A DNA stretch of 36,852 nt, taken from NCBI GenBank assembly GCA_023248875.1, contig JAHFDT010000005.1, positions 13,170 through 50,021 of the forward strand. The letters are read 5' to 3'. The notes under the pieces were generated by a model. It had not been told where the DNA came from. It saw only the letters and a program-made list of their open reading frames with translations, and made no database searches. Both the position numbers and the translations under genes were made by a program. The stretch is from Myxococcales bacterium (GTDB taxonomy: Bacteria > Myxococcota_A > Polyangia > Palsa-1104 > SHYY01). Below, one piece after another: positions 1 to 36,852 of this stretch; positions within the stretch are counted from its first letter, which is position 1, and each line of letters starts with the position of its first letter.

Positions 1-2
1 CG

Positions 3-119
3 GGGATGAGCAGCCACGACCGCGCGCTGCTCCATTTTGCTGCGGCCCTCGCGGCCACGGCTACGACCGCTGCGCTCGGCCTCGCGAATCTTCTCAGCGC
101 GCGCCACGAAGCGGCTTGA
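3..119 (+). CDS. C-terminal end of an unidentified protein (5' truncated by window)
   Basis: An open frame enters from the left edge and ends at TGA 117-119. It encodes about 38 residues rich in Ala and Leu, ending in LLSARHEAA. The stop overlaps the TTG start of the next gene as TTGA, the pattern of a translationally coupled operon, which is the main reason to believe the frame. The fragment is too short to name. In E. coli the gene beside mpaA encodes the L-Ala-D/L-Glu epimerase, but nothing in this tail proves that identity. Confidence 0.5.
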   Translation, partial: GMSSHDRALLHFAAALAATATTAALGLANLLSARHEAA

Positions 120-742
120 ACGCCCTTTCGCTCGGGCACTCGCACGAAGGTCGCCCGCTCCTGGCCTACGCGTTCGGCCAGGGGCCCACGTGGGCGCTCG
201 TCCATGGGGGGATCCACGGCGACGAACCGGGGGCGGTGGCCGCCGCGGAACGTTTCTGCCGTCGGCTCGGCACCGAGGGGCCACGAATCATCATCGTCCC
301 GGCGGTCAACCCGGACGGGCTGGCAGCGAACCAAAAAGACAACGCCCGCGGCGTCGATCTCAATCGTAACTTCCCAGCCAGTTCATGGTGCGCTGACCAT
401 CCCACCGGCTATTATCCCGGCAGTGCGCCTCTTTCGGAGCCGGAGAGCAGGGCGCTCGCCACACTGATCGAGAACGAAAAGCCGGCCCACCTCATTGCGC
501 TCCACCAGCCCTTTCGCTGCATCAACTTCGATGGGCCCGCGCAAAAGCTCGCCCAGGCGATGGCGGAGGCCACCGGCTGGCCGGTGGTCGCCAACCTTGG
601 CTACCCGACCCCGGGCTCGTTTGGCAGCTACTACGGCATCGATCACAATCTGCCCGTGATCACCCTGGAGCTTCCCAGGCCCGCAGGCGAAGAGGATTTC
701 GCGGCCACTCTTCGCGCACTCGCGCTAATCTGCGCCCGCTGA
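116..742 (+). CDS. M14-family zinc carboxypeptidase, murein peptide amidase A-like
   Basis: A 208-residue single-domain M14 peptidase without a signal peptide, so probably cytoplasmic. Zinc ligands are visible as H34 and E37 (HGDE) and H130 (ALHQP). The substrate-binding Asn83-Arg84 lie in GVDLNRNFP, and the catalytic base is E185 in ITLELP. NPDG and the short length fit the MpaA group, which in E. coli removes meso-diaminopimelate from recycled murein tripeptide; substrate here is inferred. The start is TTG at 116, overlapping the upstream stop (TTGA). An in-frame ATG is absent before the zinc motif region, so TTG is the best choice. The family call is secure, the exact substrate is not. Confidence 0.85.
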   Translation: MNALSLGHSHEGRPLLAYAFGQGPTWALVHGGIHGDEPGAVAAAERFCRRLGTEGPRIIIVPAVNPDGLAANQKDNARGVDLNRNFPASSWCADHPTGYYPGSAPLSEPESRALATLIENEKPAHLIALHQPFRCINFDGPAQKLAQAMAEATGWPVVANLGYPTPGSFGSYYGIDHNLPVITLELPRPAGEEDFAATLRALALICAR

Positions 743-748
743 TACGAT
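743..748 (+). promoter_or_regulatory. -10 element for the lipoprotein gene at 755, leaderless type
   Basis: TACGAT ends exactly 6 bases before the ATG, so transcription would begin at about the start codon. There is no Shine-Dalgarno sequence and the -35 region, inside the end of the preceding gene, is weak. The call rests on the same hexamer and spacing recurring before other genes in the window. Confidence 0.45.
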
Positions 749-754
749 GGGGCC

Positions 755-2290
755 ATGCGGCTTCGGGTGCTGCTCCTCCCCTTCGCCCTGTGGGGGTGTC
801 GCTCGCCCTGCATGGCGGTGGCCCCGACCGATCTCATCGTCAGCGCGAAGCATTTCGAGGTCGATCTGCTGGCGCCCAGCACTGCCTGCAGCGCTGCAGC
901 CACGGAAGCGCTCTTCACCTTTCATTTCGCGGCCGGCCAGCCGCTCGAATTCTCGGCGCCGCCCGGGAGCTACCGGCTGGTGCTGCGCGCCTTTTCCGAT
1001 ATCGACGGAACCACGCTGCTCGGCGCGGGATGCATCGCGCAAGAGTTTTCCCGCGGCCAAGAGCAGTGTATCACACTGACTGTCGGCGCCGCCGCCTCTG
1101 ATGCGCAGGTGCCTAGCGATGGGAGCGCCGACCAAGCGATTCTTTCGGACCAGGCCGATTTGGGAATGGCCGAGGCGCTTTCCCCCGACCTCCTGCTCGT
1201 CGATGCGGCGATTCCTCCTGACCTCCCGAGTGACCAGGCGAGCTCCCCCGACCTCTTTTCCCCGCCCGATTTGATGACCTCGCCCAACTATATGTTCGTC
1301 ACCTCCAAGGCCTACGCCCAGGGCGGTTTCAATGGGCTTGCTGGCGCAGATCAAGCATGCAACACCCTGGCGAAGAGCGCGGGTCTTCCGGGCAACTACG
1401 TGGCCTACCTCTCGACTTCGCAGATCTCTGCGCTCGCGCGGCTGGGCCAGGCGCGCGGCTGGATCCGAACCGATGGCCAGCCCTTCGCCGACGATTCTCC
1501 GCACCTCGTGGGAGCGTTGAGAAAGATCTTCTTCCCGCCGCGCTTCGATGAAACGGGAAAGGATGTCACTGATGACCTCGTGGCCACAGGCACCAGCGGT
1601 GATGGTTCGTTGGCAGCCGGTTCCAATTGCAGCGACTGGACCTCCTCCTCGCTGCAGGACAAGGTGGCCGTTGGCTACTCTGCCGCTGGCATGCAGTGGG
1701 CCAATGCCGGGTATTCTGTCAGTTGCCAATTACCCAAACGAATCTACTGTTTCGGCATCGATCGCACCGTCGTGGTCAGCCCCCAAAAGGCGCAGGGGCG
1801 GTTCGCCTTTCTCAGCCTCGGAACGATCGATGGCGCGTGGGGAGTGATGCCCGCCGATGGCCATTGTAAGTCCGAAGCCAATTCGGCCCAACTCCCCGGC
1901 ACCTACAAGGCGCTCCTGGCCACCACCACCGCCTCGGCCGCGTCGCGCTTCAACTATGGGAACGGCACCCTGCCCTGGGTGCGCCCCGATGGCATTCCGC
2001 TGGCCGCTACTGCCGCCGATCTGATGACCGGCAAGCTGCTCGCTGCCTTGGAGGTGACCTCGGGCGGTTTTCAACTCCCTCTGTTTCTGACGGGCGGGGC
2101 GGCGACGGGCGTTCCCTGGGGTAACCCTCTTCAGCCGGGAAGTCTAGCCGAAACCTGCCAAAACTGGACCTCGAAAGCCTCCGCCGATCTGCTGGTGGTG
2201 GGCAATGCCAGTCGATCGACCGATAGCTTTCTCCACGAGGTCTTCTCGTCGTGCGATAGCCAACGCCATGTCTACTGCCTGCAGGAGTAG
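755..2290 (+). CDS. Lipoprotein with two tandem DUF1554-like domains
   Basis: A 511-residue exported lipoprotein. The N-terminus has a hydrophobic stretch and a lipobox-like LWGC with Cys15 as predicted lipid anchor. Residues 19-110 form a conserved N-terminal domain shared with the next gene. Residues about 115-177 are an Asp/Pro/Ser-rich linker with repeated PDL units. Two copies of a C-type-lectin-like DUF1554 pattern follow (about 178-335 and 349-510): each opens with a hydrophobic strand, has a GxLPGxY-like motif, a CSDWTS or CQNWTS motif and ends in YCF/YCL. DUF1554 is known from Leptospira and myxobacterial surface proteins without a defined role. The gene has its own -10 element and overlaps its paralog by 23 bases. 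Confidence 0.8.
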   Translation: MRLRVLLLPFALWGCRSPCMAVAPTDLIVSAKHFEVDLLAPSTACSAAATEALFTFHFAAGQPLEFSAPPGSYRLVLRAFSDIDGTTLLGAGCIAQEFSRGQEQCITLTVGAAASDAQVPSDGSADQAILSDQADLGMAEALSPDLLLVDAAIPPDLPSDQASSPDLFSPPDLMTSPNYMFVTSKAYAQGGFNGLAGADQACNTLAKSAGLPGNYVAYLSTSQISALARLGQARGWIRTDGQPFADDSPHLVGALRKIFFPPRFDETGKDVTDDLVATGTSGDGSLAAGSNCSDWTSSSLQDKVAVGYSAAGMQWANAGYSVSCQLPKRIYCFGIDRTVVVSPQKAQGRFAFLSLGTIDGAWGVMPADGHCKSEANSAQLPGTYKALLATTTASAASRFNYGNGTLPWVRPDGIPLAATAADLMTGKLLAALEVTSGGFQLPLFLTGGAATGVPWGNPLQPGSLAETCQNWTSKASADLLVVGNASRSTDSFLHEVFSSCDSQRHVYCLQE

Positions 2291-3731
2291 ATCCATTCGC
2301 CTTCTGCTCCTGGGGGCGGTTCTCTCCCTACCGCTCACGGGCTGTCGCGCTCCCTGCATGGCGGTCGCGCCCTCCGCCCTCCTCGCGCAGGCCCAGTTTT
2401 TCGAAGTCGATCTCTTCGCTGCCGATGTCCCCTGTGGCCTGCTGTCCGGTGGTGCTCTCTTCACCTTTCACTTTGCTTCCGGAAAGCCCCTCGAGTTTTC
2501 TCCGCCGCCGGGGCGTTACACGCTGGTGCTGCGCGCCTTTGCCGATGACGGCGGTACCCGACTGCTCGGCCAAGGATGCCTGTCGCAGGAGTTTGGACGC
2601 GGCCAAAATCAGTGCATTACCCTGGCCGTCAATGCCCCCGATGCACAGTCGTCGAGCGATGGGAGCGTTGACCTCGTGCTCCCCGATGGGGCGCTTGATC
2701 AGGCGTTCTCCCCCGCGCCCGATCTAGCCGCATTACCCAACTACATTTTCGTGACTTCCCAAATGTATCCGCCCGGAAGCTTCAACGGACTTTTGAGCGC
2801 CGACAAGGCGTGCAATTCACTGGCGCAAAAGACTGGACTACCGGGCAACTTTATCGCCTACCTTTCCACCTCGCAGACCTCGGCGGTCTCGCGGCTCGGA
2901 AGCGCCCGCGGCTGGATCCGAGTGGACGGGGCACCGGTCGCGGATAGGGTGGCGGACCTGGCGAGTCTTTCGAAAAAGATTCTCTTCCCACCGCGCCTCG
3001 ATGAAACCGGGAAGGAGGCCATAGGTCCGGCCGCCACGGGCACCCAGACCGATGGCCTGCTCGCGAGTGGGAAGAACTGTAGCGACTGGACTTCCTCATC
3101 TGCCCAGGATTCGGTTGAAATCGGCAGTCCTACGGGGGGCAGCTCCTGGGCCGCCGCCGGCTATTCCCAATGCAGTTGGCCACTGCGAATCTATTGCCTG
3201 GGAATCGACCGCACCGTGGCTATCGTCCCCCCCAAGGTGCCAGGACGGATCGCGTTCATCAGCCAAGGATTGCTCAACCCCTCGATGGGACAGGGCAGCG
3301 CGGATGCGCTATGCGTGGCCGAAGCGGCCACCAGCAAACTTCCGGGCACCTACAAGGCACTCCTCGCGACCACTGCCGCCTCGGCCGCGTCGCGCTTCGA
3401 CTACGGCAACGGCACTTTGCCGTGGGTTCGTCCCGATGGCATCCCGCTGGTCGCCAAGGCCGCCGATCTCATGACGGGCAACCTACTCGCAGCTCCCGAG
3501 GTGCTCGCCGATGGCACCCAAGCCACTTCCGGGACTCTAGTTTCGACCGGTATCCCACTCGCCAACAGTCTGCAGCCCGGGGGGCTAAGCGACACCTGTC
3601 AGAATTGGACCTCGAATTCCTCGAACCAAACTTTGGTGACTGGATCCTCAGCGTCGTCTACATCGACCGCGATCAGCGCGTATCATGTGCCCTGCAGCTT
3701 CTCGAACCGGGTCTACTGCCTCCAGGAATAG
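2268..3731 (+). CDS. Paralogous lipoprotein with two DUF1554-like domains
   Basis: A 487-residue paralog of the preceding protein with the same architecture. ATG 2268 is chosen because it is followed by a classical signal peptide ending in the lipobox LTGC; the frame is open further upstream to 2205, but that only adds non-signal sequence inside the previous gene. After the anchor come the shared N-terminal domain (CMAVAP, FEVDLFA, FTFHFASG), a short acidic linker, and two DUF1554-like repeats with CSDWTS and CQNWTS motifs and terminal YCLG and YCLQE. The linker is shorter than in its neighbour. The 3' end overlaps the convergent aidB gene by 19 bases. Function unknown, probably surface-exposed or periplasmic. 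Confidence 0.8.
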   Translation: MSTACRSRSIRLLLLGAVLSLPLTGCRAPCMAVAPSALLAQAQFFEVDLFAADVPCGLLSGGALFTFHFASGKPLEFSPPPGRYTLVLRAFADDGGTRLLGQGCLSQEFGRGQNQCITLAVNAPDAQSSSDGSVDLVLPDGALDQAFSPAPDLAALPNYIFVTSQMYPPGSFNGLLSADKACNSLAQKTGLPGNFIAYLSTSQTSAVSRLGSARGWIRVDGAPVADRVADLASLSKKILFPPRLDETGKEAIGPAATGTQTDGLLASGKNCSDWTSSSAQDSVEIGSPTGGSSWAAAGYSQCSWPLRIYCLGIDRTVAIVPPKVPGRIAFISQGLLNPSMGQGSADALCVAEAATSKLPGTYKALLATTAASAASRFDYGNGTLPWVRPDGIPLVAKAADLMTGNLLAAPEVLADGTQATSGTLVSTGIPLANSLQPGGLSDTCQNWTSNSSNQTLVTGSSASSTSTAISAYHVPCSFSNRVYCLQE

Positions 3732-5338
3732 ACCCGTTGCAGGATCGTCCCGCAATCGACTCCCGGCGGCAGCGTGCCGAAGCTACGCCCCCCATCGCCC
3801 GCGAGGCGCGTGGCACAAAAGGCATCGGCCACGGCGCGGTCGCCAAAGCGCACCAGCAGGGAGCCTTGCAGCGCCAGGGCCAGCGCTTCAACGAGCCGCC
3901 GCGCCTGATCTTCGTGCGCGCCCAAGCGATCGATCGCACCGTCGAGCGCTGCCACCGCCGCATCGAACCGCCGGTCGGCGCCAATGCCAAGCCGAATCTC
4001 CGCGCGCACCACTTCGAGCACCTCGGGCTCCTTGGCGACTGCCCGCAACACATCCAGGCAGATCACATTGCCCGAGCCCTCCCAGATCGAATTGAGCGGA
4101 CTTTCGCGGTAGAGCCGCGGTAGCGGCGACTCCTCGACAAAGCCGGCGCCGCCCAGGCATTCGAGCGCTTCGGCTACCAGCGGTGGCGTGCGCTTGCAGA
4201 TCCAGTACTTGGCGATCGCCGTGGCGAGGCGGCGAAACGGTGCGGCCGAGGGGCCGTCATCGTACGATCGGGCCAGCCGCATCATCAGGAGTGTGGCCGC
4301 TTCCGATTCGACGCACAGGTCGGCCAGTACATTGCGCATGAGCGGCTGCTCGATGAGCAGGCGCCCAAAGGCCGCACGATGTCCCACGTGATGCGCCACC
4401 TCGGACACCGCCTGGCGCATGAGACCAGTCGAGCCGATGACGCAATCGAGCCGCGTGTGCTGCACCATATCGATGATGGTTCGCACGCCCCGCCCCGGAT
4501 CGCCAACGAGCCGCGCCCAGGCGTTATCGAACTCCACTTCGCTCGAGGCGTTCGAGCGATTGCCGAGCTTGTCCTTGAGCCGCTGCAGAAAGAAATGGTT
4601 CTTCGTGCCATCGGGTAAAAAGCGCGGCAGAAAAAAACAGGAGAGTCCTTCGGGGGCCTGGGCTAGGACGAGGAAACCATCGCACATCGGCGCCGAACAG
4701 AACCACTTGTGGCCGGTCAGGCGATACTCGCCACCGCTGCCGACGGGCTGCGCGCGGGTGGTGTTGGCCCGCACATCGGAGCCGCCCTGCTTTTCGGTCA
4801 TTGCCATACCGAACAGCGCGCCGCGCTTCTGGGCTCCCGGCAGAAAGCGTGAATCATAATCGGTGGACGCGATCCGCGGCTCCCATTCCGCCGCTAGCTC
4901 CGGCTGCTTGCGCAGCACCGGCACCACCGCATAGGTCATCGCAATCGGGCAGAGGTGGCCCGCCTCCGCCTGGGTGGCCATCATGCAGAGCGCCGCGCGC
5001 GCGACGTGCGCACCCGGTCGCGCCTCGCGCCACGGCAGATTGTGCAGCCCCGCGCCAACTGAAAGCTGCATCAGCGAATGCCAGGCCGGATGGAACGTCA
5101 CCTCGTCGCGACGGTGGCCATAACGATCGTGCGTCTGCAGTTCGGGTGGATGGCGATTCGCCAGCACCCCCCAGCTCCGCACCTCCTCGCTACCGACCCG
5201 CGCACCAAATTCCTCTGCCGTGCGCTCGGCCCCGCCCGCCCCTTCACGTCGCAGCGCCTCGCGCAGCGCCGGGTCGCAGGTGAAGAGATTCTGGTCCCCG
5301 CGCGGCGGTGGCTGATTGAGCACTTCGTGGGTGGCCAT
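3713..5338 (-). CDS. aidB: AidB-type acyl-CoA dehydrogenase family protein
   Basis: At 541 residues this equals the length I recall for E. coli AidB and matches it throughout: FNQP-like VLNQPPP start, TREGAG-like LRREGAGG, NRHPPEL, FHPAWHSLMQ, GHLCPIAMTYA, LPGAQKRGALFGMAMTEK followed by QGGSDV, GHKWFCSAP, and the C-terminal NSIWEGSGN motif that carries the family Glu. AidB binds FAD and DNA and belongs to the Ada alkylation response in enterics; here no ada or alkA lies nearby, so a DNA-protection role is only by homology. The gene stands alone with its own TTGACG-17-TTGTAT promoter placed 6 bases before the ATG. It converges on and overlaps the lipoprotein gene at 2268. Confidence 0.9.
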   Translation of the reverse strand: MATHEVLNQPPPRGDQNLFTCDPALREALRREGAGGAERTAEEFGARVGSEEVRSWGVLANRHPPELQTHDRYGHRRDEVTFHPAWHSLMQLSVGAGLHNLPWREARPGAHVARAALCMMATQAEAGHLCPIAMTYAVVPVLRKQPELAAEWEPRIASTDYDSRFLPGAQKRGALFGMAMTEKQGGSDVRANTTRAQPVGSGGEYRLTGHKWFCSAPMCDGFLVLAQAPEGLSCFFLPRFLPDGTKNHFFLQRLKDKLGNRSNASSEVEFDNAWARLVGDPGRGVRTIIDMVQHTRLDCVIGSTGLMRQAVSEVAHHVGHRAAFGRLLIEQPLMRNVLADLCVESEAATLLMMRLARSYDDGPSAAPFRRLATAIAKYWICKRTPPLVAEALECLGGAGFVEESPLPRLYRESPLNSIWEGSGNVICLDVLRAVAKEPEVLEVVRAEIRLGIGADRRFDAAVAALDGAIDRLGAHEDQARRLVEALALALQGSLLVRFGDRAVADAFCATRLAGDGGRSFGTLPPGVDCGTILQRVYSWRQ

Positions 5339-5344
5339 GGGCTA

Positions 5345-5373
5345 ATACAAGACGAGCTGCGCCCTGGCGTCAA
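5345..5373 (-). promoter_or_regulatory. Promoter of aidB, leaderless type
   Basis: On the minus strand TTGACG (5368-5373) and TTGTAT (5345-5350) are separated by 17 bases, and TTGTAT ends 6 bases before the ATG. There is no Shine-Dalgarno sequence. The -35 match and ideal spacing make this one of the better promoters in the window. Confidence 0.6.
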
Positions 5374-5384
5374 GCAGTCCGAGC

Positions 5385-5413
5385 TTGCGCTCGCTCGGCG
5401 GGCGACATAGACT
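5385..5413 (+). promoter_or_regulatory. Promoter of the lipoprotein gene at 5440
   Basis: TTGCGC (5385-5390) and TAGACT (5408-5413) are 17 bases apart. The predicted transcript has a leader of about 20 bases that includes a G-rich Shine-Dalgarno candidate at 5429-5434. It is arranged back to back with the aidB promoter, about 11 bases away. Confidence 0.5.
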
Positions 5414-5439
5414 CGCCGCGTCCATTTTTGGGGGTAGCG

Positions 5440-6450
5440 ATGACCATGCGAATGATTTTCTTAGGAGCAGTTCTCTCGGTGGTGGGTTGTGGCACCAGCA
5501 ATCCGCCGGTGACGGCCGATATGGCGATGGCGGCCACCGTCGATATGGCCATGGCAGTGACGCCCGCCGATATGACGCCTACGGGGACCGCCGTGCTCTT
5601 CGAAGTGCGCACCACGGTCCCTTTCAACGCGGGCGATGCGGGCGTTGTGATGGTCCCGGTCAAGGTGCTGGCACCGGTCGTTTCGTTGACGGCCGCCAAT
5701 GCGCCGGCTCCCGACTACGATAGCAATCCGGGCATGCTGCTCGGTTGCAAGGGGAACCACTACGACGCGACCAAGCCCAAACTGCCGACGATGGACGTCA
5801 ACGGGGGTACGGTCAAGATCACCGGTTTTGAAAAGGCCACCACGCTCAGCCAGTCGATGCCGGAGGAGATCAACTGTCAGATCGGCTCGGTCGGATACTA
5901 TAAATGTGGTTTTGGCCCCACAACGGACGCGGGCGTCGGTCCCGATCCGGGCGTGACTCCCTATCCCGGTACGGCCGACCTGGTCAAAGCCGACCAAAAG
6001 GTCCGTTTCCAAAGCACGGGCGGAGCCGGTTTCGCGGCCTTCGATACCGCTATGGCGGTGGCCGCAGCCGACAAAGTGAACGTTACGGACGACCTCAGCA
6101 AGATCACACTGAGCCCCACCCAGGACACCACCATCGCCTTCACCTGCCCGAATGAGACCTCGGGTTGCGGCCTCACTGGAATCGTGGCGCGGGTCGTGTT
6201 CGCCACCGTGACTCCCGACGACCAGACCTTCCCTGGCGCGGTATTCGGCGACGTGACCTGTGTGGGCGTAGGAGCCTCCGGCACCATCAAGATCAACAAG
6301 GAGGCGATTGCAGCCGCTCTTGGGACCGACAAGACCTACAAGTCGGCGCGCGTCTTCCTGCTGCGTGCCAAGCTCCCTGCCCAAGGCCAGAAAGTCAACG
6401 CCGCGGCAGGCAACGGTCAGCTCGTCAATCGAGCTTTCTCGGTTCAATAG
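5440..6450 (+). CDS. Secreted lipoprotein of unknown function with Asp-Met-Ala linker
   Basis: A 336-residue predicted lipoprotein: short signal peptide (MTMRMIFLGAVL) and lipobox VVGC, then a linker with three repeats of the type DMAMA/DMT. The rest is a single exported domain rich in Gly, Thr and Asp with scattered Cys (LGCKGN, INCQIG, YKCGFG, FTCPNE, SGCGL, VTCVG), suggesting disulfides in a beta-rich fold. I do not recognise the family. ATG 5440 is chosen because a G-rich Shine-Dalgarno sits 5 bases upstream; ATG 5446 is an alternative and TTG 5428 is unlikely. The gene is a single transcription unit, bounded by its own promoter and a strong intrinsic terminator at 6471. Confidence 0.75.
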   Translation: MTMRMIFLGAVLSVVGCGTSNPPVTADMAMAATVDMAMAVTPADMTPTGTAVLFEVRTTVPFNAGDAGVVMVPVKVLAPVVSLTAANAPAPDYDSNPGMLLGCKGNHYDATKPKLPTMDVNGGTVKITGFEKATTLSQSMPEEINCQIGSVGYYKCGFGPTTDAGVGPDPGVTPYPGTADLVKADQKVRFQSTGGAGFAAFDTAMAVAAADKVNVTDDLSKITLSPTQDTTIAFTCPNETSGCGLTGIVARVVFATVTPDDQTFPGAVFGDVTCVGVGASGTIKINKEAIAAALGTDKTYKSARVFLLRAKLPAQGQKVNAAAGNGQLVNRAFSVQ

Positions 6451-6470
6451 GCCGCCGCACATTGTTATCG

Positions 6471-6505
6471 GGGCCAGCCGGAACCAGTCGGCTGGCCCTT
6501 TTCTT
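6471..6505 (+). terminator. Rho-independent terminator after the lipoprotein gene
   Basis: A perfect 10-base stem, GGGCCAGCCG (6471-6480) with CGGCTGGCCC (6489-6498), an 8-base loop and a T-rich tail TTTTCTT. It starts 20 bases after the stop at 6450. The upstream side is not A-rich, so it acts on plus-strand transcripts. It is the only textbook intrinsic terminator seen in the window. Confidence 0.9.
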
Positions 6506-6507
6506 AT

Positions 6508-7269
6508 TCAGCAAAAAGAGCGCCCCCGACCGAGGGGAGTCGCCGCGGCGATGCGGGCTGCCACGCGTGCATGGGCCGTGGCCACGGCCGAGTGAAGCGT
6601 CTCGCCTGCCGCCAGTGCGCAGGCGATCTCGCTGGAGAGCGCGCAGCCGGTGCCGTGGGGAGTGATGCCGCTCCGTCGCGGCATGCGGAACAGTACCGTC
6701 TCTCTGCCATCGAAAAGTAGGTCGACCGACTCGGGGCCTGCAAGATGGCCGCCCTTGACCAGCGCACCACCGGCGCCGGCAGCAACCAGAGCGCGCGCCG
6801 CCGCTTCTTGCGAGGCACAATCGGACACCCGGATCCCCGTCAGCCGCTCCGCCTCGTCTCGGTTGGGCGTCACCAGCATCGCTCGGTGCAATAGGGGAGA
6901 CAGCGCCTTCGGATCGCCGCCATACAGCCCACTGCCGATCGAGGCGTGCAGCACCGGATCGAGCACCATGGGGACCGCCCGTTCGCACAGCGGCCCGATC
7001 GCTTGCGCCAGCGCCTGCGCCATCGCTGCGCTGCCGACCATGCCGATCTTGATGGCGCGGATCGGCAGATCCTCGACGAGGAGCGAGAGCTGTTTTGCCA
7101 CCAGCTCAGGCGACACGGGATCCCAGCCCGCGCAGTGGGCACTGTCCTGAATGGTCCATCCCGTCGCTACGGCAGCGGGATGGAACCCGCGTCGTACCAC
7201 CGTGGCCGCATCGGCGACCAGCCCCGCACCGCCGGAAGGATCGAGTCCAGCGATGATCAGCACCACCAT
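6508..7269 (-). CDS. thiD: Hydroxymethylpyrimidine/phosphomethylpyrimidine kinase
   Basis: A 253-residue ribokinase-fold enzyme that phosphorylates HMP and HMP-P in thiamine synthesis. Visible motifs are GLDPSGGAG (residues 8-16), the substrate region GWTIQDS (37-43), AIKIGM (72-77), DPV (104-106), LVTPNRDEAERL (132-143), and the anion hole with catalytic Cys209 in HGTGCALSS. Length and motif order are typical of ThiD. It lies alone, without thiE, thiC or a TPP riboswitch upstream; the spacer to the divergent dipeptidase gene is under 60 bases and has no room for a riboswitch. A -10 element TAGCGT ends 6 bases before the ATG. Confidence 0.92.
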   Translation of the reverse strand: MVVLIIAGLDPSGGAGLVADAATVVRRGFHPAAVATGWTIQDSAHCAGWDPVSPELVAKQLSLLVEDLPIRAIKIGMVGSAAMAQALAQAIGPLCERAVPMVLDPVLHASIGSGLYGGDPKALSPLLHRAMLVTPNRDEAERLTGIRVSDCASQEAAARALVAAGAGGALVKGGHLAGPESVDLLFDGRETVLFRMPRRSGITPHGTGCALSSEIACALAAGETLHSAVATAHARVAARIAAATPLGRGRSFC

Positions 7270-7275
7270 GGACCG

Positions 7276-7281
7276 ACGCTA
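7276..7281 (-). promoter_or_regulatory. -10 element of thiD, leaderless type
   Basis: TAGCGT on the minus strand ends 6 bases before the thiD ATG. The region 17 bases upstream reads TTCTGG, a poor -35. There is no Shine-Dalgarno sequence. Support comes from the recurrence of this spacing across the window. Confidence 0.45.
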
Positions 7282-7315
7282 GCAAATCAAGCTGCTTTCC
7301 AGAAGCTGTTTTGAC

Positions 7316-7321
7316 TACACT
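7316..7321 (+). promoter_or_regulatory. -10 element of the dipeptidase gene, leaderless type
   Basis: TACACT ends 6 bases before ATG 7328, with no Shine-Dalgarno between. The -35 region is weak. The divergent thiD -10 lies 35 bases away, so the two promoters overlap. Confidence 0.45.
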
Positions 7322-7327
7322 GCACCC

Positions 7328-8332
7328 ATGACCCCTTCTCATGAGGCTCGCGCGGTTCACGATGCTGCAATTTCCATCGATCTCCATGCCGACACGCCCA
7401 AATTCATGTCGCGCGGCTACGATGTCCGAAAGCGCCACTCGCCCCCCTGGCCGATCTCCAACTTCGGTGGCCATGTCGATCTTCCGCGAATGCGTGAGGG
7501 CGGCCTCGCGGCACAGTTTTTCGGGATGTGGACCTTTCCGCTACCGCAGCGCGGCTGCGCGCGGGACGTCCATCGCCAACTCGATGCCCTGGAGGCCGCC
7601 GCTGCCGAAGTTCCGGACCAGCTCAAGCTCGCCACCCGAGCCGAAGAGGTACGCGCCGCGCATGCGGCCGGGGCCCGTGTGGGGCTGCGCGGCATCGAAG
7701 GGGGCCATGCGCTCGAGGGAAAGCTCGAGGAGCTGGAGAAGTTTGCCCGACGCGGAGTGCGCTATCTTGGACTGCTGCACTTCAGCGCCAACCAGCTCGG
7801 CTACCCGCAAAAAGGCTACGGCCGCGATGATAGCCAGGGGCTGACCTCCTTTGGCTGTGAAGTGGTCGATGCCTGTTCGCAGTTCGGCGTGCTGGTCGAC
7901 TTGGCGCATGTCAACCGCCGTGGCTTTTTCGATGCAGTGGCCCGTAAACCGGGGCCGCTGTTGGTCTCCCATACCGGTGTGCTCGGTGCGCACGTTCATT
8001 GGCGCAACATCGACGATGAACAGATTCGCGCCGTCGCCGATTCGGGCGGTGTGGTCGGCATCATTTTCGCGCCGGCGTTCGTCGGCGGCCACCTCGAATC
8101 GGTCGTCGACCACCTGCTACATGTCATCCAGGTAGCAGGAGAGGAGGCCGTGGCGATCGGCTCCGATTGGGACGGCTTCGTCCGTCCCTGCCAAGGGCTC
8201 GCGCACGCGGGTGAGCTGCCCAATTTGACTGAAGCGCTACTCCGTCGCGGACTGTTGCCCGAAGCGGTCCACCGTCTGCTGGGAGGAAACGTGCTTCGCG
8301 TTCTGGAAAGCTTTCCGCCGGCTGGGGCATAA
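7328..8332 (+). CDS. M19 family membrane-type (renal) dipeptidase
   Basis: A 334-residue amidohydrolase-fold metallodipeptidase. The binuclear zinc site is complete: H20 and D22 in DLHADTP, bridging E124 in IEGGHALEG, H194 in VDLAHV, H215 in VSHTG and D280 in GSDWDG. WRN (225-227) and LLGGNVLRVL near the C-terminus are also family signatures. There is no signal peptide or C-terminal anchor, so it is probably cytoplasmic like many bacterial members. M19 enzymes cleave dipeptides including those with D-amino acids at the C-terminal side; a role in recycling wall peptides together with the M14 enzyme at 116 is possible but unproven. It converges on ftsA with 6 bases between stops. Confidence 0.9.
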   Translation: MTPSHEARAVHDAAISIDLHADTPKFMSRGYDVRKRHSPPWPISNFGGHVDLPRMREGGLAAQFFGMWTFPLPQRGCARDVHRQLDALEAAAAEVPDQLKLATRAEEVRAAHAAGARVGLRGIEGGHALEGKLEELEKFARRGVRYLGLLHFSANQLGYPQKGYGRDDSQGLTSFGCEVVDACSQFGVLVDLAHVNRRGFFDAVARKPGPLLVSHTGVLGAHVHWRNIDDEQIRAVADSGGVVGIIFAPAFVGGHLESVVDHLLHVIQVAGEEAVAIGSDWDGFVRPCQGLAHAGELPNLTEALLRRGLLPEAVHRLLGGNVLRVLESFPPAGA

Positions 8333-8338
8333 AGAGCG

Positions 8339-9574
8339 CTAAAAAATTTCGGAGATCCATGCGCGCATGCGCTTCTTGACCTGGGCGTAGACGGAGTCGC
8401 CGCCCTCGTGTGCGAGAAAATGGTTGGCGCTGAGATGCTTGTAGCCATACCGCACCAGTCCCACACCCGTCGAGTAGATTGGCGACGACACCACATCCGA
8501 CAGACCGCCGACTCCTTTGGGTGCCCCACGCCGCACCGGCAGTCCCAGCACCTCGGAGGCCAGCTCGGGCATTCCCTCGAGAATCGTGGTGCCACCCGTG
8601 ATCACCACGCCCGAACCGAGCAGCTCGAGAAATCCGGTCTTTTCCAGCTCGCGCCTCACCAGCTCGAATATTTCCTCCACGCGCGGCTGAATGTATTCCG
8701 TCAAAGCGATGCGCGGCAGAACCCGCGGCTGGCGTCCTCCTACCGAAGGGACCTCGATGGTCTCCCCCTCGACCACCAGTGAGGGTAGAGCACAACCCCA
8801 GCGGTGTTTGATCCGTTCGGCGTCGCTCTTCGGTGTGCGCAGCCCGATGGCGATATCGTTGGTGAGCTGCTGCCCTCCAACGGGAAGTACCGAGGTATGG
8901 ACGATTGCGCCGTCATGAAACAGAGCCAGATCGGTCGTGCCACCGCCGATGTCGATCAGCGCGACGCCGAGCTCCTTCTCATCCTCATCGAGCGCAGCGT
9001 AGGCGGAGGCGAGCGGCTCCAGCACGATATCGGCTACGTTGAGTCGGCAACGCTGGCAACACTTGATGATGTTCTGGGCCGACGCCACCGCCGCGGTGAC
9101 CAAATGCACCTTCGTTTCGAGTCGCACGCCCGACATGCCCAGCGGATCCTTGATACCATCCTGTCCGTCGACAATGTACTCCTGCGGCAAGGAATGGATA
9201 ATCTCGCGGTCGATCGGCATCGGCACAGCCCGAGCCTGATCGATGACACGCTGGATATCGGCTTCGCGGACCTCCTTGTCCTTCACGGTGGTCATTCCGT
9301 GCGAATTCTGACCCTGGATGTGCGCGCCGGCGATCCCCGCGTAGACCATGGAAATCTCGACGCCGGCCATGTGCTCGGCCTCTTCCACCGCACGTTGGAT
9401 CGAAGCGACCGTCGAATCGATGTTCACCACCACGCCCTTTTTCAGACCGTGGGACGGATGGGTACCAATTCCGATGATGTCGAGATCGCCATCGGGAGTC
9501 ATCTCGCCGACGATCGCGGCGATCTTGGTGGTACCGATGTCCAGACCGACGATGCACTCTGCATACTTAGCCAT
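8339..9574 (-). CDS. ftsA: Cell division protein FtsA
   Basis: A 411-residue actin-fold ATPase that tethers FtsZ to the membrane. Motifs include phosphate 1 (VGLDIGTTKIAAIVGE), the 1C-domain region MVYAGIAGAHI, phosphate 2 (LIDIGGGTTDLALF), the adenosine motif (GVVITGGTTILEGM) and a C-terminal amphipathic membrane helix with KKRMRAWISEIF. ATG 9574 is chosen because the conserved protein begins there; a TTG at 9613 would add 13 unconserved residues. Unusually it is not next to ftsQ, ftsZ or mur genes. It is divergent from marR and convergent with the dipeptidase. Whether the genome has another ftsA cannot be seen here. Confidence 0.93.
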   Translation of the reverse strand: MAKYAECIVGLDIGTTKIAAIVGEMTPDGDLDIIGIGTHPSHGLKKGVVVNIDSTVASIQRAVEEAEHMAGVEISMVYAGIAGAHIQGQNSHGMTTVKDKEVREADIQRVIDQARAVPMPIDREIIHSLPQEYIVDGQDGIKDPLGMSGVRLETKVHLVTAAVASAQNIIKCCQRCRLNVADIVLEPLASAYAALDEDEKELGVALIDIGGGTTDLALFHDGAIVHTSVLPVGGQQLTNDIAIGLRTPKSDAERIKHRWGCALPSLVVEGETIEVPSVGGRQPRVLPRIALTEYIQPRVEEIFELVRRELEKTGFLELLGSGVVITGGTTILEGMPELASEVLGLPVRRGAPKGVGGLSDVVSSPIYSTGVGLVRYGYKHLSANHFLAHEGGDSVYAQVKKRMRAWISEIF

Positions 9575-9625
9575 GGCTAGCCGAGTGTGCCCCTGTCTAG
9601 AGAGCAGAGCCAATTTTTTGCCCGC

Positions 9626-9654
9626 TTGACAGTTCCTTTATATGCGAATAGTTA
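9626..9654 (+). promoter_or_regulatory. Promoter of the marR operon
   Basis: A consensus TTGACA (9626-9631) is followed after 17 bases by TAGTTA (9649-9654). The -10 lies within the palindrome at 9647-9668, so a repressor bound there would block RNA polymerase. Predicted leader is about 12 bases with no Shine-Dalgarno sequence. Confidence 0.55.
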
Positions 9655-9668
9655 GTGTGCTAACTATT
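9647..9668. promoter_or_regulatory. Perfect palindromic operator, probably for the adjacent MarR regulator
   Basis: AATAGTTAG (9647-9655), 4-base spacer TGTG, then CTAACTATT (9660-9668), a perfect 9+9 inverted repeat of AT-rich sequence in a GC-rich genome. It overlaps the predicted -10 and ends 5 bases before the marR start. Size and position are typical for a self-repressing MarR dimer. It might also influence the divergent ftsA promoter about 75 bases away. Confidence 0.75.
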
Positions 9669-9673
9669 TCATC

Positions 9674-10139
9674 ATGCCGGGTGTCGACCTCAAAGCCGAT
9701 CTCGATCGCATCGTCGAGACCATCATCTACCTGGTCACTGAGAGCCGTCGCCTGGCGCGAGAGATCTCCGCCGGCTATGGCGTCACTCCCACTCAACTGT
9801 CGGTCCTCAAACTGCTGCACGAGATCGGCAATCTCCGACTGAGCGACCTCTCCCGTCGCATTCAGGCGCAGAATTCGACCGTCACCGGCATCGTCGACCG
9901 CATGGAGGAGGCGGGGCTGGTGTTGCGCTCGCGCTCCACCGACGATCGGCGGGTCTGGACCATCGCGCTCACGCCGCGCGGCCGCCAAGTCGCGGAACGG
10001 GCCATCGTCAGCCCGTGGGACACGCTCCGGGGAGCGCTCGACGCGCTGCCCAAGTCGGACAAGCGCAAATTGATCGAGTTGCTTACGCGGGTGGCACGCA
10101 GCGTGACGGAATCCGTGAACGAGAATAAGGAGTCAGCCC

Positions 10140-10153
<14 letters not shown>
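9674..10153 (+). CDS. MarR family transcriptional regulator
   Basis: A 159-residue winged-helix repressor. The helix-turn-helix is about residues 52-78 (LRLSDLSRRIQAQNSTVTGIVDR, shown in part), followed by the wing with SRSTDDRRVWTIALT, the signature D-x-R-R of MarR proteins. It begins the operon marR-BKACE-carboxyltransferase-acyl-CoA dehydrogenase and its 3' end overlaps the next gene by 14 bases. A perfect palindrome covers its promoter, so autoregulation with relief by an acyl-CoA or acid ligand is the simplest model; the ligand is inferred. ATG 9674 is the only reasonable start and has no Shine-Dalgarno sequence. Confidence 0.9.
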
Positions 10154-10990
<837 letters not shown>

Positions 10991-10994
<4 letters not shown>

Positions 10995-12553
10995 ACATGC
11001 GTGAGGCAGTGGCCGAACTCGAACGGCGCCGCAACGAGATCAAACAGATGGGTGGCGAGGAGAAGGTCCAAAAGCAGCATCAGCGCGGCAAGTGGACTGC
11101 GCGCCAGCGGCTCGACCGCTTCTTCGACGGCGGCGCTTGGTTTGAAATCGGTATCCACGGCACCCAGATGGGGATGGCCAACGCCAGCGACAAGCCGCCC
11201 GCCGACGCGGTGATCTGCGGCTATGGCGAGGTCGATGGCCGCATGGTCTGCGCGGCCGCCTACGATTTTACCGTCAAGGGCGGATCGATCGGCCAGGTGG
11301 GCGAAGTGAAGGTGACCCGCCTGCGCGAGCTGGCGCTACGCAATCGCGTTCCGATGGTCTGGTTCATCGACTCCGCAGGCGCTCGCATCGACCCACGCGG
11401 GGGAGCCCACGCCGATCAACTTTCGCTCTTTGCCGGCAGCGGCCACCTCTTTCGCGAAGAGGTGATCATGTCGGGCGTGGTACCGCTGGTCGCAGCGATG
11501 GTCGGTCCCGGAGCGGCTGGCACCGCCTACATCCCCGGCCTCGCCGATTTTGTACCGATGGTGAAAAATATCGCCTCGATGGCACTCGCTGGGCCGCCGC
11601 TGGTGCGCGCCGTGACCGGGCAGGAGATCTCGGAGCAGGAGCTCGGTGGCTCGAAGGTGCACAGTGAAGTTTCCGGCGTCGGCGATTGCGAAGTGGCGAA
11701 CGATGAAGAGTGCATCGCGACCATCAAGACCTACCTCGGCTTCTTTCCCTCGAATTGCCAGGAGAAGCCGCCGATCTTGCGCGGCAAGGATCCAGCGAAT
11801 CGGCGCGACGAGGCGCTGCTCGATGTGCTGCCCGAGACGACCCGCCAGTCCTACGACATGTACCGGGTGGTCAAGGCGATCGTCGACGATGGCATTGTCC
11901 TCGACGTCAAACCGAAATGGGCGCGGTCGATCATCACATGTCTGGGGAGAATCGATGGCTATCCGGTGGGTATCGTCGGCAACAACCCCAAACATCTCGG
12001 CGGCATTCTCACCAACGACTCGGCCGATAAGGCGGCCCATTTCATCCAGCTGTGCGATGCCTTCGGCATCCCGCTGGTGTTTCTCATGGATGTTCCGGGT
12101 TTCATGGTCGGCTCGAAAGTCGAGCACGAAGGGATCATCCGCCACGGCGCCAAGATGCTCCATGCCATGGCTTCAGCGACGGTGCCCAAGCTGACGGTAG
12201 TGGTGCGCAAGGGCTACGGCGCCGGCTACTATGTGATGGCGGGGCGCGCCTTTGAGCCCGATCTCTTGGTCGCTTGGCCGGGGGCTGAAATCAGCGTGAT
12301 GGGTGCCGAGGGCATGGTCGGCATCGCCGGCAAGAAGCTCTTTGGTGAAGTCGAACCGCCGGCCGAGGTGCGCCAGCAGATCATCCAGACCATTCAGCAG
12401 CACATCGATATCTATCGCGTCGCCGGCTGGGGGCTCGTCGACGATGTGATCGACCCGCGCGATACCCGCGCGGTGCTGGCCCTGGGACTGAAGCTATCCT
12501 GGAACAAGACCGTGGAACGGCCGTGGCGCAAACGCGGCGTAATGCCAGTCTAA
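10991..12553 (+). CDS. Acyl-CoA carboxylase, carboxyltransferase (beta) subunit
   Basis: A 520-residue biotin-dependent carboxyltransferase that moves CO2 from carboxybiotin to an acyl-CoA. Two crotonase-fold halves are visible: the N-half with GKWTARQRLDRFFD, DFTVKGGS, WFIDSAGARI and GPGAAGTAYIPG, and the C-half with GIVGNNPK, FLMDVPGFMVGSK, GIIRHGAKMLHA, RKGYGAGYYVM, AWPGAEISVMGAEGMVGI. It resembles propionyl- and methylcrotonyl-CoA carboxylase beta subunits; the substrate cannot be fixed by eye. The biotin carboxylase/carrier partner is not in the window. GTG 10991 is chosen for its GTGA overlap with BKACE; ATG 10997 is possible. The open frame continues upstream to 10766 but that is BKACE sequence out of frame. 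Confidence 0.9.
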
Positions 12554-12562
12554 GGAGGCAAT

Positions 12563-13786
12563 ATGTTCGAATTCTCCGATGAACAGAAGATGGCGCAGAC
12601 GATGTTGCGGCAGTGGTGTGAAAAGGAGCTAGCGCCGCAGGTGGCCAAGCTCGAGCGCGGCGAATATCCACCCTACGAGCTCATGCGCAAGATGGCGCGC
12701 ACCTTCGCGCTCGACGAGATGGTGCGAGCTTCTTTCAAGCGACTGGAGGAGCGAGCCGCCAAGGGTGAAGTGGCGCCCGAGCGGGAAGAGGGTGAGAGCG
12801 GCGGCTTCGCACGCGATCCCGGGATGTCGGCGATCGTCGGCATGGAGCTCTCGCGCCACTGTCCGGGGTTTTGCCTCGCCTTTGGCGCTTCATTGGGATT
12901 GGCCGGTGGCGCGATCATGGCCAAGGGCACGCTGGCGCAAAAAAAACGCTGGGCGCTGCCGATCCTCACCCTCGAGAAGATCGGCGCCTGGGGCATGACC
13001 GAGCCCAACGCCGGCTCAGACGCTTTCGGCGGAATGCGCACCGTGGCACGCCGCGACGGGGATAGTTATGTCCTCCATGGGCAAAAAACCTTCATCACCA
13101 ATGCCCCGTTTGCCGACACCTTTGTGGTCTACGCTAAGATCGTGGAGGATAGCGCCACTGATCCGCGCAGCCGGCCCATTCACACCTTCATTTTGGAGAA
13201 GAGCGATCCCGGTCTCTCGGTCTCGAAGCCGATGGAGAAGATGGGCATGCACTCGTCGCCGACAGGCGAAGTGTTCCTGGCCGATGTGCGGGTGGGGCGC
13301 GAACGTCTACTCGGTGAAAAGGAGAAGGATCCCTCGCGTGAACAGGCGCGCGAGGTGTTCCACGGCGAGCGTACCGGCATGGCACCCATGTGTCTCGGTA
13401 TCGTCGAGCGATGTCTCGAGGACTCGATTAAATACTCCAAGGAGCGCACCACCTGGGACAAGCCGATCGCCGAGAACCAGCTGGTTCAAGAAAAGTTGGC
13501 GCGTATGTACATGCACCGCGAAAACATCCGCAATTTACTGTTCAAGCAGCTATGGATGGTCAAGCATGGCCAGAAGCAGTCGATGGCCGAGGCTTCGGCG
13601 TGCAAGCTCTACTGCGCGCGCGCGACCACGGAGGTAGCGCTCGAAGCGGTCCAGATCATGGGCGGCAACGGTTATATGCGCGAATACCACGTTGAGATGC
13701 TGATGCGCGATGCCAAGCTGCTACAGATCGGCGGCGGTACGGATGAGATCCAGATTGTGACGATCGCCCGGCAGTTGCTGGGTTAA
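12563..13786 (+). CDS. Acyl-CoA dehydrogenase, isovaleryl/long-chain type active site
   Basis: A 407-residue FAD enzyme that forms an alpha,beta-double bond in an acyl-CoA. Motifs include GMTEPNAGSDAFG (144-156), KTFITNA (175-181), ERTTWDKPIAENQ (294-306) and QIMGGNGYMREY. At the usual catalytic position near the C-terminus (YEGT in short/medium-chain enzymes) it has GGGT (390-393), so the base is missing there. E269 in FHGERTGMA aligns by eye with the base of isovaleryl- and long-chain enzymes. It has a strong Shine-Dalgarno AAGGAGG that overlaps the stop of the preceding gene and ends the MarR operon, 3 bases from the convergent zinc-finger gene. Confidence 0.92.
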   Translation: MFEFSDEQKMAQTMLRQWCEKELAPQVAKLERGEYPPYELMRKMARTFALDEMVRASFKRLEERAAKGEVAPEREEGESGGFARDPGMSAIVGMELSRHCPGFCLAFGASLGLAGGAIMAKGTLAQKKRWALPILTLEKIGAWGMTEPNAGSDAFGGMRTVARRDGDSYVLHGQKTFITNAPFADTFVVYAKIVEDSATDPRSRPIHTFILEKSDPGLSVSKPMEKMGMHSSPTGEVFLADVRVGRERLLGEKEKDPSREQAREVFHGERTGMAPMCLGIVERCLEDSIKYSKERTTWDKPIAENQLVQEKLARMYMHRENIRNLLFKQLWMVKHGQKQSMAEASACKLYCARATTEVALEAVQIMGGNGYMREYHVEMLMRDAKLLQIGGGTDEIQIVTIARQLLG

Positions 13787-13789
13787 ACT

Positions 13790-13993
13790 CTAATCCCGCC
13801 TCGCAAATTCCTCCAGCGCATAAGCGCTTCGGTGCCGTGCCGTCGGAAGATGTGCGTCCCAGCAGCCGGTATTGCAGAAAACCAGCTTGACCTTCCCGCT
13901 GTTGCAGGTCGAAACCGAGCAGCGGTAGATGCGCTCTCCCACGTAAAGCTGCTTGCGGCACATGGAGCAGACGGCGAACGGCACAGGCGGCAT
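13790..13993 (-). CDS. Small MYND-like zinc-finger protein
   Basis: A 67-residue protein with Cys at 9, 12, 25, 30, 40 and 44 and His at 48 and 54, spaced C-x2-C, C-x4-C, C-x3-C-x3-H-x5-H, which suggests two zinc sites in a MYND-like arrangement. No signal peptide or membrane segment, so cytoplasmic. I recall similar short proteins with CxxC-KQLYVGER in other myxobacteria, without a known role. ATG 13993 is chosen because conservation-like sequence begins there and a TTGAAG-17-TACGCT promoter lies just upstream; the open frame extends to 14194 but that part is antisense to the kinase gene. It diverges from the predicted kinase gene. Confidence 0.75.
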   Translation of the reverse strand: MPPVPFAVCSMCRKQLYVGERIYRCSVSTCNSGKVKLVFCNTGCWDAHLPTARHRSAYALEEFARRD

Positions 13994-14000
13994 GTTCTCT

Positions 14001-14029
14001 AGCGTAGCTTCGGGAAGACCAGACTTCAA
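14001..14029 (-). promoter_or_regulatory. Promoter of the zinc-finger gene, leaderless type
   Basis: On the minus strand TTGAAG (14024-14029), 17 bases, then TACGCT (14001-14006), ending 7 bases before the ATG. No Shine-Dalgarno sequence is present. Its -35 end is 6 bases from the -35 of the divergent kinase gene promoter. Confidence 0.6.
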
Positions 14030-14035
14030 CCAAGT

Positions 14036-14064
14036 TTGTGGAAGCGCACAACCGATGCTACGAT
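14036..14064 (+). promoter_or_regulatory. Promoter of the predicted kinase gene, leaderless type
   Basis: TTGTGG (14036-14041), 17 bases, then TACGAT (14059-14064), ending 6 bases before GTG 14071. This placement supports GTG 14071 over GTG 14038, since the latter would lie inside the -35. Confidence 0.55.
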
Positions 14065-14070
14065 CGCTCG

Positions 14071-15111
14071 GTGAAGCTTTGGGGGATCCTGCTCCTCGAG
14101 CTCGCCGCGTTGAGCAGCGCTTCCGGCCTCTACTTCTTCGGCGCTCATCGTCTTCGCGGGAGCTTCCCGATGCAGCCGTCGAACGCGGCGGCAATGGCCT
14201 CCGAACCAGCGACCGAACCCGAGTTCGATCCGCCTCACGTCACGATTGCGACCACAGCGGTCGGGACCTTCATGGGGATGAAGGATGAGATCCTTCTCGA
14301 CCACATGCGCACCACACCGATCCAGGAGGCCAAGCTCAACCGTGGCGGTTCATCGCTCTCCTTTCGTATCACCTTTGCCGATGGCAGCCGGGCCGCGTTC
14401 AAACCGCTCCAGATCAACCCGCAGACAGTGCCGCGCAAGGAGATTGCCGCCTATCGCATCAACCGCATGCTGGGGCTCAACGGCGTGCCGCCCGCCAGTG
14501 CGCGCACCCTGCATCGCGATGAGCTCATCGGCAAGCTGCCGCCCGACCTGCACTATTATGCAGTGCGTATCGATGCCGAAACGATCTTCGATGAGGAGGG
14601 CTTTACTGCGGGTGAGGTCTCCTACTGGATCCCGACCATCACCGACTCCCACTTGGATCAGCCGGAGGCGATGGCGGAGTGGCAGCAGTGGCTGAGCGTA
14701 GGGGAGGTGATTCCCGCCCACAAGATCGGACTGATGGCGCAGTTATCCTCTCTCTTGTTGCTCGACCTCATCACCAATAACTCCGATCGCTTTTCGGGCG
14801 GCAATCTCATGACCTCACTGAACGGCCGCACGCTCTATTTCATGGACAACACCTTTGGCTTCCAGGTCGATCCGGAGGGACATCTCAAGTGCCGCACGGC
14901 GTTTCAACGCTGCCAGAAATTCTCACGACGCCTCGTGGCGACCCTGCGCTCGTTCGACCGGGCGACGCTCGAGCGCGGCCTGCTCTCCGAACCGGGTGTG
15001 CTGACGCCCGATGAGATCCGCGCCACGGTGGCTCGTGCCCAGGTGGCGTTGCGCCACATCGATATCCTGATCCAACTCTACGGTGAAGAACGGGTGCTGG
15101 TGTTCCCATGA
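14071..15111 (+). CDS. Membrane-anchored Fam20/HipA-like predicted kinase
   Basis: A 346-residue protein with one N-terminal membrane segment (about 3-24) and an exported or periplasmic domain. The domain has features of atypical kinases of the Fam20/HipA/PI-kinase kind: a Lys in a beta strand after an Asp-Gly turn (RAAFKP, K111), a Glu in RKEIAAYRINRMLG (E124), the catalytic-loop-like LLDLITNNSDR-x4-N (D232, D239, N245) and a metal-binding Asp in LYFMDNTFGF (D259). This mirrors DFLIGNxDR and the later D of Fam20C. Substrate is unknown; a phosphate transfer to a secreted protein or sugar is inference. GTG 14071 is chosen from the promoter; GTG 14038 would add 11 residues. Its stop overlaps the MFS gene start (ATGA). 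Confidence 0.65.
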   Translation: MKLWGILLLELAALSSASGLYFFGAHRLRGSFPMQPSNAAAMASEPATEPEFDPPHVTIATTAVGTFMGMKDEILLDHMRTTPIQEAKLNRGGSSLSFRITFADGSRAAFKPLQINPQTVPRKEIAAYRINRMLGLNGVPPASARTLHRDELIGKLPPDLHYYAVRIDAETIFDEEGFTAGEVSYWIPTITDSHLDQPEAMAEWQQWLSVGEVIPAHKIGLMAQLSSLLLLDLITNNSDRFSGGNLMTSLNGRTLYFMDNTFGFQVDPEGHLKCRTAFQRCQKFSRRLVATLRSFDRATLERGLLSEPGVLTPDEIRATVARAQVALRHIDILIQLYGEERVLVFP

Positions 15112-16328
15112 TTCCCAACTACCTGCGTCGTCGTCTGGCCCTGTTTCAGCTCTACCGTTTTCTTTCCACCTCCTACCTGTTCGCGCCAGTTCTCATCAAG
15201 TTCTTCGTCGCGCGCGGCCTATCGATCACCGAGATCACGCTCCTCAACACCGTTTACTGTGCGACTGCGATGCTGTTCGAAGTGCCCACCGGTGTTCTGG
15301 CCGACCGCTGGGGGCGCCGACGCGCGATGGTACTAGGCGCGCTGATGATGGCGGCCGGGTGTCTCATCGATTTCTCCGGCCATGGCTTCGTCCAGTTTGC
15401 GCTTGGCGAGGGGCTCCTGGCGCTCGGCATGACGCTCTCGTCGGGCGCCGATTCGGCCTACCTGTACGATCTCTTGCGCGCCCACGGTTGCGAGCCGGCC
15501 TATCCGCGTCTCGAGGGGATCGCCTCGGCCGCGAAGCTGCTCGGGGCCGCCGCGGCGCTCTGCTTCGGCGACTGGGTGGCTTCGCACAGTGTACCGGCCA
15601 CCTACCTCGTGACCGCCGGGGTTTGCATCGCGGCTGCGATCGCAGCGGCGCTACTCCAGGAAGCGCCCTATCGCCGTCCCGAGGCGCGACCGATGTGGCA
15701 CCAGATTGTCCAGTCGAGCCGCCTTGTGCTCAGCCACCGTCCACTGGGTGCCGCCGTCCTCTTTTCAGCGTTGCTCTTTTCGCTGATTCAAATGAAGATC
15801 TATTTTCACCCGGCCTTTCTCACTGCGATCGGGGTGGTTCACGTCGGCTGGGTGATGGCCCTGCTCAGCCTCGGGGCAGCTGCAGGTGCGCGCTGGGTGG
15901 AGCCGCTGCGGCGATGGGTCGGCGACTCGGTGCTGCTGTGGGGTCTTCCCGCGTTACTCGCAATTTCTTATGGATTAGTGGCTGCAGGGCCCCGGCTGTG
16001 GGCGATCTCACTGCTCGGTGTGCAGTGTTTCGCGGGCGGCGTCTATTCCCCCTTTTCCAAGACCCTCATCAACCGCACCATTCGCGATTCTGGGCAGCGC
16101 GCGACCATCCTTTCCATCGAGAGCATGGCCCGGCGACTGCTGTTCGGTCTCCTAGCACCGCTCGTGGGGCTTACCATCGATCGCGCAGAGCTGAGCGCCG
16201 GACTGATGCTCTGCGCCGCTCTGGCTGCACTGATCGCGCTCGGGATGGGCGTTTGGCACTGGGCGGCTTCTCGGCAGCGGTCCGAAGAGACTGCGGTGGA
16301 GCGCTCGACCGCCGTGGGGACAGGGTGA
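15108..16328 (+). CDS. Major facilitator superfamily transporter
   Basis: A 406-residue integral membrane protein with about 12 hydrophobic segments. The MFS motif A is clear in the loop after helix 2 (GVLADRWGRRR, about residues 63-73). The second half is more divergent, with a long cytoplasmic loop near 190-210. The C-terminal 20 residues are hydrophilic. Substrate cannot be inferred from sequence. It overlaps the kinase gene by 4 bases (ATGA), so the two are translated from one message and may act on the same compound or process. Confidence 0.85.
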   Translation: MIPNYLRRRLALFQLYRFLSTSYLFAPVLIKFFVARGLSITEITLLNTVYCATAMLFEVPTGVLADRWGRRRAMVLGALMMAAGCLIDFSGHGFVQFALGEGLLALGMTLSSGADSAYLYDLLRAHGCEPAYPRLEGIASAAKLLGAAAALCFGDWVASHSVPATYLVTAGVCIAAAIAAALLQEAPYRRPEARPMWHQIVQSSRLVLSHRPLGAAVLFSALLFSLIQMKIYFHPAFLTAIGVVHVGWVMALLSLGAAAGARWVEPLRRWVGDSVLLWGLPALLAISYGLVAAGPRLWAISLLGVQCFAGGVYSPFSKTLINRTIRDSGQRATILSIESMARRLLFGLLAPLVGLTIDRAELSAGLMLCAALAALIALGMGVWHWAASRQRSEETAVERSTAVGTG

Positions 16329-16413
16329 CACTACTCCCAATAAGGGTTAGACAGAAGCGGCAGGTTGGGCGAAGATTGGTCGTTCTTAAAACCGCTTAAC
16401 GAGGGGGCCATCG

Positions 16414-17073
16414 ATGAGAACATTGCTTATGGCAGGAGCTCTTCTGTTTGCAGGACGGGCCGGGGCCAGCGACCAGACGGGCGTCTATGCCTACGTTTCG
16501 AGTGTGGTGTTCGAACCGAACGCGAGCGATGTTTCGACCGCGACCAAGGCCAAGATCACCGGCTGGTTCCGCATCGCGAATGGGGCGCTCGGCCAAGGCG
16601 ATAAGTACACCGACTCGGCGATGGGCTACCTCTACTACAGTTGCCCGACGGGGAAGGAGTCGGTGTGCCGCTCGGAGTGGACCGATATCAAGTACGCAGC
16701 AGGATCGAAGGACTGCAAGACCTGGGGCTCGCGCACTTTCTACACGACGACGGGCAACGGAACCGTACGAACGGATGCGAACGCCTCCAGCCCCGACCCG
16801 TACCCTGTCAACCAGGGGGTCGCCACCGCCAACCCGAACTTCAACTACTGCCCTGTGATCCCTGACGGGGGCGTCGAGCCCAAGGTCGATATGGCGCAAG
16901 CAGGGGCGGTCGATATGGCGAAGGCGGCGCCTGTGGACATGGCTCAAACGCCAGTCAATACCCCGAAGAGTGGCTGCTCGGCCGCGCTCGGCACGACCCA
17001 TACCGGGATGGGGGCGATGGTGGTGCTCGGCCTCTTGGCGGTGGTCACGCAGCACCGTCGTCGCCGTAGTTAA
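16414..17073 (+). CDS. Secreted protein with MYXO-CTERM-like sorting tail
   Basis: A 219-residue exported protein: signal peptide about 1-18 (MRTLLMAGALLFAGRAGA), a Cys-containing domain of unknown family (about 20-150), a linker with three VDMAQ/VDMAK repeats, then the tail SGCSAA, a hydrophobic helix (MGAMVVLGLLAVV) and QHRRRRS. Gly-Cys, a membrane helix and terminal Arg residues are the hallmarks of MYXO-CTERM, in which myxobacteria process and anchor proteins at the cell surface. A GAGGGGG Shine-Dalgarno lies 9 bases before ATG 16414. Its stop codon TAA shares bases with the left end of the repeat element at 17072. Confidence 0.8.
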   Translation: MRTLLMAGALLFAGRAGASDQTGVYAYVSSVVFEPNASDVSTATKAKITGWFRIANGALGQGDKYTDSAMGYLYYSCPTGKESVCRSEWTDIKYAAGSKDCKTWGSRTFYTTTGNGTVRTDANASSPDPYPVNQGVATANPNFNYCPVIPDGGVEPKVDMAQAGAVDMAKAAPVDMAQTPVNTPKSGCSAALGTTHTGMGAMVVLGLLAVVTQHRRRRS

Positions 17074-17394
17074 CACTACTGCGTCACTTTCTCCCATCTC
17101 TGTCGCTGCTGCGGACCCTGGCCGCTTCCTCGCTCCTCATACGCCCTCTCGTTGATCACTCGCGTCGTCGGGCCTACTGCGGGCCCAGCCCGCTGCGTTG
17201 TTCCTCGGTCAGCTACCTACAGGTAGCTTCCCTCGTCACGCCTTGCGGGCTGGGCTCCTCGCTACGGCCGGACTCGCTCCGGATCAACGGGAGGGCGTAT
17301 CAGTCGGTTACCACCAGTAGCCTTCTTCGTCGCTCGTCGCGACCGGGGATCCTCGCGACGCAACGGCTCGGTCCGAAAGTGACGTAGTGGTGTT
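17072..17394. repeat. Foldback (MITE-like) repeat element, copy A, with nested inverted repeat
   Basis: A 323-base non-coding block bounded by imperfect terminal inverted repeats: AACACTACTGCGTCACTTTC (17072-17091) and GAAAGTGACGTAGTGGTGTT (17375-17394), matching at 18 of 20 positions. It fills the whole gap between two genes, begins at the TAA of the upstream gene and its right end supplies the GTG of the downstream gene. A second copy starts at 36719. No transposase is encoded. Copy A differs from copy B mainly by an inserted block at 17139-17300. No clear target-site duplication is visible. It may be a non-autonomous mobile element or a structured transcript end. Confidence 0.8.
17139..17300. 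repeat. Nested inverted repeat inserted within copy A
   Basis: Ends ATACGCCCTCTCGTTGATC (17139-17157) and GATCAACGGGAGGGCGTAT (17282-17300) pair at 18 of 19 positions. Further in, GCCCAGCCCGC (17183-17193) pairs perfectly with GCGGGCTGGGC (17245-17255) and AGCTACCT (17211-17218) with AGGTAGCT (17221-17228), so the block can form one long imperfect hairpin. Copy B lacks it: there the sequence runs directly from CGCTCCTC to the GTCGGTTA region. It therefore looks like a second element inserted into the first. Confidence 0.75.
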
Positions 17395-18553
17395 AAACCG
17401 GTGGCTCGGCTCACCTCTCTTTCGTGCTTCGCGGTGGGATTCGCTGCTGGTGGGAGCGGGCCTCTTGCAAGGAGGGGTGCTCCTGCTCGCGGCGATCCAT
17501 GTTCGCCTGGGACCGAGTGCGGCGCCGGTGGTGCTGCTTGGTGCAGTGGGCCTATGGTGGAACTGCAATACCGTCTCCCATATCCATCTTCACACGCCGA
17601 TTTTTCGATCACGCTGGCAAAGCCGTGCTTTCGCGCTCTACCTGACCGCGCTGCTCGGTGTGCCGCAGACGATCTGGCGAGAGCGGCATCTGGCACACCA
17701 TGCCGGGCGAGAGGCGAGCCGTCGCCCGCTCGGCTTTGGTATCACGCTGGAAATAGTTCTCGTCGCAGCGGTGTGGGGCCTCTTGTTGCTGCGGGCGCCC
17801 AGCTTTTTCTTCGCGGTCTACCTTCCCGCCTACCTGCTGGGGCTGCTGCTGTGTCAGGCTCAGGGCCATTTTGAGCACCTCGGACAGCTGGGCGGTATCA
17901 GCCACTATGGCGCACTTTATAATGTGTTCTGGTTCAACGATGGCTTTCATGCAGAACACCACCAGCATCTCGGCGAGCATTGGACCCGTCTGCCTGCGCG
18001 ACGGCTGGCAGTGGCGTCGGTGAGTCGTTTTTCGCCACTTCTACGGTGGCTCGAGCCACTGCATCCGCTGGAATGGCTCGAATGGTGGGCGCTCGGCTGG
18101 CCGAGGCTACAGCGCTTTATGCTGGAGACGCACGAGCGAGCCTTTCGCCGCCTCTTGCCGGCCCTCGGAGATCGGCCGATCGCTCGCATCTGCATCGTTG
18201 GTGGAGGCCTTTTTCCCAGAACGGCGCTGGTGCTGCGAACGATCTATCCCACCGCGGATCTGGTGCTGCTCGACGCCGAGGAAGGGCACCTCGACCGGGC
18301 TCGCGACTATCTGCGCGAAAACGGCCATCCGTTCGCGCAGCTGGAATTTCGCTGCGGACGATTTGCCCCCGGAGCATGCTGCGATGCGGATCTGGTGGTG
18401 GTGCCGCTCGGCTTCTTCGGTGATCGGAAGGCGCTCTATCGCCAAGGCTCAGGGCCACCGATCATTGTGCACGATTGGCTGTGGCACAGGTGCGGACGGG
18501 CGAGTACGACCGTTTCGCTGCTGCTGCTCAAGCGCCTGAACCTCCTGAGATGA
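17387..18553 (+). CDS. Fatty-acid desaturase domain fused to a methyltransferase-like Rossmann domain
   Basis: A 388-residue fusion. Residues about 15-210 form a membrane-bound di-iron desaturase: hydrophobic pairs near 20-58 and 120-156, and His clusters H65/H67/H69 (SHIHLHTP), H101/H104/H105 (RHLAHH), H161/H164 (GHFEH) and H188/H191/H192 (FHAEHH). Residues about 263-388 begin a Rossmann fold with the glycine-rich loop IVGGG (270-274) and acidic LLDAEEGH (295-301), like SAM methyltransferases or nicotianamine synthase-like enzymes. The start is GTG 17387 or 17390, within the right end of the repeat element; no ATG is available near. It overlaps psd by ATGA, pointing to a phospholipid or fatty acyl substrate. 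Confidence 0.75.
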   Translation: MVLNRWLGSPLFRASRWDSLLVGAGLLQGGVLLLAAIHVRLGPSAAPVVLLGAVGLWWNCNTVSHIHLHTPIFRSRWQSRAFALYLTALLGVPQTIWRERHLAHHAGREASRRPLGFGITLEIVLVAAVWGLLLLRAPSFFFAVYLPAYLLGLLLCQAQGHFEHLGQLGGISHYGALYNVFWFNDGFHAEHHQHLGEHWTRLPARRLAVASVSRFSPLLRWLEPLHPLEWLEWWALGWPRLQRFMLETHERAFRRLLPALGDRPIARICIVGGGLFPRTALVLRTIYPTADLVLLDAEEGHLDRARDYLRENGHPFAQLEFRCGRFAPGACCDADLVVVPLGFFGDRKALYRQGSGPPIIVHDWLWHRCGRASTTVSLLLLKRLNLLR

Positions 18554-19374
18554 GGTGGCACCGCAGCGCACCGTTTCTGCACGTCTATCGCTTCTTGCCG
18601 CATCGCCTGCTCAATGCTGCTGCCGCCGCGCTCGGACGTGCGCGCTGGCCAGACTGGCTGGTGCAGGCCGCTATCCAGCACTGGACGCGACGAGGAGGGA
18701 TCGATCTCCAGGAATTTGAACCGACGGAATACCGAACCGTGGAGGAGTTCTTCTTGCGGCGGCTCCAACCCGGAAGGCGGCCTTTGGGCGAGGGGTTCGT
18801 CTCTCCTTGCGATGGCACCATCATCGATGCGGGGACTCTCACGCCGGACCGACGGCTGCAGGTAAAAGGTCAGCAGCTTTCCGTCGACCGTCTGGTCAAT
18901 GGGAGGCACCACGCGTTGCCGCTGCACGCCTACCAGGGTGGAAGTTATCTCGTGATCTTTCTCAGTCCGGACGGCTACCACCGCCTGCACATGCCGGCCG
19001 ATGGCGAGATCCGCGGTTGCCAGTGGATCCCGGGGCGCTATTTTCCGCAAAACGAGGAGGCTCTCCGGAAGATCGAACGGGTCTACGAGAGGAATGAGCG
19101 TGCCGTGTTGCGCCTTGTGCTCGATGAGGGATGGGAGCTCCTGCTGGTCCTGGTCGGTGCCAGTTTGGTGGGCGGCATCCATCTCGAGGGCGTGTTGCGC
19201 CAAGACTGGGTTCAGCCGCGCCCTGTGGAGTTGGCGCTGCGCCGAAAGAAAGGCGAGGAGATAGGCTATTTCAGCTTTGGCTCAACGGTGGTCGTGATCT
19301 TTCCGGCGGGGAAAGTGCCGGAGCACACCCAGGGTAACGTACGGATGGGGGATCCGCTATCCATTCACCGATAG
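18550..19374 (+). CDS. psd: Phosphatidylserine decarboxylase
   Basis: A 274-residue proenzyme that self-cleaves to form a pyruvoyl group and makes phosphatidylethanolamine from phosphatidylserine. Visible motifs are VEEFFLRRL (64-72), SPCDG with D88, YHRLHMP with H144 and H147, FPQNEE (165-170) and the cleavage site FGST, where S245 should become the pyruvoyl residue. The order and spacing fit bacterial Psd. ATG 18550 overlaps the stop of the desaturase fusion (ATGA), so both are made together. The 3' end overlaps the convergent sulfatase-fold gene by 10 bases. pssA is not in the window. Confidence 0.93.
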   Translation: MRWHRSAPFLHVYRFLPHRLLNAAAAALGRARWPDWLVQAAIQHWTRRGGIDLQEFEPTEYRTVEEFFLRRLQPGRRPLGEGFVSPCDGTIIDAGTLTPDRRLQVKGQQLSVDRLVNGRHHALPLHAYQGGSYLVIFLSPDGYHRLHMPADGEIRGCQWIPGRYFPQNEEALRKIERVYERNERAVLRLVLDEGWELLLVLVGASLVGGIHLEGVLRQDWVQPRPVELALRRKKGEEIGYFSFGSTVVVIFPAGKVPEHTQGNVRMGDPLSIHR

Positions 19375-21125
19375 GCCATCCAGCCGAGGAGATGGTTGCG
19401 AAAGCGAGCGACTCGTTCGCTTTGTGTCGAGCTGAGGTCGTGTTGCTCCCCCTGGTCTTGGTCTAGATCGAACAGCTGTGAGCGCCCGGTTTCCAATTCG
19501 TGGATGAATTTCCAGCGTCCGACACGCAGGCCTGCAAGCCACAGCGCCTGGTCGGTGAAAAAGCGCGCGATCCCCGGTTCAGGGATAAGCAGCGTGCGGC
19601 CCTGATAGCGAGACGGGATCGGTAGCCCCACGAGGTCAAGCAGCGTGGGCGCAACATCGATCGTGCTTCCCACCTGAGCTGCATGCTGCGCCGTTTGACC
19701 GGGCGGTACAATCACCAGCGGTACATGTAGATTCTCTTCGTAGAGGAAAAGTGTGTGGGCGAGGTTTCCCGGGTGCTGTTGAAAGGCCTCGCCGTGGTCC
19801 CCCATGACGACCCACAGGGTGTTTGGATCGAGCCCGCGGCGCGCGAGACCCTCGATGAGCGCACCGAGCGCGAGATCGCCGCGATAGAGATCGCTGGCGT
19901 AGATATCGATTTCTCGCGGGCCATCGAAGGGGCGCGGCCCCTCCCCGGGCGCGTTGTAGGGGTGGTGGCCGGCGATGGGCAGGTACATAAGAAAGAAGCG
20001 CTCGCCGGCTTTCAGGGCGTCGATGTATTCCAGGATCTTTCGGACGGTCGACGCTTCGTCGACGCCAAAGCTGGAGGCGTACTTTCCGCCGACATCACCA
20101 GCGTCGATGAGTTTTTCGAAGCCGCGCTGATCCACGATGCCCTGCATTCCGAGGTAGACGAAGCGGCCGGAGTGGAATAGCGCGGTGCGATAGCCGGCGG
20201 TGGCAAACTGCTCCGCGACGGACGGGCAGGGAAGCGCGCGTGCGGTGTACCGTTCGGGTCCGGTATACGGCGCGGGTGCCCGCGAACAGAGCGTCGCGAA
20301 GAGCCCCTTGATGCTCTCGGGATAGACGGTGTAGAGGCTGTCGAACACCACCCCGCGCGCGGCGAGCTGGGTGAGGTGCGGCGTAGGATCGCGCTCGGCT
20401 CCGTAGAGTTTGAGATACTGCGCTGCGGTCGATTCGAGCACCACCCAGACGACATTTTTCCCCCGGGCGATGGCGCGCAGCGATCGCAGATCGGTGGCAG
20501 GGCCGGTAGCGACGAGCGGCTCCAACTCCAGCGCATCGGTGTGCGAGCCAACGATCTGTCGCAGTGCAGTCGAGGCGAAGGCCCACAGCGCGTTGCGATG
20601 CAAACCGGCACTCTCCAGGTGGGCGGTCGCCAGAGGACCGAGCGCGAGTACCGGAGCCGCCAGGACTGAGAGAGCAACCAGTAGCCGCCGCCGTGGCGCT
20701 GTCACAAATCGCGGCAGGAACGCTGCCAGCGCGGCCACCGCCAGGACCGATACGATATTCTGCGCAGTGAAGTAGATGCGGATGGAGTCGGCCAGGGCGG
20801 CGCCGGCGTGGGTGAGGATGGGATAGGTAAGCGGCGTCGAGAAGATGCGCGCCGCCGCAACATTGAAAGCAACGTAGCCGGCCACCACGCCGTAAAGTGA
20901 CCACCCGAACCAGACAGCGAGACGGCCGAATCGGTGGAGGGTGAAGTCGCACACTCCCCAGATGATCAGCACCCACAGGTCCTGATAGAAAAAGGCGATC
21001 GGTGTCCACGGCGACCAGAGTGGCGCGGCCAGTCCGTCGAGTGAGCGCAGCGAAACGACACCGATCTTGGCGGCGATGAACACCAGGCCAAGGCACAGAG
21101 TGCGGCGCGCCCAGGTGCGATCCAT
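19365..21125 (-). CDS. Membrane sulfatase-fold enzyme (LtaS/EptA-like phosphotransferase or hydrolase)
   Basis: A 586-residue protein with about five N-terminal membrane segments (to about residue 190) and a periplasmic alkaline-phosphatase/sulfatase-fold domain. Metal-site motifs are VVWVVLEST (first acidic ligand), YPESIKGLFATLC, whose Ser or a nearby Thr may be the nucleophile, and VVMGDHGEAF (Asp-His pair), then HVPLVIVPPG, DVAPTLLDLVGL and YQGRTL typical of sulfatases. The Cys of true sulfatases is absent. LtaS and EptA relatives use phospholipid head groups as donors; with psd next door phosphoethanolamine transfer is possible but unproven. ATG 21125 is chosen from the TAGAAT element 7 bases upstream; 21155 would overlap the rimO promoter. 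Confidence 0.8.
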   Translation of the reverse strand: MDRTWARRTLCLGLVFIAAKIGVVSLRSLDGLAAPLWSPWTPIAFFYQDLWVLIIWGVCDFTLHRFGRLAVWFGWSLYGVVAGYVAFNVAAARIFSTPLTYPILTHAGAALADSIRIYFTAQNIVSVLAVAALAAFLPRFVTAPRRRLLVALSVLAAPVLALGPLATAHLESAGLHRNALWAFASTALRQIVGSHTDALELEPLVATGPATDLRSLRAIARGKNVVWVVLESTAAQYLKLYGAERDPTPHLTQLAARGVVFDSLYTVYPESIKGLFATLCSRAPAPYTGPERYTARALPCPSVAEQFATAGYRTALFHSGRFVYLGMQGIVDQRGFEKLIDAGDVGGKYASSFGVDEASTVRKILEYIDALKAGERFFLMYLPIAGHHPYNAPGEGPRPFDGPREIDIYASDLYRGDLALGALIEGLARRGLDPNTLWVVMGDHGEAFQQHPGNLAHTLFLYEENLHVPLVIVPPGQTAQHAAQVGSTIDVAPTLLDLVGLPIPSRYQGRTLLIPEPGIARFFTDQALWLAGLRVGRWKFIHELETGRSQLFDLDQDQGEQHDLSSTQSERVARFRNHLLGWMAYR

Positions 21126-21132
21126 TCGGTGA

Positions 21133-21138
21133 ATTCTA
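21133..21138 (-). promoter_or_regulatory. -10 element of the sulfatase-fold gene, leaderless type
   Basis: TAGAAT on the minus strand ends 7 bases before ATG 21125, without a Shine-Dalgarno sequence. The -35 region is weak. It lies 10 bases from the -35 of the divergent rimO promoter. Confidence 0.5.
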
Positions 21139-21148
21139 CCCCTGGAGG

Positions 21149-21177
21149 TTGACAAGTGCGGCGACGATCTGCATCGT
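21149..21177 (+). promoter_or_regulatory. Promoter of rimO, leaderless type
   Basis: A consensus TTGACA (21149-21154), 17 bases, then CATCGT (21172-21177), ending 6 bases before GTG 21184. There is no room for a Shine-Dalgarno, so the message would begin at or next to the start codon. Confidence 0.65.
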
Positions 21178-21183
21178 CCGCTC

Positions 21184-22578
21184 GTGCCGGATACCTCGGT
21201 CTATTTCGTTTCGCTCGGCTGCCCGAAGAATCGCGTCGATAGCGAGGTGATGCTCGGCCTCTGCGACCAGTCGGGCCTCACGATTGCCAGCGTGCCCGAG
21301 GAGGCCGAGGTGATTGTGGTCAACACCTGCGGCTTCATCGGCGAAGCGAAGGAGGAGTCGGTCGATACCATCCTCGAGATGGCGCGCTACAAGCAGTCGG
21401 GGCGCTGCCGCCGCCTGGTGGTCACCGGCTGTCTGTCGCAGCGCTACGCGGGGGATCTACAGAAGGAGCTGCCCGAAATCGATGTCCTCATGGGGTCGAG
21501 TGAAGTGGGCGAGATCGTCGCGGCGGTGAGCGGGCAGGTGGGGGCGGTGAAGGTCGCGGAGGTGCCGAGCTATCTTTATGACCACGCGAGCCCGCGCCTC
21601 GGCGGTGCGCGCCACAGCGTCTACGTGAAGATCGCCGAAGGGTGCGACCGTCCCTGTAGCTTCTGCATCATTCCGAAACTGCGCGGGCCGCAACGCTCGC
21701 GTTCGCTCGACTCGGTAGTCGCCGAAGCGCAGGGACTGGCGGCGCAGGGCGCGGTCGAAATCAATCTGGTGGCACAAGATCTCACCACTTATGGCACCGA
21801 TCTCGATGACTCGGCGGCGACGCTGCCCGAACTGCTCCGGCGGCTCGGATCCGTCGAGGGGCTGCGCTGGATCCGGCTCCACTACGCCTATCCCACCGCG
21901 ACCAGCGATGAGCTGCTCGAGGTGATCGCCACGCAGCCGCGCGTCGCCAAGTACCTCGATGTGCCGCTGCAGCACATCGACGACCAGGTGCTCAAGCTGA
22001 TGCGGCGCGGTCACCTCGGTAAGACCGCGCGGTCGCTGGTCGAGCGGGCGCGTGCCCGGGTGCCGGATCTTACGCTGCGAACCACCCTGATCGTGGGCCA
22101 TCCGGGCGAAACCGAGGAGGCCTTTGCGCGGCTGCGCGATTTTGTCGAGGAGTCGGAGTTCGACCGGCTGGGGGTTTTCACCTATTCAAAGGAGGAGGGG
22201 ACCCACTCGGCTACGCTCGATACGGTCGAGGTTCCGGCCGAGACGGCGGAAGCGCGGCGACGCGAGCTGATGCGGCTCCAGCGGCGGATCTCCCAGCGCA
22301 AGATGAAGGCGCTCCGTGGCAGCGAGCTCGAGGTGCTGGTGGATGGACCTTCCTCGGAAAGCGAGTACCTTGCCGCAGGGCGTCATGCCGGCCAGGCGCC
22401 GGAGATCGACGGCCAAGTGTTTCTGGCGCTCGCCGATGGCGTTGCCGCGCTCTCCCCCGGCGATGTGGTGCGAGCCCGGGTCGATTCGTTCGCCGACTAT
22501 GATTTGGCTGCGACGGCGCTCGAGGTGGTTGCGCGGGCACGAACCCGCCCTCGACGGCTGCACGTGCTACGGAGTTAG
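21184..22578 (+). CDS. rimO: Ribosomal protein S12 methylthiotransferase RimO
   Basis: A 464-residue radical-SAM enzyme that adds a methylthio group to an Asp of ribosomal protein S12. The N-terminal UPF0004 domain has the three Cys of one iron-sulfur cluster (SLGCPKNRVDSE, VNTCGFI, VTGCLSQRY). The radical-SAM domain has EGCDRPCSFCIIPKLRG. QDLTTYG, LDVPLQHIDD and GHPGETEEAF are further family motifs, and a C-terminal TRAM domain ends the protein. YFVSLGCPKN at the start distinguishes RimO from MiaB. GTG 21184 is supported by the promoter 6 bases upstream. The stop TAG is part of a long inverted repeat. Confidence 0.95.
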   Translation: MPDTSVYFVSLGCPKNRVDSEVMLGLCDQSGLTIASVPEEAEVIVVNTCGFIGEAKEESVDTILEMARYKQSGRCRRLVVTGCLSQRYAGDLQKELPEIDVLMGSSEVGEIVAAVSGQVGAVKVAEVPSYLYDHASPRLGGARHSVYVKIAEGCDRPCSFCIIPKLRGPQRSRSLDSVVAEAQGLAAQGAVEINLVAQDLTTYGTDLDDSAATLPELLRRLGSVEGLRWIRLHYAYPTATSDELLEVIATQPRVAKYLDVPLQHIDDQVLKLMRRGHLGKTARSLVERARARVPDLTLRTTLIVGHPGETEEAFARLRDFVEESEFDRLGVFTYSKEEGTHSATLDTVEVPAETAEARRRELMRLQRRISQRKMKALRGSELEVLVDGPSSESEYLAAGRHAGQAPEIDGQVFLALADGVAALSPGDVVRARVDSFADYDLAATALEVVARARTRPRRLHVLRS

Positions 22579-22656
22579 AGCGGCGGTCACCCGGATTGAT
22601 CGGAAAATGGCGAAAGAGCGAGCCAGCGCCGCATCAATCCGGGTGATCGCCGCTCT
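22577..22656. repeat. Long inverted repeat directly after rimO
   Basis: Two 24-base arms (22577-22600 and 22633-22656) match at 23 of 24 positions and are separated by 32 bases; the outer ends are AGAGCGGCG and CGCCGCTCT and the inner ends GGATTGAT and ATCAATCC. The left arm includes two bases of the rimO stop codon. There is no T-run, so it is not a standard intrinsic terminator. It is unrelated in sequence to the element at 17072 but also abuts a stop codon. Confidence 0.8.
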
Positions 22657-22712
22657 AGCCATGGCCACTCGAGCAGCCATGCTGTCGATCGCAGGTTTCA
22701 CAGTATTTCGCC

Positions 22713-22727
22713 TGGCCCCCCTCTTGC
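22713..22727 (+). promoter_or_regulatory. Sigma-54 (-24/-12) promoter of the secreted-protein cluster
   Basis: TGGCCCCCCTCTTGC has GG and GC separated by exactly 10 bases, preceded by C and followed by TT, as in the sigma-54 consensus YTGGCACG-N4-TTGCW; the AC after TGGC is replaced by CC. Transcription would begin near 22739, just before the strong Shine-Dalgarno GGGAGG of the gene at 22753. Transcription would need an enhancer-binding protein acting from upstream; no obvious site was identified. Confidence 0.6.
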
Positions 22728-22752
22728 TTGGAACGAGGCGCGGGAGGAAACC

Positions 22753-23277
22753 ATGCGTAAACCCAATCTGTCGGTGGTGCTGGTTGCATTGAGTCTGGTG
22801 AGTTCTTTTGCCCACGCTGGGGGAGCTAATCTTCGCAACGCTCGCAAGAAGGCGAAGCAATTGGCCACGGGATGGGTTACCCCGGGGAAGAACGTGATCC
22901 AGAGAATCAATCTAGGCAGTCGCGAAGTGCACTTCAAAGATGGCGATATCGGTCGGTATACCACGCACGTCAGCGAGTATTACCCGAGTGCGGGAGTCCG
23001 TAAGGAGCCGGATGGTATCGTTGAGATCACTAGCCCCAACCGCAGGGGAACTTCACTTCAGGGGGCCAATACGACTCGCAGGTTTGAGACCTACCAGGGC
23101 AAAGTGACCTACATGGGGGCTCAGACCGCCTACAAGAACGGGACGCGATTGAGCACTTTGGGCCAGGATCGGCATGGGATAGAGCGAGAGGGGAAAGGTC
23201 CGAGCTTCCCCACGTCGCATCAACCGCGCCTCGCCAACGGCCGTTGGGGCGGGAATGTGCCACAGCCGGCGCAGTAG
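22753..23277 (+). CDS. Small secreted protein of unknown family (paralog 1)
   Basis: A 174-residue protein with a signal peptide (MRKPNLSVVLVALSLVSSF, predicted cleavage after AHA). The mature protein is basic and polar, has no Cys, and contains FKDGDIGRYTTH, TTRRFETYQGKVTY and AYKNGTRLS, all shared with the next gene. No family recognised. A strong Shine-Dalgarno GGGAGG is placed 6 bases before the ATG and a sigma-54 promoter lies immediately upstream. It is the first of three consecutive exported-protein genes. Confidence 0.75.
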   Translation: MRKPNLSVVLVALSLVSSFAHAGGANLRNARKKAKQLATGWVTPGKNVIQRINLGSREVHFKDGDIGRYTTHVSEYYPSAGVRKEPDGIVEITSPNRRGTSLQGANTTRRFETYQGKVTYMGAQTAYKNGTRLSTLGQDRHGIEREGKGPSFPTSHQPRLANGRWGGNVPQPAQ

Positions 23278-23308
23278 GCGCAGACGGTAGGCAACTCGGG
23301 AGGAAACG

Positions 23309-23836
23309 ATGAGTCCAACCATTCTGTCGGCGATTCTGGTGGCGTTGAGCCTGGTAAGCGGGGTCGCGCATGCCCGGGGTGCTCACTATCGCGATGCCCT
23401 CAAGAAGGCCAACCTTCTGGCTGCCGGACGCATTCGACCGGGGACGAAGGGCATCCGGGAGATCCGTTTCGATCGGCCTGGCGAAGTGGTGTTCACGAAC
23501 GGTGATATCGGTCGATTTTCACCGCATCAGAAGAAGTATTCCAACGATGAGCCGGAGGCCTATATCGAGATCATCAAGAGCAAGGGCAAGGGGGCTGAAA
23601 CGACCCGTTTCTTTCAAACACACGGCGGAAAAGCGACCTACAATTGGACCTCGGCCCATTTTAAGAACGGCGCCTCGTTTGGGAACTCCTTTCGGCGTAC
23701 TCTTGAGCGAGAAGGTGCCGGTCACGCTTGGAAATCGAAGCAGCAGCGCCTTCCGAACGGCCGATTTGGCGCTCGCGTCGCGCCGCCGGTCGCGCCGCCG
23801 GTCGCGCCGCCGGTGCCGCTGGAAGGGCAGCCTTGA
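23309..23836 (+). CDS. Small secreted protein of unknown family (paralog 2)
   Basis: A 175-residue paralog of the preceding protein, with a similar signal peptide (ILVALSLVSGVAHA) and shared blocks GDIGRFSPH, ETTRFFQTHGGKATY and AHFKNGASF plus RLPNGRFGARV near the end. It differs by a C-terminal tail with three VAPP repeats (RVAPPVAPPVAPPVPL), a possible spacer. The ribosome-binding region GGGAGGAAAC is duplicated from the previous gene, so the repeat unit included its translation signal. The stop overlaps the TTG start of the next gene (TTGA). Confidence 0.75.
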   Translation: MSPTILSAILVALSLVSGVAHARGAHYRDALKKANLLAAGRIRPGTKGIREIRFDRPGEVVFTNGDIGRFSPHQKKYSNDEPEAYIEIIKSKGKGAETTRFFQTHGGKATYNWTSAHFKNGASFGNSFRRTLEREGAGHAWKSKQQRLPNGRFGARVAPPVAPPVAPPVPLEGQP

Positions 23837-24612
23837 TCCCACTGCGCTACCTGATCTTACTGATGCTGCTGACGGCGAGCAGCTCGCAGGCCGTGCCCCC
23901 CACGCTCGGTCCGCTGGCCAAGGCCTACGCCGACAAGCACGGACTACCCGTGCGGGTGGTCAAGCGCGATCTCGGAACCCGGGAGATCGAGCGCCACTTC
24001 GTTCCGGTATTGCCGACCACGCACGACGATTTTATTGCAAACTTTCAGACCGGTAATGGTGCGGTGATCTGGCGCACCAACCAGACTGACAAGACCCATG
24101 GCCTGGTCAGCATGAAGCCAGGCAGCATGATTTCGCATTCGAATCGCAACGGACCGACTCCCGAGTACGGGAACGTGATGGGTCATGAAAACGGTGGCAC
24201 GTATCTGACCCTGGCACTCAGCCAGGAGCAGATCGGCCATTTTGAGCAGTTCCTCGATCGCCACATTGCCGCGGCAGGAACGGTCAGAGACGGCCACGGG
24301 CGAAGTCATACGCCTTGGGCGGGGCAGGCAGCCTTCGGTAGGGAGAACAACGGGACAGTTCATGGCGGCTGCATGTGGTGGTTCGTGCATGCGCAAGTCG
24401 CACCCAATCTAAATCTCGCTACGGCGATGGGCGTACGGCGCGCCAAGGGGGCGGAGGTGCTGGGCCCGCGCTTCATCCATTCGGGCAATGAGCATGTGGG
24501 ACCGATCGGAATTGCGGTGCCCTCGCTGGAGGTCTTCAACAAGATGACTGACGACGAGCTGCTCGGCCCCGAGCCGGCCGGTGGTGCAGCGGAGCAAGTG
24601 AAGATTCTATAA
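23833..24612 (+). CDS. Secreted protein with a possible Cys/His active site, unknown family
   Basis: A 259-residue exported protein. TTG 23833 overlaps the upstream stop as TTGA and is followed directly by a signal peptide (IPLRYLILLMLLTASSSQA), which makes it the preferred start; the frame is open further upstream only inside the neighbouring gene. The mature part contains GHENGGTYLTLALSQEQIG, SHTPW, TVHGGCMWWFVHAQV and FIHSGNEHVG. The single conserved-looking Cys in GGCMWW together with nearby His recalls cysteine peptidases, but I do not recognise a family and this is only a suggestion. It converges with the cytochrome gene with a 6-base overlap. Confidence 0.7.
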   Translation: MIPLRYLILLMLLTASSSQAVPPTLGPLAKAYADKHGLPVRVVKRDLGTREIERHFVPVLPTTHDDFIANFQTGNGAVIWRTNQTDKTHGLVSMKPGSMISHSNRNGPTPEYGNVMGHENGGTYLTLALSQEQIGHFEQFLDRHIAAAGTVRDGHGRSHTPWAGQAAFGRENNGTVHGGCMWWFVHAQVAPNLNLATAMGVRRAKGAEVLGPRFIHSGNEHVGPIGIAVPSLEVFNKMTDDELLGPEPAGGAAEQVKIL

Positions 24613-26058
24613 CGAGTGACCCCCTGCTTTTTGTTGCGCGGCGTGACGGAGCTCGTGACCCGTCGGCCCTTCGCCCAACGCGGTGCGCCGCTTCTCACCA
24701 TGGCCGGGCCCGAGGACATCGCGCAGGTAGGGCGCGTACTGGAAGGTGTCGGAATGGTCCTTGGTGTGACAGCTTTTGCAGTCGTTATCGCTCGGCATCT
24801 TTAGCCGCATCTTTTGGGGCCGCTCCACATGCTGCGAGCCTGGCCCGTGGCAGACTTCGCACTGCACGTCGGTGAGCCCATCGACGTGCGCCATGGCGCT
24901 GCCGCCGCGCTGACCATAGCCGGTGATGTGGCAGCCGATGCAGTCGAAGCTCCACTGCTTGTTGACCTGCACGAGCTCGTTCCATGCGCGCGCATGGACG
25001 GTGGTTTTCCAAAAGTTCACGGCTTCGTCGTGGCAGAGCTCACACTGTTCGAGGCCGACGTAGTGGGCTGCGCCCGGTGCCGCCGCCGGCACGGCCATTT
25101 TTTCCCCCGCCGTGCGATTCGCCTCTCCCACTGCCGCGTCGAGCACTTTCATCGCGGCGGCGATTTGCGGGTCGCGCGGCAGAGTATGCCTAATCGGCAT
25201 CAGCTCGGCGATGGCATACGATCCCGAAGGAGTCGGAGTGGGCGCGGCGAGCGCGGCTGCGAGCTCAGCGCGCTGCCGCCGCTTGGTCGCCACGAAGGCC
25301 GGCTCTGCCGTCGGGTCCTTCTCGAGTTGCGCGATTTCATTATCGAGCACAGCAATTTTTTGCTGAGTGCGGGCCCGCTCTCTTGCGCGGTCCGTCTCAC
25401 TCGCCACCAGCCGGGTGGAAAGAGTGCCATTCGCCATGTGCAGCACGATGCGCACGATGCGTTGCCCCTCTTCGGCCGGCTGCACGATCAACGTTTCTCC
25501 GAGCTGCTCGGGCGCACCCCCTTCGCCCACCTCCTTGCCCACCACTAGAATCGAAATGCCCGGCGTCGATCGAGCGATTTGGCGCGCGGTCGCACGGTCG
25601 ACCTGCGCCAGAGCGACGATAAGATCCGCGCCTTGCGACCGAAGCCCGGCCACGACCGGAGCAGGAGCCGCACCCAGCCGGAGGAGGCCAATTTTAAGTC
25701 CGTCGATCGTTCGCACCTCCGGCTGCACGAGATCATCGCCCAGCACCGCGCCGAGATCGCGAAAGGTGCGTTCGAGAAAATGTGCTTTCAGCTGCGCCTG
25801 CGCTTCGGCCGCCTCGGGAATCGGCTGGTTCGTCCGTCGCAACCCTCCCGCATCGACCAGTAGTGCCGGTCCGCGCCGCTGCGCCTGCTGGAAGAGGCCA
25901 CCGATGCGCGCCACATCGCCGAGGGGATCGCTCTGGCAACCACACGGCTCGGGCGTGCCATGGATCTCCGCAGTCGCCAGTAGGGTCACAATTCTCTCCG
26001 GCGACGCCTTGGGGCGACAGCCCGCTACCAGCAGGAGCGCGAGGACCAACCGGCACAT
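24607..26058 (-). CDS. Lipoprotein with metallophosphoesterase-like and tetraheme cytochrome domains
   Basis: A 483-residue lipoprotein (signal MCRLVLALLLV, lipobox VAGC). The N-terminal part (about 25-240) resembles 5'-nucleotidase/UshA-type metallophosphoesterases in the form found in multiheme proteins (AEIHGTPEPCGCQSDP and GDVARIGG), though several usual metal-binding His residues are missing. A Glu/Ala-rich, probably coiled segment follows, with an ARTQQKIAVLDNEIAQLEKD helix. The C-terminal domain has four CxxCH heme sites (CELCH, CIGCH, CEVCH, CKSCH), as in the cytochrome c554 family. ATG 26058 has GGAAG 6 bases upstream; ATG 26064 is possible. It is the last gene of a three-gene minus-strand unit. 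Confidence 0.82.
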   Translation of the reverse strand: MCRLVLALLLVAGCRPKASPERIVTLLATAEIHGTPEPCGCQSDPLGDVARIGGLFQQAQRRGPALLVDAGGLRRTNQPIPEAAEAQAQLKAHFLERTFRDLGAVLGDDLVQPEVRTIDGLKIGLLRLGAAPAPVVAGLRSQGADLIVALAQVDRATARQIARSTPGISILVVGKEVGEGGAPEQLGETLIVQPAEEGQRIVRIVLHMANGTLSTRLVASETDRARERARTQQKIAVLDNEIAQLEKDPTAEPAFVATKRRQRAELAAALAAPTPTPSGSYAIAELMPIRHTLPRDPQIAAAMKVLDAAVGEANRTAGEKMAVPAAAPGAAHYVGLEQCELCHDEAVNFWKTTVHARAWNELVQVNKQWSFDCIGCHITGYGQRGGSAMAHVDGLTDVQCEVCHGPGSQHVERPQKMRLKMPSDNDCKSCHTKDHSDTFQYAPYLRDVLGPGHGEKRRTALGEGPTGHELRHAAQQKAGGHSL

Positions 26059-26082
26059 GGCCATCTTCCGCTGCAAGGTATT

Positions 26083-26325
26083 CTACAGCCCCATTGCAGC
26101 GGCCAGGTGGATGGGGCAGAGGGCGGTCGCATCTCCTGTGGCGCGCGCCTTTTGGCAATCAGCACACGCTTCTGCTGCCACATAGGTATCCCCGGTCCGC
26201 TCCGTCTGCAGCAAATCGCGCAGCGGCTGCTCCCGGTTACGGACCGACGGGTCCCAACCTGGTTTGGCTTTCAGTCGACGGAGCCCTTCGGCGATCGTGC
26301 GATCTTTTTCGCGCCGACTAGTCAT
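26083..26325 (-). CDS. Small Cys-containing protein of unknown function
   Basis: An 80-residue hydrophilic protein with a Lys/Arg-rich N-terminal half (MTSRREKDRTIAEGLRRLKA) and a C-terminal CADCQK...CPIH pattern that could bind one zinc ion. No signal peptide. The ATG follows the stop of the preceding gene without a gap (TAGATG), and the next gene starts about 20 bases after its own stop, so it is in an operon; that position is the main support that it is real. No family recognised. Confidence 0.6.
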   Translation of the reverse strand: MTSRREKDRTIAEGLRRLKAKPGWDPSVRNREQPLRDLLQTERTGDTYVAAEACADCQKARATGDATALCPIHLAAAMGL

Positions 26326-27258
<933 letters not shown>

Positions 27259-27285
27259 CCGAGTGGGATAGTAGCACACAGGCGG

Positions 27286-27315
27286 TTGACAAGCGCGGTG
27301 CGCTATTGGTTTGAT
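27286..27315 (+). promoter_or_regulatory. Promoter of the lipid kinase gene, leaderless type
   Basis: TTGACA (27286-27291), 18 bases, then TTTGAT (27310-27315), ending 8 bases before ATG 27324. No Shine-Dalgarno sequence is visible. Confidence 0.6.
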
Positions 27316-27323
27316 CGTTTGAT

Positions 27324-28277
27324 ATGGCAGAGCCCTTGCTCACGGTGGCCAACGATCTCTACGGGTTGGTCACCGCTCTCGATCCATTGCCGGCGCCGGG
27401 ATCAACCGCTGCGGCCCAGATCGAGCGCCGTGCTCGCGAGCTCTTGGCAGCTGTTCAGCGCCCCGGTGAACCGCTTGCCAGCGGACGAGAGCGCATGGTT
27501 CAGGCGCTGGAACGGGTAGCGCAGAATCTACGTGTGCTATTGCAGAACTTGCCCAGCGCGCCCGACCTCAAGGGGCTGCGAGAGGCGCGCTCTCGACTGA
27601 TGGATAGCTACGAACATTTTCTGAACAGTCTACGGGCGGTGGAGCCGCTCACTGAGTCGGCACTGCCCGCTTCGCTTCGACCGCGCAACTATGTTCGCAA
27701 TGGCTTTCATGTGCTCAATGCGCTTACCGGAGTGGCCCTCTACCAGTGGGTGTTCGATCGGCACGGTTGTCTGCTGGTTCTCATCGCCGTGCTGGCCGTC
27801 TATGCAACGCTCGACATCACGCGGCGCCTGTGGCCACGCTGGAATGAGATCCTGTTTGATTCCGTCTTCAAACAGATCACCCGACCCCGCGAGCGCCACC
27901 AGATTCCGGCGGCGAGCTGGTACGCGCTGGCCACGTTTCTTGTGGTGCTGACTTCGCAGCAGACCACTGCGCAGCTGGCGGTCCTGGTGCTGGGCATCGG
28001 TGACCCAGCAGCCTCGCTGGTGGGGCGGAAGTGGGGACGCCGTAAACTCTGGCGCCGCAAGAGCCTGGTGGGCACCGGCGCTTTTGCCATCGCCAGCTTC
28101 TTAGCGGCGGCGATTTTTCTCACGACGCTGAAGGCGCTCCCCTGGGGAAGGCTCCTGCCGATGGCGACCGTGGCTTCGGTGGCGGGTGCAGCCGCTGAGG
28201 TGGTGAGCGACGATCGGTTGGACGATAACTTCACCGTGCCGATCACAGTCGCCGCAGCGCTGGGGTTGTTTACTTAG
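27324..28277 (+). CDS. SEC59/DGK1/VTE5-type CTP-dependent lipid kinase
   Basis: A 317-residue protein. Residues about 1-110 are a soluble helical extension, with repeated Leu/Arg heptad-like stretches, that the minimal family members lack. The rest is a polytopic membrane domain with [65 protein letters not shown] and [13 protein letters not shown]. These are the CTP-transferase signatures of dolichol kinase, phytol kinase and yeast DGK1. It likely phosphorylates a lipid alcohol such as diacylglycerol or a polyprenol; which one is not evident. Single gene between divergent uxs and a convergent lipoprotein gene 6 bases away. Confidence 0.85.
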
Positions 28278-28283
28278 GAGAAC

Positions 28284-29426
28284 TTACTGAATCGGCACTG
28301 TCACCGGCACATTCACCGACTCGGCGCTCCACTGGAAATTATCGATCAAGACCGATGAATCGAGGATGTGATCTCCCTCGTCGAAGATGATGTAGTGCAG
28401 CGTCACCTCTTCGCCCGGTGTCACCGGCGAGGTCGTGGTGAGCCAGCCCGTTGAACCACCGGGAGTGCCACCGCCAAAGCCGCCCACGGGATCTTCGAAG
28501 CCGGTGCCGTTGATCCCCGAGACGGGCATCGTGCAGTGCTGCGTCTGCTTCTTGGAATTGTCGTTGGTACACACGGTGAAGAAGCCGTTGTTGATCGTCA
28601 CTGGGTTCTTCTGCATATCGAACGCAATGTTGGTGGGCATGGCGAACTCGTTGGCCGACTCCTGGAGCACCAGGAACTCATCATTGTACTCGGTGCAAAC
28701 GAACTCAGGATATTCCGCCGAGAAGAATTGAAAGTCGAAGGAGAACGAGTTGGCGTTACTGGGCGCTTTGAGCTTCACCACCAGCTCCGTGTAGTCGTTC
28801 ACCTCCGCGGGCTGTGTGGACGAGCAATCGGGCGAGGCAGGGAGGTCGGGGAGCGGGTTGGCGTAGACGTTGTTGTCCCCGAAATCGGTGCCCGGGTTGT
28901 TCTTCTCGTCGTTCAAATAGTTGGGGTCGCTCTTATCCGCTGCAGTACCGCTTGAGAGCAGCGCCATGCCCTTCCCATAGCGCGCGTGAATCACGCCAAA
29001 CTTGGGCACCGCCTTGCGGGCCCGCTTGTCCGAGGGGCCGACCAGCTGGGCACCCTTGAAGAAGCGGGGATCGCACTGGTCGAACGCCGCCGCGAGCGCG
29101 GTCGCATCGCGCATTCCCGCTACCGCCAGGTCGCACGCCGACTCGACCACGCCCGGCATACCGTTGCACGCGTAGTCGACGGGGTCATTGGCGATCTGAA
29201 TCGCTCCCGGGTTGATCGCCCTGTTGCAGTCGTTACAGTCCCCCTGCGCGGGCGTGTAGCCGTCGAGATCCTGGTCCCCGTCCGGATCGGTGGCGGTGCA
29301 GTCCTTGTCCTTGACAGCGGGATCCATGCCGCCCCCCGCTCCCGGTCCGCCGCCTTTGGGGCGTGAGATGCGGCCACAGCCCACCCCGAACACCACTAGC
29401 GCAGCGCACAATAACCTCGATCGCAT
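28284..29426 (-). CDS. MopE-like lipoprotein with choice-of-anchor L-like domain (paralog 1)
   Basis: A 380-residue lipoprotein (signal MRSRLLCAALVVF, lipobox GVGC). After a Gly-rich spacer comes the MopE-type metal-binding motif DGDQDLDGYTPAQGDCNDC, ending in DYACNG. Then PNYL/NVYANPLP and a beta-sandwich with NSFSFDFQFFSAEYPEFVC, NDEFLVL, FEDPVGGFGGG, STGWLTTTSPV and FIIFDEGDHILDSSVLIDNF-like motifs of choice-of-anchor L domains. Predicted calcium-binding surface protein; role unknown. A strong GGGAGG Shine-Dalgarno precedes ATG 29426. The gene follows its paralog by 66 bases. The C-terminal strand ends exactly at the stop. Confidence 0.8.
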   Translation of the reverse strand: MRSRLLCAALVVFGVGCGRISRPKGGGPGAGGGMDPAVKDKDCTATDPDGDQDLDGYTPAQGDCNDCNRAINPGAIQIANDPVDYACNGMPGVVESACDLAVAGMRDATALAAAFDQCDPRFFKGAQLVGPSDKRARKAVPKFGVIHARYGKGMALLSSGTAADKSDPNYLNDEKNNPGTDFGDNNVYANPLPDLPASPDCSSTQPAEVNDYTELVVKLKAPSNANSFSFDFQFFSAEYPEFVCTEYNDEFLVLQESANEFAMPTNIAFDMQKNPVTINNGFFTVCTNDNSKKQTQHCTMPVSGINGTGFEDPVGGFGGGTPGGSTGWLTTTSPVTPGEEVTLHYIIFDEGDHILDSSVLIDNFQWSAESVNVPVTVPIQ

Positions 29427-29492
29427 GATCCACCTCCCAGGCAGCAACTAACCCATTTGGGGCCGATAGTCGAGCCCCCAAGTAGCCTGCCG

Positions 29493-30620
29493 CTATTGAA
29501 TGGGAATCGTCACCGGCTTGTCGATCGAGGTGGCGCTCCACTGGAAGTTGTCGATCAAAGCCGACGAGTCGAGGATGTGGTCGCCCTCGTCGAAGACGAT
29601 GAAATGCAGCGTGATGTCCTCTCCCGGAGTGACCGGCGAGGTCGTCGTGAGCCACCCCGTCGAGCCGCCGGGAGTGCTGTTTCCATCCTCAAAGCCCGTA
29701 CCGTTGATGCCCGACACCGGCATGGTGCAGTGCTGGGTCTGGGGCTTGGAGTCGTCATTGGTGCAAACGGTGAAGAAGCCGCTGTTGACCGTCACGGGAT
29801 TCTTCTGCATATCGAAGGCGATGTTGGTGGGTTTGGCAAACTCGTTGGCCGATTCCTGGAGCACCAGGAACTCGTCGTTGAACTGGGTGCACACGTAGAC
29901 CGGGTATTCCCGCGAGAAGAATTGAAAGTCGAACGAGAAGGAGTTGGCGTTGGTAGGCGCCTTCAGCTTCACCAGTAGTTCGGTGTAGTCGTTGACCTCT
30001 GTCGGCTGCGACGCCATCGAGCAGTCGGGGGCAGCCAGCAAATCGGGCGCCGGATTGCTGTAGGTGTTGGTGTAGTTCAGGGTAGTCGACACGCCCGACA
30101 CGAAGTCGGGATCGCTCTTATCCGCGGCAATGCCGCTCGAAATCAGCGCCATCGTTTGACCCGAGCGGGTCTTGACTACGCCATACTTGCGTACCGCCTT
30201 CCGGGCCCTGGGATCCGAGGGGCCGACCAGCATCGCCCCTTTGAAGAAGCGCGGATCGCACTGATCGAAGGCCGACACCAGCGAAGTGGCGTCGCGCATG
30301 CCCGAGACCGTCAGATCGCAGGAGGTTTGCACCACCCCGGGGGTGCCATCGCAGGCATAATCGACCGGATCGTTGGCGATCTGAATGGCCCCTGGATTGA
30401 TCGCCTTGTTGCAGTCGTCACAGTCCCCCTGCGCCGGTGTGTAGCCGTCGAGGTCCTGATCGCCGTCGGGATCGCCGCCCATCGCCCGGCACTCCGGCGG
30501 GGCGTTGGGGGGGGCGCCTGCGTCGGGGGACATCGCCCCCTTATTGGCCTTCGGTAGGCGGCCTGGACCGCAGCCCAGGCCGAAGAGAACCAGCGACGTC
30601 GCGAGCAGGGTCTGACGCAT
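29493..30620 (-). CDS. MopE-like lipoprotein with choice-of-anchor L-like domain (paralog 2)
   Basis: A 375-residue paralog of the downstream gene, near identical in long blocks (DGYTPAQGDCDDC, AINPGAIQIANDPVDYAC, DQCDPRFFKGA, FSFDFQFFSREYPVYVC, MPVSGINGTGFED). Signal peptide MRQTLLATSLVLF with lipobox GLGC. The segment between the two domains and the loop after FED are the parts that differ. ATG 30620 is chosen because a GGAGGT Shine-Dalgarno lies 5 bases upstream and the signal peptide starts there; the frame is open to 30857 but that stretch has no signal-peptide features. The upstream 175 bases (30621-30795) show no gene. Confidence 0.8.
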   Translation of the reverse strand: MRQTLLATSLVLFGLGCGPGRLPKANKGAMSPDAGAPPNAPPECRAMGGDPDGDQDLDGYTPAQGDCDDCNKAINPGAIQIANDPVDYACDGTPGVVQTSCDLTVSGMRDATSLVSAFDQCDPRFFKGAMLVGPSDPRARKAVRKYGVVKTRSGQTMALISSGIAADKSDPDFVSGVSTTLNYTNTYSNPAPDLLAAPDCSMASQPTEVNDYTELLVKLKAPTNANSFSFDFQFFSREYPVYVCTQFNDEFLVLQESANEFAKPTNIAFDMQKNPVTVNSGFFTVCTNDDSKPQTQHCTMPVSGINGTGFEDGNSTPGGSTGWLTTTSPVTPGEDITLHFIVFDEGDHILDSSALIDNFQWSATSIDKPVTIPIQ

Positions 30621-30795
30621 CGGGACCTCCACTAGGATAGCCGCCACGAAGTGCAAGCGGCACGCCACTGCCCCCCATTGCCTCTCGGGCGCGCCTCCTG
30701 GACCGACCCGTATATCCCAGTGGCTTCCAGGGCAGCCAGGCAACTCGCTTGGCCCATCATTATCATAGTGACACGCGGTTTCACGAGTGTCGCAA

Positions 30796-31503
30796 CTATA
30801 ACTTGGCGACAGCGTTCCGCAGCTGCTCGGCAGCCTGGGTCGTGAGGAGATCCCCATGGCAGGGAAGAATCCGCAGTAGGTTGGGGAGTTGGGTCAAGCG
30901 CTCCAGGTGGGTGCGCAAGGCTGCCCGGTCTTTCACAAACAGCAGCCGCGCTACGGGCGGCACCTTGAGCCCGCCGCCAAAACCTAACAGACGCAGCAGG
31001 AGATGCAGCTTCCGCGAGGGGTTGTTCTGGAGGAGATCGCAGAACAGCAAACTCACCCGCTGGTCGACGCCGCTCCGCACGATCACCACCGGCTCGCCGC
31101 TCTTGGCGCCGCTCAGCGACTCGACGGTGACCGCGGGATCGATCGGCAGGTTTTCGAAGGTCCCCTCGAGCTCCAGTCGGCGGCGCAATTTGGCTTCGCA
31201 CGGGCGAGGTCCATAGATCTTGACCCCCAGCCGATCGCGAAACGGCTGCGCATCGATCGCGTGCTGGTCGTGGCCCACGAGCAGAATCGACGGCTGGCCC
31301 CAGGCCAGCACCTCGTTGAGCGCGGTCTCTTCGAGGGGGACCGCATGGTAGAAGAGTAGCCGGCCATCGCCGAGCTTGACGATCGCCATCCGTCGCTGGA
31401 TCGGCGCTCCGGGCACGTCGCCGCAGACCGTCCAGAGGTTGTCGTCGATCTTCTCGATGGCACCGTGCCGCGTCACGATCCAGGGGCGTTTTTTGGGAAC
31501 CAC
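30796..31503 (-). CDS. Metallo-beta-lactamase-fold protein, DUF4336-like
   Basis: A 235-residue cytoplasmic protein. It begins with a beta hairpin (HGAIEKIDDNLWTVCG, RMAIVKLGDGRLLFYHAVP), then LLVGHDQHAIDAQPF in place of the HxHxDH motif, and ends with LLRILPCHGD. This order resembles DUF4336 proteins of the MBL fold, in which the canonical metal motif is degraded, so catalysis is uncertain. GTG 31503 is chosen because GGAGGT lies 4 bases upstream; ATG 31515 and ATG 31530 are alternatives. Divergent from the lipoprotein gene at 31578. Confidence 0.6.
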   Translation of the reverse strand: MVPKKRPWIVTRHGAIEKIDDNLWTVCGDVPGAPIQRRMAIVKLGDGRLLFYHAVPLEETALNEVLAWGQPSILLVGHDQHAIDAQPFRDRLGVKIYGPRPCEAKLRRRLELEGTFENLPIDPAVTVESLSGAKSGEPVVIVRSGVDQRVSLLFCDLLQNNPSRKLHLLLRLLGFGGGLKVPPVARLLFVKDRAALRTHLERLTQLPNLLRILPCHGDLLTTQAAEQLRNAVAKL

Positions 31504-31540
31504 GGACACCTCCATGACACAGTGCATCATATCATGAAGC

Positions 31541-31569
31541 TTGACCCTCTGCCCAGTCGGCGCTTAGTT
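31541..31569 (+). promoter_or_regulatory. Promoter of the plsC-fadN-thiolase operon
   Basis: TTGACC (31541-31546), 17 bases, then TTAGTT (31564-31569), ending 8 bases before ATG 31578. There is no Shine-Dalgarno, so the lead gene is probably translated from a leaderless or near-leaderless message. Confidence 0.55.
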
Positions 31570-31577
31570 TCCGCCCC

Positions 31578-31880
31578 ATGCGCTGGCTACCCTTGTCGCT
31601 CCTGCTATGGGGGGGCTGCACTGCTCCACCCGTCGCACCCAAATCTCCCCTCGGGACGGTGCCTGCTTTTGCGCAGCGGCCGGGCGACCCCCAAAAGGGT
31701 TGGGAGACACTGACCCGCTATCCCTATGTGACCTGCGGTGTGCCGCGCTCGGCCTACGACCAGGCTTTTCCGCCCGCCCCCGAGGAGGATCGCATCGCGG
31801 AGCGAAGCGGTGAGAGCACCGATTTGCCCTACAACCGGACCGGCTTCAAAGTAGCCGTGCTAAAGTCCGCTCCGTGTTGA
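31578..31880 (+). CDS. Small lipoprotein of unknown function
   Basis: A 100-residue lipoprotein: signal MRWLPLSLLLW and lipobox GGC, then a Pro-rich mature part with LTRYPYVTCGVPRSAYDQAF and LPYNRTGFKVAVLKSAPC. Two further Cys (in VTCG and at the C-terminus) may form a disulfide. No family recognised. Its stop overlaps the start of the acyltransferase gene (GTGTTGA), so it is the first gene of the lipid and beta-oxidation operon. Confidence 0.7.
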   Translation: MRWLPLSLLLWGGCTAPPVAPKSPLGTVPAFAQRPGDPQKGWETLTRYPYVTCGVPRSAYDQAFPPAPEEDRIAERSGESTDLPYNRTGFKVAVLKSAPC

Positions 31881-32707
31881 GCCAGAAGCGCACCGAACCG
31901 AGCGGCGCCCCCTTGGAGCTGCTGGCGCCGTTCGAACGCACGGCCTTCCGGCTGATGGACCTGCTGTTTCGTCGGGCGCGACCGGTGACTGAATTGTGGC
32001 TACGCACCGTGGGTGCGGCTTGGATGACGCTCGGCTCACGCCGTCTCGTCGAAGCCCATGGCCTCGAGCGGCTGTCCGGACTCACGTCGAAAGATCCCAT
32101 TCTATTGGTCGCCAACCACCGCAGCTTTTTCGACCTCTACATGCTGATGCTGACGCTGCACCGCCGCACCGAGCTGCGTCAGCCGGTGATGTGCCCGGTG
32201 CGAGCTGACTACTTTTATCAAAACCCGGTGGGCGTGCTGGTCAATCTCCTCATCGGTGGCGGGCGGATGTTTCCCCCCTTTTTCCGAGAACCACACAAGG
32301 GTGAGTTCAATAAGTGGGCGCTCGGGCGCGTGGCCGATACGCTCCGGCGTGGCGGCGTGATGGTGGGTTTCCACCCCGAAGGGACGCGCAACAAGGGCCC
32401 CGATCCCTATACGCCGCTGCCGGCGCAGCCCGGCGCGGGCAAGCTGATCATGGAGAGCTGGCCGATCGTGGTACCGGCCTTCATTCAAGGGTTGTCCAAC
32501 AATTTTCTCGGCGATATCCGGGCCAACTTCACGGGTGACCGACGCGCCATCGCTATCTTCGGGACTCCGATCGATCTGACGGAGTTTCGCGCGATGTCGA
32601 ATCGGCTCGCCACCCACAAGCGGATCGCCGACCGGCTGCTCGAGACGATCTATGCACTGTCGCACGAGGAGCGGGCGGTGCGCAAAATGAGAGGAACCGA
32701 TGGATGA
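31874..32707 (+). CDS. 1-acyl-glycerol-phosphate acyltransferase (PlsC-like)
   Basis: A 277-residue acyltransferase. The catalytic NHRSFFD motif (81-87, H82 and D87) and the phosphate-binding FHPEGTRNKG are complete; AFIQGLSNN is the usual later motif. It likely acylates lysophosphatidate or a related lysolipid at the inner membrane. GTG 31874 is used; TTG 31877 forms a TTGA overlap with the upstream stop and is equally possible. It overlaps the next gene by 8 bases. Its presence in a beta-oxidation operon is unusual. Confidence 0.87.
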   Translation: MLSQKRTEPSGAPLELLAPFERTAFRLMDLLFRRARPVTELWLRTVGAAWMTLGSRRLVEAHGLERLSGLTSKDPILLVANHRSFFDLYMLMLTLHRRTELRQPVMCPVRADYFYQNPVGVLVNLLIGGGRMFPPFFREPHKGEFNKWALGRVADTLRRGGVMVGFHPEGTRNKGPDPYTPLPAQPGAGKLIMESWPIVVPAFIQGLSNNFLGDIRANFTGDRRAIAIFGTPIDLTEFRAMSNRLATHKRIADRLLETIYALSHEERAVRKMRGTDG

Positions 32708-35036
32708 GAAGCGATTGAAACGTGTTTCAGTATTGGGTGCAGGTGTGATGGGCAGTGGCATTGCCGCGCATCTGGCGGGAGCGGGCCTCGAGGTCCAGCT
32801 CTTCGATATCGTTCCGCCGAGCGGTGGCGCCGATCGCAATGCCTTTGCCCGAGGGGGGCTCGAACGGGCGATCAAGGCCAAACCCGCGGCTTTTTTTAGC
32901 GCCCGTGATGCGGAGCGTATCACCGTCGGCAACTTCGACGATGATCTGGCCAAGGTGAAAGACAGCGACCTTGTGATCGAGGTCGTCAAAGAAGATCTTG
33001 CGGTCAAGCGCGCGCTGTTTGCTCGACTCGAACCGCTGGTTGCCCCCGAGGCGATCGTCACGTCCAACACGTCGGGGCTGCCGATTCGACTGCTGATGGA
33101 GGGGCGCAGCGCCGCATTCCGGCAACGCTTCCTCGTCACCCACTTCTTCAATCCGCCGCGCTATATGAAGCTGCTCGAACTGGTAGCCGGCGAGGCGACC
33201 GATCCCGCGGTATTGGCCCGCGTTGCCCATTTTGCCGAGGAGGTGCTGGGCAAGGGGGTGGTCTTTGGCCACGATACGCCCAATTTTGTCGCCAACCGAA
33301 TTGGCGCCTTTTCGATGATGTATCTCATGCACGAGGCGCTCGGTGGCGGCTTTACCGTCGAGGAGATCGATGCAATCTTCGGCGTGCCGATGGGGCGACC
33401 CAAGTCGGCTGTATTTCGCACTGCCGACATGGTCGGCCTCGACGTTTTGTGCGATGTGGCACGCAACTGCTACGCGAATCTGCCCAACGATGAGATGCGC
33501 GACCGCTTCCAGCTGCCGGCACCGGTGGAACGGATGATGGAACGCAGGCTGCTCGGGGACAAGACCGGCGGAGGCTTCTACAAGAAGACCAAAGAGGGGC
33601 TGCTGGCGATCGATCTGGTGAGCGGGGAATATCGTCCGCAGGCCAAGGCCAAGTTCGCCGCGGTGTCGGCCGCCAAGAACGCGGGGGATGCGGCGCAGCG
33701 CACGCGGGCGCTGCTCAGCGGCAATGACCGTGCCGCGGAGCTGGCTTGGAAGGTGACCGCGGCGACGCTGGCCTACTCGTCGCGGCGGATTGGCGAGATC
33801 GCGGATGATGTCGTCAACATCGATCGCGCGTTGCGCTGGGGCTTCAACTGGGAGCTTGGCCCGTTTGAGCTGTGGGACGCCCTCGGGGTGCAGGCGACAG
33901 TGGAGCGGATGACCAAAGCGGGCTTTGCGCCGGCCGATTGGGTAAAGGACGTGCGGCACTTTTACGCTGGTACCGCGGCGGCCCCCAGCTATTTTGATAT
34001 TCTGTCGCGTGTGGAAAAGCCGGTGCCGAGTTCGCCACGCGCTGTCACGCTGGCCGGGCTTCGCTCTACCCATGAGATCGCACGCAACGATGGTGCGTCG
34101 CTGATCGATCTGGGCGATGGAATTGCTTGCCTCGAGCTGCACACCAAGATGAACGCCATCGACGCCGATGTGATCAAGATGATGGATCAGGCGATCGCGC
34201 GGGCCGAGCGCGATTTCGTCGGGCTGGTGGTCGGCAATCAGGCCAGCGACGCTTTTTCCGCGGGCGCCAATATCTTCGTGGTGCTGGTGGCTGCGGGGCA
34301 AAAGGACTGGGCTGCGATCGAACGGGCCGCCAAGGAGCTCCAGGATGCTTGCCTGCGGATGCGCTACGCCGATGTGCCGGTGGTGACCGCACCGTTTGGG
34401 TTAACGCTCGGGGGCGGTGCAGAGATCGCGATGCAGGGCGCCTTTGCGCGCGCGCACACCGAGCTCTACATGGGGCTCGTCGAGGCGGGCGTGGGCCTAA
34501 TTCCGGCTGGCGGCGGCTGCAAGGAGCTGCTGGCGCGTGCCCTCGGATCCCTGCCAGATGCCATCGACCCCTTCCCCTTCGTACAGCAGATTTTCATGAC
34601 TGTCGCGCTGGGCAAGGTCTCGATGTCGGCGGAGGAGGCGCGTGGCTACGGATTCCTGCGCGAGAGTGATCCGGTAACGCTCAACCGCGACCACCTCCTC
34701 TACGAGGCCAAGCAGACTGCCCTCGGGTTGGCCCGTGCAGGATATCGCAAACCGCGACCGCGTACCTTCCGGCTACCAGGTGAGAGTGGCTACGCCACCT
34801 TGCGCTCGGCGCTGCAACAGATGCGGGCGGCACACCAGATCAGCGACCACGATGTGGTGGTGGGGTCCAAGCTGGCCTGGGTGTTGTGCGGCGGACGGGT
34901 TTCACCGATGGTGCGAGTGACCGAGCAGCATGTGCTCGATCTCGAGAGGGAGGCGTTCGTCTCCCTCTGCGGCGAGCCCAAGACGCAGGAGCGCATGCAG
35001 TACATGTTGATGAATAACAAACCGCTGAGAAACTGA
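32700..35036 (+). CDS. Bifunctional 3-hydroxyacyl-CoA dehydrogenase / enoyl-CoA hydratase, FadN type
   Basis: A 778-residue beta-oxidation enzyme. The dehydrogenase comes first: NAD motif [10 protein letters not shown] (11-20), [10 protein letters not shown], the catalytic His in [16 protein letters not shown] (H148, E160), and a C-terminal 3HCDH domain to about 430. The enoyl-CoA hydratase domain follows (about 465-690), with an oxyanion-hole segment [17 protein letters not shown] and [13 protein letters not shown] supplying the two Glu residues. This domain order is that of Bacillus FadN and opposite to E. coli FadB. Overlaps plsC by 8 bases and the next ORF as TGATG. Confidence 0.92.
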
Positions 35037-35269
35037 TGGCCGACAGGCACCTGGAGACGGAGTCGGTATCGGTGTCGGTGTCGGAGACGGTATCGGAGAC
35101 GGTGTCGGAGTCGGTGTCGGAGACGGAGACGGAGACGGAGTCGGAGTCGGTGTCGGTGTCGGAGCCGGAGACGGAGTCGGAGTCGGTGTCGGTGTCGGAG
35201 TCGGTGTCGGAGCCGGTATCGGTGTCGGAGTCGGTATCGGAGTTGGACAATGTTCCATGTAGCTTATGA
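35036..35269 (+). CDS. Ser/Glu/Val repeat ORF encoded by a hexanucleotide array
   Basis: A possible 77-residue peptide made mostly of SVSE, SETE and SESV repeats. It starts at an ATG overlapping the fadN stop as TGATG and its end overlaps the next gene by 20 bases, so it fits the coupled operon and is likely at least traversed by ribosomes. The repeat unit contains no stop in any frame, so openness alone is not evidence. No Shine-Dalgarno, no known family. It may only be a translated spacer. Confidence 0.35.
35053..35244. repeat. Hexanucleotide tandem array, 32 units
   Basis: Thirty-two imperfect 6-base units of consensus GGWGNC (GGTGTC, GGAGTC, GGAGAC, GGTATC, GGAGCC) without a gap. Unit types are mixed, not homogenised in blocks. 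A gain or loss of units would keep the frame. It separates fadN from the ABM gene within the operon. Confidence 0.95.
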
Positions 35270-35558
35270 ATTCAAAGTGAAGGCAGGTTGTGAGGCGCCG
35301 TTTATTGAGGCTTGGCGTGCAGTGACCTTGGCTTTCCGACGCTACCGGGGCGCGCTGGGCTCCCGTTTGCATCGGGCGGAGGATGGCACCTATGTCGCCT
35401 ATGCACAGTGGCCGTCCGAGGAATCCTACGGACAGGCGAGCGTGCTCCCGGAAGAGGTCGTGGTGGCACAGCGGCAATTGCGCGAGAGTTGTGATGAGAT
35501 CATTACTTGGAAGAAGATGTCGGTAGTCGACGATCTACTCGTACAGGAGAGTGCGTGA
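35250..35558 (+). CDS. Antibiotic biosynthesis monooxygenase (ABM)-like small protein
   Basis: A 102-residue protein with the pattern of the dimeric alpha/beta-barrel ABM family: a beta strand [12 protein letters not shown], helix with [15 protein letters not shown], strand [18 protein letters not shown] and helix after PSEESYG. Such proteins act as cofactor-free monooxygenases, heme-related enzymes or simple binders; function here is unknown. ATG 35250 overlaps the repeat ORF and its stop overlaps the thiolase start as TGATG, so it belongs to the beta-oxidation operon. No Shine-Dalgarno is visible, so translation probably depends on ribosomes arriving from upstream. Confidence 0.65.
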
Positions 35559-36718
35559 TGCGCGATGTGGCGATTGTGGAGGGCGTTCGAACGCCGTTTG
35601 GGCGAGCGCTCAAAGGATCACTCAAGGACACGCGGCCCGATACCTTGGCGGCACGGGTGATCCGCGAAGCGGTGGCGCGCGCCAAGATCGATCCAGCAAC
35701 GGTCGAGGATGTGGTGCTCGGCTGCGCGATGCCGGAGGGGGAGCAGGGGCTCAACATCGCGCGGGTGGCGGCGCTGGCTGCCGGGCTGCCGGTGGAGACG
35801 CCGGCGATGACGATCAATCGCTTTTGCTCCTCGGGGCTGCAGTCGATGGTCAATATCGGCGATCGCATCGCCGTCGGAGCGATCGAGGTGGGCGTTGCCG
35901 GCGGTGTCGAATCGATGTCGATGATTCCCATGACCGGTAACAAACCGTCGCTCAATCCGCAGCTCGTGGAGGAGCGGCCGGAGATCTTTACGCCGATGGG
36001 CGTGACCGCAGAAAATGTGGCGCGCCGTTTCGAAATTTCGCGTGCGGCGCAGGATGAGTTTGCGCTACGATCGCATTTGCTCACGGTGGCGGCCCAAGCT
36101 GCGGGTAGGTTTGATGCCGAGATACTGGCGATCGAAACCACGCTCCTCGAGGGCACTGCGTCGCGCCCGGTGAGCCTCAAGCGCGACGAGCTACCCCGCG
36201 CCGATACCACTTTGGAAAAGCTCGCGCAGCTTAGGCCCTCCTTCGATCCCACCGGGACGGTTACGGCGGGTAATTCGTCGCCACTGACCGACGGCGCGGC
36301 TGCGGTGGTGCTGATGAGTGCTGAGAGTGCACGTGCTATGGGTGCGAAGCCGCTCGGTTACTTGCGCCATTTCGCAGTCGCGGGCGTGCCGCCCGACATC
36401 ATGGGCATCGGCCCGGTGCCAGCCGTTCGCAAAGTTCTGGCGCGCGCGGGAATGAAGATCGAGCAGATCGATCTGTTCGAACTGAACGAAGCGTTCGCGG
36501 CTCAATCGCTCTATTGCATCCGAGAGCTGGGACTCGCTTCCGAGAAGGTGAATGTTAACGGCGGCGCCATCGCGATCGGCCATCCACTAGGCGTCTCGGG
36601 CACTCGGCTGGCCCTGACGATCTTGCACGAACTCCGTCGGCGCGGCGACAAGTTTGGCATCGTGACCATGTGCATTGGCGGCGGTATGGGGGCAGCCGCG
36701 ATCCTTGAAGCGGCCTAG
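35558..36718 (+). CDS. fadA: Acetyl-CoA acyltransferase (thiolase), beta-oxidation type
   Basis: A 386-residue thiolase that cleaves 3-ketoacyl-CoA with CoA. Nucleophile C90 ([10 protein letters not shown]), NEAFA, H342 in [10 protein letters not shown] and C372 in CIGGGMG complete the active site. TPFGR near the N-terminus and the overall sequence fit FadA/FadI-type enzymes, partner of the upstream FadN-type protein. ATG 35558 overlaps the stop of the ABM gene (TGATG); the frame extends to 35507 but [15 protein letters not shown] is the natural N-terminus. The second foldback element begins at the base after its stop. Confidence 0.93.
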
Positions 36719-36852
36719 CACTACTGCGTCACTTTCTCCCATCTCCATCGCTGCTGCGGGCCCCGTCCGCTTCCTCGCTCCTCGGTCGGTTACGACCAGT
36801 AGCCTTCCTCGTCGCTCGTCGCGACCGGGTCTCCTCGTGACGCAACGGCTCG
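36719..36852. repeat. Foldback repeat element, copy B (truncated by window end)
   Basis: Starts with CACTACTGCGTCACTTTCTC directly after the thiolase stop and runs to the window end, aligning with copy A (17074 onward) over both arms but without the 162-base nested block. The right terminal repeat is beyond the window. It contains short self-complementary pieces GGTCGGTTACGACC and GTCGCGAC. Probably the ancestral, simpler form of the element. Confidence 0.8.

Follow-up and report, generated by a model that had tools for sequence, protein, structure and literature searches.

The window analysed here is a stretch of 36,852 nucleotides from the genome of a Myxococcales bacterium. It carries four neighbouring genes encoding a predicted secreted protein (SEC), a desaturase-SAM-domain fusion protein (FUS), a phosphatidylserine decarboxylase paralogue (PSD) and a membrane enzyme of the alkaline-phosphatase superfamily (SUL) (Table 1). 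A previous reading of this DNA from the letters alone (the sequence-only reading) had placed the fusion gene and psd where we find them, joined by an ATGA overlap, and both points were confirmed. The same 4-nt overlap was also seen in 6 of 10 loci measured. The gap between SEC and the fusion gene is 313 bp in the window, and the two genes are mostly close or overlapping in the relatives measured. Two nested MITE-like elements make up almost the whole of this gap. The predicted GTG start of FUS lies inside the terminal repeat at the right end of the outer element, and the next start codon in frame comes only at about residue 22, within the conserved part of the protein. It is therefore probable that the insertion gave FUS its present start codon and moved the fusion-psd pair away from SEC.

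Table 1. Features of the cassette and of the fusion protein in the window.
Feature	Positions	Strand	Evidence and remarks
SEC, predicted secreted protein, 219 aa, MYXO-CTERM-like tail (GCS...hydrophobic stretch...RRRR)	16414..17073	+	conserved as the immediate upstream neighbour of the fusion
Nested MITE-like insertions between SEC and FUS	17068..17398	.	inverted repeats, genome copies, fold z -7.3
Outer element, ~170 bp	17068-17138 + 17300-17398	.	about 12 genome copies; ends CTAG or TTAA
Inner element, 162 bp, palindromic, interrupts the outer one	17139-17300	.	about 4 genome copies (three further found)
FUS, desaturase-SAM-domain fusion protein, 388 aa, predicted GTG start	17387..18553	+	ORF, Pfam, alignment, AF2 model
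FUS N-terminal domain, residues 1-215, membrane di-iron FA_desaturase/hydroxylase type	17387..18031	+	PF00487; helical in AF2 model
His box 1, H65-x3-H69	17579..17593	+	conserved 18/18
His box 2, H101-x2-H104-H105	17687..17701	+	conserved 18/18
H164 of the conserved QGxxEH motif	17876..17878	+	conserved 18/18
His box 3, H188-x2-H191-H192	17948..17962	+	conserved 18/18
FUS C-terminal domain, residues 226-388, class I SAM-MTase fold	18062..18550	+	AF2 strands 267-387; Foldseek; Methyltransf_25
SAM motif I loop GGGLFPR, residues 272-278, without acid in beta-1	18200..18220	+	GGG, F, P and R invariant in 20/20
D296, acid at the end of beta-2, SAM ribose position	18272..18274	+	20/20
H362-D363-W364 after beta-5, candidate catalytic residues	18470..18478	+	H and W in 20/20; D in 18/20, E in the other two
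ATGA overlap, psd start / FUS stop	18550..18553	+	psd ATG at 18550; FUS stop TGA 18551-18553
PSD, phosphatidylserine decarboxylase paralogue, FGST pyruvoyl motif	18550..19374	+	PF02666 6.1e-49
SUL, membrane alkaline-phosphatase-superfamily enzyme, LtaS-like, converging on psd	19365..21155	-	PF00884 4.3e-45

The N-terminal domain of FUS matches the Pfam family FA_desaturase (PF00487) with an E-value of 8.8e-11 and 42.5 bits, above the gathering cut-off of 29.7. An NCBIfam scan of FUS gave no match, and a sequence search of the PDB found no relative. Long helices are predicted by AlphaFold2 for residues 18-163. The three His boxes and H164 are invariant in the 18 homologues that cover the boxes, as is H198, in agreement with the earlier claim that one polypeptide carries desaturase His boxes together with a second domain. 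FA_desaturase matches 18 of 21 FUS members and FA_hydroxylase also matches 8 of them; judging from sequence, hydroxylation is as possible as desaturation for the reaction of this domain.

No curated Pfam match was obtained for the C-terminal half in the window's own sequence, and FUS SAM domains scanned alone fall below every Pfam curated cut-off. The AlphaFold2 model, built with 21 homologues as input (mean pLDDT 89.3), contains seven strands in this domain (residues 267-271, 291-296, 319-323, 336-339, 359-364, 372-377 and 382-387), in the order of the class I SAM-methyltransferase topology including beta-6/beta-7. A Foldseek search against the PDB retrieved proteins of the SAM-methyltransferase fold (E about 1e-4, probability 1.00), and many of these were solved with SAM or S-adenosylhomocysteine (SAH). 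The sequence-only reading had described a Rossmann domain with VGGG and an acidic SAM-type residue, and had held that a C-terminal half lacking such a fold or a SAM site would speak against it; sequence and predicted structure point to the presence of both. The fold and the GGG stand as described, but the acid is D296 of beta-2 (motif II), and the acid of motif I is absent. At this -2 position all 20 SAM domains have a hydrophobic residue instead, and the consensus of the motif I loop is GGGxFPR[TS]. Invariant in the 20 sequences counted for this domain are GGG 272-274, F276, P277, R278, D296, P340, L341, G345, H362, W364 and K382.

Sequence and model together indicate that FUS is a true fusion of a membrane di-iron domain of FA_desaturase type with a domain of SAM-methyltransferase-type fold. 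The fusion is not due to chance, because its SAM domain is conserved at 35-55% identity across many families. A chance open reading frame or a frameshift artefact was rejected, as the in-frame fusion is conserved across families; two adjacent genes misread as one were likewise rejected, as the SAM domain stands alone only in locus L004.

In total 25 further loci were recovered. A protein search of relatives gave the full-length fusion in four other genomes of the window's class (49-53% identity), and in a fifth relative (G012) it is split over two contig ends (L009/L017) because the contig breaks within the gene. When 318 genomes of the class were searched with a profile, 18 strong members were found, one of which (G141) is cut at a contig start. 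Four more loci lie in other classes of the window's phylum (G378, G436, G478 and G545) and four in Planctomycetota (G592, G593, G644 and G872). The fusion is intact at every locus with a complete reading frame except L004 (G593, Planctomycetota), where the SAM domain alone lies directly before psd, and neither a desaturase nor a remnant of one was detected in the available sequence around it. A protein tree of 20 rows is poorly resolved and gives no clear history. Rhizobium plasmid desaturases were considered as an unfused form of the module and rejected, as no psd or LtaS-like gene lies nearby and they are flanked by genes for an aminotransferase, an arginase, a hydrolase and others.

The sequence-only reading had suggested that fusion and psd act as a pair. 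The coupling to psd is borne out, whereas the pair proved to be part of a set of four, in which SEC precedes the fusion, PSD follows it, and SUL lies close by, often in convergent orientation. PSD adjoins the fusion in 17 of the 18 class loci, being absent in L021. SUL lies within the locus in 15, and was not found at L051, L052 and the short contig L059. SEC is upstream in 15 as well, and the three loci where it is missing (L020, L055 and L059) have only 0-1.2 kb of upstream sequence. An all-against-all neighbourhood comparison revealed no other recurring gene beyond close relatives. The four loci from other classes, which were not used to define the cassette and hence serve as an independent check, have PSD adjacent in 4/4 and SUL in 1/4. 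PSD adjacency thus holds for 21 of 22 loci in the window's phylum, distant classes included. In Planctomycetota, SUL is present in three of the four loci; L003 and L115 have the order SEC-fusion-SUL and L114 has fusion-SUL, all three without psd. The dispensable member of the cassette, in Planctomycetota and in one member of the class, is psd, and because PSD is absent in L021, L003, L114 and L115, the supply of phosphatidylethanolamine (PE) is not strictly coupled to the cassette.

Judging from their domains, all enzymes of the cassette belong to known superfamilies. Both the fusion and the set of four genes are found again in many families and in two phyla, and they appear to be undescribed: in line with the earlier remark that this exact fusion was not known as a described system, a literature search, which covered few subscription papers, found no description of either.

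The cassette PSD is a predicted phosphatidylserine decarboxylase, for which another amino-acid lipid may also serve as substrate. Its FGST site is intact in all cassette PSDs aligned. These share about 50-56% identity with the copy in the window, whereas the second PSD of the same genome shares 31%, so the cassette PSDs form a separate subfamily, and the cassette copy is not the only PSD of the genome. The idea that a housekeeping psd merely lies next door by chance is weakened by the second genomic PSD and by the separation of the subfamily.

SUL matches solved structures across residues 230-525, with 3lxq (4.4e-18) and 4uoo (5e-12), and over the full domain no solved structure matches better than 3lxq and lipoteichoic acid synthase/primase. 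The motifs ESt and PESIKG (PESIKGL) are invariant. The formylglycine motif of sulfatases is C/S-x-P-x-R; SUL lacks it and has PESIKG instead. Since this motif goes together with LtaS-like structure matches, SUL is read as a predicted LtaS-type phosphotransferase or hydrolase.

SEC has no Pfam or NCBIfam domain apart from its C-terminal tail. The Cys-hydrophobic-Arg tail is found in all 15 SEC members of the Myxococcota type, though in the window SEC its hydrophobic stretch falls under the hydropathy threshold used. SEC homologues also occur in Planctomycetota L003 and L115, where they have no tail. The MYXO-CTERM model TIGR03901 matches SEC with an E-value of 0.0031 and 17.9 bits against a cut-off of 20, and with 21.6 bits in the whole-genome scan. 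Six MYXO-CTERM matches over the cut-off occur in the window's genome and none in 14 control genomes. As MYXO-CTERM is described from the whole of Myxococcota (PMC11980579), these matches point to a probable myxobacterial host.

We propose, with a probability of about one half, that FUS tailors lipids in the inner membrane as part of a dedicated PE-linked cassette, for which we infer the substrate, the transferred group, the order of the steps and the acceptor as follows. The PSD paralogue would decarboxylate a phosphatidylserine-type lipid to give a dedicated pool of PE. The di-iron domain of FUS would then oxidise a chain of the PE lipid by desaturation or hydroxylation, and the SAM domain, at the cytoplasmic face, would attach to this lipid a group taken from SAM, in the simplest case methyl. 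On the outer face, the finished lipid might serve SUL as donor of a phospho-head group for an acceptor at the surface, which may be the MYXO-CTERM-type SEC of the same cassette. This module is favoured by the conservation of the fusion at all further loci with a complete reading frame except L004, by the adjacent PSD, the linked SUL, the invariant sites and the predicted fold, and because the genome has a second, distant PSD and SUL is LtaS-like with PESIKG. Against it stand the loci without PSD (L021, L003, L114 and L115), the two without SUL nearby (L051 and L052), the missing motif I acid and the lack of a recognisable domain in SEC.

The absence of the motif I acid raises the question of which group is transferred. 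This acid is exceptionally well conserved in methyltransferases, and Kozbial and Mushegian tied its loss in nicotianamine synthase (NAS) to the transfer of an aminocarboxypropyl instead of a methyl group (PMC1282579). By analogy with NAS, which acts between SAM molecules, the SAM domain of FUS might move the 3-amino-3-carboxypropyl group of SAM onto a lipid, and the adjacent pyruvoyl decarboxylase might trim it to aminopropyl. Similar to the loss of the acid in 20/20 members, the loop GGGxFPR[TS], which resembles GGGPLPLT of archaeal NAS (3fpe/3o31), is consistent with such chemistry. The NAS family PF03059 matches 5 of 21 FUS members (best E 0.0039), but the generic model Methyltransf_25 matches 12 of 21 and does so better (best E 7.3e-4). 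On SAM domains alone, PF03059 gives 12.4-14.3 bits against a curated cut-off of 27.1, and it did not recover the fusion in whole-genome scans. The FUS profile aligned to three NAS sequences with an hhalign probability of 91.6, where one row of the NAS alignment, also used as the search seed, was a sequence written from general knowledge; the NAS sequences found with it are real records. Most methyltransferase sequences outscore NAS against the FUS profile, in a ranking biased against NAS, as the controls came mostly from loci fetched as profile matches. Therefore, although the likeness in motif is real, membership of the NAS family was rejected, and because methyltransferases mostly score higher in this largely preselected set, NAS-like chemistry is kept as a rival and not as a conclusion. 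With some cassettes also lacking PSD for the trimming step, we consider it unlikely. An equally doubtful reading takes the SAM domain as a SAM-binding module that is regulatory or has no catalytic activity, with a stabilising or sensing role, leaving the chemistry to the di-iron domain only, on an acyl chain or another hydrophobic compound. The missing acid would fit this, as would the small size of the domain (about 160 aa, with no extra cap for binding a substrate) and its free-standing copy in L004; however, the SAM loop, the beta-2 acid and the HDW and K residues are strongly conserved, and the copy in L004 still lies beside psd.

Other readings concern the purpose of the cassette and the link to psd. 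Membrane di-iron enzymes act on many substrates, and several loci have no psd, so that FUS might act on some unrelated compound of hydrophobic nature, for example a carotenoid or natural product, with psd only an incidental neighbour. The PSD adjacency throughout the window's phylum and the dedicated PSD subfamily make this improbable. The cassette might also be a protein-anchoring system, preparing a lipid that is attached to the co-encoded SEC, in analogy to the archaeosortase requirement for PssA/PssD. Class loci with enough sequence always have the tailed secreted protein upstream, no enzyme is known that lipidates MYXO-CTERM proteins (PMC11980579), and in Haloferax PssD is needed for lipid anchoring of archaeosortase substrates (PMC7157517). 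However, MYXO-CTERM is reported throughout Myxococcota (PMC11980579), whereas the cassette was detected in just 18 of the 318 genomes of the class, and the two Planctomycetota SEC partners have no tail. The cassette is therefore not a general lipidation machinery and at most serves its own SEC, and a role in anchoring has a small chance of being correct. Very improbable is the combination in which FUS oxidises a PE-type lipid and adds aminocarboxypropyl, PSD trims it to aminopropyl and SUL moves the head group onto SEC; if true, it would amount to a novel chemistry of lipid head groups, coupled to a dedicated system of protein modification.

Returning to the PE-linked lipid module, its recurrence across families and two phyla suggests that the cassette probably makes a specific, as yet unknown membrane or surface lipid. 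For lipid-dependent modification of the cell surface in Myxococcota, the four genes offer a concrete set of candidates, of interest since the MYXO-CTERM lipidating enzyme is still to be found in this phylum.

Similar to the FA_desaturase superfamily (PF00487), with its bacterial membrane di-iron desaturases and hydroxylases, FUS has a helical membrane core and three His boxes, but its C-terminal SAM domain distinguishes it. CarF belongs to a Pfam family other than PF00487, the one that FUS members match. In Myxococcus, of the same phylum, CarF/PEDS1 plasmanylethanolamine desaturase (PMC9131029) is also a His-box desaturase acting on ethanolamine lipids, but it is not known to have a fused SAM domain or a link to psd. 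With the class I SAM methyltransferases (Methyltransf_25/31; CouO 5m58, 1wzn) FUS shares the seven-strand fold, the beta-6/beta-7 hairpin, the Gly loop and the beta-2 acid, and it differs in lacking the motif I acid, in the GGGxFPR[TS] loop, in the HDW after beta-5 and in scoring below the Pfam cut-offs. Nicotianamine synthase (PF03059; 3fpe, 3o31) likewise has no motif I acid and has a GGGxxPxT loop that is similar, not identical; FUS, however, has no NAS N-terminal domain, falls below the curated cut-off and is not closer to NAS than to methyltransferases. SUL resembles the membrane phosphotransferases of LtaS, OpgB and EptA type in its hydrophobic N-terminus and alkaline-phosphatase domain, whereas its PESIKG motif and the linkage of its gene to that of the fusion distinguish the SUL group from them. 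Finally, the archaeosortase PssA/PssD system (PMC7157517) also links a PSD-type enzyme to a surface-protein sorting signal, whereas the cassette has no sortase and has, in addition, the desaturase-SAM fusion and the LtaS-like enzyme.

Two nested miniature inverted-repeat elements lie between the gene for the secreted protein (SEC) and the desaturase-SAM-domain fusion. The outer element is about 170 bp long, with about 12 copies in the genome, and is split by the palindromic inner element of 162 bp (four copies in total). The CTAG or TTAA termini of the outer element suggest a 4-bp target duplication, and the GTG start of the fusion falls within its terminal repeat. A second, incomplete copy of the outer element ends where the contig ends, a truncation indicating that the contig probably broke inside this repeat.

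Coordinates of the features
Feature	Locus	Position
Nested miniature inverted-repeat elements	window	17068-17398
Second copy of outer element	window	36716-36852
Free-standing SAM domain	L004	2817-4374
Larger MYXO-CTERM-like protein	L098	4932-6884
Rhizobium plasmid cluster	L118	2562-10560

SEC, the fusion and the decarboxylase gene psd are kept in both L051 and L052, loci of the same genus, and the LtaS-like phosphotransferase gene was not found in their flanks examined; it is present in a third member of this genus (L055), adjoining psd. In L098, from a distant class member, a larger protein different from SEC carries a MYXO-CTERM-like tail (GCSMARG...RRRR), and its gene is divergent from the fusion, just upstream.

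In the planctomycetal L004, the SAM domain is encoded alone immediately 5' of psd, and no desaturase was found in the available locus sequence. This arrangement shows either that the SAM domain is able to work as a separate protein or that a gene fission took place. Among the products of the L118 cluster is a desaturase that is homologous to the N-terminal half of the fusion, together with a HAD phosphatase, a class III aminotransferase, an arginase, a hydrolase and a cyclopropane-synthase-family protein, and its gene content looks like that of a separate, apparently undescribed lipid or amine pathway.
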